Shown: in pieces, positions 1-47,077 of the stretch | Position numbering within the stretch: position 1 is the stretch's first letter | How the letters are laid out: each line of letters starts with the position of its first letter | Source of the DNA: a virus | IMG/VR virus record: IMGVR_UViG_3300037225_000238 | Location: 1-47,077 of that record | Strand: one strand, 5' to 3' | Length of the DNA stretch: 47,077 nt | Notes under the pieces: model-generated | Seen by the model: only the letters and a program-made list of their open reading frames with translations | What the model was told of the DNA's origin: nothing | Databases searched by the model: none | Made by a program: the position numbers and the translations under genes

Positions 1-252
1 TGGCCAAGTGGTATGTTTACACAGCGGCAACGACCCCGCCGAAGTGGATCACCGGACACCTGTTCAATGTTGGCGATCTTGTGGTCGAACTGAACGTGGT
101 GTATATCTGCATCAATTCCCACACAAGCGGGACGTTCACGACGGATTTTGCCAATGCAGATTGGCAGATCCTTGACGTGGTAGACTGGATTCCGGGGCAG
201 TCCTACAAGGTGGGCGATCAAGTCCTCGAGGCGGGGGTGCTCAAGGTCTGCA
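1..252. repeat. Terminal overlap, left copy (circular closure)
   Basis: Bases 1-252 repeat at 46826-47077 with one difference, A at 125 against G at 46950. The reading frame of the tail gene continues exactly through the join. The mismatch is the third base of a Thr codon, so it is silent. This is the pattern of a circular or circularly permuted genome assembled as a linear contig, with slight population variation. A true short terminal repeat of the virion DNA cannot be excluded. Confidence 0.9.
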
Positions 253-2330
253 TCACAGCCAACAGTGACGCGGTATTTACGACGGGTAAGTGGGCGACGT
301 ATACCGCGCTCACCAACCCGGTGACGATCCTTACGAATGCTTATCGGATCACCGACACGGTACCGGGGACGCCAACTGCCCACGTCGCCCAATTCTCCAC
401 AGCGACAGGTGACATGACGGTAGGGTTGACCGTGACGAAGGTGGGGTCCGTGGACGGAACCGAGATCGTAGGTTTGTTATTCCGGATGTCGTCCAACGCC
501 GCCCAGGGATACGTCTTGGAGTATATCCCCGCAACGACGACAGGCAACCCCGTTATCACTGTCTATGATCAGACTGGGACGCCGGTGTACTCTGGCATAG
601 TGGCAGGGTATTCCCAGTCGTGGACCTCTTCTAACAGCGGGGCCGCGCCAGGGCAGATCACCGCGGATACTCCTGTCCGTTTGGTGGTCACGGCCACAGG
701 AACGAATCTGTCGATCTACATGAACGGGGTTCTGGTGGGCAGCGCTCCGGGAGTCTTGACAAACACGACTGGAACCTACGCAGGATTCGCCGCCTTTGGC
801 AATGGGGACCCTGGAAATATCTTCGATCTGTCGGACTTCGCCCTAGCCGGTGTGGCCTCTGCCCTGGGCGGCGGGGAACGCATCCTCGCGTGCAGTGCGG
901 GGACCCTCTACTCCGGGTCTGGGGGTGGGTCCTGGCAACTGGTCGCTGCTGGGTTCATCCCAACCGGGATCGTTCGGGCTCAGACGGCATTCAGCAAGGT
1001 CTACCTGACCGATGGGGTGTCGGCCCACTATCGGATCTATGACCCCGGCAGCCGTACGGTCATCACCTGGACCCCCACGGCGAACGTCCTACCAGTGGGG
1101 AAAGCCGATCCCAGTCTGGGGGCCACACTGATCGCCCTCTACCGTGGCCGGATCGTCCTGTCGGGCATCGCTGACGACCCCCAGAACTGGTTCATGTCCG
1201 CGGCCGGGGACCCGCTCGACTGGAACTACGGGGCAACTCCCTCAGCGACGATGGCTGTGGCGGGCAACAACTCGGTGGCAGGTCTGGTGGGCGACCGTAT
1301 CACTTGCCTGGCCCCGGCCAACGACGACCTCATGGTGATCGGAGGCGATCATACCGTCTGGATGATGCGGGGTGATCCCGCGGATGGTGGGAGAATCGAC
1401 AACATCAGCCAGCAGACGGGCATCGCCGGGCCGGACGCCTTCGCCTTCGATCCCCAGGCGGTGATGTACTTCTTCGGTAACGGCATCCTGTGGCGGCTGA
1501 CCCCGAAGGGTGAGTTGACCCCGATCAGTAGGGGGCGCATGGACCGGACGTTCGGGGCGATTGACCTCACTACCAGCACCATGCGGTTGCTCTGGGACAA
1601 GGTGCGGCATGGGCTCTACCTCTTCGTGACACCCCTGGTCAGCGGGCCGAGCACGTCCTTCTTCTGGGACGCCCGCACGGATAGTTTCTGGCCTGAGGAG
1701 TACCCGTATACTCATGGACCGACTGCGGTGCTGAACTTCGACGCCAATGCCCCCGGGGACCAGGCGCTCCTCCTGGGCGGTCAGGATGGTTACGTTCGGT
1801 ATGTTGACCCGACCGCGGTGACGGACGACGGTACCACGATCTATAGCCAAGTCCGCTTCGGCCCGATGACCCCTGGGAGCGTGCATCTCAACTCTCGCCT
1901 GAGTCGGGTTATCACGGTGCTGGAGACCAGCAGCGATCCAGCCAGCGTGCGGATCTACGCAGCCCAGTCCCCCGAGGAAGTGGTCGTGGCCAGTGCCCCA
2001 GCGTGGTCCTACTCAGCGACGGCGGTGGATCGCTACGGCGTTCCCCGGGTCAGTGGCAACTCCCTGATGTTCGAGATCGTGAATGACTCCTTCTCTGTCG
2101 CCTGGGCAACGGGCATGGTCTACTCGATTGGGGATCAGGTGGTGGCCGCGGATGGACTGCCCTACGTCGCTCTGATGGCACATACCAGCACGACTGGCGG
2201 GGCTCACCCCTCGCCGACCGGCGGGGGGAACACGACGGACTGGGCGTGGTCAAACTTCCGCACCTGGGCGCTGGAAAGTTTGAACGCGATCATCGAGACG
2301 AGCGGCCGGACGCGGCATGGGAGGCTGTAA
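3..2330 (+). CDS. Beta-propeller tail protein, 3' part (continues from 46360)
   Basis: This is the C-terminal part of a 931-aa protein that begins at 46360 and crosses the contig ends in frame. Visible parts of the full protein are: chitin-binding-like (CBM5/12-type) modules with the pattern W-x-x-G-x-x-Y-x-x-G-D-x-V at about residues 124-159, 171-213 and 219-256; a lectin/laminin-G-like beta domain at about 300-440 (GTNLSIYMNG); a long WD/beta-propeller-like stretch; and a fourth CBM-like module near residues 855-907. The propeller and the position after a head-tail adaptor resemble T7 gp12-type tail tube proteins. That role is inferred; the modules suggest contact with surface polysaccharide. 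The stop codon shares one base with the next start. Confidence 0.75.
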   Translation, partial: AKWYVYTAATTPPKWITGHLFNVGDLVVELNVVYICINSHTSGTFTTDFANADWQILDVVDWIPGQSYKVGDQVLEAGVLKVCITANSDAVFTTGKWATYTALTNPVTILTNAYRITDTVPGTPTAHVAQFSTATGDMTVGLTVTKVGSVDGTEIVGLLFRMSSNAAQGYVLEYIPATTTGNPVITVYDQTGTPVYSGIVAGYSQSWTSSNSGAAPGQITADTPVRLVVTATGTNLSIYMNGVLVGSAPGVLTNTTGTYAGFAAFGNGDPGNIFDLSDFALAGVASALGGGERILACSAGTLYSGSGGGSWQLVAAGFIPTGIVRAQTAFSKVYLTDGVSAHYRIYDPGSRTVITWTPTANVLPVGKADPSLGATLIALYRGRIVLSGIADDPQNWFMSAAGDPLDWNYGATPSATMAVAGNNSVAGLVGDRITCLAPANDDLMVIGGDHTVWMMRGDPADGGRIDNISQQTGIAGPDAFAFDPQAVMYFFGNGILWRLTPKGELTPISRGRMDRTFGAIDLTTSTMRLLWDKVRHGLYLFVTPLVSGPSTSFFWDARTDSFWPEEYPYTHGPTAVLNFDANAPGDQALLLGGQDGYVRYVDPTAVTDDGTTIYSQVRFGPMTPGSVHLNSRLSRVITVLETSSDPASVRIYAAQSPEEVVVASAPAWSYSATAVDRYGVPRVSGNSLMFEIVNDSFSVAWATGMVYSIGDQVVAADGLPYVALMAHTSTTGGAHPSPTGGGNTTDWAWSNFRTWALESLNAIIETSGRTRHGRL

Positions 2331-2782
2331 TGCCCAACCCTCTGATCGGCACAGGACGACGAGATCGGTTCCCCAAGGAGGATACCCGGCTCCGGCGAGG
2401 GCTGGCGACCACGGCGTTTGTGCCCTTCATCGGGGCCAACCAGAGTGTGGATCTGGGGGCGAACTCGATCATCGCCCTTCGGTTCTTCTCAACGGTGACG
2501 ACACTCTCCCTCCTTCCCCCATTCGTCGTGGCCTCGACTGTGGTGGTGGCGAATCTCAACGCCGATCTCCTGGACGGCCTACATGCGGCCGATCTCACGC
2601 TGGCTGGCTTGGCGGATGTCCAGATCGTTGGGGTGACGGACAGCCAGATGCTTGCGTATAGTAGCGGGCTCGGGAAATGGGTGGCGGTGGATGCTCGGGT
2701 GCCGTATACTGGAGCTACGGGCACTGTGGACCTGAACGGTCAGTACCTCAACAATGCGATCATAGACCAAGGAACGTGGTAG
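2330..2782 (+). CDS. Tail fibre-like protein
   Basis: 150 aa. ATG at 2330 overlaps the upstream TAA, so I chose it over the longer open frame from 2246. The middle has a motif common in tail fibres, NLNADLLDGLHAADL, and the end has PYTGATGTVDLNGQYL, the kind of short beta repeat seen in trimeric fibres. It is followed 9 bases later by another structural gene. The likely role is a fibre or fibre-tip component of the short tail. It is too short to be a full receptor-binding fibre alone, so it may work with the genes at 2792 and 4071. Confidence 0.6.
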   Translation: MPNPLIGTGRRDRFPKEDTRLRRGLATTAFVPFIGANQSVDLGANSIIALRFFSTVTTLSLLPPFVVASTVVVANLNADLLDGLHAADLTLAGLADVQIVGVTDSQMLAYSSGLGKWVAVDARVPYTGATGTVDLNGQYLNNAIIDQGTW

Positions 2783-2791
2783 GAGACGATC

Positions 2792-3196
2792 ATGGCAATG
2801 CGTCTGAACAATGCAGCGGCAAGCGCCGCCGCGGACAGCACGGGGTTGCGGGCGTACATCAATAACGCCAGTACCCCGATCCTCAAGTTCTACACGGGCA
2901 ACGTCAACGGGACGCCTGAGTCGGTCCCGGCTGGAACCCTGCTGGCCACGGTAACGTTGGCCGCGTTCGGGGCAGCGACCAACGGGGCAATCGCCAGCAC
3001 GGGCGGGTCCGTGGCTGCGGCTGCGTCCGGTACGGCGGGATGCTGGGCCCTCTTCCGTCCCGATGGAACAACCAAGGTGGCAGATGGTTCCGTCGCCCAG
3101 ACCTCCGGCGGTGACATCAACTTCGATGTCATTATCTGGGTGGCTGGTGGGACGGTTACGATGGGAACCTTCACGATCACAGTGCCTCCGGCGTAG
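2792..3196 (+). CDS. Small beta-rich virion protein
   Basis: 134 aa with a good AGGAGACGATC ribosome binding site before ATG 2792. It is rich in Ala, Gly, Thr and Val, without charged clusters or membrane segments, as in small tail or head beta-sandwich proteins. Small proteins with a similar MRLNNAAASAAADS start occur in many phage structural modules. The exact role is unknown. It lies between a fibre-like gene and a sulfotransferase. Confidence 0.55.
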   Translation: MAMRLNNAAASAAADSTGLRAYINNASTPILKFYTGNVNGTPESVPAGTLLATVTLAAFGAATNGAIASTGGSVAAAASGTAGCWALFRPDGTTKVADGSVAQTSGGDINFDVIIWVAGGTVTMGTFTITVPPA

Positions 3197-3205
3197 GAGG
3201 GGTGT

Positions 3206-3730
3206 ATGATTTTGGTTAACGGCATACCGAAATCCGGTACGCACGCTTTGCTCAAAGCGGTGCAACTACTTGGTATTCCTGACGATGCTGTGCGGCTGGA
3301 ACATCTACCATTTGGATTACTACCCGATGGGGTGAACAAGCACATCTACATCATCCGGCATCCTCGAAACGTGCTAGTGTCCTACTGTCGCTGGCAGAAC
3401 CGACCCGTTGCCGCCGGAATGCTCATCGGTTTTATGCGGTCCTTTGAGGGCAAGTCGTTCGCAGATTACTGGCAGACGTTCTCAGGATGGATGACTGATC
3501 CCGCTACGTTTGTCGTGAGATACGAGGCTCTTCTGGCCAATTCTGCTGTGATTGCAAAGATCGCGGCCTATCTGGGTGTACCGTGTTTGGTGGATGCTTT
3601 TGCCAATATCCCCGGCCTCACTCCGACGTGGACTGGAGCCCCGTCTGATTGGTCAACGGTCTGGAATAGGGACATTGACGCGGAGTGGCAGAAGGATTGC
3701 CAGGGTATTCAAGAAGCGATGGGATACTGA
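3206..3730 (+). CDS. Sulfotransferase family protein (PAPS-dependent)
   Basis: 174 aa. Members of this family move a sulfuryl group from PAPS to a hydroxyl or amine. Family hallmarks are visible in order: the 5'-phosphosulfate loop IPKSGTHAL at residues 7-15, the 3'-phosphate binding motif IIRHPRNVLVSY at 49-60 with Arg51 and Ser59, the RYEALL strand at 105-110, and a C-terminal TGAPSDWS at 143-150 matching the usual G-x-x-G-D-W segment. It is shorter than cellular enzymes (usually 250-300 aa) but looks complete. The ribosome binding site is GGAGG. It sits among tail fibre genes in a stretch richer in A/T than its neighbours, which suggests acquisition. The substrate may be host surface glycan or virion protein; that is inference. 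Confidence 0.8.
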   Translation: MILVNGIPKSGTHALLKAVQLLGIPDDAVRLEHLPFGLLPDGVNKHIYIIRHPRNVLVSYCRWQNRPVAAGMLIGFMRSFEGKSFADYWQTFSGWMTDPATFVVRYEALLANSAVIAKIAAYLGVPCLVDAFANIPGLTPTWTGAPSDWSTVWNRDIDAEWQKDCQGIQEAMGY

Positions 3731-4068
3731 TGGAACTAGTAATTCACATGGTGGACTGGGCTGATCGGATAGCGGGCGATGTTGTGGTTGCCATGCCAGA
3801 CGGTCACTCTTGGAGTAAGACGGAACTATCTAATCCTGATTGGCGTATCGTGCGAGTGCCAATCACTCAGGTAGAGGCCACAGCCTTGACGAGTTCGGAT
3901 GAATCATTTTCTCCGTCCAGTAAGTTCGTTTCCCGAAAGTACAATATCGCCTTGGCGTCTTTGCCTGGAGAACTGACAAAGGAATTGTCCAAACCGGCTG
4001 TCGTTGTCCTCGATGCCTCGCCGTATCTTGTACAGATTCGGGCCGCCTCGAAACTGAAAGCTAAATAG
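3730..4068 (+). CDS. Hypothetical tail-module protein
   Basis: 112 aa. ATG 3730 shares one base with the TGA of the sulfotransferase gene, so the two are coupled; I rejected the upstream start at 3685. It has a GDVVVAMPDGHSW segment and an NPDWRIVRVPI segment, and no membrane helix or signal. I do not recognise a family with a known function. By position it is a tail accessory protein, possibly linked to the sulfotransferase or to the spike that follows. Confidence 0.5.
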   Translation: MELVIHMVDWADRIAGDVVVAMPDGHSWSKTELSNPDWRIVRVPITQVEATALTSSDESFSPSSKFVSRKYNIALASLPGELTKELSKPAVVVLDASPYLVQIRAASKLKAK

Positions 4069-4070
4069 TA

Positions 4071-5594
4071 ATGTCTGTGACCACTGTGACCAATCTGATT
4101 GGAGCGAACCAGACATACACGACGCTGGCGACATGGTTTGCCGCCTGTCCGGCGAATCTCGTAACCGCGTACGGAGGAAATGGGGAAATATGGCGGGGGT
4201 TAGTGAACGCTCCGTCCGATAGTCTGGCCGGACTTACCATGTCGGGTGTAACGACCAGCAACACCTGCTACGTCGAACTGACCACGAACGCAGGGGCCAG
4301 TTTTCGGGATAATGCGGGCGTGCAGACGAATCCGCTTACGGGGGACGCAAGCAAGGGCGCGACAATATCCTCGGCCGTCTCGACGACCTCGATGGATGTA
4401 CGTGTAAGTAACTTGCAGATCATTGGGACAGGAACTCGCGCGTTCTATTCGCAGGACGCATCGAATAAGACTGTGGTGCTTTCCAATTGCATCTGCATGA
4501 GCAATCCGGGGGACGCGCACGGAGTAGTGTCCATCTACGGGACGAACCAGTCGATGAACAACTGTCTAGTGGTGGACACGCACAGCCATGCCGCTCATTC
4601 AATGGCGTATGTGGGCAATGGCGCTAAGGCTTATAATTGCACGATTGTTGCCCCGTCCAACTTGGGAACGAAGCCCAATATTGGGATTAAGGGAGACTAC
4701 GACACGCCGCTTCTGACCAACTGTTCTGTATTTGGAGCGGCGGCCGTCAAGAGTGGCACCCCCACGTTCACGAATTGCGTATCGGACATATCCGGAACTA
4801 CGGGAGTCATCCAGGTCACGTACAACAACTCCGCGTTTGTGGACACCACCAACAACTGGAAGCCAGCCGTGGGTTCGACGGCCCTGAAACTTGGGGCGAC
4901 GGATAACACGGGAACGCCGGCTACGGACATCGTTGGCTCGTCTCGGAGCGGAACGGGGGCCGGATCGTGCTTTGACGGGTGCTGGGAGTTGGTAGCGGCG
5001 GCGACCTACACTGGTTCCGGTGGGGGCACAGTCGAGAAGGCCACAACCTCGGCGACGGGGGCGTACACCACTCCTGTCTATACAGCGAGTGGGTCGCCCT
5101 CCTGCAAGAAGGCCACGGCTTCGGCTGCAGCGACATTCACGGTGCCAGTCTACACTGGCACCGGTAGTCCATCTGCCACAAAGGCCACGGCCTCCGCAAC
5201 GGGGACCGCTACCACTCCAGTCTACACTGGGACCGGAACGCCCTCTGCGGTGAAGGCGACAGCCTCGGCGTCGGGCACCTACGTTGGCCTGATCTACACG
5301 GGCGCAGGCAGTCCGTCTGTCACGAAGACCAGTGCTTCTGCCGCAGCGACATACGCGAACGTAACGTACACCGGCGACGGATCGCCGACCGTGACTCCGG
5401 CCACTGGGTCTTCCTCCGGTACCTTCGTCCTGGTCGTCCCACTCGAGACGGTCTACCCCAGCGTCATTACCAAACACGGGACGACCACACCGACGACGTT
5501 CGACCTGGCCGATTTCCAACTTGGCTTCGACTCAGCAGCAGGGAAACTATACATCCGCAGTGGGGCCTCAATCATCTTGATCGGTCCCCCGTAG
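4071..5594 (+). CDS. Tail spike-like protein, beta-helix plus tandem repeats
   Basis: 507 aa. Residues about 1-300 have the short Asn/Thr/Val-rich turns of a right-handed beta-helix (for example AYNCTIVAPSN, LTNCSVFG), as in tail spikes and polysaccharide-binding fibres. Residues 313-456 are six tandem 24-aa repeats starting Y-T-G-x-G-x-P. The last 45 residues (TPTTFDLADFQLGF, GKLYIRSG) match the pattern of a short structural domain found in phage receptor-binding proteins such as the N-terminal domain of the major tropism determinant, here at the C-terminus. It probably binds the host surface. No catalytic residues can be assigned. Confidence 0.6.
   Translation: MSVTTVTNLIGANQTYTTLATWFAACPANLVTAYGGNGEIWRGLVNAPSDSLAGLTMSGVTTSNTCYVELTTNAGASFRDNAGVQTNPLTGDASKGATISSAVSTTSMDVRVSNLQIIGTGTRAFYSQDASNKTVVLSNCICMSNPGDAHGVVSIYGTNQSMNNCLVVDTHSHAAHSMAYVGNGAKAYNCTIVAPSNLGTKPNIGIKGDYDTPLLTNCSVFGAAAVKSGTPTFTNCVSDISGTTGVIQVTYNNSAFVDTTNNWKPAVGSTALKLGATDNTGTPATDIVGSSRSGTGAGSCFDGCWELVAAATYTGSGGGTVEKATTSATGAYTTPVYTASGSPSCKKATASAAATFTVPVYTGTGSPSATKATASATGTATTPVYTGTGTPSAVKATASASGTYVGLIYTGAGSPSVTKTSASAAATYANVTYTGDGSPTVTPATGSSSGTFVLVVPLETVYPSVITKHGTTTPTTFDLADFQLGFDSAAGKLYIRSGASIILIGPP
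5007..5438 (+). repeat. Six tandem 72-bp (24-aa) repeats inside the spike gene
   Basis: Six consecutive in-frame units of exactly 24 residues, with consensus Y-T-G-T-G-S-P-S-x-x-K-A-T-A-S-A-x-G-T-x-x-x-x-V. Codon choice differs between units at many third positions, so the array is old or under selection to diverge. Such Thr/Ser/Gly arrays usually form extended beta shafts or stalks. Confidence 0.9.
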
Positions 5595-5605
5595 TCGAGT
5601 ATACT
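5577..5605 (+). promoter_or_regulatory. Possible sigma70-like promoter
   Basis: TTGATC and TATACT are separated by 17 bases just before the gene at 5616. The match is good, but the start point would fall at about 5611-5613, downstream of the GGAGAG ribosome binding site and only a few bases before ATG. It would give a leaderless message, so it may be chance. Confidence 0.3.
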
Positions 5606-5615
5606 GGAGAGCACT

Positions 5616-6215
5616 ATGTCACAGATGCCTTCGATGAATCTCGCCGGGTTGATCCAGGGAGGCTCCGGCCTCATGGACATCGTGAAGCAACTCCAGGCCG
5701 CGCAGACCGCCGCCAACAAGGCGAATGAGGATCGCTACCAGTCCATCCTCGGAACTTTCAGCAGCATGGGCCAGGCCGGGGAGGCGCGGATCGGGCAGGC
5801 TGAACAGCAGGCCCAGGCGAAGAACACCCAGGACCTCACGAACCGGGGTCTCGGCAACACCACCGTCACTAGTAGCACTAATAGGGGTATTGCTAGCGAC
5901 GCGGAATACGCCCGGCAGACGCTCGCCGAGAACGTGGCCACGTCGAAGGCGAAGGTCATGGAGGCGAAGACCGACCAGGGACCAGATATGTCCATGTACG
6001 CGAACCTGCTGTCGAAGGCGTCCGCAGCCCAGACCGCGGCGAAGCCCCGCACGGTATCGGGGGGGACCGGGAATTGGGCACAAGGTTTCTCTCAGTGGCA
6101 ACAAAGTCAGGACGTGGGAGGTGGGGGGTCTTCTGGCTACATGTCCCAACCAGCCCAGGGGAAGACGACCTACGGATATGGTACTCCGAACTTCTCCTCC
6201 GACGACGACTATTAG
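5616..6215 (+). CDS. Internal virion-like protein (small, helical)
   Basis: 199 aa, ribosome binding site GGAGAG. Long Gln/Ala-rich helical stretches with coiled-coil character lie at about residues 15-70 and 95-150, followed by a Gly/Ser/Tyr-rich tail ending in DDDY. It is the first of three consecutive genes of increasing size just after the fibres and before the holin-like gene. This arrangement resembles the ejection proteins of short-tailed phages (T7 gp14-gp15-gp16). The function is inferred from position and composition. Confidence 0.5.
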   Translation: MSQMPSMNLAGLIQGGSGLMDIVKQLQAAQTAANKANEDRYQSILGTFSSMGQAGEARIGQAEQQAQAKNTQDLTNRGLGNTTVTSSTNRGIASDAEYARQTLAENVATSKAKVMEAKTDQGPDMSMYANLLSKASAAQTAAKPRTVSGGTGNWAQGFSQWQQSQDVGGGGSSGYMSQPAQGKTTYGYGTPNFSSDDDY

Positions 6216-6224
6216 GAGACGCCT

Positions 6225-7193
6225 TTGCCAATCACAATTCAGTACGGCCCCGCTGGGCTGGCCGGTGCCCTTGCTGTGCAGAGTGGGGCGGGGGCTGGCC
6301 TAGCCCAGGCGCAGGATCAGGACTTCAAGTACGCCCAGTTGAACCTCCAGGCCCAGGCCGAGGGGAACCGGGTGTCGGCGCAGAACCGCGCCTTCGATCT
6401 CCAGGATGCCGCGGAGCAGTTCAAGCAGCAACAGGCTCTCAAAACCCCTGTAGCCGACCACATCCAGGAGAAGGCCGACCTCTACGCCGCCCAGAAGACG
6501 GCCCAGCAGAAAGTGCTCCAGGCCCAGGCCGACAAGATGCTGGCCAGTGGGTCCATCGACCAGGCGACCCACCAGAAGATCACCTTCGGGATCATGGAGG
6601 GGAACAAGGACCTGGTGACGCATCTGTTTCAGCCCCCGAAGCCGGGAGCCGCGGAGAAGCCCGCGATCTCCAACGCCGAAGAACTGGACCTCATCCGTCA
6701 GCCCTTCCGGGAGAGGCGGAAGTTACTGGATCAGGAAGAGGTCGGCATCCGCCACAAATTGGCCGACCCCGATACGCAGTCTATGTACCCCCAACAGGTC
6801 GTACAGGGGCAGCAGAGGCTCAAGGAGATCGCGGCACTTCGTAACTCTGAGTTCGAGAATGAGACCCAGGCCGTCAATCAACGACGACAGCAAGGGCCGC
6901 AGGCACCTACCGCAACCCCGACCCAGGGCGGCACCGTGTCGTTTACGCCGACAATGACGGACTCTGAACAGACTGTCGAACGGTTTCTCCAGGAGAACGC
7001 GGGGAACATGGCAAAGGTCCGAGTAGGGGGTGGCGGGACAGTAACAGGAACAGTGAAACCGTACAATCCCACTCCTGCATCCGCCCAACCGATCTCGGCT
7101 CCCGCAAAGGAGCAGCGGATAGTGGGACAATCGTACCTACTGCCCAACGGGAAGACGGGCGTGTGGCGGGGCACCGGCTGGGAGATCCAATGA
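6225..7193 (+). CDS. Internal virion-like protein (Gln-rich, helical)
   Basis: 322 aa. It starts at TTG 6225, which has AGGAG at 6214-6218 with six bases between and no competing ATG. Residues about 25-230 are strongly helical and rich in Ala and Gln (AQAQDQDFKYAQLNLQAQAE), followed by a Pro/Thr-rich linker and a short C-terminal segment (YLLPNGKTGVWRGTGWEIQ) with the look of a small beta domain. The probable role is an ejection protein, like its neighbours. Its TGA overlaps the ATG of the 1575-aa gene. Confidence 0.5.
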   Translation: MPITIQYGPAGLAGALAVQSGAGAGLAQAQDQDFKYAQLNLQAQAEGNRVSAQNRAFDLQDAAEQFKQQQALKTPVADHIQEKADLYAAQKTAQQKVLQAQADKMLASGSIDQATHQKITFGIMEGNKDLVTHLFQPPKPGAAEKPAISNAEELDLIRQPFRERRKLLDQEEVGIRHKLADPDTQSMYPQQVVQGQQRLKEIAALRNSEFENETQAVNQRRQQGPQAPTATPTQGGTVSFTPTMTDSEQTVERFLQENAGNMAKVRVGGGGTVTGTVKPYNPTPASAQPISAPAKEQRIVGQSYLLPNGKTGVWRGTGWEIQ

Positions 7194-10100
7194 CACAACT
7201 CGCAACGGACGAGGAAGTTGGGATTGGTGCTGATCCGGCCCTGATGGGTGACGCCGAAGTCGGCCTCCCCCCTACTGGCGATCTCCCCACCCCGCCGTCT
7301 GACTCTGATGAAAAGATCGGGCCGACCAACTACGGCCGCTTCGCCGCCGCTCGAATTGCTCAGGCTCGATTTAAGGCTCAGGCCCAGGGGAACGACCTCA
7401 GTAACCCTGAGCAGTTGGCGATCATGGACGCCTACCGGCAGGCCGCGGGACTACCCACCCTCTCGAATGTGGACTCATTCAAGGAGGCTCAACAGTATAT
7501 CGCCCGGCATCAAAGCGACGTACTGAACTTGGCGCGATCTACATCCGCGGCCTTCGAGCGATTCGGGGTGGACAAGGTGTCCGAGATCGTGGACAAACTC
7601 TCTCCGGGGTGGGGCACGGAGATGCGTCAGAATATTGCAGCGACGAATCCCTTCGACCCTGATCGGTTGAGTGGCAAGGCAGGGGGTATCGTGGCCTCGT
7701 TGCCGATGCTCCTGGCGGGTGGTGGGGCGACGAAATTGGCCGCGGTCTTCGGCCTCGATGCTATGACCGAGGCCCTCGCAACCTCCACGGATACCGGAGT
7801 CACCGGGACGAAGAAGTGGCTGGGGTCCGCGGCCCAGGGGGCGACTACAGCAACGACACTGTACCTCGGGGGGAAGCTCAGTGAGTGGGCTGTCAAGGGA
7901 CTGGCTGGAAGAATCCCTGAACTCCAGCGTCTTCTCACGGCGGGGGCGACCGACACTGCGGCGACAGTCGTGGCGCGACAGGCAGCTATTGCGGGTATCA
8001 CGCTACCTCCGACAGTGGCATCAATGATCGCAGGGAAGATCGGTGATAACTTGATCGCCGCTCAGTCCATCGATCCAAATCGCGAGTGGCATGACGGACT
8101 GGACGAGACGGGGTACATGGCCGCAGTGATGGTCGCCGGGCAGGCTGTTGCGGGTATCCCTGGCGGGATCAAAGGAGCCCGGACGGCCCGGGGGATTGAG
8201 GCAGGCCCCCGGCCGGGGGACATCGGCCCCACCGTTTACACACCTCCTGCTGGCCGAGTCTCCGAAGTTCCCCTCGATGCCTCCGTCACCGCGGCTCCCA
8301 CTGACTACCCTGCTGGTCGCCTACCCACGATCCTCACCGAGCACCCGGCGTCCACAATGACCGGGGGGCCGTCGATCTCAAACATCGCCATTCAAGGGAC
8401 CGCGGGGACAGCGGAGCATCCCGAAGTCGTCTACATCGACAAGGGCCTACCGAGGGTTCTGGACATCGGGACCAAGCCAGTTGACATCCACAGCTTCGTC
8501 GCGGTACACGAGACCACCGAACGAAAACTACTCGATGCGGGGCAGAACTACGAGGAGGCCCACCCCCAAGCCCAAGCCGCGGAACACGCCGCACTCCAGC
8601 GGGCGGGGATCGACCCTATCGCCTATGAGAAGGCCCTGGAGCCCTACGAGAAGATCGCCCAGGGGCGGAAATTGTCTGAATCGCCCGGGGACCTGGACAT
8701 GCGTCCCTACCGCAATCTGCCGAAGGATCGGGATCGGCCGAAGTCCATCGTCACAACGGAGGGGAATATCAACAACACCCCCGAGGGTCGTGAGTTGGCG
8801 ATCCCCCATGCCTACTACGTCACGGCTGATCGGATGTCCCCGGCGGGGGCCAAAGAGTTCGGATCGGCGTTCATCGAGAACGCGGGGGACAACCTCTGGG
8901 TCAGACCCTCGGCCGAGGCCAGCAACGCCAAGCGTACCTTGCTGATCCACATCTCGGACGCCCTCACCCGCACGGAGCCCCCGACGGCGGGGGACTCGCG
9001 GGTGGTGGACTTCAAGGAGCCGCCGGAGTGGATCGGGCGAGCGGCTGAGAACCTACCGGATTCGGACGTGTATGTTGTCAGGAACCCGGAAGAGGTGGCG
9101 AAGTTCCTGGACCAAGCCAAATATGAGAAGGTCGCGTTCTCGGCATCGGAGAAGGACTCGCCGATCATCCAGAAGGTCCTGGAGGGGTATAAGGGCAAGG
9201 CGTCGATCATCGGGACCCCCACGGATACGCTGCCGTTCCGGGGGAAGCCTGACCGAACCGTCCACCAGGATACAGACGCCTGGCTCAGGTCTCAGGGGCA
9301 GACCCCCAAGGACGGCACCGACTTCCGCCACTTCCGCGATACCGCCCCGCCGGTGGACACTGGGCAGGGACCTGATCCGGGCTTGCTGGCTCGCCTTCAC
9401 AGCGACGAGACTGGGGCGATCCCCGCCGAGCGTCTCCTCAACACCCTGGGGGCCGAGGACGTGCGAGCGATGGGGCGGGCCGCGGTGGACACGATCCGTA
9501 GTGCCGCAGAGGATGCCCAGCGAACCTTCGCGGCAGGGACTCGCGGTGAAGGGGCGAGGGCAACCGAAGCCGCAGTGCGGCAGGGTGAGGGACGTGCTGC
9601 TCGTCGGAGGGACATTCGGCAACAGGCGTTCGGTAAGGCCAAGGAGGGGATGGACAAATACGCTCGCGTAAATGGACAAAAGGCTGTGGATGACTACAGC
9701 GACCTCATCAATCAGGGCAAGAAGCAAACCGATCCGTCGCTCCAGGGGATTGCAGACGCTCAGGACGCGGATCGACGGGATCTTGTTGCTCGAATGAAAG
9801 CATTGGGCACCGGGGCCGCGGAGAAGTTCGAGGATAATTGGGCCGGTCGGCAGTGGAAGGACCAGGACCGGGCGCGACAGTTCTTCGCGTCTCGCCGTCC
9901 TCTGACTGGCCCGAAGACGTTCCTCAAAGGTCGCACCCTGGAATCTATAGCCGAAGGCCGGGCAATGGGCCTGGAACTCATAACTGACAACCCGCTTGAG
10001 ATGTGGATGTTCAAGGCCGACGAGATGGAGAAGTACATCGAAGGGGTGAACAGCCTTAAGCAGTTGGAGGCGCAACACTTTGCTGAGCGAATCAAGTCGG

Positions 10101-11917
10101 GGGATGCGGTTCCCCGCGATTGGCAGCGCATCCACGATCAGATCGGGTTGTACAAGGCCAAGAACCCGGTGACGGGGGAGCAGGAGACTGGTTCGTTCTA
10201 CGCCCCCGAGAAGGTGGCTACGGTTATCAACAATCATCTGTCCCCTGGTCTGATGAACAAAGCGTGGTTCCGCACCTACATGAGCGCGGCCAACTGGCAG
10301 AACCAATTCCAGTTGGGACTGAGTAGTTTCCACCTATTCACCACGGCGGCCAATGCCGTGATGTCTCAGTTTGCTCTGGGGCTGCGCGAGGGCTTCCAAG
10401 GCGGCAAGCAAATTCTCCACGGTGATGTTGTGGGGGGTGCGGAGAATATCGGCAGGGGATTGGTGAGTGCGGTGACATCGCCTCTCGCCCCCGTGTTTAC
10501 CGCACTGCGGGGCCATGAGGGACTGGCAGAGTGGAGATCGCCAGGAACCGAGAGCCCCCTGACTCAGCGGATCGTCAACCTGATGGCGGATGCCAATGCA
10601 CGGGCTCAGTCTGATCCGTTCTATCGAACCCACATCACAGATAAAATGATGTCGGCATTCCGCCAGGGTAACATACTCGGTGGTCTAGGCCGGGCGCTCT
10701 TCCTGCCCATCGAAGTCCCTACTCGTGCGATCATGGATTACGTCGTCCCCCATTTCAAGTTCGGGGCCTCGATGGATCTCATCGCTATGGAGTTGCGGAA
10801 CAACCCAGGCATCTCTCACGAAGCTCTCCTGGCCAAGACTCGCTCAGCGTGGGACTCCGCGGACAACCGCATGGGGCAGTTGGTCTACAACAACCTGTAC
10901 TGGAACCAGACCACCAAACATATCGCAATGGCGATGGTTCGATCAGTTGGTTGGAACCTTGGCACGTTCCGCGAACTGGTCGGTGGGACCTACGACCTGG
11001 CCAAGATGTCCGCCGATCTGCTTCGGGGCAAACCCGTCGATCTTACCAATCGGGCGGCGTACACCCTCGCATTGCCGATGGTCCACGCCGCGATTGGCGC
11101 GTTTCTGAACTATGTCTTCACCGGCGAGGGTCCGCAGGATCTCAAGGACTGCATGTTCCCCCGAACAGGCGAGAAGGACGAGCACGGCAACCCTCAACGG
11201 GTATCCCTCTGGACGTACATGAAGGACGTGTACCACTACGGGACGGACTGGAAGGGGACGCTCGCTGGGAAGTTGCACCCGATGGTCCAGGGCCTCTACT
11301 CTATGGTGACGAACAAAGACTTCTACGGCGAGAAGATCCGTAACGAAGACGACCCCTTCATGCAGCAGGTAAAGCAGTCGGTGGTGGCGGCGGCGAAGTC
11401 GTTCGAGCCGTTGTCGTCCCGCAACGTTCGACGGGGATTGGAGATGGGCGAGACCCCTGCCCAGTTGAGTCGCACTGCGATTGGCTTGACGCCTGCTCCG
11501 TTGGCGATCAACCAGTCCCCCGCCGAACAGCGGGCTTCTGAGATCATCCGCGAAAAGACCCCGGTCGGGGCCCGCACCCGTGAAGAGGTCGAGAGGACCC
11601 ATCTCAAGCACGACCTCGCCCGCAAGTTCGCCGCGGGAGACACCGACGCAATCCCGTCCGCGCTCCAGGCCGATCAGATCTCGAAGGACGACGCTAAGGC
11701 GATCCTCAAGGAATCACGGCAGAAGCCCCTCCAGGTGCAGATCGGCCGCCTCGATGCCAAGGAGGCACTCCAGGTGTGGATGAAGGCGACTCCCGAAGAA
11801 CGGGCGTCGATCAGGGTCCAGTTGCTCAAGCACCTGTCGGGGATGAAGGGACACGCGACTATCGCAGAGCGGAAGGAAATGATCGAGCAGTACCGACTTG
11901 CAGGAGTTCTCCAATGA
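7190..11917 (+). CDS. Giant internal virion / ejection protein
   Basis: 1575 aa, the largest gene. ATG 7190 overlaps the upstream TGA as ATGA, so I prefer it to the GTG at 7163. It has Ala/Gly-rich hydrophobic stretches at about residues 160-200 and 225-330, a VHETTER segment at about 438-444 that is zincin-like but not a proven HExxH site, a charged helical middle (about 780-1000) and amphipathic helices toward the end. Size and position match the large polyvalent or transmembrane-channel proteins of short-tailed phages (T7 gp16-like role). I see no clear lysozyme motif. The function as a DNA-ejection protein is inferred. Confidence 0.6.
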   Translation: MTQLATDEEVGIGADPALMGDAEVGLPPTGDLPTPPSDSDEKIGPTNYGRFAAARIAQARFKAQAQGNDLSNPEQLAIMDAYRQAAGLPTLSNVDSFKEAQQYIARHQSDVLNLARSTSAAFERFGVDKVSEIVDKLSPGWGTEMRQNIAATNPFDPDRLSGKAGGIVASLPMLLAGGGATKLAAVFGLDAMTEALATSTDTGVTGTKKWLGSAAQGATTATTLYLGGKLSEWAVKGLAGRIPELQRLLTAGATDTAATVVARQAAIAGITLPPTVASMIAGKIGDNLIAAQSIDPNREWHDGLDETGYMAAVMVAGQAVAGIPGGIKGARTARGIEAGPRPGDIGPTVYTPPAGRVSEVPLDASVTAAPTDYPAGRLPTILTEHPASTMTGGPSISNIAIQGTAGTAEHPEVVYIDKGLPRVLDIGTKPVDIHSFVAVHETTERKLLDAGQNYEEAHPQAQAAEHAALQRAGIDPIAYEKALEPYEKIAQGRKLSESPGDLDMRPYRNLPKDRDRPKSIVTTEGNINNTPEGRELAIPHAYYVTADRMSPAGAKEFGSAFIENAGDNLWVRPSAEASNAKRTLLIHISDALTRTEPPTAGDSRVVDFKEPPEWIGRAAENLPDSDVYVVRNPEEVAKFLDQAKYEKVAFSASEKDSPIIQKVLEGYKGKASIIGTPTDTLPFRGKPDRTVHQDTDAWLRSQGQTPKDGTDFRHFRDTAPPVDTGQGPDPGLLARLHSDETGAIPAERLLNTLGAEDVRAMGRAAVDTIRSAAEDAQRTFAAGTRGEGARATEAAVRQGEGRAARRRDIRQQAFGKAKEGMDKYARVNGQKAVDDYSDLINQGKKQTDPSLQGIADAQDADRRDLVARMKALGTGAAEKFEDNWAGRQWKDQDRARQFFASRRPLTGPKTFLKGRTLESIAEGRAMGLELITDNPLEMWMFKADEMEKYIEGVNSLKQLEAQHFAERIKSGDAVPRDWQRIHDQIGLYKAKNPVTGEQETGSFYAPEKVATVINNHLSPGLMNKAWFRTYMSAANWQNQFQLGLSSFHLFTTAANAVMSQFALGLREGFQGGKQILHGDVVGGAENIGRGLVSAVTSPLAPVFTALRGHEGLAEWRSPGTESPLTQRIVNLMADANARAQSDPFYRTHITDKMMSAFRQGNILGGLGRALFLPIEVPTRAIMDYVVPHFKFGASMDLIAMELRNNPGISHEALLAKTRSAWDSADNRMGQLVYNNLYWNQTTKHIAMAMVRSVGWNLGTFRELVGGTYDLAKMSADLLRGKPVDLTNRAAYTLALPMVHAAIGAFLNYVFTGEGPQDLKDCMFPRTGEKDEHGNPQRVSLWTYMKDVYHYGTDWKGTLAGKLHPMVQGLYSMVTNKDFYGEKIRNEDDPFMQQVKQSVVAAAKSFEPLSSRNVRRGLEMGETPAQLSRTAIGLTPAPLAINQSPAEQRASEIIREKTPVGARTREEVERTHLKHDLARKFAAGDTDAIPSALQADQISKDDAKAILKESRQKPLQVQIGRLDAKEALQVWMKATPEERASIRVQLLKHLSGMKGHATIAERKEMIEQYRLAGVLQ

Positions 11918-12201
11918 CCGCCGACGAACACCAGAGGATGGTGGACATCGCTCAGTTGCAGGTCCACGAATATTTCGATCACTACCTGACCGACGTGTTC
12001 CCCACCCAAATCTGCTTGATCATGGACGCCCACGACAAGGACGGCCTGGCCCACGAGACGCGACTGGCCCCCCTCTACCAGGCCAAGAAGTCATTCGAGC
12101 GGTTCCGCTGGATGATCCTGGGCGGGGCCGCGGTCGTCGGCTGCCTCGGCACCCTGGCCGCAGAGCACTTGGGGGCGATCATCAAGGCCCTGCTCCCGTA
12201 G
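11914..12201 (+). CDS. Small membrane protein, holin candidate
   Basis: 95 aa. ATG 11914 overlaps the upstream stop as ATGA. A charged N-terminal two thirds, predicted helical, is followed by one hydrophobic segment at about residues 69-92 (MILGGAAVVGCLGTLAAEHL). This layout, a soluble helix plus a single C-terminal membrane segment, resembles XhlA-type holin-associated proteins. It is the last gene of the rightward late unit, a usual place for lysis functions. The 3' end overlaps the convergent gene 12091-12504. Holin activity is a guess from topology and place. Confidence 0.5.
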   Translation: MTADEHQRMVDIAQLQVHEYFDHYLTDVFPTQICLIMDAHDKDGLAHETRLAPLYQAKKSFERFRWMILGGAAVVGCLGTLAAEHLGAIIKALLP

Positions 12202-12504
12202 GGAAACGGTCTGAGCGCGGGTGAAGCAGAGGCCCTTGAGGGAGACCCCGGCCCCCCGGCCGAGTCCGCGCAGAGCTTCGTGGGCCACCCGCATCTGGTG
12301 CAGATCGGCAAGGATCGCGTGTGGGAGTAACCGGCGCTCCCCCATCATGTCCCAGACCAGCACCCCATCGTACTCAGCCAGGGCCTTGAGATCGTGCCAG
12401 GTGACGGGATGGCCGGGTCCGATCTCCAAGACCGGCTCGTCGCAGTGAACGTACTGGATAATCGGCGGCATGGAGGGCGGTGAGAGCGGCGATACGTCGT
12501 TCAT
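12091..12504 (-). CDS. Hypothetical protein, last gene of leftward unit
   Basis: 137 aa. ATG 12504 has GGAGG five bases upstream. It starts Pro-rich (SPLSPPSMPP) and then looks globular to about residue 110. The last 37 codons lie opposite the 3' end of the holin-like gene on the other strand. Its first 130 bases overlap the preceding gene (12374-12832) in another frame. I do not recognise a family, and its C-terminal part may be little more than read-through to a stop. Confidence 0.45.
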   Translation of the reverse strand: MNDVSPLSPPSMPPIIQYVHCDEPVLEIGPGHPVTWHDLKALAEYDGVLVWDMMGERRLLPHAILADLHQMRVAHEALRGLGRGAGVSLKGLCFTRAQTVSLREQGLDDRPQVLCGQGAEAADDRGPAQDHPAEPLE

Positions 12505-12832
12505 GGTAGACCTCCGGGTGGTCCCCTAAATAGATCGAGTAGGCGTCGTTCCCGTCGTACAGATCCCCCACCCAGCACTGCCAGAATACGTCGGCCTGGA
12601 GGCGGGCCCGGTAGGTGTGCTGGTGGGTATCAGCGATGACCGCGACGTGCCACAAGCTCCCCCGCTTCGTCGTCACGGCCAAGATCCAGCCCACCAGGGT
12701 GCCCGGGGGAATGTTGACGAAGCCCCCCAGGACCTCTACCTTGCCAGTAACAAACGCCCGCCTACACGCAGGGGTCGGCGCGAGGCGGGCGGCTATCTCG
12801 ATGAGGCCCGAGCGGTCGCTGGGGTTAAGCAT
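12374..12832 (-). CDS. Hypothetical protein
   Basis: 152 aa. ATG 12832 overlaps the end of the upstream gene by 8 bases. Residues 1-105 look like a real globular beta-rich domain (VEVLGGFVNIPPGTLVGWIL, then SLWHVAVIADTH). The remainder, which overlaps the next gene, is Arg-rich and less protein-like. The family is unknown. It belongs to the small-gene cluster with the lipoprotein at 13984 and the two-membrane-segment protein at 13667, so a role at the envelope or in lysis is possible. Confidence 0.5.
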   Translation of the reverse strand: MLNPSDRSGLIEIAARLAPTPACRRAFVTGKVEVLGGFVNIPPGTLVGWILAVTTKRGSLWHVAVIADTHQHTYRARLQADVFWQCWVGDLYDGNDAYSIYLGDHPEVYHERRIAALTALHAADYPVRSLRRAGLGDRTRPSRHLARSQGPG

Positions 12833-13667
12833 TCGCGGGATCTCCGGTAATGGCCGCGGCTCGATCAGCTTTCATCAAGGCCACCGGGTCAACCGCCACC
12901 GGCCCCACCGTCGTCTCCGCAGCAGCAGCCACCGGATCTGACGCCGGGCTGGTCTGAGATTGGAGATCGACGGCTGGGGCAACAGTGGCCACCGCGGCGG
13001 GAGGGAGCACCGCAGCGGCCGGAGCGGCAGGAACAGCCGGTTTAACCGCGGCCACGGCGACCGCGGCGGCAGGGGATACTGCAGCCAAGGCAGCCTCAGC
13101 ACCGGCCTCAATCTTCGGCCAGAGCCATTGTCCGACCTTGAAGATCACAACCAGGCCGATCACACCGAGGATGATGAAGCCCGCCCAACCGAGGTACTCG
13201 CCGAAGACGGGGTTAGATCCGCCCATCCCAGTCGAGTTGGCACCCTCGGTCTTGCTGGCGGTTACGCCGTTGTCGTTCAGCACCAAGGCTGGGCGGTCGC
13301 CTTCGGCGAATGTGGCCGGGGGAATACGTTCGCCCGCCTTGTTGGCTGAGTCCAGCGGGTTCATGGAGAACATGCTGATCTTGGTTTGGTGGGTGTTGAC
13401 CGGGCCGGTGTAGCTGGACTTTTTGGGGGTGATCGTCTCGGAGTAGGTGAGGGTCTGCTCCTTGCCGGTGGGCCACACGATGGTAAGGTCGTGGGTCGTC
13501 CCGTCGTTGGTAAACTGGTCCCGAGCCGTCTTCGCCGTGGTGCGGGCCTTGACGTAAGAGCGGAACTCGAAGCCGCCCACAGCCACGCCGACGATCACGG
13601 CCGAGACAATGGCCAGGCCGACGATGTGACGACCAACCTGGGCGACGATGCCGGTGGAACGCTTCAT
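12825..13667 (-). CDS. Membrane protein with Ala/Val/Pro-rich tail
   Basis: 280 aa. I chose ATG 13667 (GGGAGG seven bases before), although GTG 13670 is in frame. It has a hydrophobic segment at about residues 16-32 (IVGLAIVSAVIVGVAVGG), a soluble portion, a second at about 160-182 (WAGFIILGVIGLVVIFKVG), then about 95 residues of Ala/Val/Pro-rich low complexity. The start overlaps the stop of the lipoprotein gene by one base. Two membrane segments around a roughly 125-residue loop fit an inner-membrane protein facing the periplasm. A lysis or spanin-like partnership with the lipoprotein is a hypothesis. Confidence 0.55.
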   Translation of the reverse strand: MKRSTGIVAQVGRHIVGLAIVSAVIVGVAVGGFEFRSYVKARTTAKTARDQFTNDGTTHDLTIVWPTGKEQTLTYSETITPKKSSYTGPVNTHQTKISMFSMNPLDSANKAGERIPPATFAEGDRPALVLNDNGVTASKTEGANSTGMGGSNPVFGEYLGWAGFIILGVIGLVVIFKVGQWLWPKIEAGAEAALAAVSPAAAVAVAAVKPAVPAAPAAAVLPPAAVATVAPAVDLQSQTSPASDPVAAAAETTVGPVAVDPVALMKADRAAAITGDPANA

Positions 13668-13984
13668 CACTTGACCTCCCGGATGATGTAGACCTTCCCA
13701 TCCGTCTTCCGAATGGCGTCGTAGGTCTTGCCGTTTACACGCAGGTTGAAGATGTCCCCAACGCTGGGGTCGGCCTGGTAGATCGGCTGGGGGGTAACAT
13801 CCACGGGACCAACCGCAGGCGTCCCCACAGGCTGGGACGCGGCCATGTTGGTCGTCCTACCATTGCCCTCGCTTGTGGCGCAGGCACCCTTGTACTGATC
13901 GAAGTCCTCGCGGGCGTACCAACTGACGCAGCCACCGAGAGTGAGGCACAGGACCGCGATGATGATCGGTGCGATTCGCTTCAT
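13667..13984 (-). CDS. Lipoprotein
   Basis: 105 aa with a classic lipoprotein signal: KR at 2-3, a hydrophobic run, and the lipobox LGGC at about residues 16-19, leaving a mature protein of about 87 residues. It ends in a small beta-like domain (GDIFNLRVNGKTYDAIR). It is the first gene after a strong promoter (14007-14035) and is coupled to a membrane protein, the order expected for an outer/inner membrane pair. It could be an outer-membrane spanin-like protein or a superinfection-exclusion lipoprotein. Confidence 0.65.
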   Translation of the reverse strand: MKRIAPIIIAVLCLTLGGCVSWYAREDFDQYKGACATSEGNGRTTNMAASQPVGTPAVGPVDVTPQPIYQADPSVGDIFNLRVNGKTYDAIRKTDGKVYIIREVK

Positions 13985-14006
13985 GGTACTCTTCTCCAGG
14001 GGGTTC

Positions 14007-14035
14007 AGTCTACCCGATCATGAATGATTTGTCAA
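14007..14035 (-). promoter_or_regulatory. Leftward sigma70-type promoter
   Basis: On the minus strand TTGACA (14035-14030) and TAGACT (14012-14007) are separated by exactly 17 bases, ahead of the lipoprotein gene. The same -35, spacing and -10 occur at 32781-32753. The 54-bp gap that holds it is the only gap between the metallophosphoesterase and lipoprotein genes. Confidence 0.7.
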
Positions 14036-14038
14036 GGG

Positions 14039-14923
14039 TTAGACTCTGCCCCAGACCTCGCGAGTGTTCGGCCTGATCTGCACATGGGCGGCCCCGAGGG
14101 TCGTCGGTTCATAACCTTTTTGTTCCCCATAGCTTGTGACGCCTTGGGCGTAGGTCTTGAGGTACGACCCGCTGACGACGCCGATCTTCGTCCGGTTGGT
14201 CAGCTTGGTGCAGTCGGCGTTGGCTTCAAGGACCTGGAGCCGGGCCCCCATCTGATCGTGAACGTGACCCATGAAGAAGATGTCGGCGTCGAAGTTCCGC
14301 ATGAAGGACGTGAGGCGGTTGATCTTCCCACCTTTGGTCTGGGCGGCACCGGCCCCGTGGTGGCACCAGACGCGGAACGTCTCGGACCCGCGGTGGTTGG
14401 CCTTCGGTATAGAGCACTCGTGAAGGCCCGGGGCGGTCCAGTCACTCGCCCGAAGACCCCCGACCCGCTGAAACACCACATCCATGAAGCACGAATACCC
14501 CAGGTCGGCGATCCCCAACTCGGTGCAGAGCCACCCGTGGAGGTCCTCCTGCTGGAGTCGCCGCATGTACTGCTTCTCGTGGTTCCCGACGATCAGGCCC
14601 AGGCACTTGCTCTTGATCGGGGCGAACAGATCGCGGACCTGCTGGTACGACACCTTGCCCAGACGGCCGAGGTCCTTCACCGTCACCCGCTCGCTCACGG
14701 CATCGGGGTCGAACCGCTTGGTGTCCCCGAACCCGATGAACTCCGCGTAGTCCCCGCCGCCGATCCAGAAGGTGAAGGGGTCGTTGAGGATCTCCTGCTG
14801 GGTGCGGATGACCTCCTTCTCGGCACAGGCTTTCGCGAGCCAGTGGATGTCTGAAAAGTAAATCAGCTTGAAGGTGTCGGTTCGACTCTCATGCCAGATG
14901 AATTTTTTACCTGCCGCTTGCAT
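14039..14923 (-). CDS. Calcineurin-like metallophosphoesterase
   Basis: 294 aa. All metal-binding blocks of the family are visible: D-I-H at 25-27, G-G-D-Y at 56-59, G-N-H-E at 113-116, the H-H pair at 188-189, and G-H-V-H at 219-222. Such enzymes use two metal ions to hydrolyse phosphomonoesters, phosphodiesters or nucleic acids. The sequence before the first motif is short, so this is a single-domain enzyme rather than a long SbcD. ATG 14923 shares one base with the preceding stop. In a replication/lysis-proximal cluster it may act on nucleotides, DNA ends or RNA; the substrate cannot be read from sequence. Confidence 0.85.
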   Translation of the reverse strand: MQAAGKKFIWHESRTDTFKLIYFSDIHWLAKACAEKEVIRTQQEILNDPFTFWIGGGDYAEFIGFGDTKRFDPDAVSERVTVKDLGRLGKVSYQQVRDLFAPIKSKCLGLIVGNHEKQYMRRLQQEDLHGWLCTELGIADLGYSCFMDVVFQRVGGLRASDWTAPGLHECSIPKANHRGSETFRVWCHHGAGAAQTKGGKINRLTSFMRNFDADIFFMGHVHDQMGARLQVLEANADCTKLTNRTKIGVVSGSYLKTYAQGVTSYGEQKGYEPTTLGAAHVQIRPNTREVWGRV

Positions 14924-15111
14924 CAGTGTGTCCTTTCCACTATGAGTTTAGCCAGATCGGCGATTACTGTCGCCCTTCTCGCCATGTCGTCTCCGCTCCG
15001 TCCACTCTCTACCAGTTCCCGAAACTCCGAAATCTCCCTATCGAAACAGAATAGTACATACTCAAAACTCTTAAGGGCTTCCGGGTTGTACCGATTCCAC
15101 GATGTTTGCAT
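14923..15111 (-). CDS. Small helical protein
   Basis: 62 aa, rich in Glu, Arg and Leu, predicted mostly helical (EISEFRELVESGRSGDDMAR). ATG 15111 has GGAGAG about 5 bases upstream and shares a base with the TAA of the membrane peptide before it; its TGA overlaps the metallophosphoesterase start. The tight coupling supports a real gene. The function is unknown. Confidence 0.6.
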   Translation of the reverse strand: MQTSWNRYNPEALKSFEYVLFCFDREISEFRELVESGRSGDDMARRATVIADLAKLIVERTH

Positions 15112-15209
15112 TAATCTCTCCTATCTCCGAGGCAATAGCTCCCGATAATACCAACAATGAAACCCGCCATGAATCCAAGCACCAGTCCTGCGACCAGGTA
15201 GTCGTTCAT
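15111..15209 (-). CDS. 32-aa membrane peptide
   Basis: Short open frame with an excellent GGAG ribosome binding site (AGGAGACGATAG before ATG 15209) and one-base overlaps at its 3' end. It encodes MNDYLVAG, then a run of hydrophobic residues (about 5-27) with Gly spacers, ending in a positively charged GDRRD tail. It is probably a single-pass membrane peptide. One of several such mini-genes in the leftward unit. Confidence 0.6.
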   Translation of the reverse strand: MNDYLVAGLVLGFMAGFIVGIIGSYCLGDRRD

Positions 15210-16562
15210 CTATCGTCTCCTAGCCATAGCCATTGCCACGATCCGGTTGAGGGCTTGCTCAAAGTTGGGTTCGAGCGTGGTGAAGTTGCGGCAGAAGAGA
15301 TGCTCGTTGAACACGGGCACCACGGAGCACAGGATCACGGTCTTCCCAGCCTTTACCGCCATGCCTATCTCCATCAGAGACCCGATGGACTGCCGGGGTG
15401 GATCGTAGGGGAAGTGGGCAAGGATCACATCCGCGTCGTCGATGTCCATCTGATCTCGGTCAGCGATCTCCGGGGCGGCGAATTGTCCCTTGTAGCCCAG
15501 GCCCAAGTTGCAGATCTGATCCCGATGCTTGCCGCGGAGGGGGTCGAGGGTGCGGATGCCGTGGGCCTGGAGCATCGCCGTCGCCGCAGCCCGCCAAGTG
15601 TAGTCAACCTCCTGACCAGTGATCGGGCCGCAGAGGTAGACGGTGAAGGGGGCCTGCTTGAGATGCTCAACCGCCTTCCAGGGATCGCCCGACTCCAGAA
15701 TTTGGGTGACGGTCTGGTCGGGGCCGGAGGCGAGATCGACGCCCAGCACTACCGCCCCATCGGGGGCGGCGTCCACCCGCTGCTGGTCGGCCTCATCCCT
15801 CAAGCGGCACAACACCGAATTCTCTCGGTCGCCCAGGAGTTCTCCACCGGCTACCCGTGCTTCCAGGGACTCCAGGATGGTCCGGGCTCGTCTCGGAGAC
15901 AGACCGACTCCCGCCGCCGAGACCGGACACCCAAACAGATGCCAGTCCTTGTCGCCGCTGCCACAACCCGAACAGTGGACGACAGGGACAGTCTCGGCGA
16001 AAGTCTCATCTAACTTGGCCTGCACCTTCGCCTCCACCGTCATCGGACCCAGGAACACCTGGGGGGACCCGTCCGGCCCGATTCTACGGTCGCCGACCTG
16101 AACGCCCGGCGGGGGCTCGGCGAAGGTCTCGTCGAGCTTGGCCTGGATGCGATTCTCCACGATCCTCGGGAGTCGCCCGGTGTAGTGGGGCATATCGTCC
16201 AGGTCGGCCGGGAGGCGGTCGGCCTTGATCTCCTCCTCGTAGTGGAGGATGAACCCCGCGTTGCAGCGGATCGCGGCCATATGGTCCTCGTCCCGGAGGC
16301 CCAGCTTATACGACTCCAAATGGCGGGCGAGGGAGGCGATACATCTGCTGATCGGGATGCCTGCCTCCCAGTTTCGCTCCTTGTACTTCTCGGCCCCCAG
16401 CTTGAGCCAGGCCCCCTCCCGCAGGTTGGCATGGGGGGAGATCAGGTCCGGCCGGGGCTTGCCCGTCGCTGCGTCCCTCACTGCTCCCGTGTTGAAGTTC
16501 TGCCTCTCGCCGCTGTCCTTCACCCCCATTTCCTTCAACGCGTCCCGCATCGCTTCGCTCAT
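15210..16562 (-). CDS. dATP/dGTP diphosphohydrolase-like plus nucleoside 2-deoxyribosyltransferase-like fusion
   Basis: 450 aa with two recognisable domains. Residues about 20-125 match the phage dATP/dGTP diphosphohydrolase (DUF5664-like, all-alpha MazG-related) pattern: FNTGAVRD, GAEKYKERNW at 56-65, RHLES, EDHMAAIRCNA at 92-102. Residues about 305-445 match nucleoside 2-deoxyribosyltransferases: YLCGPITG at 309-316, DADVILAHF, and SLMEIGMA at 396-403 with the expected catalytic Glu398. The linker carries a duplicated QAKLDETFAE segment (140-149 and 181-190) and a Cys cluster at 197-212. It would act on deoxynucleotide pools. ATG 16562 has AGGAGAG upstream; the stop abuts the membrane peptide. 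Confidence 0.75.
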   Translation of the reverse strand: MSEAMRDALKEMGVKDSGERQNFNTGAVRDAATGKPRPDLISPHANLREGAWLKLGAEKYKERNWEAGIPISRCIASLARHLESYKLGLRDEDHMAAIRCNAGFILHYEEEIKADRLPADLDDMPHYTGRLPRIVENRIQAKLDETFAEPPPGVQVGDRRIGPDGSPQVFLGPMTVEAKVQAKLDETFAETVPVVHCSGCGSGDKDWHLFGCPVSAAGVGLSPRRARTILESLEARVAGGELLGDRENSVLCRLRDEADQQRVDAAPDGAVVLGVDLASGPDQTVTQILESGDPWKAVEHLKQAPFTVYLCGPITGQEVDYTWRAAATAMLQAHGIRTLDPLRGKHRDQICNLGLGYKGQFAAPEIADRDQMDIDDADVILAHFPYDPPRQSIGSLMEIGMAVKAGKTVILCSVVPVFNEHLFCRNFTTLEPNFEQALNRIVAMAMARRR

Positions 16563-16677
16563 TGTCGCTCTCCTGTTGATGTTGCTTCCCGTAGATTCTA
16601 TCCATCTCGGCCCAATACCGCTTCCAGTCAGTAGTCCTGTTGGCCGATCCCTTGCCGTAACTAGTCTGTCCTCTCAC
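16306..16677 (-). CDS. Possible small gene overlapping the fusion enzyme
   Basis: GTG 16677 has AGGAGG with ideal six-base spacing, and the first 40 codons (SANRTTDWKRYWAEMDRIYG) look like protein. The frame then runs on for 85 codons inside the gene that starts at 16562, where the product becomes Gly/Arg/Gln-rich. It may be a genuine overlapping gene of 123 aa or a short gene whose end was altered by a frameshift. The gap it fills (16563-16660) has no other gene. Confidence 0.35.
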   Translation of the reverse strand: MRGQTSYGKGSANRTTDWKRYWAEMDRIYGKQHQQESDNERSDAGRVEGNGGEGQRREAELQHGSSEGRSDGQAPAGPDLPPCQPAGGGLAQAGGREVQGAKLGGRHPDQQMYRLPRPPFGVV

Positions 16678-17047
16678 GCATCGCCTCCTGTACCTTCCGC
16701 CAGTACCGCTTCGTCGCCCGCTTCTTCATCCCCCGGGGCCCCCCATTCCAGATGCGGGCCTTCTGCTCGTCGGTGACAGCACCGTACCGATGCCAGTATC
16801 GCCGCATCACCGCCTCAGTCTTCCCGGCGTCGAAGGCTCCGGTGGGCCACTCCTCGGGGCTACCCCCACCGTCCCGCCAGGCCATTTCCCGGCACTGGTA
16901 GGGCCCGTAGGCGTGCTCGTAGACGTTGACCACCCACCATCGGTCGCCTGACTCCACCTGGCGGATCGCGGCGAAGAGGCGGGCGTCGGAGTCAGTCCGG
17001 GGCTGGGGGCACCGGCACCCGATCATCAGGATCGTCACGAAGATCAT
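16661..17047 (-). CDS. Small lytic transglycosylase/lysozyme-like protein
   Basis: 128 aa. The core resembles small phage peptidoglycan-cleaving domains: AAIRQVESGD with a candidate catalytic Glu32, YGPYQC at 48-52, RRYWHRYG, then ARIWNGGPRG and a Lys/Arg-rich end with YWRKV. The N-terminus is a very short hydrophobic run ending in MIGC, which could be a minimal lipobox or membrane anchor. ATG 17047 has GGGAGACGATAG upstream, and the gene follows the primase without a gap. It is the best candidate for the endolysin, although it lies in the leftward unit away from the holin candidate. It could also be a virion-independent muralytic enzyme. Confidence 0.65.
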   Translation of the reverse strand: MIFVTILMIGCRCPQPRTDSDARLFAAIRQVESGDRWWVVNVYEHAYGPYQCREMAWRDGGGSPEEWPTGAFDAGKTEAVMRRYWHRYGAVTDEQKARIWNGGPRGMKKRATKRYWRKVQEAMRERTD

Positions 17048-19282
17048 CTATCGTCTCCCTACAAGATAACGTTCAATCGCCTCATCCGTCAACTTCGCCC
17101 CCTGCACGCACCGCACCTGCTTACCGTTATACGTCATCCGATCACACTTGAGTCCCGGGTAGAGCCCCAGGAATCGGGCCACGAACTTGATCGCCGACAT
17201 CGGGTACGCCCCCTGGTCCTTGGCCCACCGGGCGAAGGCATCGTAGAGCATGATGGTAGGGAGAGCGTGGGGGCCGATCTCGCAGAACTCATCGGCGAAC
17301 TCCGACACCGGAGAAGATTGCTTGCGGAACTCCTCGACTACTGGGGTCACAGACGCGGGGGTCGTGAAGCCCCTGGCCCGTAGCCGAAGAAGTCCCGCCA
17401 CTGCCCATACCGCGATACCAGCAGCTTCCGTAACGATTCGGTCTTTGAGTGTAGTATCCGCCCGTCCAGTGAAGCATTCGCCGAAGTGAAGAAGGAGAAG
17501 TCGGCGATCCAGGGACCGCTCGTGGTCAGGGAGATCGGGCATAGAATTGACGCTGATCGTGAACCGACAGGAGAGTCGGTGGTCACTGAGGAACTCCTTG
17601 TGCTTCCGGTTGACGCCCACTCCGTCTCTACCACTGATCTCCTTGAGGACCTGGAGGGCCTTGGAGGGGTCCCCTCGACGGGTGATGCTGGCATCAGGCA
17701 TAATCGCTGACAGCTTTCCGAGCAACGGTTGCAACCCAAAGTCCCCCACGAGTGTATCAAAAGACGTACTAGCGACCTGATCGCTCCCCAATACTGCACG
17801 GAGGGCCTCGATGACAGTGCCCTTGCCAGCCCCAGGTCTTCCCACAAAGAACATGAGCTTCTCCTGGGAGTTGTCGGCGACGAGGTTGTATCCGAACCAC
17901 TCTTGGAGGAGGGCGATCTTTTCAGGGTCATTGGGGAAGACCTCCTGGAGAAACTGCATCCATCTGGGGCACTCCGCTCGGGGGTCCCAGTTGTAGGGGG
18001 CGGCGGTCATCGAGAAAAACCTCGGGCTGGCTGGGACCCGATCCAACTCCGGCAGGATCAGTAGGCCATTGGCGAAGGTAATCGTGTCCTGCACCCGAGG
18101 ATGATCGCCGTCGTCCAGCCAGCAGGGGGCGTCCCCGTACACCGGACAGGTCATCGAGAGGGTGTCGATGATGTCGCTCACCTTATGGGCATCGGCCTCG
18201 TAGGGCTCGACGACGGGGATACCCTTCGCATCAAACCGCTTCCCCATCTTACCCTTGAGGAAGGCGTAGAGATCGCCCCGGATCGTGGTCTTCGGGTCGA
18301 TCTTGGCGTACCGAGTCCCGTTGAACTCGAACCAGTTATCGGCGTACTGCCGGAGGAGGGGGAGGTTGTCCGACCAGTGCCGCTCGTGTATCCAGCGATC
18401 AGCGATGTCCAGGGGGGCGGTGGACTCCAGGAGATTCTCTACGCTGCTATCCCCGGCCCCCTCAATCGCAGCCAGGAGGACCTCGTGCGTCAGACCCCGC
18501 CGGAGCCAAGCCCGTAGGTCCTTGATCTCGGCCGGGGGCATCAGCTTCTTGACCGACTTGACCTTTGGCCGGAGGGCCTCGAAGGTCTTCTCCATGCCCA
18601 GGCGACCGGCTCCGGCGTCGTTCTCGCCGATCACTACCACGTCGCGACCGATCAGGAGGTCGATCAGATACGCAAAACCTCCATTGGCGGCTGGCTTCCC
18701 AACTCCGACGAAGCCAAGGACGCTCGCAGCCGCCGCGTCTGACTGCCCCTCCACCACGAGAACGGGCAGAGCCGACACCGCCAGGGCTCCCGTGGAACGC
18801 ACATTCCCGCTCGTCTTGCGGACATGCAAGTATCCTGCATCGCCGAGCGGCGTCGTCGCACCCACCGCAGTACGCCCACAGATGACTGCTGCTGGATCGC
18901 TTGGATCGTCGCTGCTAACAAGACACCAGTCAGACTTTCCGCAAATTGGGCATGGGACATCGGCCGACACCTTCGTCCAGTTGTGCGAGCCAGGGACATA
19001 CTTCTCTCCATCGGGGTTGAAGTCAGGGGCCAGGGCGTAGGTCAGGCCCCGCTTGTGCCCCTGCATGGACAGCTTCTTGTTGTTCTTGTACCGCCGTACC
19101 AGGCCCACGACCTGGCCCTCGGCATTACGTTCGGGGAAGACCCAGCACGCTTCGAGCGGCACCCACCCGATCCCCAAGGCGAGGAGAGACTGGGGGGTGA
19201 TACCCAGGTCCTCGGCCAGGTCGGCGACCATCGCGGGCCACACGTTACGCTGGTAGGCGAATAGTTGGTCGGTCAGTTCCAT
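17048..19282 (-). CDS. Primase-helicase (Toprim plus SF3/D5-like)
   Basis: 744 aa. I take ATG 19282 (GGAG upstream); the open frame to 19351 only reads through the tRNA-like element. Order of parts: N-terminal region; Cys cluster C111, C114, C120, C135 (a possible zinc site); Toprim-like LVVEGQSD at 175-182 and VIGENDAG at 217-224; D5_N-like linker; SF3-type helicase with Walker A GRPGAGKGT at 481-489 and the later ISVNSMPDLPDHERSLDRR segment. This is the common phage/plasmid primase of the P4/D5 group. It would prime and unwind for the family A polymerase encoded at 25678-27684. Confidence 0.85.
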   Translation of the reverse strand: MELTDQLFAYQRNVWPAMVADLAEDLGITPQSLLALGIGWVPLEACWVFPERNAEGQVVGLVRRYKNNKKLSMQGHKRGLTYALAPDFNPDGEKYVPGSHNWTKVSADVPCPICGKSDWCLVSSDDPSDPAAVICGRTAVGATTPLGDAGYLHVRKTSGNVRSTGALAVSALPVLVVEGQSDAAAASVLGFVGVGKPAANGGFAYLIDLLIGRDVVVIGENDAGAGRLGMEKTFEALRPKVKSVKKLMPPAEIKDLRAWLRRGLTHEVLLAAIEGAGDSSVENLLESTAPLDIADRWIHERHWSDNLPLLRQYADNWFEFNGTRYAKIDPKTTIRGDLYAFLKGKMGKRFDAKGIPVVEPYEADAHKVSDIIDTLSMTCPVYGDAPCWLDDGDHPRVQDTITFANGLLILPELDRVPASPRFFSMTAAPYNWDPRAECPRWMQFLQEVFPNDPEKIALLQEWFGYNLVADNSQEKLMFFVGRPGAGKGTVIEALRAVLGSDQVASTSFDTLVGDFGLQPLLGKLSAIMPDASITRRGDPSKALQVLKEISGRDGVGVNRKHKEFLSDHRLSCRFTISVNSMPDLPDHERSLDRRLLLLHFGECFTGRADTTLKDRIVTEAAGIAVWAVAGLLRLRARGFTTPASVTPVVEEFRKQSSPVSEFADEFCEIGPHALPTIMLYDAFARWAKDQGAYPMSAIKFVARFLGLYPGLKCDRMTYNGKQVRCVQGAKLTDEAIERYLVGRR

Positions 19283-19293
19283 CCGATCTCCAC

Positions 19294-19420
19294 TGTGACG
19301 AGCGGGGGTCGAACCCGCATTACCCGTCGTTTGGTACTCACATCCTACCACGACCGGCGAACCGGGGCAGGTGGTAGGCGTTTCCCAGGCGGGGTCTTGC
19401 CGTGTTCAGATGATCGCCAC
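19294..19420 (-). ncRNA. tRNA-like element, atypical or interrupted
   Basis: Read on the minus strand, a perfect T-arm (GCGGG TTCGACC CCCGC, 19318-19302) is followed by TCGTCAC and A, ending at 19294. The only seven-base partner for this acceptor strand is GTGGCGA at 19420-19414, 127 nt away rather than about 73. Between them are a D-arm-like piece (TCT...GGCA...AGA), CCCGCCT that could start an anticodon arm with the later ACGGG, a four-base TAAT variable loop, and a UUCG-capped hairpin whose outer stem is CCTACCAC/GTGGTAGG. It could be a tRNA with a structured insertion in the anticodon loop, a decayed tRNA or another structured RNA. No anticodon can be assigned safely. Confidence 0.4.
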
Positions 19421-19452
19421 TACCAGAAACCTTCGCTACCAGACGAAGGATA

Positions 19453-19653
19453 CTACTCGACCTTACGTGGCCTCCCCACCGGCCGGATGGTCACGCCCTG
19501 CTCCACCAGGACCCGCTTGATGACGGTCCCAGCATGGCCCAGGGCGTCACCGATGTCATTGATCCCGTACTGACGGCCCTTGTAGCCGTTAGTGTACCAG
19601 TCCACGATCTTCGCCGTCTGAGCGGCACTGACTTGTTTACGAGGCTTTGGCAT
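19453..19653 (-). CDS. Small helix-turn-helix DNA-binding protein
   Basis: 66 aa, basic. Residues about 11-50 fit a helix-turn-helix (TAKIVDWYTNGYKGRQYGIN, then DIGDALGHAGTVIKRVLVEQG) like that of resolvase/Hin C-termini, followed by a GRPRK AT-hook-like motif at the end. GGAGATCGACA precedes ATG 19653. It lies between a tRNA and a tRNA-like element. It may be a transcriptional regulator of the phage, possibly acting on the palindromes at 32.7-33.1 kb; that link is speculation. Confidence 0.6.
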   Translation of the reverse strand: MPKPRKQVSAAQTAKIVDWYTNGYKGRQYGINDIGDALGHAGTVIKRVLVEQGVTIRPVGRPRKVE

Positions 19654-19675
19654 TGTCGATCTCCGTTAAAGGTTA

Positions 19676-19751
19676 CAAGGCGGGCGGGGAGTCGAACCCC
19701 GCGATTCGCTGGATTATTAGTCCACTGCTTTTCCGCTTTAGCTACCGCCTC
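19676..19751 (-). tRNA. tRNA, anticodon read as AAU (Ile), uncertain
   Basis: A 76-nt cloverleaf on the minus strand. The acceptor GAGGCGG (19751-19745) pairs with CCGCCTT (19683-19677), with one G-T pair. T8 and A9 are present, and the D-arm is GCT...AGC. The anticodon arm is TGGA-CTAATAA-TCCA, giving AAT at positions 34-36, and the T-arm is CGGGG TTCGACT CCCCG. The terminal CCA is not encoded. Pair 27-43 is G-G and the variable loop is about 7 nt, so it is not a textbook class I tRNA. An unmodified A34 isoleucine tRNA is unusual in bacteria. Confidence 0.65.
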
Positions 19752-19812
19752 CAGCACTTGGCCAGGATTTTTAACGTCGCACGGATCGGCCTGGCCGAAT
19801 TGCTCCGCACCG

Positions 19813-20712
19813 TCAGATGGCACTGACCCGGGCCAGGACCGCTTCCTGGACGGTGTGCCAGTCATCGCTGGTCATCTTGTCCTCGGTCTTGCCGAGCTTC
19901 ATCACTTCCTCGATCCAGACTTCGGCGACCTTGGCCTCCTTGGCAGCGTCACCCTCGCACCCGCTCAACTTGTTAACCTTCTCCCAGGCCGACAGCTTCG
20001 TCGTCGGAGTCGCAGGGGCCGGGGGCGGGGTCGTGGGCGTCGGCGGGGGGCTCCCAGAGGGGGCAGCCGATGCGGGGACAGCCGGAGTGGGAGCCGGGGC
20101 GGTGGGCAGGGCGGGCTTGGCCTTCGGCTTCGGCCCGGGCTTGCCTCTCGGCGGGGCGGTGGGGGCACCGGCGGGCTTGGCCGTCGCCGGGACCGGGGCC
20201 TTCGCCGGAGTGGGAGCCGTGGCCTTCGCCGCCAGGATGCCGCCTATCTTCGCCGTCAGACCCGCCAGCTTGGCGGCGTCGAACTTCGGCAGGGTCTTCA
20301 CCGGGTTGGCGTCGGCGGCGTCGATCCAATCGCCCTTGATCCGCACCCGGCCCTGGTACTCCTCCTCCTTCATCCGCACCACGATCATTTTCTCGTGGTA
20401 GTCGCCGTTGGCCAGCGACTCGAAGCTCAGGCCGTCCCAGGCAAGGGCCTTCTTGACCTGCTCGGCATTCTTCAACTCGACCCACTGCCCATCGGCCCCC
20501 TTCGTGTAGAGGACGAGGTACAGGGTCGTGCCCTGGTCGTAGGGAGCCCAGTCGATGTAGCCCGGCTCCCCGCCGGTCAATTCGCCGGTCTCGTCGTAGA
20601 ACTCGACGGCCTTGAACTCGCCGACGAACTGGGGGTAGCCCTTGTTGGTCTCAGACACGCCGTGCTCCACGATGAAGCCCCGGAATGTCCCCGCTCGGTC
20701 GATCTGCTGCAT
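19813..20712 (-). CDS. Replication-region protein with Pro/Ala-rich linker
   Basis: 299 aa. Residues 1-150 are a globular beta-rich domain (GTFRGFIVEHGVSETNKGYP, DYHEKMIVVRMKEEEYQG); 165-240 is a long Pro/Ala/Lys-rich linker; 243-299 is a small helical domain (AWEKVNKLSGCEGDAAKEA). Proteins of this layout often sit next to Sak4-type ATPases and nucleases in phages and may bind DNA, but I cannot assign a function from motifs. It follows a strong promoter (20755-20782) and begins a new cluster leftward of groES. Confidence 0.5.
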   Translation of the reverse strand: MQQIDRAGTFRGFIVEHGVSETNKGYPQFVGEFKAVEFYDETGELTGGEPGYIDWAPYDQGTTLYLVLYTKGADGQWVELKNAEQVKKALAWDGLSFESLANGDYHEKMIVVRMKEEEYQGRVRIKGDWIDAADANPVKTLPKFDAAKLAGLTAKIGGILAAKATAPTPAKAPVPATAKPAGAPTAPPRGKPGPKPKAKPALPTAPAPTPAVPASAAPSGSPPPTPTTPPPAPATPTTKLSAWEKVNKLSGCEGDAAKEAKVAEVWIEEVMKLGKTEDKMTSDDWHTVQEAVLARVSAI

Positions 20713-20754
20713 GTGTTCTCTCCTGCCCTATTGGGCTTTGGTGGGTTACGAAAC

Positions 20755-20782
20755 ATTCTACCACGAATCCGCTGGATGTCAA
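20755..20782 (-). promoter_or_regulatory. Leftward sigma70-type promoter
   Basis: Minus strand TTGACA (20782-20777) and TAGAAT (20760-20755) with a 16-base spacer, about 40 bases before the start of the gene at 20712. The -35 overlaps the last codons of the groES-like gene. Confidence 0.7.
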
Positions 20783-21111
20783 GCCTGGACCAGCGGGAAA
20801 TCTCCGGGAACGATGCCCAGGACCTCGGATTCGTTGAGGATCAGGCACTTCGTCCCGTCGTCGATGATCGTCGGATACGGCATCACCCGCCCGTTGCGGG
20901 GGTCGGTGTGTTGGGCGATCATCACCCGGTCGCCCGGCTGGGGTCGGACCTCGATGAGCACGCCGCCGTCGTAGTGGCCCGGGCCCACGGCCCGCACGAC
21001 GCCCGTGATGAAGACCTCGCCGAAGTTGTCGGGCATGACCAGGCCCCCCGGGGTCTTCTTGGAGGGCGGGTCCTGCACTACGGTCAATAGATTACCGAGC
21101 GGTTTGAACAT
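20779..21111 (-). CDS. groES: GroES-like co-chaperonin
   Basis: 110 aa. I use ATG 21111, with AGGAG seven bases upstream; the longer frame to 21192 is the end of the previous gene. The Cpn10 pattern is clear: FKPLGNLLTVV, the mobile-loop-like KKTPGGLVMP at about 18-27 with Leu-Val-Met in place of the usual Ile-Val-Leu GroEL-binding tripeptide, GVVRAVGPG, PGDRV, and the final ILNESEVLGIV. Phage co-chaperonins such as T4 gp31 replace host GroES so that the capsid protein can fold in the GroEL cage. The likely client here is the major capsid protein (41558-42631). That use is inferred. Confidence 0.85.
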   Translation of the reverse strand: MFKPLGNLLTVVQDPPSKKTPGGLVMPDNFGEVFITGVVRAVGPGHYDGGVLIEVRPQPGDRVMIAQHTDPRNGRVMPYPTIIDDGTKCLILNESEVLGIVPGDFPLVQA

Positions 21112-21355
21112 GGATGGTCTCCTGTGGGGGTTGGAGGTTCTTGATAGCGTAGTCCAGACACGCCGCGTCAAGCTGCTCGATGACGCGGGCAACGACCCGG
21201 CCGGAGTGGTGGGCAGGGATCGGGAGAGGAATCCGCAGCACCATTGGGGTGCCGTCCCACGCAGGCTTCATAGCCAGCAGTTCGGACTTCTGCTGCCGGA
21301 GGGTGCAGCCCCCCACCAGCAATCGGATCAGTGTTTTGCCGAGGGTGGTGTCCAT
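21092..21355 (-). CDS. Small hypothetical protein
   Basis: 87 aa. ATG 21355 shares a base with the TAA of the ATPase gene before it, and its 3' end overlaps the groES start by 20 bases. It contains a helical N-terminus (LGKTLIRLLVGGCTLRQQKS) and a middle PMVLRIPLPIPAHHSGRVVA. No known motif. Codon coupling and length support a real gene of the recombination cluster. Confidence 0.55.
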   Translation of the reverse strand: MDTTLGKTLIRLLVGGCTLRQQKSELLAMKPAWDGTPMVLRIPLPIPAHHSGRVVARVIEQLDAACLDYAIKNLQPPQETIHVQTAR

Positions 21356-22284
21356 TAGGCGTAGTCTCCCGGGAAAAGCATCCGCCAGATCGAGTCGTCC
21401 TTCTGATCGGCAAAGGACACGACCGGATCGGTCAGGGTGCGGGTCTTGGCGAAGTAGCTGGGGTTCTGGGGCATGGTGAAGACCGCTCGGGTGGTGTCGC
21501 CCACGATCTTCCCGGCGAACTCTTTGGTCTTCCCCCGGTTGTCCACTTCCGACCTGGCCCCGAGGACCTGCTGCTGGAGGTAGTCCACCTTGAACACATG
21601 GTCTGCCCATTCGCAAGCGTAGCCTCGCACGGTAAAGGACTGCTTCGAGTCCGGCCCAGGGGCATAGAGCTTCGGCCCGTCCTGGAGGTAGTTGGCTCCG
21701 GCAGCGTTGGCGATGACTATCGGGCACTGCTGGCAGAGGACGACCACGTTCTTGCCCTGACGAATCTGCCCATCGAGGTCCTGGAAGGTCAGCCGCATGG
21801 TGTCGAACAGGTGGTTGTAGCCCTTGCCGTAGCCGAAGTCATCCAGGTGCTTGACCAGGCCCCCCTTCTCGTGGGGGATCGTGTCGAGGACGTGCTGGAT
21901 CGCCAGCAACTCCAGGGCCGTGCCGGTGTCGATCACGACGGTCTTGGCCCCAGCGAACAGGCCCGGCTGGTGGAGGGCGTCCCGCACGTCCTGAAAGGTC
22001 TCCACGCCGGGGATGCGGTTGATCGGCTGTCCGGTGATCGGGTTGCGGATCATCCGCCCGCCGTCGTCCAGGCCGACGAACACCGGCTCGGGGGCCAGGA
22101 CGGCGAGGGTGGTCTTGCCCTTGCCCGAGGCCCCGTAGATCAGGACCTTCTGGCCCTCGCCCGCACCGTCCCAGCTATGGACGGCGAAGGTCTTGGCCTG
22201 GCGGTGGGGCTGGCTCGGCGACGGGGCCGAGGGCTTCGGTGGTAGACGGGTGGACTTGGGGGCGACGGGTGGGGGCATTGCCAT
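21355..22284 (-). CDS. Sak4-like RecA-fold ATPase (AAA_24)
   Basis: 309 aa. Walker A GASGKGKT at 51-58 and Walker B-like TVVIDTGT at 115-122 are followed by a RecA-fold core (QGKNVVVLCQQCPI). The first 30 residues are Pro-rich (MAMPPPVAPK). It fits the phage AAA_24/Sak4 group that promotes single-strand annealing recombination, and it is coupled by one-base overlaps to flanking genes next to a RecB/Cas4-like nuclease. ATPase identity is firm; the role in annealing is from family knowledge. Confidence 0.75.
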   Translation of the reverse strand: MAMPPPVAPKSTRLPPKPSAPSPSQPHRQAKTFAVHSWDGAGEGQKVLIYGASGKGKTTLAVLAPEPVFVGLDDGGRMIRNPITGQPINRIPGVETFQDVRDALHQPGLFAGAKTVVIDTGTALELLAIQHVLDTIPHEKGGLVKHLDDFGYGKGYNHLFDTMRLTFQDLDGQIRQGKNVVVLCQQCPIVIANAAGANYLQDGPKLYAPGPDSKQSFTVRGYACEWADHVFKVDYLQQQVLGARSEVDNRGKTKEFAGKIVGDTTRAVFTMPQNPSYFAKTRTLTDPVVSFADQKDDSIWRMLFPGDYA

Positions 22285-22676
22285 TAGGTGTTCCTCTCCG
22301 TAATGATGCGAGCGAAGAAGGCGTTAGCTCGCTGTTGCATTTCCTCGGCTTGGTCCTTCGGGACGTTGAGCCACAGTTGACGACGCCGCCAGTAGAAGTT
22401 GAGGGGCACGAATACCTCGGCGTCTGACGCAGGCACGGGCTCCAGGTCTTTGCTCGGGTCGTAGGTCACTCCACCGTCGCCTCCGTCTGTTCCGCCTCCT
22501 CGACGTGTAAACGCTTGAATCCCGGAGGCGTTAGCTCGCTGTTGCATTTCCTCGGCTCGGTCCTTCGGGACGTTGAGCCACAGTTGACGACGCCACCAGT
22601 AGAAGTTGAGGGGCACGAATACCTCGGCGTCTGACGCAGGCACGGGCTCCAGGTCTTTGCTCGGGTCGTAGGTCAT
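22284..22676 (-). CDS. Small protein with recent internal duplication
   Basis: 130 aa. ATG 22676 overlaps the nuclease stop. The sequence is nearly the same 69-residue unit twice: MTYDPSKDLEPVPASD... and VTYDPSKDLEPVPASD..., each with FVPLNFYW and LWLNVPKD. The ancestral protein was probably 61 aa. The copy of the start in unit 2 is GTG with the same upstream bases, so it could still initiate and give a short form. The peptide ASGIQAFTRRGGGTDGGDGG that joins the units is the nuclease gene end read in another frame. The function is unknown. Confidence 0.65.
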   Translation of the reverse strand: MTYDPSKDLEPVPASDAEVFVPLNFYWWRRQLWLNVPKDRAEEMQQRANASGIQAFTRRGGGTDGGDGGVTYDPSKDLEPVPASDAEVFVPLNFYWRRRQLWLNVPKDQAEEMQQRANAFFARIITERNT

Positions 22677-22737
22677 TCCACCGTCGCCTCCGTCTGTTCC
22701 GCCTCCTCGACGTGTAAACGCTTGAATCCCGGAGGCG
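22319..22737. repeat. 207-bp tandem duplication
   Basis: Two direct copies with period 207 bp (22321 aligns with 22528; the second copy ends at 22737). I count three differences: G/A in the Arg/Trp codon, T/C in the Gln/Arg codon, and C/T in the GTG/ATG start. The unit spans the end of the nuclease gene and the start of the next gene, and 207 is a multiple of three, so the downstream gene stayed open. Confidence 0.9.
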
Positions 22738-23968
22738 TCTGCCCGTGGTACACGTCCACGTTCTGGTAACAGAGGACGCAATAGGGGCACTTGAACGTAG
22801 CCTCGCACTGCTGCTCATTCTCGTAGTAGAACCCCGTCCGCTCCATCTCGGCCATGTTCCGCTGGAGGGCCCAGACCTGGTACTCGAAGTTCTTCAACTC
22901 CGCGTCAGTGAAGGCGATCTCCCGCCGGGCGAAGTAGAACTCAGGCCGCTGGGTGATGTCCTGGAGGAGGCGAGCACCGTACATCGCGGGGGTCTCGCGG
23001 ACGGCGAACTTCTGGGCGGGGTTGGGGTCCTTCTTAGTGGGCTTGGGCTCGGCACCCAGTTCGACCTCAGCCAGTACACCGTCAACGGATAGACTCGTAA
23101 CCGGGATCGACACAGTGCCCCCTGGAACCACATGGGAAATTGGGTATGACTGTACCACGACGAAATGCTGTCCGCAGTAGTCGCCCGTCCGAACGAACTC
23201 GGCCGACTCCCCCTGGGTCAGCTTCGACGGCCTGATTGTCGGCTTGTGGAAGACATCGTGCAATAGGCCCGCGACGAAGGGCAGGGGGATGTCGGTGTCC
23301 TTGAGGGCCATAGGCATTTGCTCACATCCCCCGCTGGTCTGGAGGTCCCTCGCCGCCTGGATGTAGAACTTGCTCTGGGTGTCCTTCCGCAGCCGGTCCC
23401 AGTAAGAAGAACCACTGTCAATTCCTTTCCCGGTGGTTTTGTTCTCCTGGATGAGGATCGCCCCGGTGGCCTTCGAGCGGATGATCCGGTCGATCTTCCC
23501 CACCCGCACGAAGTTGGGGGTCGAATGGCCGGTCTCGGGATTCCGTAGGGGCAACTCGAACTCCAACTCCGTCGCCACGGTCTCATACTCGCTCATGCCC
23601 TGGGGGTAGAGCCAGTGGTAGGCGGCGAGGGCGTTGGCGATGACCTCACGCTCGACGGCCCAGTCAGTGGGATCGGCCCAGTCGGGCACCGTGTCGTAGA
23701 TCGCGGTCGCCTCTCTGACGGCGATCTCCAGGCGGTTCTCCTCAGTGATGGTGGTTTCGCGGGGCGGGTCCGTATACGGCTCATTGATGAACGCCCCAGT
23801 GGGCATCGAAAGAATCTCCAGCCCGCGATGCCAGGCAGTTCCGAGTCGGAGCGGCTCCGCATCGACGGCGGGCCTCAACGCTTCCACATATGCAATTCTG
23901 TACTTCGTTGGGCAGCACTTGAAGGCGGCGATGCTACTGGCGGAAACGTGTTTGATCTTATCGCTCAT
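22673..23968 (-). CDS. RecB/Cas4-like PD-(D/E)XK nuclease
   Basis: 431 aa. ATG 23968 has GGAGG upstream. Motifs: VSASSIAAFKCCPTKY at 8-23 with Cys residues, GTAWHRG with His47, GKIDRI with Asp160, and ILIQENKTTG with Glu175 and Lys177 (the E-x-K signature). A C-terminal cluster C-x6-C-x2-C-x2-C follows, which with the N-terminal Cys suggests a Cas4/AddB-like iron-sulfur site. There is no CRISPR array nearby. In phages such nucleases act in recombination or end resection, here beside the Sak4-like ATPase. Confidence 0.8.
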   Translation of the reverse strand: MSDKIKHVSASSIAAFKCCPTKYRIAYVEALRPAVDAEPLRLGTAWHRGLEILSMPTGAFINEPYTDPPRETTITEENRLEIAVREATAIYDTVPDWADPTDWAVEREVIANALAAYHWLYPQGMSEYETVATELEFELPLRNPETGHSTPNFVRVGKIDRIIRSKATGAILIQENKTTGKGIDSGSSYWDRLRKDTQSKFYIQAARDLQTSGGCEQMPMALKDTDIPLPFVAGLLHDVFHKPTIRPSKLTQGESAEFVRTGDYCGQHFVVVQSYPISHVVPGGTVSIPVTSLSVDGVLAEVELGAEPKPTKKDPNPAQKFAVRETPAMYGARLLQDITQRPEFYFARREIAFTDAELKNFEYQVWALQRNMAEMERTGFYYENEQQCEATFKCPYCVLCYQNVDVYHGQTPPGFKRLHVEEAEQTEATVE

Positions 23969-23992
23969 GGGTTCCTCCGGTTGATCCGAACA

Positions 23993-24021
23993 ATAGTACC
24001 ACCAAACACCAACATTGTCAA
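23993..24021 (-). promoter_or_regulatory. Leftward promoter before the nuclease gene
   Basis: Minus strand TTGACA (24021-24016) and TACTAT (23998-23993) with 17 bases between, in a 49-bp gap. The -35 overlaps the end of the VRR-NUC gene. Confidence 0.6.
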
Positions 24022-24473
24022 TCGTCAAAGTTCAATAGGCCGAAATCTTTCAGTTGGGTCTTGAGGTCATCCACCGACCTCGCCAGAAGGTAAACACCAC
24101 CCACACGCTCGATCAACGCCTGGTGATCGCACTGCTCCTGACTCTGCACCCCCTTCGCCGACTTGACCTCGATCCCCACATATCGCCCATCGGGGAAGCA
24201 GCAGGTCAGATCGGCCCAACCGTGGGGGATACCGCACTTGTAGTGCTCGCCGACCTCGACCTTCGCTCCACACCGGGGGCAGGTCCCCGTGCCCAGGTGG
24301 TGCAGGGCACCGGCGTCGGTCACGGCCAGGGGCACCCCGTGGGCCTGGAGCCAGTGGACGATCTCCAGTTGGATCTTCCGCTCGGGCTTCATCCGCTGGG
24401 TCACAGGGGGCTTGGCCTTGCGGGGCTTCCGCGGAGGCTTGGGCGGCGGGATGGTGGGGGGTGGTTGAATCAT
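24018..24473 (-). CDS. VRR-NUC nuclease
   Basis: 151 aa. Pro-rich N-terminus (MIQPPPTIPPPKPPRK), then a VRR-NUC domain: QLEIVHWLQAHGV, GIPHGWADLTCCF with the expected Asp, YVGIEVKSAKG with Glu-x-Lys, and a Gln-containing helix. A zinc-ribbon-like insert CPRCGAKVEVGEHYKC sits between the first strands. Family members are structure-specific nucleases or are joined to phage recombination and restriction enzymes. ATG 24473 overlaps the stop of the preceding gene. Confidence 0.8.
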   Translation of the reverse strand: MIQPPPTIPPPKPPRKPRKAKPPVTQRMKPERKIQLEIVHWLQAHGVPLAVTDAGALHHLGTGTCPRCGAKVEVGEHYKCGIPHGWADLTCCFPDGRYVGIEVKSAKGVQSQEQCDHQALIERVGGVYLLARSVDDLKTQLKDFGLLNFDD

Positions 24474-24766
24474 CAGTCACCCCAGATAGCGGGATCAGCC
24501 CGGCCTGCCCGCTCAATGCGAAGGGCATGGGCCAGGTTCCAGGCCGTAGGGGACAGCTTGACAACGTGGTTGTATCCCCGACGATTACCATCGCCTCGGA
24601 TGCGGGTCTGGAGCAGCCCGCTCTTGCTCCATCGCTCGATGTTGGCCCAATCGGTCTCGTTCATCTGCCGGTCGTCGATCACACCGTCATAGTCTACCGC
24701 CCGGCACTCCAGGTACAACAGGCAGCTTCGTTGATCCCTATCGAGTTGGTCGATTGCGATTTCCAT
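24473..24766 (-). CDS. Small hypothetical protein, winged-helix-like
   Basis: 97 aa. ATG 24766 with AGGAG upstream, preferred over 24799. Residues 30-75 (DRQMNETDWANIERWSKSGL, then KLSPTAW) have the helix-helix-strand rhythm of a winged helix, as in phage MarR/PadR-like or antirepressor fragments. No conserved motif allows a firm family call. Confidence 0.5.
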   Translation of the reverse strand: MEIAIDQLDRDQRSCLLYLECRAVDYDGVIDDRQMNETDWANIERWSKSGLLQTRIRGDGNRRGYNHVVKLSPTAWNLAHALRIERAGRADPAIWGD

Positions 24767-24774
24767 GTGATCTC

Positions 24775-25020
24775 CTAGAGGTAACGTGCTCCGTCCCATC
24801 GCCTCAGCCCCCGCTCCAACCAGGACCCATCGAGCCGACCGATCAGTGTCTCCAGTTCGTCAAGCGTCAACGGTAGCGTACCGCCCCTCGCAAACCTGGC
24901 CTTGACCATCGGGTGATCCTTGGGGTGGACCAGGGACATCTCCGCGGCCCTGCCCCAATATCTCAAACTACAAATAACCTGGACAATTTCTCGCGGAGTG
25001 AGTTTATGGGTTCTCCTCAT
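24775..25020 (-). CDS. Small hypothetical protein
   Basis: 81 aa. ATG 25020 overlaps the HNH gene stop as ATGA; an in-frame ATG at 25032 is also possible. It is basic, with RRTHKLTPREIVQVICSLRY near the N-terminus and a helical LDELETLIGRLDG near the end. Unknown function. Confidence 0.5.
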   Translation of the reverse strand: MRRTHKLTPREIVQVICSLRYWGRAAEMSLVHPKDHPMVKARFARGGTLPLTLDELETLIGRLDGSWLERGLRRWDGARYL

Positions 25021-25481
25021 AAATGCCCCCATTTCTTACCTGAGACCGCATTCTCTACCGTGGACCGATCAACCCCAGCGGCTCGTGCAAGGAAGGCACG
25101 GGAGACCCCTCTGTGAACAAGTCTTCGATACCAGACTACTTGTTCGGCAGTGAGCTTGGCCATTCCGTGATTCTCCCCCTGCAACCCAGACGGACGATTC
25201 CTACCCTTGCGTACCATGTCCTGGCTGTTGTCCTTCTTCGTCCCCAGAAATAGATGCTCGGGGTTCACGCAGGCAGGCGTGTCGCATGAATGGAGGACAC
25301 ACCGACCGGGGGGAATTGCCCCGTTGAACATCAGGTAGTTCCAGCGGTGGGCGAGAATCCACCTACGTCCGTAGTCCCGGAATCGACCGTATCCTTTGTT
25401 GTTTCTCTCGCGGAGCCAGAGCCAGCACCCATTAGGGGCGATCTCGAAGTCCCGGCCACTCTCCAACAGGCGGTACGACAT
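25017..25481 (-). CDS. HNH homing-type endonuclease
   Basis: 154 aa. The HNH_3-type core is clear: NGCWLW at about 17-22, HRWNYLMFNG, PPGRCVLHSCDTPACVNPEH with the paired Cys and His residues, and LFLGTKKDNSQDM. A C-terminal helix-turn-helix follows (KLTAEQVVWYRRLV, FLARAAGVDRSTVENA), as in free-standing homing enzymes. It inserts between small genes just downstream of the DNA polymerase gene. The A/T-richer sequence fits a mobile gene. No intron is evident in the polymerase. Confidence 0.85.
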   Translation of the reverse strand: MSYRLLESGRDFEIAPNGCWLWLRERNNKGYGRFRDYGRRWILAHRWNYLMFNGAIPPGRCVLHSCDTPACVNPEHLFLGTKKDNSQDMVRKGRNRPSGLQGENHGMAKLTAEQVVWYRRLVHRGVSRAFLARAAGVDRSTVENAVSGKKWGHL

Positions 25482-25483
25482 GC

Positions 25484-25678
25484 CTACACCCGATCCTTCC
25501 ACGCTCGCTGATAGCCCAGGGCGTACTGATCGGTGTCACTCAGGTAGCCGGGCCTGGGCTCCTTGCGGATGTCCGTGTCCGAGACACCGTGAACGTAGCC
25601 GTTGGTGAACTCCACAGTCCAGTCGGAGTGCTTCCGCCGGAGAGCGGCGAAGAGATTGTTCTGATCGCTGGCAAGCAT
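25484..25678 (-). CDS. Small hypothetical protein
   Basis: 64 aa. ATG 25678 shares its first base with the polymerase TAA. The sequence (NNLFAALRRKHSDWTVEFTN, then YALGYQRAWKD) looks like a compact alpha/beta domain. It sits between the polymerase and the HNH gene and may be a polymerase-linked accessory; nothing in it is diagnostic. Confidence 0.55.
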   Translation of the reverse strand: MLASDQNNLFAALRRKHSDWTVEFTNGYVHGVSDTDIRKEPRPGYLSDTDQYALGYQRAWKDRV

Positions 25679-27684
25679 TACTCGTACCTTTCGCTGGTAG
25701 ATGCCTCAACCCCAAGTGGCCAATTCGGTGCCCAGAGCGGCGGGGACACCAGGGCGGCACACACGCACGCCTTGGCCTCTTCCGCCCGTGATTTCTCGAC
25801 CGATACCACGATGCTGTCGTGACAGTGAAGGGCCACACGGAACCCCGCCGCCTCTACCGCCAGGACAGCCTCCACCAGGACATCCCTGCTCACAGCCTGG
25901 ATGCAATTCTCAACCAGCGAGCCCCCCCAAAGATCGGCCCAGGTGGGTCCGGCTTTCCACTGGAGTCGGCCTTCTCCATCAACATGAGCGTGCGGGTAGA
26001 ACAAGCTGCGGCCTGACGGCAAGGTGAGGACTGTCGTTGTCCCTTCACGGGACATCGTAAGACCTCGCAGAGTGCGAGGTTGTCCGTATCGTGTGACATA
26101 GGTGAAGCTGGCCTCCAGGTCCCGCCATAGGGCGGGGATCATGCGGTACCTGTTGCGGTAGGTGTCCACAAAGTTCTTACAGAAGGCGAGGTCGATCTCC
26201 CCCGACTCTACCTTTGGGCGAAGGTCAGGGAAGTCCTCCATGTACTCCAGTGCCCTAACAGAACCCATACCATATCCCATTCCGAGAATTCCTACTTTTC
26301 CGAGAGATCGGCGGGTGGACAGCACCTTCGCCACGGCTGGGGGATCGTCCTTGCGAGGCTTCCGGCACGGGGCACCCAGGACCTCGGCGGCGAAGTCAGA
26401 GTAGATGTCGCGGTTCTGGGCAAATGCCTGGACGAGATCGGTCTGCCCGGCCAGCCAGGCAAGCCCCCTGGCCTCGATCTGGGCGGCGTCCGCGTGGACT
26501 ATCAGGCACCCAGCGGGGGCACGGAGTAGGTGCTTGATCTCACATTGCAGCCCACCGCCACGGGTCGGCAAGTTCTGTAGGTTGATCCCCTCCCCGCCGG
26601 AGAATCGGCCCGTGCTCGCACCGTAGTAGTTGACAGCGTTCGGCAGACGACCCCCAGCGGCCTCCGCCTGGGCTCGCATCGACTCAACCCGTTTCAGGTG
26701 GAGGGGCCACGATTTCACCGACTGCCGGGCCTTGATGAGATCGCGGACCTTCGGGTTGCGGTGACGCTTGTACTGCTCGACGGCCTCGTCGTCCTTGGCC
26801 AGAGCAGCGATCATTTTCTTCTTCCCCTGCTTCATCGCCAGGACCTCCCCGGTCTCGGCCAGGGCGGCACTCAGGATGTTGGCAAAGCTCGTATTCCCAC
26901 TGATACCCTTGAGGGTGTACCCCACGGCCTCGGTGTCCTTCGCAGCCTGGGCCTCCATCAACCCAGTCAGCCGGTCGGCCTCGGCGAAGTCGAACACCAA
27001 CTCGGGCTCCCAGAACAACCTCAAGGTATGCCGCTGGAGGGGCAGTTCGACCTCGGGGCGGGTCAGCCTGGGCAGCATCAGGGCAAACAGGTCGAACTCC
27101 CGCTCCGCGTCGTTACATGCGTAGGCGGCGAAAGCTGATCGCATTTCGACTGATGCCGTTTCCCAGTGGACCCCCTTGAAGTTCATCGTGTCGCCCTTCG
27201 GGGGCAGGTTCCACCGCTCGCAGAGATCGTGCAGGTTGTGGGTGTTGCGGGCATCGCCGTGCCGGGATAGTGCAAGTATGTCTACGCAGAAAGGCGGCAC
27301 AATACCGTGCTTGCGAACGAGGATAGAGCCGTCGAAACGGGCATTCTGAATCACCACCGTTGCCCGCTCCAGGTTCTCCCCGTATTGACTCTTGAGCCAA
27401 TTCAACTCCTCCTTCACTCCCGGCCAGAATGTCGCCTGCCTGGGGGCGTAGGGTGCGTCCCCCTTCACGATCAGCACCGCGACCCCCTGCTCCTCGTATC
27501 TGCGATCCTCTATGTATTCAATTGTGGACAAGCCGCTGTTGCCCTTACCCTTCATGTGGTACGAAGAGTCAAAAAAAGTCTCCATATCGAGAACGAGCAC
27601 GTCCGTTGGCCAGCCGACTTGACGTAGCACGTTCACCCAGGCAGCGGATTGCTCGGGTCGTGGGATCGAGGGTGGGGGCATCAT
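25678..27684 (-). CDS. polA: DNA polymerase, family A, with 3'-5' exonuclease
   Basis: 668 aa. Exonuclease motifs: Exo I D33-x-E35 (VLDMET), Exo II NARFD with Asp118, Exo III Y188-x3-D192. Polymerase motifs: A at VHADAAQIEAR (Asp399), B at RRSLGKVGILGMGYG (458-472), and C at HCHDSIVV. In the O helix the residue equivalent to E. coli Phe762 is Leu467. Motif C reads HDS where most enzymes have HDE. There is no 5'-3' nuclease domain, as usual for phage enzymes. It is the main replicative polymerase with the primase-helicase at 17048-19282. HNH genes flank it on both sides. It begins MMPPPSIP, sharing the Pro tag of nearby proteins. Confidence 0.9.
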   Translation of the reverse strand: MMPPPSIPRPEQSAAWVNVLRQVGWPTDVLVLDMETFFDSSYHMKGKGNSGLSTIEYIEDRRYEEQGVAVLIVKGDAPYAPRQATFWPGVKEELNWLKSQYGENLERATVVIQNARFDGSILVRKHGIVPPFCVDILALSRHGDARNTHNLHDLCERWNLPPKGDTMNFKGVHWETASVEMRSAFAAYACNDAEREFDLFALMLPRLTRPEVELPLQRHTLRLFWEPELVFDFAEADRLTGLMEAQAAKDTEAVGYTLKGISGNTSFANILSAALAETGEVLAMKQGKKKMIAALAKDDEAVEQYKRHRNPKVRDLIKARQSVKSWPLHLKRVESMRAQAEAAGGRLPNAVNYYGASTGRFSGGEGINLQNLPTRGGGLQCEIKHLLRAPAGCLIVHADAAQIEARGLAWLAGQTDLVQAFAQNRDIYSDFAAEVLGAPCRKPRKDDPPAVAKVLSTRRSLGKVGILGMGYGMGSVRALEYMEDFPDLRPKVESGEIDLAFCKNFVDTYRNRYRMIPALWRDLEASFTYVTRYGQPRTLRGLTMSREGTTTVLTLPSGRSLFYPHAHVDGEGRLQWKAGPTWADLWGGSLVENCIQAVSRDVLVEAVLAVEAAGFRVALHCHDSIVVSVEKSRAEEAKACVCAALVSPPLWAPNWPLGVEASTSERYE

Positions 27685-28220
27685 GCTGTAGGTTCCTCCC
27701 CGATGTATTTACGGAATGCTCGGCAGTACGCCTCGTGGGCTTCTTCGGCAGTATCGAATCGCCCTAGATGCTTCTGCTTCCCATCCATGCCCAGGCGGGC
27801 GTACCATCGGCCCCGGTCGAAACCCGTTCCTTTAAGGTGCCCTGGTTTCGAGCGACGTTTGTAGTGGTGCCTACTCCGGGTAGTCTGCTCCAGGTTCCCA
27901 CGCCGATTATCCGTTCTGTCGTGGTTCTTGTGATGAACATCGACACCGAGAGGGGCCGGGAGGATGAGGCGGTGCATCGGAAGCTGGGTTTGCCGCGTCG
28001 GCGAGACCCTGATCGTGGTACAGACGTAGCCCCGTGACGTGATGTGCCAGCGATAGCCGTTCACCAGAGCCAGGTCCTCGGTATCGACCCGGCAAGACCC
28101 GCCGGTAATCTGGACCTCGACCCACTCGCAGCCAGCCACCACCGCCCCCGATTGGTCCCCGCCCGGTAAAGGGAGTCGGGGGGGCGTAGTCCGTGATGTG
28201 ATCGGGGGCGGTGGTAGCAT
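27681..28220 (-). CDS. HNH endonuclease with AP2-like DNA-binding domain
   Basis: 179 aa. Residues about 90-140 carry the HNH core (MHRLIL, VDVHHKNHDRTDNRRGNLEQ), and residues about 140-175 an AP2-like beta sheet (GRWYARLGMDGKQKHLGRFD, then TAEEAHEAYCRAFRKY). This pairing is typical of homing endonucleases of phages. The start has AGGA upstream, the first residues are MLPPPPIT, and the stop overlaps the polymerase start (ATGA). It is a second, unrelated HNH gene beside the polymerase. Confidence 0.85.
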   Translation of the reverse strand: MLPPPPITSRTTPPRLPLPGGDQSGAVVAGCEWVEVQITGGSCRVDTEDLALVNGYRWHITSRGYVCTTIRVSPTRQTQLPMHRLILPAPLGVDVHHKNHDRTDNRRGNLEQTTRSRHHYKRRSKPGHLKGTGFDRGRWYARLGMDGKQKHLGRFDTAEEAHEAYCRAFRKYIGEEPTA

Positions 28221-28268
28221 GGCTGTTCCTACATCGGGCCGGGTGTGTTAGTCCGGCCTCTCTCGCTC

Positions 28269-28340
28269 TTAGGGGACAAGGTTGTGCAGGAGGAGTAAGA
28301 AGACGGTGCCGATGCAGAGCCACCAGAACAACTTCTCCAC
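28269..28340 (-). CDS. 23-aa membrane peptide
   Basis: GTG 28340 has GGAGG seven bases upstream, inside the stop region of the previous gene. It encodes MEKLFWWLCIGTVFLLLLHN plus LVP, one hydrophobic helix with a short charged start. Length is minimal, but the ribosome binding site and hydrophobicity match the other membrane peptides in this unit. Confidence 0.45.
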   Translation of the reverse strand: MEKLFWWLCIGTVFLLLLHNLVP

Positions 28341-28344
28341 CGTC

Positions 28345-28785
28345 CTACCTCCCGGCCTGGGAGGGATCGGTGAAGGTCACGGTGTAGCCCTGCTCCTGGG
28401 ACCCGATCACGAAGCACGTCGTGGGCCAGGTGGCGTCGTGGGCCAGGTTGAAGGCGTCCTTGATCGCCTTGGCCGGGGCCCCGTCGCGGATCAGCTTCAT
28501 GCACCGCACCACGGCGTGGTAGATCACGGCGTTGCGAGTCCCGTGATCCGACTTCCCATCGGCCCGCAGGCTGGGCAGGGGCAGGCCGGGGTGCCGGGCC
28601 ATGTCGCTCAGGTGGTCGAACAGCCGCCGGGTCGTCCCGTCACGGGCGGTCTGGACGATGTGCGTGATGATCGGCAGCAGGACGGTACAATCCTGGGGGC
28701 GGGACCTCTCGGCCTCGCGGTCGGGGTCCGGTTCGGGGGCGGCAACAGCGGTCGGCAGCGGGGGGAGTCCTTTGGCCACGATCAT
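28345..28785 (-). CDS. Hypothetical protein
   Basis: 146 aa, first gene after a strong promoter (28824-28851). It has a Pro/Glu/Arg-rich start and then a helical domain (LLPIITHIVQTARDG, VIYHAVVRCMKLIRDGA, AIKDAFNLAHDATWP). GAGGAG is close to ATG 28785; GTG 28779 has better spacing. I do not recognise a family. It is probably a replication-time accessory protein by place. Confidence 0.5.
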   Translation of the reverse strand: MIVAKGLPPLPTAVAAPEPDPDREAERSRPQDCTVLLPIITHIVQTARDGTTRRLFDHLSDMARHPGLPLPSLRADGKSDHGTRNAVIYHAVVRCMKLIRDGAPAKAIKDAFNLAHDATWPTTCFVIGSQEQGYTVTFTDPSQAGR

Positions 28786-28823
28786 TCTCCTCGGTTGGGG
28801 CCTTGAATAGTTGCGATCATCAA

Positions 28824-28851
28824 ATCATAGCAGAGATCGCGGGAATGTCAA
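28824..28851 (-). promoter_or_regulatory. Leftward sigma70-type promoter
   Basis: Minus strand TTGACA (28851-28846) and TATGAT (28829-28824) with a 16-base spacer; six of six and five of six matches to consensus. It would drive the gene at 28785 and probably the polymerase cluster. Confidence 0.75.
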
Positions 28852-28854
28852 GGG

Positions 28855-29100
28855 CTAATCGGTGAATTCCTTGACAACCACGAACCCGGTCGGTATCCCG
28901 TTACGGAACGTCACGACCGACACATTGCAGATGATCGACACGTCCAGTTCCAGGACCCGCCGGGCAGCCCGCTTGATCCACGCGGGCGTGACCGTGTGGG
29001 CCAGGTTCACGGCCTCCTGGCGGTCACCGAGCAGGCGGATCGGAACGTCATCCATGCCACAGCGGCCGAGGACGAGATGGTGGAATACGGGTTTTCTCAT
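28855..29100 (-). CDS. Hypothetical protein
   Basis: 81 aa. I chose ATG 29100 one base after the TGA of the previous gene, dropping the 28 codons upstream that overlap it. It is beta-rich with a hydrophobic C-terminal half (VSIICNVSVVTFRNGIPTGF). No known family. Confidence 0.5.
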   Translation of the reverse strand: MRKPVFHHLVLGRCGMDDVPIRLLGDRQEAVNLAHTVTPAWIKRAARRVLELDVSIICNVSVVTFRNGIPTGFVVVKEFTD

Positions 29101-29101
29101 G

Positions 29102-29272
29102 TCAGAAGACCTCGACCATCTCGTTGTCCAGCAGGTCCAGCTTTGCCTCAGCCGCCGCCAGCCCGGCGGGGAGCCCGGCCTCAACGTCCAGGTCGATCAA
29201 CTCCACATCGGCGGTCTCGTCACAGTACACAGTGCGGACACAGCCGCCCTCGACTACTACCACAATCTTCAT
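29102..29272 (-). CDS. Small acidic protein
   Basis: 56 aa. ATG 29272 follows the SprT-like stop by one base. It begins MKIVVVVEGGCVRTVYCDET and continues with an Asp/Glu-rich strand (VELIDLDVEAG). Small proteins of this kind (a beta strand, GG-x-V, then acidic) are common in phage early regions. Function unknown. Confidence 0.6.
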   Translation of the reverse strand: MKIVVVVEGGCVRTVYCDETADVELIDLDVEAGLPAGLAAAEAKLDLLDNEMVEVF

Positions 29273-29273
29273 G

Positions 29274-29840
29274 TCATTTCTCCTCTGGTTGCATTTCCTC
29301 GCCGCACGGGCAGGTCGGCAGCCCGACCTCGATCCACTTGGCGGTTGTTCTTACCGTATACCCACATACGCATGTGAGCTTCAACATTCGGGTCCCTTGC
29401 TTCTTGACTCCAGGGTCCTTAAGTGACAGTGCCGAGTGCGGGTAGTCCCCGACCTCCAGGCACAGAGCGTGTAAACGCTCAGTCAACTCCGGCCCGGCGT
29501 GGGTGCTCGTGGGCTTCCCATCCAGGCCCAGCTTCTTCATGCCCTGGCGGAAGTCCTTGCCATGCTTCGATTCATCGGGCAGCACGGCGTGGATAAGTTC
29601 GTGGACCAAGACCTCGGCCACGACGAAGCCCGCGTCGAGGATCGGCGTGATGAAAATCTGGCGGGACCCGTCCTTCGACGCCTTCGAGGTCCAGCACTCG
29701 CCGATCCGCTTGCGAATCTGTCGGCTGGGCCAGGAGCAGGACACGCGGACGGCGGGGACCGTGAAGCCAGCGTCCTCGAACGTGGGACGTAGGGCCTCGG
29801 TCATCGCCACTAGCCAGGCTTCCCGTGTTTCGTGTTGCAT
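29274..29840 (-). CDS. SprT-like zinc metalloprotease
   Basis: 188 aa. HELIH at 80-84 (EVLVHELIHAVLPDESKHGK) with the downstream His expected for the third metal ligand, and a C-terminal zinc ribbon with C-x-C and C-x-C pairs at about 155-180. This is the SprT/Spartan-like arrangement; cellular members cut proteins crosslinked to DNA. ATG 29840 shares a base with the preceding stop. In a phage replication unit it could clear DNA-bound proteins, which is inference. Confidence 0.8.
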   Translation of the reverse strand: MQHETREAWLVAMTEALRPTFEDAGFTVPAVRVSCSWPSRQIRKRIGECWTSKASKDGSRQIFITPILDAGFVVAEVLVHELIHAVLPDESKHGKDFRQGMKKLGLDGKPTSTHAGPELTERLHALCLEVGDYPHSALSLKDPGVKKQGTRMLKLTCVCGYTVRTTAKWIEVGLPTCPCGEEMQPEEK

Positions 29841-30043
29841 CAGACACTCCCATTCAACTTGTTCGCCCGTGCCTGTGCCGCTTCCAACCCGCCGTAGACT
29901 CGAACGTGTCCATCCGTCCCGCGATGGTACACCGCCTTCGGGCCGGGGCTCCGCACCACCCGCCAATTGGTGATGTGGCGGATGGGCACCCAATCACCGA
30001 CTACGGTGGGGATCGGCGGGGGGATTGTGGGAGGTGGTTGCAT
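29840..30043 (-). CDS. Small protein with Pro-rich N-terminal tag
   Basis: 67 aa. AAGGAG precedes ATG 30043. It starts MQPPPTIPPPIPTVVGDW, nearly the same as the first residues of the VRR-NUC protein, then a compact domain (WRVVRSPGPKAVYHRG, then GLEAAQARANKLNG). No known family. Confidence 0.6.
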   Translation of the reverse strand: MQPPPTIPPPIPTVVGDWVPIRHITNWRVVRSPGPKAVYHRGTDGHVRVYGGLEAAQARANKLNGSV

Positions 30044-30098
30044 AGTCTATCTCCTTAGTTAACCGACCTTCTACGAGTTTTGTTTCGAATCGTTTCAT
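29994..30098 (-). CDS. Possible 34-aa leader gene
   Basis: ATG 30098 has GAGG upstream and encodes MKRFETKLVEGRLTKEID before running into the start of the next gene in another frame. Its 3' half is only the Pro-tag DNA read out of frame. It may be a leader that couples translation to the gene at 30043, or chance. Confidence 0.3.
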   Translation of the reverse strand: MKRFETKLVEGRLTKEIDYATTSHNPPADPHRSR

Positions 30099-30113
30099 GG
30101 TTCCTCTATAGGT

Positions 30114-30142
30114 AAGATAGCACACAAATCGCTCTGGGGCAA
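30114..30142 (-). promoter_or_regulatory. Possible leftward promoter
   Basis: Minus strand TTGCCC (30142-30137) and TATCTT (30119-30114) with a 17-base spacer, in an A/T-rich gap before the genes at 30098 and 30043. Confidence 0.5.
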
Positions 30143-30159
30143 ATGCTATTCGTATTTTT

Positions 30160-30325
30160 CTAGAAGCCGATGCCAGTGTGGTGCCCGTAGTAGTGCATCT
30201 TCCCGCCGCATCGCGGGCAGGTCTTGGTCCTGCGGGATCGGCCGGAGCCGCAATCCCCGCACCACCAGGAGTAGTCCTTTTTTGTGGAGAATATGCGGAG
30301 GGCCTGTTACAGGGATTTGTTTCAT
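30160..30325 (-). pseudogene. Zinc-ribbon protein gene, frameshifted at an A6 run
   Basis: ATG 30325 with a strong GGAGGGG site opens a frame (MKQIPVTGPPHILHKK) that loses sense at six A residues. The next frame then reads DYSWWCGDCGSGRSRRTKT followed by CPRCGGKMHYYG and a TAG at 30160, a clear two-CxxC zinc ribbon with no start codon of its own. One base fewer in the A run would give a single 54-aa protein. The cause may be a real mutation, slippage, or a homopolymer error. Confidence 0.6.
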
Positions 30326-30420
30326 CGTTCCCCTCCGATCATCGCCCGCATCAGGGCGAAGTAGGCAAATCCGATCAGACCGAGCAACACCGCTGCACTT
30401 CCGACGATTTCATACAGCAT
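30322..30420 (-). CDS. 32-aa membrane peptide
   Basis: ATG 30420 has GGAG nine bases upstream, and the TGA overlaps the next start as ATGA. It encodes MLYEIVGSAAVLLGLIGFAY and then a basic/Gly end (IGGER), a single hydrophobic helix of about 20 residues. It lies directly after the amidotransferase gene and may belong to that cassette. Confidence 0.55.
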   Translation of the reverse strand: MLYEIVGSAAVLLGLIGFAYFALMRAMIGGER

Positions 30421-30423
30421 AAA

Positions 30424-31230
30424 TCAGATCTCCTCTTCCGGTGGAACCACGCTTCCGCAATCCGGGCAGTAGCGTCCTCGACCTATCGTGATTAACTCAC
30501 ATCGGGCGAAGATCAGACCGCAGAGGGAACACTCCTCTTCGTCCTCGTCCTCGTCCTCGTCCATATTGGTATCGCCGTCCGCGTATCGACATTGCCAATC
30601 TCGCTCAACTAGCATATCGGGATCGTCGCTGTTTACAGAGGAAAACAGGCTCCTTCCCTTCCCAGTATATTGTGGCGTAATCCGCAAGGGGCGATAGCCC
30701 CGGTTGGAATACCATACACCCTCGTCCCATATCCCATCCCCTTCGTTCGATATGGTTGCGTGGCCGTCCGAATTGAGGAATACGAATTTAGAGGCATTCA
30801 CTTCGGCGTAGGCGTCTAGTAATGGAAGATACGCGTCTGGAATGTTCCCATCGGGTAGGATAGTCGCTAGGCTATCGACGAAAATAGCCGTGTCGGACCT
30901 AGGGGAATTCTCCGGGAGTTCCATAAGAAGAATCCCGTTATGTACCATTGCAAGGTGCGGATTGATATTGAACGGGTGGCACATCATCGGGTTGATACTG
31001 CCCGATGTGGCGATACGGAAGTGAAGGACGAAATTCGCTTCCGGGTGCTCCCGCAATGCGGCACAATAGGCTACATGGAACATCTTGAACTTCATGTAGC
31101 CTTTACACACTGTCAGGGAACCACTAGCGGCGTACATGAAACCCGCACCGTTCGGGTTGCTCTCCCAGCATTGGCGTAAGGTGGCGTCATCGATATGCTT
31201 ACCGGCCGGTTTGTAGATTGCGATACACAT
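30424..31230 (-). CDS. Class II glutamine amidotransferase-like protein
   Basis: 268 aa. It begins MCIAIYKPAG, placing the catalytic Cys at residue 2 as in Ntn-type glutamine amidotransferases. Further family signs are NPNGAGFMY, the FRIATSG strand, the CHPF segment, and MVHNGIL. The C-terminal 60 residues carry an acidic run encoded by GTCCTC repeats and a zinc-ribbon-like C-x2-C...C...C-x2-C. It would release ammonia from glutamine for a partner synthetase. That partner is very likely the amidoligase just upstream, whose stop overlaps this start. The codon and base composition is A/T-richer than that of most of the genome. Confidence 0.75.
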   Translation of the reverse strand: MCIAIYKPAGKHIDDATLRQCWESNPNGAGFMYAASGSLTVCKGYMKFKMFHVAYCAALREHPEANFVLHFRIATSGSINPMMCHPFNINPHLAMVHNGILLMELPENSPRSDTAIFVDSLATILPDGNIPDAYLPLLDAYAEVNASKFVFLNSDGHATISNEGDGIWDEGVWYSNRGYRPLRITPQYTGKGRSLFSSVNSDDPDMLVERDWQCRYADGDTNMDEDEDEDEEECSLCGLIFARCELITIGRGRYCPDCGSVVPPEEEI

Positions 31231-32435
31231 TAGATAATCATCTCCTTTGCAACCAGGAAGGCATAAAGATGCGGATACTCCTTGCGATTCTTGACCACAA
31301 AAGCCAAGAAATTCGCTTTATTCACTTTGGGGATAGCAGTATCCCGCGTAAAGGTAAAGGCGGCATGTACGAATTCTAGGTTTTTCCAGAACCCGTCGGG
31401 TGCAAGGGTGCCTCGAAATACGCGAATTTCCACCGTGTGGCGATTCTGGAGATTAACGGCCGAATATCGATTTCCTATATTCCGCTTGTTCTTGGCTTTG
31501 TAGATGATCCCACGATTGGTATCGTCGAACGCCGCCCATCGAGTTAACGCGGCCAGTGAAGATCGGCCGGAAATGGTCAAGATCATGTCCTGTTCCTCCA
31601 AGAACAAGCGGAGGAACTTGTAGAGATGTGCAGACCCCACAAATGCGTTGGCGGATAGGTGGACGTGCATTCCACAAGTAGTTGTCTCGAAAGATCGAAA
31701 CCCGCCTTTTAGGACGCGGCCTAGTAACGTATTCCAGTGTCCGTTATTCTCCTGTAACCATTGCCAAGATAGCGGGTGACTAACAATCTCGAATCCATTG
31801 TCCAGAGAACCATCGTTTTTGGCGTAGACGAAACCGGGGAGCCCCTCGGCCATATGGGCACAGGTGCGCAGGTTCCGGGTGTTCTCTACCTCTAGTTCGA
31901 TCCCGAGAAACAATCGGTTGGATTGACTTGGTTCCCATCGTCCGTTATGGAAACAGGGCGTGGGTTTGTAGTCATGATTGTGGATAACGCTAGATTCGTT
32001 TTCGGCTGGATAGCACGATTCGCAGAGGTGTCGCTCTGATTCTTCATGGTAGTGGAGATAGTCGATGTGGTATTCCCCACCGCATGAATCGCAATACCCG
32101 TAGTGTTCGGAATAGCAAGTTTGGCAGAGATTCGAGTTGTCAATGTGAACAATATCCTTGACGAAGACTACCTCACTGCAATGATCACATTCTGTATAGG
32201 CGGCGTCATAGCATGACTTGCATAACGGATCGCCGTTCGGGGATTGCCTCGCATCGTCCCGTTGACATACGCAGTCGCAAGAATCGCAATGAACGTGATC
32301 CTCATTGAAGCAATCGAGACAGAGGGTCTCCTCGTCTACCTCCTCCGCTTCCTCCTCAGGGAACAATTCACCGCATCGGGAACAGGCAATGTGGGGCGGG
32401 GGGATGAGCTCTGCAGGGAATAGTGACGGCGGCAT
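31230..32435 (-). CDS. Amidoligase with N-terminal zinc fingers
   Basis: 401 aa. Residues about 18-143 contain at least four LIM/zinc-ribbon-like C-x2-C units (CSRCGE, CDSCDC, CDHCSE, CDSCGG). Residues about 175-395 match the glutamine-synthetase-fold amidoligase family (Amidoligase_2): LGIELEVE, NDGSLDNGFEIVSHPL, TTCGMHVHLS, and EIRVFRGTL. Family members are proposed to join an amine to a carboxyl group in peptide tags or small metabolites using ATP. The link to a class II amidotransferase is a known genomic theme for this family in phages. GGAG precedes ATG 32435. Substrate unknown. Confidence 0.8.
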   Translation of the reverse strand: MPPSLFPAELIPPPHIACSRCGELFPEEEAEEVDEETLCLDCFNEDHVHCDSCDCVCQRDDARQSPNGDPLCKSCYDAAYTECDHCSEVVFVKDIVHIDNSNLCQTCYSEHYGYCDSCGGEYHIDYLHYHEESERHLCESCYPAENESSVIHNHDYKPTPCFHNGRWEPSQSNRLFLGIELEVENTRNLRTCAHMAEGLPGFVYAKNDGSLDNGFEIVSHPLSWQWLQENNGHWNTLLGRVLKGGFRSFETTTCGMHVHLSANAFVGSAHLYKFLRLFLEEQDMILTISGRSSLAALTRWAAFDDTNRGIIYKAKNKRNIGNRYSAVNLQNRHTVEIRVFRGTLAPDGFWKNLEFVHAAFTFTRDTAIPKVNKANFLAFVVKNRKEYPHLYAFLVAKEMII

Positions 32436-32444
32436 GTGTTCTCC

Positions 32445-32498
32445 TCAACAGAGGGCAAGGAATGCCAATAACACAAGTTTCCACGTCAATCGGTTCAT
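32445..32498 (-). CDS. Possible 17-aa hydrophobic leader peptide
   Basis: ATG 32498 to TGA 32445 encodes MNRLTWKLVLLAFLALC. The ribosome binding site is weak (TAGG). The stop overlaps the ribosome binding site of the amidoligase gene, so translation could tune that gene. It may be a chance frame. Confidence 0.3.
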   Translation of the reverse strand: MNRLTWKLVLLAFLALC

Positions 32499-32507
32499 AC
32501 CGGTAGC

Positions 32508-32723
32508 CTACGATTCGCTTGGGGTCTGGGGCAACTGGCGATTCACGAATTGTCCGTCGCCGAATTCGTCGATGATCCGCTGGGCCTGTTCCAACGTCAA
32601 TCGTTCGAATTTGTCCAATCGCCGGTTTACACGTCGCCGTGCCGCGTCATATCGTCGCCAGCATTGTGGGCAATAGGTCTGATTTCCTTCATGGGGTTGT
32701 TGGCATTTGGGACACGTTTTCAT
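32508..32723 (-). CDS. Small zinc-ribbon protein
   Basis: 71 aa. CPKCQQPHEGNQTYCPQCW at residues 4-22 is a two-CxxC zinc ribbon, followed by a basic helix (RRYDAARRRVNRRLDKF) and an acidic one. It is the first gene after a near-consensus promoter and an operator-like palindrome (32743-32781). It could bind nucleic acid and act as an early regulator. Confidence 0.65.
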   Translation of the reverse strand: MKTCPKCQQPHEGNQTYCPQCWRRYDAARRRVNRRLDKFERLTLEQAQRIIDEFGDGQFVNRQLPQTPSES

Positions 32724-32742
32724 GGGCGTTGACTCCTATTAG

Positions 32743-32761
32743 GGTTAGATGCAGTCTAACC
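32743..32761. promoter_or_regulatory. Operator-like palindrome 1
   Basis: GGTTAGATGCAGTCTAACC has seven-base arms around TGCAG and covers the -10 of the leftward promoter 32753-32781. The same motif recurs at 33050-33066 and as a half-site at 33073-33084, as expected of a repressor or activator site. Confidence 0.65.
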
Positions 32762-32781
32762 GAACTGTTAGGCGTTGTCAA
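32753..32781 (-). promoter_or_regulatory. Leftward sigma70-type promoter
   Basis: Minus strand TTGACA (32781-32776) and TAGACT (32758-32753) with 17 bases between, identical in boxes and spacing to the promoter at 14035-14007. It would transcribe the zinc-ribbon, amidoligase and amidotransferase genes, and its -10 is inside a palindrome. Confidence 0.75.
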
Positions 32782-32855
32782 GCGATCATTTCCGATTTCC
32801 CTAACCTCATTGAATTCAAGACTATAGCAATTCCCCTAGACGGGACAGTTAGAGA

Positions 32856-32983
32856 AGACGGCTTGACAGAATAGTATCATCTAAGGGAATACCACTATAT
32901 ACCATATGGGTAAGATATAACGTGTATACGTGTAGATACACCTCATATAGCGTATATAGGCTACAATGGGGTGCAAGCCGTCT
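32856..32983. other. AT-rich core inside a 10-bp inverted repeat, origin candidate
   Basis: AGACGGCTTG (32856-32865) and CAAGCCGTCT (32974-32983) are perfect inverted arms around about 108 bp that is far richer in A/T than the rest (runs such as CTATATACCATATG, CATATAGCGTATATAG). It contains a smaller inverted repeat GTGTAT...ATACAC at 32922-32941. There is no gene in 32724-33073. This may be a replication origin or a multi-operator control site; I cannot distinguish these. Confidence 0.5.
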
Positions 32984-33007
32984 AGAGGGCATCTAACCCC
33001 ATAATTG

Positions 33008-33045
33008 AAACGCTAACTCCCTGCGATTGCAAGGGGTTAGCGTTT
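33008..33045. terminator. Hairpin, probable bidirectional terminator
   Basis: AAACGCTAACTCC (33008-33020) pairs with GGGGTTAGCGTTT (33033-33045) around a short loop. T residues follow on the plus strand (33043-33046) and on the minus strand. It separates the small zinc-protein genes at 33074-33471 from the AT-rich region. Confidence 0.55.
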
Positions 33046-33049
33046 TAGG

Positions 33050-33084
33050 GTTAGACGTAGTCTAACGGGTAGGTTAGACGTAGT
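33050..33084. promoter_or_regulatory. Operator-like palindrome 2 and half-site
   Basis: GTTAGACGTAGTCTAAC at 33050-33066 has seven-base arms around GTA. GTTAGACGTAGT at 33073-33084 is a further left half. The pair matches palindrome 1 at 32743-32761 apart from central bases. Confidence 0.6.
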
Positions 33085-33223
33085 GTTGCTTTTTGGCAAC
33101 ATGGAACAATGATCGTGTTGCTTTTTGGCAACATGCAAACGTTGTTCGCTTGCATTTGTCACAGTAGCATTCCACTACCGTGTCCATCGTTCCATCGTCG
33201 GACAAAGAAAACGTGATTGCCAT
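33074..33223 (-). CDS. Truncated copy of the small zinc-binding protein
   Basis: 49 aa. ATG 33223 with GGAGG upstream. The first 27 residues (MAITFSLSDDGTMDTVV, then CYCDKCKRT) nearly repeat the protein at 33268-33471. After that the frame enters the palindromic repeat DNA and ends KKQHYV. It looks like a partial gene duplication whose 3' half was replaced. It may still make a short CxCxxC peptide. Confidence 0.55.
   Translation of the reverse strand: MAITFSLSDDGTMDTVVECYCDKCKRTTFACCQKATRSLFHVAKKQHYV
33083..33135. repeat. Two copies of a 21-bp palindromic element
   Basis: TGTTGCTTTTTGGCAACA, with flanking G and TG, occurs at 33083-33103 and 33115-33135, exactly 32 bp apart (about three helical turns). 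Each is itself an inverted repeat (TGTTGC/GCAACA). They lie within the truncated gene copy and beside the operator-like half-site, so they may be regulator sites or small insertions. Confidence 0.75.
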
Positions 33224-33267
33224 GTTCGATCCTCCAATAGGTTGTGGGTACAAGGGGATCATACGAT

Positions 33268-33471
33268 CTACTCTTCGCAATCGCAGTACACATCCTCCGC
33301 GATTTCCGCGAAGAATGCGTCTTCGTCCAATTCCCCGGTTTCCGGATTGCGATACTCGGCGACGTATTCCCCACCGAATCTCTCCCCCCATGTACGTTTG
33401 CACTTGTCACAGTAGCATTTCACTACCGTATCCATCGTTCCGTCATCGACCAACGAGAAGGTGATTGCCAT
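33268..33471 (-). CDS. Small zinc-binding protein
   Basis: 67 aa. AGGAG precedes ATG 33471. Pattern: MAITFSLVDDGTMDTVV, CYCDKCKRTWGERFGG, an acidic stretch, and a final YCDCEE, giving a C-x-C-x2-C ... C-x-C set. It is the intact parent of the copy at 33074-33223. Likely an early phage protein; function unknown. Confidence 0.65.
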   Translation of the reverse strand: MAITFSLVDDGTMDTVVKCYCDKCKRTWGERFGGEYVAEYRNPETGELDEDAFFAEIAEDVYCDCEE

Positions 33472-33507
33472 GTTTGATACTCCTTGCCACTATCGGCTAC
33501 TGGTAGA

Positions 33508-33675
33508 CTACGATTCGATTTCCCTGAGAGACAAGGGGAGCTTGGTTTCCGCCCGAACCTTGTCCCACGCTTCTCGGCGAGTCTCAGCGTGCACCAGCCA
33601 CGTCCTGTGCCCGTACATGGTCGGCCTGTACCAATGGTAGCCAGCCTCTACTGTCGTGAAGATGAAGGTCTTCAT
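33508..33675 (-). CDS. Small early protein
   Basis: 55 aa. AGGAG is nine bases before ATG 33675. It begins MKTFIFTTVEAGYHWYRPTM and continues with a basic helix (HAETRREAWDKVRAET). It is the first gene of the leftward unit next to the divergent promoters. Its leader GCCGATAGTGGC-x-AGGAGT is nearly the same as that of the gene at 33471. No known family. Confidence 0.6.
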   Translation of the reverse strand: MKTFIFTTVEAGYHWYRPTMYGHRTWLVHAETRREAWDKVRAETKLPLSLREIES

Positions 33676-33707
33676 CGTCCTGACTCCTAGCCACTATCGG
33701 CATAGGG

Positions 33708-33737
33708 ATCATACGTTGTGTATTGTCCCCGGGCCAA
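33708..33737 (-). promoter_or_regulatory. Leftward early promoter
   Basis: Minus strand TTGGCC (33737-33732) and TATGAT (33713-33708) with an 18-base spacer, about 33 bases before ATG 33675. Confidence 0.5.
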
Positions 33738-33746
33738 CGAATCGTT

Positions 33747-33793
33747 ACATGGGCATGATCATATGCGTGGGCATGGTCGTGTGCGTGGGCAGG
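33747..33793. repeat. 18-bp imperfect tandem repeat
   Basis: Units ACATGGGCATGATCATAT, GCGTGGGCATGGTCGTGT and the partial GCGTGGGCAGG follow one another. The rest of 33676-34123 holds no convincing gene; it carries the promoters listed here and otherwise nothing I can identify. Confidence 0.6.
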
Positions 33794-33947
33794 AGTAGGC
33801 GAGCTCCCCCGGTGGCACCTGCCGGTCGCGGTCGAGGAGTTGGAGTCCCTGATCCAGTCAAAAGTCGCTGTGGAAAATTGAATGCAACTATTTCCAATGC
33901 GTATATTTCCGCCCCGAACCTTCTTGCCGGTGTCGGCAAAATGGCAC

Positions 33948-34037
33948 TTGACCACCGCCCCTGGGTCGGGTAGGTGAGCGTAGCGAACAGAGCGAAGCGA
34001 TATTGGTCTTGACTCGGGATTCCCGGTCGGGTAGGAT
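33948..34037 (+). promoter_or_regulatory. Tandem rightward promoters of the late unit
   Basis: TTGACT (34009-34014) and TAGGAT (34032-34037) with 17 bases between form a good promoter before the gene at 34124. A related block, TTGACC (33948-33953) and TAGGTG (33971-33976), also with 17 bases, lies 61 bp upstream. Both share GGTCGGGTAGG at the same place, so the block is a repeated control element rather than two chance matches. Confidence 0.6.
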
Positions 34038-34123
34038 GGGTGCTGACGACCGAGCGGCCTGGTCCGCGACTATTGTACGCTAACGACGGGTGAACAACGC
34101 CCCACGGGCAGCGGAGACGAACG

Positions 34124-34486
34124 ATGGCCTTCAACGCAGTCGGAGATCCAGTACACGGAGAGGTTGTAAGCACTGATGCCAGTGGGGCTGGGGTGGCGGT
34201 GACGTGGTACCCCGCGGGCAGCGTCACGGCCAGGACCCTCGCGGCCGATGAGTACCTGGCGATCACCGACGTGCTATTCATCTCCACGGCGGGAGGGGTC
34301 TATGACCTGGTGTTCGGCGCGGTGGGGGACGGCAAGCACATCGTCAAGGGTAACGCCGCGGTGCTGGGGGGCATCGCCCACCACTTCGAGACCCCTGTGG
34401 TAGGGATGAAGGGCGTCAACGCGCTCCTGATCGCAGCGGCCGGGCAGGTAGATCTGGTGCTCCAAGGTTTCATTGCGAAGGGCTAA
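34124..34486 (+). CDS. Small beta-rich virion protein
   Basis: 120 aa, GGAGACGAACG before ATG. Gly/Ala/Val-rich with alternating beta strands (AVTWYPAGSVTARTLAADEY, then GVYDLVFGAVGDGKHIV), no signal or membrane helix. As the first gene of the structural unit it may be a decoration or fibre-associated protein. Confidence 0.5.
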   Translation: MAFNAVGDPVHGEVVSTDASGAGVAVTWYPAGSVTARTLAADEYLAITDVLFISTAGGVYDLVFGAVGDGKHIVKGNAAVLGGIAHHFETPVVGMKGVNALLIAAAGQVDLVLQGFIAKG

Positions 34487-34531
34487 GGCCGAGGAGCGCG
34501 ATCACCGTGGCAATGCCGTGAGGTACGGGAG

Positions 34532-34924
34532 ATGAGTGAAGTGGTAGGGAATGGGATCATTGAGGGTGGGGCGGCAGGACCGGGAATTCCAGCCCGCGCT
34601 CCGGTTACTCTGACTGTCTCGGGCGCGATTACCCCTGACATCACGGGAGTCTACACGATCTTCGCCTTCACTGAGGCCCCTCTCCCCGACCCCAACGACA
34701 ACTACCAGTGGCACGATGCCTTCGGAAACACCCTGGTCGCTACGGTCGGGTCCTTTCCTGCCTACCTGTTCTTCTTTCAGTTGTTCGATGTTGGTGTTAC
34801 CGGGGTCTGGCGGTCGCAGGTCGCCGGAAACCAGAACATCCCGATCCCTATGGGGTTCCCTATCACTCTGACGCCTGACCCGGGATTCTCGGGCGTAGGC
34901 AGCGTCACGGTGTCAACCCCATGA
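34532..34924 (+). CDS. Hypothetical structural protein
   Basis: 130 aa. Ig/fibronectin-like beta sandwich appearance (VTLTVSGAITPDITGVYTIF, ending GFSGVGSVTVSTP). The stop overlaps the next start as ATGA. No clear family. Confidence 0.5.
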   Translation: MSEVVGNGIIEGGAAGPGIPARAPVTLTVSGAITPDITGVYTIFAFTEAPLPDPNDNYQWHDAFGNTLVATVGSFPAYLFFFQLFDVGVTGVWRSQVAGNQNIPIPMGFPITLTPDPGFSGVGSVTVSTP

Positions 34925-35169
34925 AAACCCGCATCAACAACAAGCGCTGGACCATCCAAGACTCCGCGATCTACGGCCTCTGTTCCCCTGCCCAACGCCT
35001 GATCGACATCGCCTGGGACCTCCGCAAGCGCAAGAGGCTTGAGATCGTCATCCACGAACTCATCCACGCGATCTCCCCCGGCCGGTCGGAGGCCAAGGTG
35101 GGGGCCGAGGCGAAGGGGTTGGCCCGGGCGCTGTGGAAGTACGGGTACAGGAGGCGCAAGCATGGGTAA
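34921..35169 (+). CDS. Mini-zincin (HELIH protein)
   Basis: 82 aa. IVIHELIHAISPGRSEAKVG contains the HExxH zinc site at about residues 45-49, with an Ala-Lys-rich helix after it. It is much shorter than SprT or typical metalloproteases but is found as a small gene before terminases in some phages. It is a second HELIH protein in this genome. It overlaps the terminase small-subunit candidate by eight bases. Proteolytic activity is unproven. Confidence 0.6.
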   Translation: MKTRINNKRWTIQDSAIYGLCSPAQRLIDIAWDLRKRKRLEIVIHELIHAISPGRSEAKVGAEAKGLARALWKYGYRRRKHG

Positions 35170-35563
35170 GGAGCGCACACTTCGAGTGCCGACCGGGGCC
35201 ATTCTGTCCAAATACCTGCGATCTCTGGCGCTGGACTGCGAAACGATCAACAACGCCGGAGACCCCGTGACCAACGCCGCGGCCCTGGCGAAGTTCGTCT
35301 GGAAGGCCGCGCTGGGGTACAAGGATGTGGACATCAAGACGGGGGCGATCATCGCCCACGAACCCGATTGGCGGGCGATTGAGTTGCTCTACAACCGCAT
35401 CGAGGGGCGCATCCCGGTCGCAATCGTGGAGGAGAACGCCCGATCACTGACGGAGAAAGTGAGCGACCTCGGGAAGGCGCGGATCAACTCGATGGCCAAG
35501 GCCGCGGCTGAGGACGCAGAAGCCGGGGTCGAGCCGGACGAGGACGAGGGCGAAGGTGAATGA
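35162..35563 (+). CDS. Terminase small subunit candidate
   Basis: 133 aa. ATG 35162, downstream of the open frame start at 35039. A helical domain (AALAKFVWKAALGY, then DWRAIELLYNRIEGRIP) like DUF5681-type proteins is followed by an acidic tail (PDEDEGEGE). It ends with ATGA overlap into the large terminase gene, the classical place for the DNA-recognition subunit. The role is assigned by position and composition. Confidence 0.55.
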   Translation: MGKERTLRVPTGAILSKYLRSLALDCETINNAGDPVTNAAALAKFVWKAALGYKDVDIKTGAIIAHEPDWRAIELLYNRIEGRIPVAIVEENARSLTEKVSDLGKARINSMAKAAAEDAEAGVEPDEDEGEGE

Positions 35564-37494
35564 TCGAACTCGCCAAGCCCGAACTGTCCACCCCCTTCCC
35601 TGACGTGTCGAGGGTCTGGACCGATCCGATCACCGGCCTCAAGGTCCCCAAACTCCTCCACGAGAACCTCCAGTATCGCGAACGCCTCCTCCGGGACGCC
35701 GACGCAGACCCCGCCTTCGCCGACGATCTCTGGGCCGCTTGCCGCGATTCCGTACTCTATTGGACCAACTCCTTTGCCTACACCTTCAAGTTGCGCGAGT
35801 TCGACGAGGAGGGCACTGCCCGGCAGGTCGAGGGTGTCAACTGCCCATATGTCACATGGACCATTCAAGATGCGCACATCCTTGCGATTGAGAAGGCGAT
35901 CAACGAGGGGTACGATCTCCTGACCGACAAGTCCCGCGAGATGGGTGCATCCTGGAACCACCTGCTGGTCTTCGAGCACCAGTTCCTTTTCAAGCCCGAC
36001 CGGATGTTCTTGGAGTTGTCCCGGACCGAGGAGTACGTTGACCGCGCCGACAACCCCAAGTCGCTGTTCTGGAAGCACCGGTACATCCGCAAGTGGTTGC
36101 CCCCGTGGATGCTTCCGCCGATCACCGACGTTTTGATGCACTTCACCAACCTGGCGAACAACTCCAAGATCGACGGCGAGAGTGCCAATGCCAATGCAGC
36201 ATCGGGCGACCGGCGCACCGCGGCGCTCCTGGACGAGTTTGCCAAGGTGGAGCAGGGTACGAAGATCCGGTGGGCTACCTCCGACGTGACCTCCTGCCGC
36301 CTAGTCAACTCGACCCCCGCCGGGCCGGGCACCGAGTACAGCAAGTGGAAGAAGTCGGGGCAGATCAAGGTATTCACCATGCCCTGGTGGGAGCACCCTG
36401 AGAAGGGGGTCAATCGCTACGTCGTCCAGGACCCCACGACCAAGACCTGGCAGATCCGCAGCCCCTATTACGACAAGCAGGCCGACCGTCGATCCCCGCA
36501 GGAAATGGCGCAGGAGTTGGACCGCGACGACATCGGCTCCGGCTCGACGTTCTTCGACTCCCAGCCCATCGAGCAGCACCGGGCCCTCTTCGCCAAGCCT
36601 CCGACGTTTACACGCGCCTTCGACTTCCTCCGCGGGGTCGCCCAGGACGCCATGCCGGGGATCATCGCGCGATCTCAACTGAACCAGATCCGGGTCGAGA
36701 AGTGCGGGCCCTGGCGGTTCTGGACGCCCCACGTCAGCGGGCGTCTCGACCAGACTCGCACCTACACGCTCGGGGTAGATATTTCCCGCGGGCAGGGGGC
36801 GAGTAACTCGGTGGTGTCTATCCTCTGTAACGAGACCCGAGAGAAGATCGCCGAGTACGCCGACGCCAACACACCCCCCTACGACCTGGCGCGGATCGTT
36901 GCTGCCGCGGCCTGTTGGGTGGGCGGGAACCGCGCCGGGGGGCACCCGATGGTCATCTGGGAGGCCAATGGTCCGGGGTGGGACTTCGGGCGGCAATTCG
37001 TCAAGGTGATGCAGTACCCGAATTACTTCATCGACAGGACTGCGGGGACGATCACCGAGAAGACCCGCAAGAAGTACGGCTGGCACTCGACCCGTGAGAA
37101 GAAGGAGCAGTTGATGGGCATCCTGCGCCGCGCCTACGCGCACGGGGGAATCATCAACCACTCCGGCGAGGCCCTGGATGAGGCCCTCACCTACGTCTAC
37201 TACACCGATGGGGGCCTGGGCCCGGCTGAGTTCACCAAGGAGTCTGAGGCCGCGCGCCTGACTCATGGCGACCGGGTGATCGCGGATGCCCTGGTCCTCC
37301 TGGGGGTCGAGGACATGCCCCAGGCGCGTTCGGAAGAGGCGACGATGCCTCCTGGGCGATCTCTGGGATTTCGCCGCCGAATGGCCCTGTCGCGGGGGAA
37401 GACGACGCGGCCGGGGTGGGGCGACACCATCGACTTTACCAGCGGCGATGTCCAGTTTTACTCTCGCAAAACTCGACTGAGTGGGGTAAGATAG
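35560..37494 (+). CDS. terL: Terminase large subunit
   Basis: 644 aa. ATPase: adapted Walker A KSREMGASW at 124-132, Walker B AALLDEFA at 221-228, and the coupling motif NSTPAG. Nuclease: TLGVDISRGQG with the first Asp, VIWEANGPGWD, and a late ADALVLL acidic site. It packages DNA into the prohead using the portal encoded next. The length and motif order are normal for the family. Confidence 0.9.
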   Translation: MIELAKPELSTPFPDVSRVWTDPITGLKVPKLLHENLQYRERLLRDADADPAFADDLWAACRDSVLYWTNSFAYTFKLREFDEEGTARQVEGVNCPYVTWTIQDAHILAIEKAINEGYDLLTDKSREMGASWNHLLVFEHQFLFKPDRMFLELSRTEEYVDRADNPKSLFWKHRYIRKWLPPWMLPPITDVLMHFTNLANNSKIDGESANANAASGDRRTAALLDEFAKVEQGTKIRWATSDVTSCRLVNSTPAGPGTEYSKWKKSGQIKVFTMPWWEHPEKGVNRYVVQDPTTKTWQIRSPYYDKQADRRSPQEMAQELDRDDIGSGSTFFDSQPIEQHRALFAKPPTFTRAFDFLRGVAQDAMPGIIARSQLNQIRVEKCGPWRFWTPHVSGRLDQTRTYTLGVDISRGQGASNSVVSILCNETREKIAEYADANTPPYDLARIVAAAACWVGGNRAGGHPMVIWEANGPGWDFGRQFVKVMQYPNYFIDRTAGTITEKTRKKYGWHSTREKKEQLMGILRRAYAHGGIINHSGEALDEALTYVYYTDGGLGPAEFTKESEAARLTHGDRVIADALVLLGVEDMPQARSEEATMPPGRSLGFRRRMALSRGKTTRPGWGDTIDFTSGDVQFYSRKTRLSGVR

Positions 37495-37498
37495 AGCC

Positions 37499-39394
37499 AT
37501 GCCTGCCAAGGAAGTGACCGTTCGCCGAATGGCAAACGCCGTGAAGTTGGGCGAGGAACGCCTCCGCAACTTCCGTGCCTCGCGCATGATGATGCTCCGC
37601 GAATATGCCGGGAGCTACTACGACAAGGATCATGGCACCATCGGCAACGAGCCGATCAACCTGATCTTCAACGCAATTGCCACGCTCGTCCCCACGCTCG
37701 TCACCAACTTTCCCAAGACCCTCGTGACTTCGAAGTTCTTGGCCTACCGGGGGTACGCCGAATTGCTCGGTCTCGGGTTAGACTTCCTGGCGAAAGAACT
37801 TGACCTGCGTTCCGAGTTGCGCCGGTGGATCGTGGATTCCCTGTTCGTCATCGGGATTATGAAAACGGGGATCGCCACGTCAGATAGCATCATCAACTTT
37901 TCTGACGACATGAGGATCGACCCGGGGCAACCCTACGCGACGACCGTGGACTTCGACGACTACATCCTCGACCCCGCAGCCCGGCGGATAGAGGAGGCGT
38001 CGTTCGTAGGCCACCGAGTGCGTGTCCCGCGGCAGATGCTCCTTGATTCCGGCCTGTACAAGAACGACATGGTGGAGCGCCTGCCGACCGCGGGGAACGA
38101 TCCCTTCGAGCGGCGCGATACCCAGACGATCTCCCAACACGAGATCACCCCATCGCAGATCAACGATCTCCAGGACTTCGTGGAAGTCCGCGAGTTGTGG
38201 GTGCCGGGTGCGCAGACCCTCGTGACCTTGCCCGGCGGGCCCCAGGTCCCCGATGACTACCTGCGGATCGAGGACTACAATGGGCCGGACGAGGGGCCGT
38301 ATACCTACCTCAGTCTCAGTCCACCCTTGCCGAACAATCCGATGCCCATCGCGCCAGTGGCCGTGTGGTATGACCTGCATATCGCCGCGAACAAGATGGC
38401 CAAGAAGGTCATGGAACAGGCCGAACGGCAGAAGGACATCCTGGCGTTCAAGCCCTCTGCGGCCGATGATGCACAGGAAATTGTGGATGCGGGTGACGGC
38501 GAGGCGATTGGGGTGATGGACCCAGACGCCGCGAAGGTCATGTCCTTTGGGGGGCAGCAACGGTCGAACGAGTCCCATCTCCAGCAATTGTCGTACTGGT
38601 TCAATCTCTGTTCCGGCAACACCGATCAACTGGGTGGGGTTCGGTCAGACGCCAACACAGCCACCCAGGCGAACATCCTACAAACCAACGCCAGTGTACG
38701 GGTCGAGGACATGAAGGACATCGTGTACCTGGGCACTCGCAATATCCAGCGGAAACTCGCCTGGTACCTGCACACTGATCCCCTGATCGCCCTGCCCCTC
38801 ATCAAACGCACACCGATCCCTTCTCAGACCGTCATGGGTCCGATGGGTCCGATGATTGTGCCGCCGCGGATGCAGGAGGATCAGGCGATCCTCAGTCCCG
38901 ATGTCCGGCGGGGTGATTTCCTCGACTTTAACTTCGAGATTGAATCCCAGTCGATGAGTCGGATGGACCCCGCCCAGCGGGTGCAGAAGATGCTCCTGCT
39001 CACCGGCAAGGTGGTGCCCGCTCTGGCCCAGGCCGCGATGGTCTGCCAGCAAATGGGTGTGCAGTTCTCCTTCGCCAAGTGTCTGATCCGCATCTCGAAG
39101 GAGATGGGTATTGAGTGGATGGATGAAGTTTTCTTCGACCCGGCCTTCCAGCAGCAGATGATGGGTATCCAGGCCCTCGCTCCCCAGCCGGACAATCAGA
39201 AGCCGGGCCAGGCCCCGCAGATTCAGGGGCAATCGCAGCAACCTGGTGGAGGCATGGGAGCGATCCAGCAGAACGGTCAGCCGGGGAACGTGCGAATGAA
39301 TAGCGGCAGCGATTCGTCGATGCGGTTGAATGCACCGTCTGACGCCGACATGGCTTCGGCAGCCCAGCCGGTAGCGATGCAAGGAGCAATGTGA
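37499..39394 (+). CDS. Portal protein
   Basis: 631 aa, immediately after the terminase and of typical size for short-tailed phage portals. Features: early SYYDKDHG and NLIFNAIATLVPTL segments, a helical wing (DLHIAANKMAKKVMEQAERQ), LGGVRSDANTATQANIL, and a Gln/Gly/Pro-rich C-terminus from about residue 560. It forms the ring at the packaging vertex. The stop overlaps the next gene. Confidence 0.85.
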   Translation: MPAKEVTVRRMANAVKLGEERLRNFRASRMMMLREYAGSYYDKDHGTIGNEPINLIFNAIATLVPTLVTNFPKTLVTSKFLAYRGYAELLGLGLDFLAKELDLRSELRRWIVDSLFVIGIMKTGIATSDSIINFSDDMRIDPGQPYATTVDFDDYILDPAARRIEEASFVGHRVRVPRQMLLDSGLYKNDMVERLPTAGNDPFERRDTQTISQHEITPSQINDLQDFVEVRELWVPGAQTLVTLPGGPQVPDDYLRIEDYNGPDEGPYTYLSLSPPLPNNPMPIAPVAVWYDLHIAANKMAKKVMEQAERQKDILAFKPSAADDAQEIVDAGDGEAIGVMDPDAAKVMSFGGQQRSNESHLQQLSYWFNLCSGNTDQLGGVRSDANTATQANILQTNASVRVEDMKDIVYLGTRNIQRKLAWYLHTDPLIALPLIKRTPIPSQTVMGPMGPMIVPPRMQEDQAILSPDVRRGDFLDFNFEIESQSMSRMDPAQRVQKMLLLTGKVVPALAQAAMVCQQMGVQFSFAKCLIRISKEMGIEWMDEVFFDPAFQQQMMGIQALAPQPDNQKPGQAPQIQGQSQQPGGGMGAIQQNGQPGNVRMNSGSDSSMRLNAPSDADMASAAQPVAMQGAM

Positions 39395-39657
39395 TGGCAC
39401 GCGGAACAACCAAATTGGGCGGTGCGACCGCCAATGTCCCCGATGACTTCCAGGCCGAGGATGACGCTCGGCACTTGACCGAGGCGCAGACCATTCGCCT
39501 CGACGCCAAGCGTCATCAGGCGGCGCTCCGGCACATGAAGAAGAAGGCCGGATCGATCCAGGGCGCGGTGGACATGGAGGCCAAGGCGAAGGCAGGGCTG
39601 GCCAAGGCGTTCCCGAAGGACAAAGAGCCGGATGCGGCCGGGAAGGGGCAGGAGTAA
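39394..39657 (+). CDS. Small hypothetical head-region protein
   Basis: 87 aa. AAGGAG is seven bases before ATG 39394, whose A is the last base of the portal TGA; GTG 39391 is also in frame. Basic and helical (LTEAQTIRLDAKRHQAALRH, then GAVDMEAKAKAGLAKAF). Unknown role in head assembly. Confidence 0.55.
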   Translation: MARGTTKLGGATANVPDDFQAEDDARHLTEAQTIRLDAKRHQAALRHMKKKAGSIQGAVDMEAKAKAGLAKAFPKDKEPDAAGKGQE

Positions 39658-40088
39658 TGGGACTCGACGAGGATCGCAAGATGCGTGGTTTTCGCCAGAA
39701 TGACGCTGCCGCTCAGGTGGATGCTACCCGCCGCCCCGCGGTAGAGGCCAATGCCCAGCAGGGTCTCAACCAGACCTTCAACGGCGCGCCGGGTAGGCCC
39801 CGATCACTCCAGGACCAACAGTTCGAGGCGGTCGCTAAGGCCGCGTCTCTGGTTCGCCCCGATCCGCATACGGACAAACCGGGGTATATGAAGTGGCTCG
39901 CCACTAAGATCGACGATCTCCGCACGAAGGCGAAGGACGTGAAGGCGTCCAAGAGCGGCGGTGCCCAATTCGAGAAGGTCTATAACGATGCTGCGGACTC
40001 CATGAACACGCTGCTCTTGCAAATGCAGAGCGAGGACGTGGGGGCGAGCGAGCAGCAGTTGGGGCAGCAGAATAGGATATATCCGTAA
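39657..40088 (+). CDS. Hypothetical head-region protein
   Basis: 143 aa. Gln/Asn-rich, mostly helical (QQFEAVAKAASLVRPDPHTD, then KWLATKIDDLRTKAKD). Start and stop both overlap neighbours by one base (TAATG). Unknown family. Confidence 0.55.
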   Translation: MGLDEDRKMRGFRQNDAAAQVDATRRPAVEANAQQGLNQTFNGAPGRPRSLQDQQFEAVAKAASLVRPDPHTDKPGYMKWLATKIDDLRTKAKDVKASKSGGAQFEKVYNDAADSMNTLLLQMQSEDVGASEQQLGQQNRIYP

Positions 40089-40378
40089 TGGCGATCATCT
40101 GGAAGCGTAACGGCGTGGAAGTCAAGGGCCCCGAGGAGGTCCCCTCGAAGGGTGACGGCACGGGGGTTTCCGTCCGGGGCAGCTACAACCGGCCTATCGA
40201 ACTCCAGTCGATGGGATTCCTGGGAGTCCCGGAGGACGTGGCCGAGCATCGTCGCCGGTTCCCGAACGTCGAACTCCGCGAGATGCAGGGGTCGATGATC
40301 CCGGTGGTCAAGAGCCTGGGGGAGAAGCGAGCCTATCTCAAGGCCGCGGGGTGGGCAGATGTCAAGGATTTTCGTTGA
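40088..40378 (+). CDS. Small hypothetical head-region protein
   Basis: 96 aa. MAIIWKRNGVEVKGPEEV then a compact domain (GFLGVPEDVAEHRRRFPNV). It ends at a gap with a promoter-like sequence before the scaffold gene. Unknown. Confidence 0.5.
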   Translation: MAIIWKRNGVEVKGPEEVPSKGDGTGVSVRGSYNRPIELQSMGFLGVPEDVAEHRRRFPNVELREMQGSMIPVVKSLGEKRAYLKAAGWADVKDFR

Positions 40379-40403
40379 CCGATCTGCGTAGGTCGGTTAC
40401 AGT
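40375..40403 (+). promoter_or_regulatory. Possible promoter of the capsid genes
   Basis: TTGACC (40375-40380) and TACAGT (40398-40403) with 17 bases, followed by a leader containing CGGGCAGCGG. The leader of the late unit at 34124 contains the same CGGGCAGCGG before its start. It would boost scaffold and capsid expression. Confidence 0.5.
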
Positions 40404-40459
40404 AGGATAGTTCGGCCCCTACCCCCGGGTCTCCCGGGCAGCGGCCAAGGAATCCCACA

Positions 40460-41527
40460 ATGGCAGATGCAGCGACAACCGAAGCCCCAGTAGCAACCGA
40501 GACCGAGGCCCCTCGTTCGTCCGAAGACCCGGCGGTCGTATCCGCGGTGCAGGCGCACCTGGATGCGTTCGACGCGCTCATCGACGAGGACACCCCGGTG
40601 GTCGAGGCGGCTCCCGAGGCTTCACCGGCTGGTGAAACTCCGGTCACGAGTGAAACCCCCGAGGAGACGCCGACTGAGACGCCCGTAGAGGAAGCAGCGC
40701 CTGCGGCCCCCGCCGCTGATACTACCCTTCCCGCGGCGTACCATCGGACGGCGAAGGCCCGGGGCTGGACCGACCAGGAGATCAGCGACTTCCACAAGGC
40801 CAACCCGGACCTGGCGATCAAGACGTTCGAGCGGATGCACGAGTCGAGGACGAAGGAGATCAATGAATGGGCGGAACTGGGACGCAAGAGCAGAACTACC
40901 CCTGTGGGTACACCTACTGTTACTCCCGCCACCGTTCCGCAGACTGCAACTGCTGCATCTACCGCCTCGGCCCTCAAGCCGATCAACGTCGCCGAGATGG
41001 TCGAGAAGTACGGGAACCAGGAGTTAATCGAGGCCCTCGCCGGGCCGCTCAATCAGGCGATTGAGGCCCTGACCCCGATCATCGCCGACACGCAGCGCAA
41101 TCAGGCGACGGCCAAGCAGACTGCCCAGGAGGGTCTCAACAGGATCATCGAGGGGTTCTTCGGCAGTGCCGAGATGAAGCCGTTCGCGGCGATCTACGGT
41201 CCCGCCTCCTTCGCGGCCAAGACCTCAGAGCAGGCGGCAAAGTTCGAGAAGGTCCTGGAGACGGCCGACGCCCTCATCGCGGGGGCGGCGTTCCAGGGCC
41301 GCACGTTGGACGTATCGGAAGCATTGGTGCTGGCTCACGATTCTGTGGCCAGCGGTGTCAAGGAAACCGTCATCAGGGACGCGATCCGCAGGGACGTGAC
41401 CAAGCGAGGCAAGGGCATCACCCTCAAGCCGACCGCCCAGGGGCGGCGAGCGTCGGGTGGCGCGCCTCGGGATCGGCAGGAACTCATCAGCCGAACCGAG
41501 GACCGTCTCGCTGGGGCGTTCGCGTAG
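40460..41527 (+). CDS. Scaffolding-like protein
   Basis: 355 aa. The first 90 residues are Glu/Ala/Thr/Pro-rich and strongly acidic, the middle is helical (TDQEISDFHKANPDLAIKTF), and the C-terminus is basic (RRDVTKRGKG, RRASGG). This charge pattern and the place just before the major capsid gene are typical of scaffolding proteins. There is no protease motif. Confidence 0.65.
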   Translation: MADAATTEAPVATETEAPRSSEDPAVVSAVQAHLDAFDALIDEDTPVVEAAPEASPAGETPVTSETPEETPTETPVEEAAPAAPAADTTLPAAYHRTAKARGWTDQEISDFHKANPDLAIKTFERMHESRTKEINEWAELGRKSRTTPVGTPTVTPATVPQTATAASTASALKPINVAEMVEKYGNQELIEALAGPLNQAIEALTPIIADTQRNQATAKQTAQEGLNRIIEGFFGSAEMKPFAAIYGPASFAAKTSEQAAKFEKVLETADALIAGAAFQGRTLDVSEALVLAHDSVASGVKETVIRDAIRRDVTKRGKGITLKPTAQGRRASGGAPRDRQELISRTEDRLAGAFA

Positions 41528-41557
41528 TCCCTCAGCCCAAGAAAGTAGGGTAAACCC

Positions 41558-42631
41558 ATCGGCATTGACAACGATAAATTGATTGATTTGATCGCCACGA
41601 CCCTCAAGGACCTGCCCAAGCAGACTTTCGAGGTCGCGTGGACCAATCAGAATTACGAGTTCTGCCGTATCTATCAGGAGGACCGGATGCAGGTGGACGG
41701 CGGCACGTCCATCCAGCGCAACGTGATATTGGACCAGTCCGGCAACGCCTCCTACCGCAAGTTGTTCGACGTGGACCAGCCCTCCGTGGCGAACATCCAG
41801 AAGCAGATCGACGTGCCCTGGACGCAGATCGGCACGAACTACTCGTGGGACATCCTGGAGATCATGCGGAATAAGAACTCCGCGAAGGGCTACATCAACC
41901 TGATGGAATCCCGCCGGACGGACGGCCTCTGGTCGATGGCCGACCTGATTGAAGACCGCGGCTGGAAGACCCCGACCAACGCCACCGACAAGCTGTTCCC
42001 CTACGGCGTGCCGTACTACCTGAACATGCTGGACTCCGGCGGCACCGCGGGTTTTAACGGCAAGACGATCACCTACCAGGACGCGACGACCGGCACCGTC
42101 TGCGCGGGCATCGACGCCGCGGTCGAGTCCAAGTGGCGCAACTACGGTGCCACCTATGTCAAGGTGGACAATGCCCTCCTGCGGACCCTGCGCCGAGCGA
42201 TTCTGGCTACCCGCTTCAAGCCGCCTCTGTTCATCAACTCGCCGGGCAACGATGAGGTCGGCACCCGGCGGATGTACGCGAACCTGGACGTGAACGTCGA
42301 ACTCCAGGACCTCGCCGACAAGCGCGACGACGCCACGCAGCCGAAGGACCTGGCGGGCAAGAGCCTGATCGACATCGAGGGCACCTGCTACTTCAACCGC
42401 ATCCCGATCCAGTACATCCCCAACCTGGACGGCGTGGCGTACAACCCGATCTACACCATCGACTTCAAGAAGTTCATCCCCTTCGTCCAGGAAGGTTTCT
42501 GGATGGAAGAGTCCAAGCCGATGACCGACCGGCTCCAGCACACGACCGTTACGGTCTACCTGGATGGGTCCCACAACAACCTGTGCCTGAACCGCCGGAC
42601 GTGCGGGTTCGTGGTCCACACCCCCAAATAG
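41558..42631 (+). CDS. Major capsid protein
   Basis: About 357 aa. The HK97-fold type is suggested by size, position and strands such as YEFCRIYQEDRMQVDGGTSI and LFDVDQPSVANIQKQIDVPW. No ATG is available: the frame is open from 41549 and the first in-frame ATG is 130 bp downstream. TTG 41579 has no ribosome binding site, whereas ATC 41558 has GTAGGG seven bases upstream and would give (M)GIDNDKLIDLIATTLK. I use 41558, with the start uncertain. The most abundant virion protein, and the likely client of the phage GroES. Confidence 0.8.
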   Translation: MGIDNDKLIDLIATTLKDLPKQTFEVAWTNQNYEFCRIYQEDRMQVDGGTSIQRNVILDQSGNASYRKLFDVDQPSVANIQKQIDVPWTQIGTNYSWDILEIMRNKNSAKGYINLMESRRTDGLWSMADLIEDRGWKTPTNATDKLFPYGVPYYLNMLDSGGTAGFNGKTITYQDATTGTVCAGIDAAVESKWRNYGATYVKVDNALLRTLRRAILATRFKPPLFINSPGNDEVGTRRMYANLDVNVELQDLADKRDDATQPKDLAGKSLIDIEGTCYFNRIPIQYIPNLDGVAYNPIYTIDFKKFIPFVQEGFWMEESKPMTDRLQHTTVTVYLDGSHNNLCLNRRTCGFVVHTPK

Positions 42632-42639
42632 TCGGGGGT
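42620..42639 (+). terminator. Short hairpin at the capsid gene end
   Basis: ACCCCC (42620-42625) and GGGGGT (42634-42639) flank the stop codon and are followed by TTGTTG. A weak terminator or processing site after the capsid gene. Confidence 0.4.
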
Positions 42640-42691
42640 TGTTGACAAGTCCCGAGAAAACGTCACGAGAAACAAGAAAGCGAGAGTCGAT

Positions 42692-43570
42692 ATGAGCAAA
42701 GGCATCGGAAACGTCAACTACATTCGCCAGGGCAGTCAGGTGACTGTCGGCGATCAGCCCAACTGGAACTTCCTCTACCAGGCGTCCACAGTCATCGACC
42801 CGCGATTCGTGGTCGGTGATCGTCAGGTGACGCCGGACGGCCGCGTGTTCCGCTACTCGAAGGCGGGTGGCACCATCCGGTCGGAGTTCGGCGTCTGCGT
42901 GCCGGACTTGTCGATCACCAATGCCGTCGCCCCGGCGCAGTCCACGATCTACGGGCCAGTCATCAATGCCTACGGCGTTGCGGGGTCCGTGACGGCCGGG
43001 GCTGCGAACGTCCCTATCGTCACGATCACCGTGGGTGCGACGGACGGTCTGGCCAGTGACGGCGTGGTTGCCGCAGACGCCATGCGTGGCGGCTACATCG
43101 TGGTCGCCAACGGCACGAACCAGCATCCGCAGTTCCGCGGCATTATCGGCAACTCGGCCGTCGCTGCGGGTGGCGGATCGATGGATGTCTACATGGACGC
43201 CCAGCTGACAGCCGCGGTCACGGTAGGCTCGACCAGAATCGAGGCGTATTTCAGCCCCTACGCCAACGTGCAGACGATGAACGGTAACACCTACGCGGGT
43301 TACGTCACCTGCATCGGGGCCTCGGCTCTGGACAACGTGACGGTCGGCCAATACTTCTGGGTCCAGACGTGGGGCCCGGTGTGGTTGACGAGCAACGGTA
43401 TCACGGGCGAAGCTGCGAATGGCCGCGACATCTACGTCAATTCCGACGGTTCTCTTCGTGGTCAGACCGGCACGACCTACGCTGGCTATCAGCGGGTTGG
43501 CACCGGCCTGGACCGAAGCACATCGGGTACGAGCAATGGTCCAAACCTGATGTTGCAGATCGCAATCTAG
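42692..43570 (+). CDS. Capsid decoration-like protein
   Basis: 292 aa, Gly/Ala/Val/Thr-rich and beta in character (VPIVTITVGATDGLASDGVV, then GYVTCIGASALDNVTVGQYF). The leader between it and the capsid gene is 60 bases. A protein of this size immediately after the major capsid gene, and before a strong terminator, is usually a head decoration or minor head protein. I see no diagnostic motif. Confidence 0.6.
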   Translation: MSKGIGNVNYIRQGSQVTVGDQPNWNFLYQASTVIDPRFVVGDRQVTPDGRVFRYSKAGGTIRSEFGVCVPDLSITNAVAPAQSTIYGPVINAYGVAGSVTAGAANVPIVTITVGATDGLASDGVVAADAMRGGYIVVANGTNQHPQFRGIIGNSAVAAGGGSMDVYMDAQLTAAVTVGSTRIEAYFSPYANVQTMNGNTYAGYVTCIGASALDNVTVGQYFWVQTWGPVWLTSNGITGEAANGRDIYVNSDGSLRGQTGTTYAGYQRVGTGLDRSTSGTSNGPNLMLQIAI

Positions 43571-43597
43571 CCCTCGGCTGGCCCAGGGAGATTGTCA

Positions 43598-43627
43598 GGG
43601 CGTGGGCCGGGACACTGACCCACGCCC
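43598..43627 (+). terminator. Terminator-like hairpin after the head genes
   Basis: GGGCGTGGG (43598-43606) and CCCACGCCC (43619-43627) form a perfect nine-base stem, followed by TATTGTT. It probably reduces transcription into the downstream tail genes. Confidence 0.65.
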
Positions 43628-43649
43628 TATTGTTCGGCAGGAGAGACGG

Positions 43650-43883
43650 ATGCTGGGCTGCCTGTTCTGTTTCGTGATCTCGGTGGTCGAGTGGTTCCTG
43701 GTCTCGAAGAGAACCACCGCAATCACCAGGTCCAGCGCATGGGTCGGTGTGTTGGTGACTTTGGAGCTTCTCCTGGCTCTGGGTACCGGGTATGTGGTGT
43801 TCGTCCAGCAGAACATCCCAGCCCTGATTGCGTGTGCGGTCGGGGGTGGATTGGGTGCAGAACTCGCCCGGAGATGGGCGTAG
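43650..43883 (+). CDS. Small membrane protein
   Basis: 77 aa. I chose ATG 43650 (GGAGAGACGG upstream), not 43602 inside the hairpin. Three hydrophobic segments at about residues 2-16, 27-46 and 50-66 (GVLVTLELLLALGTGYVVF), with a basic end. It could be a holin-like or host-membrane protein; its place within the structural unit is unusual for a holin. Confidence 0.55.
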   Translation: MLGCLFCFVISVVEWFLVSKRTTAITRSSAWVGVLVTLELLLALGTGYVVFVQQNIPALIACAVGGGLGAELARRWA

Positions 43884-43893
43884 GAGATTGAAG

Positions 43894-44106
43894 ATGAGTC
43901 CCTCGAATCCGAGATTGGTGGCGGCGGCGAAGTTGGCGGCTGAGGCTGCGGCCGTGGCCCAGGAGGCTGCTGCGGCGGCTGAGGCCGAGACCGCGACCAC
44001 TGCCGAGGCTCCCCCCTCGCCCCCGGTTGTCGAACCCCTGACCGGCGTGGCGAAGATGAAGGCCGAGCGCGCCGCCGCCGTTGCCGCACTGACCATTGGG
44101 AGGTAA
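43894..44106 (+). CDS. Small Ala-rich protein
   Basis: 70 aa. AGGAG precedes ATG 43894. Ala/Glu-rich coiled-coil-like helix (LVAAAKLAAEAAAVAQEAAA) followed by a Pro-rich hinge. Unknown head-tail region protein. Confidence 0.5.
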   Translation: MSPSNPRLVAAAKLAAEAAAVAQEAAAAAEAETATTAEAPPSPPVVEPLTGVAKMKAERAAAVAALTIGR

Positions 44107-44108
44107 CA

Positions 44109-44261
44109 ATGCCCGCTGAGTCCCAAGCACAACGCGGCTACCTCTACTCGCACTTCGGCGAGGCTTGGGTCAAAGCTCACCACTTCGATAACAAGGGCAA
44201 GTTGCCGAAGCATGTGGCTGTGAAGAACGCCAAGAAGAACTTACGGAAAGCATTCGCATGA
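44109..44261 (+). CDS. Small basic protein
   Basis: 50 aa. ATG 44109 follows the preceding stop by two bases and its TGA overlaps the adaptor start as ATGA. It contains QRGYLYSHFGEAWVKAHHF and a Lys-rich C-terminus (NAKKNLRKAFA). Small proteins with this pattern occur in many phage structural regions. Function unknown. Confidence 0.6.
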   Translation: MPAESQAQRGYLYSHFGEAWVKAHHFDNKGKLPKHVAVKNAKKNLRKAFA

Positions 44262-45535
44262 GCGAGCCGACCGCTGCACTTACCTACGGGGACCTTATCA
44301 TCGCCGTCGCCGAGCAACTCGGTGTGGCGTACTACGGCCCCAATGGCGACCAGATCGCGCAGGTGCCCACGAGCGCCTACGAACTGGACCGGTGCAAGCG
44401 GTTCGTCCAGGACGGCATCCGCATGTTCATGGCCGATGCACCGCTGACTGGCTGGCGTTGGCAGCGACCCCTGGCCGAGATCGACCTCTGGCCGGAGAAG
44501 GGCATCACCATGCCGCCGGGCAGCGCGGGGCCGAATCTCGTGACCAGTGCCCACGTCGCCGGGACCACTCACGTCTATGCCACGTCGGCCTGGTTCTCGG
44601 CCGCGATGGTCGGGCAGATCCTTGCTGTGCGGTCCATCGGCCTCTTCACCATCGCGACTTACGTTTCGCCGACTGAGATTACCCTCACCCCCGGAACCGA
44701 TTACAGTTGGGCGGGCGGGTACACGTTCCTGATTCATCAGACCGCGGCGGGTGATGCGACTATGACCATCGCCTACAACGGCGTGGGGACCGATCTGTCC
44801 ACGATCACCGCAACGGCGGGGACCTTCTACCCCTCCACTGAGGGCAAGTCCTTGTTTGTCACCGATCTCTCCACTGGGGTTGTGACTTTGCTGCTGTACC
44901 TCACCGACCGCACGATGGAGATCACCGACACCGGCGGGGCGATTGCCACGGCCTGGGGTGTGGGTACTCGGACCTTCAACCTGTCGTCTGAGGGCCTCTA
45001 TGCGCTGCCCCAGGACTTCGGCGGTGAAGTCGCCGGAAAGATCACCTACCAGGCCGGATCGAACCGTGGCGTTCCGATCACCTGGACGAGCGAGTTGGAA
45101 TTGCGCCGCCTGCGGGAGAACTGGAATTCGGTGTCGGGCAACCCCTACTACGCCGCCGTTCGCCGCAACAACACCCAGCAGCGCAAGTGGGATCTGATGG
45201 TCTACCCCAACACGGGCGGCACCTATCGGGTCGAGTTTCCCTTTATCATCTACTTCGACAAGATCACCAATCTCACCGATATGCACGTCGCCGGGTTCGC
45301 CCACGACGAGACGGTGAAGTGGGCGGCGAAGTCCCAGGCTGAGATGCAGGGCGAGGACGCGATGGCCGGGGCCACGCAGTATTACCGGAAGATCGCCCTC
45401 CAGAACTCGTACAAGATCGACGCCCGCGCCGCGTCCCGACGCCTGGGGTACAACGGCAACCCACGAGCAGTGAATGTTGCGCTCAAGGATTTCCGATCCT
45501 ACTTCCGACGCCCCACGGTGGGCTACCGCAGTTGA
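44258..45535 (+). CDS. Head-tail adaptor / tail tube A-like protein
   Basis: 425 aa. The N-terminal helical part (LTYGDLIIAVAEQLGVAYYG, then AYELDRCKRFVQDGIRMF) resembles the adaptor domain of T7 gp11-like tail tube proteins and phage head-tail connectors. The central region is beta-rich (SPTEITLTPGTDYSWAGGYT) and the C-terminus helical. It lies just before the propeller tail protein at 46360, the usual gp11-gp12 order of short-tailed phages. Confidence 0.65.
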   Translation: MSEPTAALTYGDLIIAVAEQLGVAYYGPNGDQIAQVPTSAYELDRCKRFVQDGIRMFMADAPLTGWRWQRPLAEIDLWPEKGITMPPGSAGPNLVTSAHVAGTTHVYATSAWFSAAMVGQILAVRSIGLFTIATYVSPTEITLTPGTDYSWAGGYTFLIHQTAAGDATMTIAYNGVGTDLSTITATAGTFYPSTEGKSLFVTDLSTGVVTLLLYLTDRTMEITDTGGAIATAWGVGTRTFNLSSEGLYALPQDFGGEVAGKITYQAGSNRGVPITWTSELELRRLRENWNSVSGNPYYAAVRRNNTQQRKWDLMVYPNTGGTYRVEFPFIIYFDKITNLTDMHVAGFAHDETVKWAAKSQAEMQGEDAMAGATQYYRKIALQNSYKIDARAASRRLGYNGNPRAVNVALKDFRSYFRRPTVGYRS

Positions 45536-45540
45536 AATAA

Positions 45541-45584
45541 TTTCGGCGATAGTGCCGAAAATCATGGCCGCTGGCAGAAGCCAG
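45541..45584 (+). promoter_or_regulatory. Two small hairpins between tail genes
   Basis: TTTCGGC-GATAGT-GCCGAAA (45541-45560) and CTGGC-AGAA-GCCAG (45571-45584). No U tract follows either. They may stabilise or process the mRNA or modulate translation of the gene at 45609. Confidence 0.4.
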
Positions 45585-45608
45585 TGCCCAAGAAAGGCGA
45601 GAGCCAAC

Positions 45609-46289
45609 ATGAACGAGAACAACCTGGTCCGAAGACTGTCCTACCTCACCCCCGGCGACGGCTACCGCAAGTGCGCCCCCATCAACATCCTGGCCGATCT
45701 CCGAGACGCGACTGGCCTGATCCTGGCCGCAGCGTCGTCCCCGCCCATCGCCGCCCTGGAGAACCACTTCTACGGCGTCCAGCCCGCGGCCAGCACCACA
45801 TTCTGCGGGCAGTTCCTGTGGACCGTGCCCCAGGATTACGACCCCAGCGCCGACGAACTGCGCATCATGGTCGCCTGTGACATGGCGGGCACCACGAACC
45901 AGGCCCTCTCTCAACTCACGCCGGTCATCTATCGCAAGCGCCCGGTGCCGCAGTTCGTCCCGGACGATGCCCAGTTCGTCATGCCTGCGGGTTTGGCTTT
46001 GTCCGCGGACCTCGGTGCTCCGGCCACGGCTGTCGGCGCGATCCCCCTGGTCGGCTCGAATTTGGCCACCAAGTGGGTGATGATTAACGCCGACTACTGG
46101 ACGGACCCCACCACGCGAACGACGGCCAACCGCAGTCTGGCCGCGACCGCCGACGCTACGATCAAGCCGGGAGACATCCTGGACATCGTGCTGAACTCCG
46201 CGGCCCACACCACCGATGTCATTCACATCTACGGCATCGAACTGTGGTATCGCAGCAACCTGGCTTTCACGGAAATCGGCGCTCGGTAG
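45609..46289 (+). CDS. Virion structural protein
   Basis: 226 aa from ATG 45609 (the open frame before it from 45474 overlaps the adaptor). Beta-rich with an ordered start (NLVRRLSYLTPGDGYRKCAP) and a C-terminal HIYGIELWYRSNLAF. No motif of known function. By position between adaptor and tail propeller it is a tail or connector component. Confidence 0.55.
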   Translation: MNENNLVRRLSYLTPGDGYRKCAPINILADLRDATGLILAAASSPPIAALENHFYGVQPAASTTFCGQFLWTVPQDYDPSADELRIMVACDMAGTTNQALSQLTPVIYRKRPVPQFVPDDAQFVMPAGLALSADLGAPATAVGAIPLVGSNLATKWVMINADYWTDPTTRTTANRSLAATADATIKPGDILDIVLNSAAHTTDVIHIYGIELWYRSNLAFTEIGAR

Positions 46290-46308
46290 GTCTCCTGCCT
46301 GGGTGACT

Positions 46309-46343
46309 GAGACCCGCTCGTCGGACGAAGGCGGGCGGGTCTC
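46309..46343 (+). terminator. Strong hairpin before the tail propeller gene
   Basis: GAGACCCGC (46309-46317) pairs perfectly with GCGGGTCTC (46335-46343), with an inner TCGT/ACGA stem. Only TTCGT follows, so it may act as a weak terminator or attenuator ahead of the gene at 46360. Confidence 0.5.
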
Positions 46344-46359
46344 TTCGTAGGTGCGAACA

Positions 46360-47077
46360 ATGGCCGAGAAGAAACCTGTCGATCTCAGCTTCCCCGTCAA
46401 GGGGTACGACGAGGGTTGGGCGTACAAGTCCCAGCCGGAGGGCACGTCGCCCAAGTGCGTCAACGTCAGGGCCTATGACGTGTTGGGGGAACGACTCCGC
46501 GGAGGACAGCGTGCGGGGTTGACCAAATACCTCGTCACGCAGGTCAACGGGGACAACCCCGTGCAGTTGCTCTACCAGGAACCCATCGCGGCCAGTGGGT
46601 TCACCGATAGTTTCCCCTATACAGATGGGACGATCTTCGACAGCGTGGGAAATCCCTGGCGGCACTACCAGTTCCAGACGACGGACTCGTGGATCGACGC
46701 GCTGGCGGGTGGGGCATTGCCGCCGTTGTGGATCTCGGGTCATGCCTATGTCGCTGGGGATCAGGTCGTCCATTCGGCCACTCGGTACATCTGCAAAACC
46801 GCAAACTCGGATGCTGCGTTCACCGTGGCCAAGTGGTATGTTTACACAGCGGCAACGACCCCGCCGAAGTGGATCACCGGACACCTGTTCAATGTTGGCG
46901 ATCTTGTGGTCGAACTGAACGTGGTGTATATCTGCATCAATTCCCACACGAGCGGGACGTTCACGACGGATTTTGCCAATGCAGATTGGCAGATCCTTGA
47001 CGTGGTAGACTGGATTCCGGGGCAGTCCTACAAGGTGGGCGATCAAGTCCTCGAGGCGGGGGTGCTCAAGGTCTGCA
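46360..47077 (+). CDS. Beta-propeller tail protein, 5' part (continues at 3)
   Basis: First 239 codons of the 931-aa tail protein, starting MAEKKPVDLSFPVKGYDEGW. After a helical/strand N-terminal domain come CBM5/12-like modules: WISGHAYVAGDQVVHSATRY, WITGHLFNVGDLVVELNVVY, and WIPGQSYKVGDQVLEAGVLK. The start ATG follows a hairpin by about 16 bases and has only a weak ribosome binding site (TAGGTG). The gene is complete once the ends are joined; see 3-2330. Confidence 0.75.
   Translation, partial: MAEKKPVDLSFPVKGYDEGWAYKSQPEGTSPKCVNVRAYDVLGERLRGGQRAGLTKYLVTQVNGDNPVQLLYQEPIAASGFTDSFPYTDGTIFDSVGNPWRHYQFQTTDSWIDALAGGALPPLWISGHAYVAGDQVVHSATRYICKTANSDAAFTVAKWYVYTAATTPPKWITGHLFNVGDLVVELNVVYICINSHTSGTFTTDFANADWQILDVVDWIPGQSYKVGDQVLEAGVLKVC
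46826..47077. repeat. Terminal overlap, right copy
   Basis: Same 252 bases as 1-252 except G at 46950. Joining the two gives a circular map of 46,825 bp and a continuous tail gene. Confidence 0.9.

Follow-up and report, generated by a model that had tools for sequence, protein, structure and literature searches.

A compact sulfotransferase of 174 aa is encoded in the tail fibre region of the phage contig studied here (IMG/VR record IMGVR_UViG_3300037225_000238; the whole stretch of 47,077 nucleotides is referred to as the window), where it forms a cassette with genes for a small protein and a beta-helix-type protein. Sequence and structural model suggest a minimal PAPS-dependent sulfotransferase that looks catalytically intact and is predicted to be active. 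We tentatively regard the cassette as a mobile unit for virion sulfation, in which the minimal sulfotransferase, sometimes accompanied by a mini APS kinase and an adenylyltransferase of its own, would sulfate the adjoining fibre and would be exchangeable for other modifying enzymes, e.g. a cupin-like protein. We assign this reading a probability of about 0.38. A previous sequence-only reading had interpreted the gene as serving sulfation of the host surface glycan or of phage tail proteins, an interpretation that our analysis supports in part. The region contains the following features:

2330..2782, plus strand: fibre stub followed by the cassette, with an N-terminus conserved in cassette-free relatives (homology to the fibres of G006, G007 and G012)
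2792..3196, plus strand: 134-aa virion-type protein, a possible, weakly indicated fourth cassette member (match to L042:7570-7995)
3195..3200, plus strand: Shine-Dalgarno sequence AGGAGG, 5 nt before the ATG, read directly from the sequence
3206..3730, plus strand: compact PAPS-type sulfotransferase, 174 aa (PF00685, AlphaFold model, SULT fold, residue conservation)
3730..4068, plus strand: 112-aa partner protein, its start overlapping the sulfotransferase stop (homologues in 18 sulfotransferase cassettes and in most cupin cassettes)
4071..5594, plus strand: 507-aa beta-helix-like, fibre-type protein with C-terminal Ser/Thr-rich repeats (homologues in all cassettes)

The sulfotransferase gene and its active site

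The reading frame at 3206-3730 is a real gene. Its ATG lies behind a strong Shine-Dalgarno sequence, AGGAGG, its TGA at 3728-3730 overlaps the ATG (3730) of the next open reading frame in the form TGATG, and the product matches PF00685 Sulfotransfer_1 (E = 1.1e-8) with 35.2 bits, the curated cut-off being 22. The protein matched no family of PHROGs or NCBIfam. A chance reading frame is ruled out by this profile match, by homologues from unrelated phages with 44% identity and by a confidently predicted fold. The AlphaFold model, built from an alignment containing 14 viral sequences, reached a pLDDT of 95.5 and a pTM of 0.89. Searched with Foldseek, it retrieved cytosolic sulfotransferases (SULT2B1b, E 2.4e-8), and residues 1-174 were superimposed by VIA-align onto SULT1C3 (2reo; Z 15.4, rmsd 2.8, 168 aligned). 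The family profile matched SULT4A1 at 3e-13.

The PAPS-binding hallmarks described in the sequence-only reading are indeed present, namely the 5′-PSB motif N-G-I-P-K9-S-G-T-H and the 3′-PB motif R51-H-P-R-N-V-L-V-S59. The assignment to the sulfotransferases thus holds, since a SULT fold including the PSB site is predicted and both Arg51 and Ser59 are retained in 18/18 cassette members. In addition, His33 (HLPFGLLP), which had previously gone unmentioned, aligns with the HLP segment of the SULTs, which carries their catalytic histidine; His33 occupies this position. Like Arg51 and Ser59, Lys9 and His33 occur in each of the 18 cassette members, and Lys9 is replaced by N only in L002, a more distant relative. 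At the place of the C-terminal PAPS motif RKGxxGDWK a conserved TWTGxxSDxxxxW is found and the Arg-Lys pair is absent, as judged by eye. The protein is small because it lacks, relative to SULT4A1, about 35 residues separating the P-loop helix from the histidine, and because of other shortening. A sulfotransferase tree, with too few alignment columns, contained no strongly supported branch.

With a GC content of 0.53 and a GC3 of 0.58, the gene differs from its neighbours (GC 0.62-0.64, GC3 about 0.75), as had been noted before. However, this anomaly is not unique to the sulfotransferase gene. The low-GC stretch runs from 3206 to about 4850 and thus spans three genes, i.e. the sulfotransferase gene, the 112-aa reading frame and the 5′ half of the beta-helix gene.

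A recurrent cassette with an apparently exchangeable first gene

Compact viral sulfotransferases were gathered by alignment-based searches, and their surroundings were scanned with HMMs. The order sulfotransferase, protein of about 105-150 aa and beta-helix-type protein is kept in at least 18 viral contigs (window, L042, L045, L046, L052, L053, L055, L056, L078, L092, L094, L106, L112, L113, L116, L117, L119 and L120). The three genes are directly adjacent in 17 of these 18, the exception being L092 with one inserted HAD-type gene. This HAD-type hydrolase (L092:5287-5613), located between the sulfotransferase and the small gene, could recycle the by-product PAP. L113 and L120 encode the small protein and the beta-helix protein as a single fusion. 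The terms beta-helix and fibre for the 507-aa protein reflect the character of its sequence, for which Pfam gave no match. The 112-aa partner was modelled with a pLDDT of 82, and a PDB fold search with it remained without a match (best E 3.1). The match of the 134-aa protein in L042, at an equivalent position, amounts to 31.5% identity over 73 aa (E 0.006).

Apart from one pair with 90% identity, the sulfotransferases of the cassettes are at most 66% identical to each other. The carriers have differing portal and capsid families (phrog_332, phrog_156, phrog_12 and others), and the cassette is located near portal, scaffold and capsid genes in L042, L078 and L094, near connectors in L053, L056 and L092, and among tail genes in the window. 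The diversity of carriers and locations indicates that the cassette moves as a unit. The position between fibre genes, emphasised in the earlier reading, is therefore correct for the window but not general, as the cassette often lies among head genes in relatives. None of the cassette members (sulfotransferase, partner, cupin or beta-helix protein) was found in a cultured phage or matched in 50,697 phage records, and two scans of bacterial genomes yielded no relative.

The phage represented by the window encodes an SU10-type portal (PF23899), a family A DNA polymerase and a D5-like primase/helicase. The sulfotransferase gene is absent from all 13 contigs with a related terminase, several of which are fragments not reaching the region. 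An ordinary gene of this phage lineage is ruled out by this distribution (0/13, only some of which include the region). Relatives spanning the region share the gene order tail gene, fibre, 5616-type gene and 6225-type gene. Three of them (G006, G007 and G012) have a long fibre of 289-459 aa; in the window its place is taken by a short fibre stub with the extra genes behind it. The sulfotransferase gene and the two genes after it have thus been inserted into a variable fibre region or have replaced part of it.

An alignment search with the beta-helix protein, independent of the sulfotransferase, yielded 36 loci, most of which have the small gene before the beta-helix gene. The gene preceding the small gene encodes in most loci a sulfotransferase or a cupin-like protein, never both at one locus. 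The latter carries the motif GHxHxFDH ... HEITAL, and its assignment relies on this motif together with a Pfam Cupin_2 match below threshold, obtained for L082. Cupin-like proteins of about 105-150 aa are encoded directly upstream of the small gene in L066-L072, L075, L077, L079, L081-L087, L098 and L099. In L073 the slot is occupied by a methyltransferase gene. Considering this alternation, the methyltransferase and at least three switches between sulfotransferase and cupin labels in the beta-helix tree, the enzymes in the slot seem to be interchangeable.

Probable donor supply, proposed acceptor and alternative explanations

Five contigs encode a mini APS kinase of 104-111 aa directly upstream of the sulfotransferase gene, the kinase gene overlapping its start:

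L053:420-737, mini APS kinase gene
L055:7693-8007, mini APS kinase gene
L092:4384-4719, mini APS kinase gene
L106:4684-5004, mini APS kinase gene
L116:4673-4999, mini APS kinase gene

Their matches to PF01583 range from E 1.6e-13 to 4.4e-19 (51-69 bits, cut-off 21.1); the four tested against NCBIfam apsK scored 50-71 bits, below the cut-off of 138.7. L092 and L116 additionally encode an HxGH nucleotidyltransferase (CTP_transf_like), an adenylyltransferase of the NMNAT/ATP-sulfurylase type whose best NCBIfam match is NMN adenylyltransferase and whose weak ATP-sulfurylase match falls below the respective cut-off. When 18 whole records (the window and records bearing a sulfotransferase) were searched for PF01583, L053, L055 and L092 gave a match and the window gave none; L106 and L116 supplied the remaining two of the five genes. 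The earlier view of a PAPS-type enzyme encoded outside a metabolic gene cluster is borne out by the fold, the conserved residues and the APS kinase neighbours in five relatives. The simplest reading of this neighbourhood is a local PAPS supply, so that some relatives would obtain PAPS from the phage APS kinase. The window phage, having neither APS kinase nor adenylyltransferase genes, would draw on host PAPS.

According to our model, a late structural transcript would carry the sulfotransferase gene, with translation coupled to that of the 112-aa partner and the beta-helix fibre-type protein. Computation supplies the fold, the residue set, the cassette linkage and the donor genes beside the enzyme in relatives; activity, late timing, acceptor and effect are inferred from these. 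Lys9, Arg51 and Ser59 would hold the donor PAPS and His33 would act as the base. The sulfuryl group would then pass from PAPS to hydroxyls on the beta-helix fibre, either of its Ser/Thr-rich repeats or of a sugar on them, and fibre sulfation would give the virion surface negative charge. The chance that the sulfotransferase is expressed in this way and finds its acceptor in its own cassette, most likely in the beta-helix fibre, is in our estimate not far below even.

The constant linkage to the pair of about 112-aa and beta-helix proteins, whatever the location, favours a fibre-related role. Moreover, the C-terminal tails of the beta-helix proteins have a higher Ser+Thr content next to a sulfotransferase than next to a cupin (means 0.253 versus 0.169, p 0.002, without correction for phylogeny); in the beta-helix domain itself the difference is weaker (p 0.02, likewise uncorrected). 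In the window, positions 4980-5450 encode about five degenerate Ser/Thr-rich repeats of about 24 aa (YTGxGSPSxxKATASA) in the tail of the beta-helix protein, and a repeat finder detected no DNA-level tandem repeat in this tail. A sulfotransferase-specific acceptor within the beta-helix domain was sought, and no Ser, Thr or Tyr position specific to sulfotransferase-linked copies was found. Related but more distant sulfotransferases outside cassettes (L043, L059 and L121) are encoded among glycosyltransferases and methyltransferases, a setting that suits a glycan acceptor. Weighing the linkage and the Ser/Thr-rich tails against the lack of a specific acceptor residue and the relatives in glycan clusters, we slightly favour the virion fibre over a host glycan as the acceptor. 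We know of no sulfated phage protein; this, like the lack of an APS kinase gene in the window, counts against sulfation of the fibre.

Sulfation of the host surface glycan late in infection would amount to receptor masking, by which progeny would avoid debris and infected cells, and the linkage to the beta-helix protein would be explained by binding of this protein to the same glycan. Phage seroconversion is a known analogue of such masking. Members of the family reside within glycan clusters elsewhere, both viral (L043 and L059) and bacterial (L003, near capsule/LPS sugar genes), and the cassette of the window stands in for the variable part of the fibre region. Nevertheless, we consider masking less likely than fibre sulfation, because the cassette is often found in head modules and not at receptor-binding genes and because the beta-helix partner is only a putative receptor binder. 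Furthermore, the sulfotransferase begins directly with the P-loop strand, leaving no space for an export signal, so that an enzyme engaged in masking would need cytoplasmic glycan precursors.

Two further explanations concern the chemistry of the enzyme. Phosphoramidate synthesis in Campylobacter involves a nucleotide phosphoramidate produced by a CysC-like kinase. By analogy, the mini APS kinase and the adenylyltransferase could make another nucleotide donor, and the slot enzyme might act on a small molecule or on an analogue of PAPS. The scores of the mini APS kinases below the apsK cut-off and the preference of the adenylyltransferase for NMNAT models are consistent with such a donor, but the SULT fold and complete PAPS site of the transferase and the clear PF01583 matches of the kinases make it improbable. 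Even less probable is that the sulfotransferase fold serves a structural or chaperone role without catalysis, to which the location among structural genes and the unusually small size might point; the donor and catalytic residues are invariant across 18 diverged proteins, and in five contigs genes for PAPS synthesis adjoin the sulfotransferase gene.

Relation to known systems and other genes of the window

The protein shares with cytosolic SULTs (PF00685; SULT1C3, SULT2B1b and SULT4A1) the full-length fold, the 5′-PSB P-K-S-G-T, the 3′-PB R..P(R)N....S and the HLP segment, but it has 174 aa instead of about 290 aa and only about 20% identity. The nearest cellular matches, with 26-27% identity, are alphaproteobacterial plasmid sulfotransferases from Pseudosulfitobacter, Rhizobium and Azospirillum. 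These are larger (216-240 aa), the annotated ones are located near capsule/LPS sugar genes or transposases, the Pseudosulfitobacter gene being in a glycan gene cluster, and no beta-helix partner is annotated. The mini APS kinases of the relatives have the P-loop and LDGDxxR of the APS kinase CysC (PF01583), which is larger (about 180-200 aa).

Phage sulfotransferases as such are already known (PMC10580990, PMC8290583). Those annotated in OM43 phage contigs and in Synechococcus phage S-SRM01 are likewise phage-encoded members of the PAPS-type family, but they were described as Sulfotransfer_3 genes of unclear function and not as part of a fibre-linked cassette (PMC10580990). In the papers searched, no link of a phage sulfotransferase with APS kinase or with fibre genes was found. 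Neither these papers nor the 50,697 phage records contained the compact, fibre-linked sulfotransferase cassette. A precedent for self-modification of virions is found in mycobacteriophages, in which capsid or virion surface proteins are glycosylated by a phage enzyme; this was reported from experiments and concerns glycosyl transfer (PMC12363180), as opposed to the sulfuryl transfer inferred here. While phage sulfotransferases have been classed as auxiliary metabolic genes of unclear function, the association of a compact subfamily with a recurring virion-type gene pair and, in some phages, with PAPS-making genes suggests a concrete function, i.e. sulfation of the particle or of the receptor. 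The cassette thus suggests that phages have an undescribed means of altering the chemistry of their own virion or of the cell surface. Should the fibre be the acceptor, this would be the first phage-made sulfated virion known to us, and the exchange for a cupin-like gene suggests a broader set of swappable fibre-modifying enzymes.

Three other loci of the window, all on the minus strand, deserve mention. A protein with HNH_3 and AP2-like domains, possibly a homing endonuclease, is encoded at 27681-28220 beside the family A DNA polymerase gene (25678-27684). The product of 31230-32435 is an Amidoligase_2 protein with an N-terminal match to a dksA/traR-type zinc finger, and a single tRNA-Ile gene, with the anticodon reported as aat, is located at 19676-19751.

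Follow-up and report, generated by a model that had tools for sequence, protein, structure and literature searches.

Two overlapping genes in the genome of a virus encode a conserved and probably active enzyme pair, as judged from sequence comparison and structure prediction: an amidoligase of the glutamine-synthetase fold and a class II glutamine amidotransferase (GAT-II), a glutaminase of the Ntn type. The genes lie in a 47-kb virus record (IMG/VR record IMGVR_UViG_3300037225_000238, positions 1 to 47,077; referred to here as the window), which also encodes a terminase, an SU10-like portal, a primase and a family A polymerase, and whose DNA is not closely matched by any entry of the phage collection searched. 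The best reading of the pair, taken as a whole explanation, is a two-subunit, glutamine-dependent amidating enzyme, and the balance of the evidence tips modestly in its favor. The predicted folds, the active-site residues, the obligate pairing of the two genes and their spread on mobile elements are shown by the analysis, whereas the transfer of ammonia between the subunits, the class of substrate and the biological purpose are inferred. With its active sites intact, the pair occurs in hundreds of phage contigs and on many mobile elements from bacteria of gut, soil and marine habitats, and the problem now comes down to a single enzyme made of two defined proteins, probably equipped with an arm for docking.

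Organization of the cassette

The cassette is encoded on the minus strand. Reading from the promoter, the operon consists of a gene for a 71-aa protein with weak matches to zinc-ribbon profiles (32723..32508), the amidoligase gene (401 aa, 32435..31230), the GAT-II gene (268 aa, 31230..30424), a gene for a 32-aa, single-span membrane peptide with a peak hydropathy of 2.1 and a good ribosome-binding site (30420..30322), and a frame-broken zinc-ribbon gene (30146..30325) whose start overlaps the stop of the peptide gene. A purine-rich ribosome-binding site precedes each of the four operon starts checked. One base belongs both to the stop codon of the amidoligase gene and to the start codon of the GAT gene, so the coordinates bear out the coupling by a one-base overlap that a preliminary description of this DNA had reported.

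That description also placed a membrane peptide and a frameshifted zinc-ribbon gene downstream of the enzymes. Both are present, but neither is conserved with the pair. As candidate parts of the system they were rejected, since a similar small open reading frame lies directly downstream in 8 of 80 relatives in the case of the peptide and in 2 of 80 in the case of the zinc ribbon. The CxxC...CxxC frame of the latter is open past the peptide gene but is not the frame of the coupled ATG at 30325. An A-run marks the break, which may reflect slippage, a gene that has died or an error in the sequence. The 71-aa zinc-ribbon gene has no counterpart among the recurrent neighbors of the pair. A gene for an SprT-like metalloprotease with a C-terminal zinc ribbon lies further downstream of the cassette (29274-29852, minus strand).

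The cassette had further been described as richer in A/T than its surroundings. Its GC content is indeed 51.6%, against 61.1% for the window, but the A/T-rich stretch extends from about 30.0 to 34.1 kb and is wider than the cassette, so this property is not specific to it.

The promoter region

A near-consensus σ70-type promoter, TTGACA-17-TAGACT, is predicted at 32781..32753 on the minus strand, with a palindrome, CTAAC-N6-GTTAG, inside its spacer. Sites of this grade number 3 in the window, against 0.04 expected. Both the promoter and the operator-like palindrome had been pointed out previously; what required correction was the start of the cassette, since the promoter precedes the 71-aa gene and the operon begins there rather than at the amidoligase.

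The regulatory region proper spans 32730..33100. Its 371 bases hold 11 of the window's 25 CTAAC/GTTAG boxes, a degree of clustering matched in none of 2000 shuffles of the region, together with a stem-loop at 33008-33045 and a 40-nt element (32739-32778) that recurs with 78% likeness at 33045-33084. The clustering of the boxes and the repeat make an operator cluster upstream of the operon likely, and the boxes are perhaps the operators of some phage regulator. Just beyond this region, at 33143-33483, the start of a gene for a 67-aa zinc-ribbon-like protein is tandemly duplicated (85% over 93 nt), and the second copy is truncated.

The amidoligase subunit

The assignment of the 401-aa protein to the glutamine-synthetase-fold amidoligases, first made from the sequence by itself, is supported by profile matches, a predicted fold and invariant active-site residues. 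The protein matches the Amidoligase_2 profile (PF12224) at 29.5 bits, above the cut-off of 22, and all 38 relatives examined match the profile at E <= 0.01. An AlphaFold2 model, built from an alignment of 33 window and phage rows, has a mean pLDDT of 90, and the best solved matches found for it by Foldseek are glutamine synthetase, YbdK and GmaS (gamma-glutamylmethylamide synthetase), with Dop and PafA lower down. The subunits were modelled singly, and both predicted folds match the expected enzymes rather than lacking the amidoligase ATP site or the Cys2 pocket; TM-scores against solved structures are modest, at 0.3-0.5.

Conservation points to the same active site. The catalytic core comprises residues ~170-382, and within it E180, E182, D208, S210, E216, H257, H259, R291, E336 and R338 (E180 to R338 being encoded at 31422..31898, minus strand) are invariant in 33 phage rows, which represent 33 diverged amidoligase/GAT pairs. 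The same ten residues are invariant in 38 rows when known phages are included. A G-x-H-x-H-x-S motif appears to resemble the ATP-site signature of glutamine synthetase.

The glutaminase subunit

The 268-aa protein is supported as a class II glutamine amidotransferase by its profile and fold matches and its conserved residues. It matches phrog_25883 (8e-18), a profile of its family finds the GlmS glutaminase domain (5e-12), and its predicted fold matches GlmS (E 1.8e-06) and EgtC (E 8e-05). The window protein itself has no match among the GATase Pfam profiles; among 39 relatives, GATase_4 is matched in 31 and GATase_6 in 20. Seven residues, C2, R72, H85, H97, N98, G99 and D113, are invariant in the 33 rows and make up the class II set of Cys2, a glutamine-binding Arg, His, the Asn-Gly oxyanion hole and Asp. 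An acidic linker of low model confidence (~190-226) connects this domain to a C-terminal zinc ribbon, C234/C237/C255/C258. The amidotransferase with a zinc ribbon of its own that had been proposed is supported in both respects. The four zinc-ribbon cysteines recur in at least 90% of the 33 relatives, which makes the tail a trait of this branch of the family and not a peculiarity of one phage.

The EgtC matches run counter to the amidating reading, since EgtC, an amide hydrolase rather than a supplier of ammonia, is among the best fold matches and its structures occupy much of the list. They raise the prospect of a make-and-break arrangement as in ergothioneine synthesis, with the amidoligase adding a gamma-glutamyl or other amino-acid group that an EgtC-like Ntn hydrolase then removes or recycles. 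One of the best matches for the amidoligase is YbdK, a carboxylate-amine ligase of the glutamate-cysteine ligase type, and a pocket for free glutamine would be compatible with either role. Such EgtA/EgtC logic is the closest alternative, and the predicted folds fit it and amidation alike. It is nonetheless considered unlikely: by profile and by fold the GAT comes closest to the GlmS glutaminase domain, and opposing activities in one obligate, overlapping pair would need an intermediate step, for which the module offers no further conserved gene.

The zinc arms

At least four zinc fingers had been proposed at the N-terminus of the amidoligase, and four CxxC...CxxC modules are found there (residues 18-141; 32013..32384, minus strand), giving eight CxxC motifs ahead of the core to set beside the two of the GAT tail (234 and 255). 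When the amidoligase family profile is searched, LIM proteins come first (E 0.003), and the N-terminal part of the model matches the LIM domains of LMO2 and PINCH. The LIM domain profile scores 13.9 bits against the window protein, under its cut-off of 22.9, and is matched by 4 of 38 relatives (E <= 0.01). From these profile and model comparisons the arm is classed as LIM-like, and not as a LIM domain.

LIM-type folds usually bind proteins. By analogy, a protein partner is more likely for these arms than a nucleic acid, the arms probably dock a protein, and the guidance of a modification by the zinc fingers, as originally suggested, is plausible.

A protein-binding arm, as LIM-like modules normally are, also suits a protein ligase that works on the principle of the Pup ligase PafA. 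Such an amidoligase would link proteins to one another, or an amino acid to a protein, by isopeptide or peptide bonds, and the GAT would regulate or reverse the reaction. Both PafA and Dop appear in the list of fold matches of the amidoligase, and the invariant D208 would suit a catalytic base, a position that we take from what is known of glutamine synthetase and PafA. Ligation, on the other hand, needs no ammonia-releasing partner, and no conserved small, tag-like protein travels with the pair, which leaves a protein ligase rather improbable.

Most amidoligase relatives have at least four CxxC motifs ahead of the core. A phage clade comprising the loci L017, L026, L034 and their kin, which branches beside the zinc-rich L016, has an N-terminal region of similar length that is nearly devoid of zinc motifs; some other rows that seem free of zinc are simply cut-off contigs. 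Because the ligands are absent from this clade, zinc appears to be dispensable for the core reaction, and the catalytic pair can be regarded as the constant part of the system and the arm as a variable part for recognition or scaffolding. Zinc motifs occur in both subunits in 29 of 41 dereplicated loci (several of them on cut-off contigs), in one subunit only in 6 and 4, and in neither in 2, with no clear association of zinc loss between the subunits.

Pairing and distribution

Pattern searches of viral contigs that started from either protein of the window alone gave no match, and alignments were required. A search with the amidoligase then confirmed at least 573 viral contigs, and among the best 80, picked by the amidoligase alone, the GAT was found in 78; the remaining two end 59 and 33 bases past the amidoligase. 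The reverse search gave a similar picture, with an amidoligase upstream in 79 of 80 viral contigs picked by the GAT alone and only 35 bases of upstream sequence in the exception, the two samples overlapping in part. Both genes are likewise present in 78 of 80 genome contigs, and the other two contigs stop no more than 130 bases from the amidoligase. The GAT directly follows the amidoligase in 85 of 90 loci. The samples consist of best-scoring relatives, so these figures apply to the close family and not to PF12224 as a whole; a relative in a Clostridioides phage (L006) has neither a zinc arm nor a GAT nearby. Far from being consistently absent together, the two genes are almost always found together in relatives. 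The distance matrices of the two proteins are correlated (r = 0.82, against a maximum of 0.28 in 5000 permutations), which indicates joint travel and not contact, since linkage alone can yield such a correlation.

The genome contigs with the pair come mostly from Oscillospiraceae, with some from Micromonosporaceae, Ignavibacteria and others. Recurrent neighbors in these contigs include resolvase, relaxase and integrase genes along with DUF960, DUF1643 and DUF4314, and a TraG-like protein is encoded near the pair in one actinobacterial contig. Given such neighbors, many of the genome loci are probably integrative or conjugative elements, and the pair can be considered an obligate two-gene module of mobile elements. 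No third conserved gene that might encode a substrate or a tag was found beside the pair in the 90 loci or among the genome-contig neighbors.

The protein most similar to the amidoligase, at 50% identity, is encoded in a contig binned with Lokiarchaeota (L092:5419-7521). An archaeal gene was considered, but its neighbors, replication genes and terminase-like proteins as judged by eye, look phage-like, and the contig probably belongs to an archaeal virus or to a phage that was misbinned. Zinc-armed amidoligase genes occur in tandem ahead of the GAT at L013:2370-4705 and L015:2173-4708, and likewise in L107, L115 and L137.

Related cassettes in known phages

The novelty first claimed for a phage system of this kind was overstated: phages of the Marvin and OM43 types carry the pair, and the amidoligase class and its phage cassettes were reportedly described by Iyer et al. 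in 2009. In Marvin-type (cluster S) mycobacteriophages, for example gp105/gp106 of Marvin, a CxxC-armed amidoligase and a GAT-II are encoded in the same order as in the window, at 28-34% identity. Unlike the window pair, their genes are separated by 78-79 bases and the amidoligase has a C-terminal extension; the annotation reads merely 'glutamine amidotransferase domain' or hypothetical. Zinc-armed amidoligase genes followed by GAT-II genes are also seen in Oscillospiraceae and actinobacterial genome contigs, where the Oscillospiraceae GAT differs from that of the window in being longer and having no zinc tail. No paper describing LIM-like arms or the obligate pairing was found in a literature search of partial coverage.

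The pair has been reported in the OM43 phages MEP401 and MEP402 (PMC10580990), in the same overlapping order and with a GAT 38-40% identical to that of the window. These phages differ in having an N-terminal region of ~320 aa with few zinc motifs and a GAT tail without CxxC pairs. As cited in the same paper, cell-wall modification against superinfection has been proposed for phiEco32 and the production of secondary metabolites for Marvin.

Larger cassettes are found in phages UFV-P2, tf and StenR_269, which have a PF12224 amidoligase and a GAT-II within one early operon, as here, but add ATP-grasp enzymes and, in part, a COOH-NH2 ligase (PF14395) or a gamma-glutamyl cyclotransferase. The amidoligase of StenR_269 has no zinc arms, in contrast to that of the window, and none of the ATP-grasp, PF14395 or cyclotransferase genes is present among the window neighbors tested. 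The window cassette is the small, zinc-armed form, in which the pair stands alone, unlike the UFV-P2/StenR_269 type.

A metabolic role has been proposed for a phage with genes for an amidoligase, a GAT, a glutathione synthase and a gamma-glutamylcyclotransferase (PMC10945688), and by extension the window pair might be auxiliary metabolic genes that make a small nitrogen compound or boost host nitrogen assimilation. Two of the enzyme genes of that phage are absent beside the window pair. A macromolecular target agrees better with the zinc-rich docking arms and with the occurrence of the pair in conjugative elements as well as in phages of gut, marine and soil origin, and a metabolic role is accordingly given very little weight.

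Proposed mechanism and role

A literature search of partial coverage found no biochemistry for any family member. In the proposed amidating enzyme, Cys2 of the GAT-II subunit would hydrolyze glutamine to release ammonia. The amidoligase subunit, supplied with ATP and metal ions, would activate a carboxylate, probably by forming an acyl phosphate in the manner of glutamine synthetase. Ammonia passing from one subunit to the other would then react with the activated carboxylate to form an amide. The zinc modules, situated at the outer ends of both subunits, may serve to bind the substrate or to keep the complex assembled.

The pair appears to be transcribed from a promoter of its own and is carried by phages and conjugative elements, so its product likely aids the element. 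It would most likely serve the element against the host or rivals, for instance through the modification of a host protein or of the cell envelope. Such a role would accord with the distribution of the pair, which is carried by phages and conjugative elements across several phyla. One specific version is a widespread, self-contained protein-amidation system in which the LIM-like arms select a host protein. Its acidic side chains or its C-terminus would then be amidated at the expense of glutamine, and the change in the protein's function would favor the element. This version is entertained only tentatively, as is the outcome it allows for, that amidation might, for example, defeat a defense or reprogram transcription. 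If a host protein is the target, the pair would represent a new means for mobile elements to reprogram bacterial cells.

Two other roles were considered and set aside. The pair has no match among the PADLOC-DB profiles of known anti-phage defense proteins, and no gene for DNA-base modification was found in the subset of window proteins that was scanned.

Other genes of the window

Several genes away from the cassette may be mentioned. A 450-aa protein (15210-16562, minus strand) combines a dATP/dGTP diphosphohydrolase domain with a nucleoside 2-deoxyribosyltransferase domain, and a GroES-like co-chaperonin is encoded at 20779-21192 (minus strand). Amid structural-looking genes, a sulfotransferase (Sulfotransfer_1, 35 bits) is encoded at 3206-3730 on the plus strand; a sulfotransferase is also present in some OM43-type phage genomes (PMC10580990).
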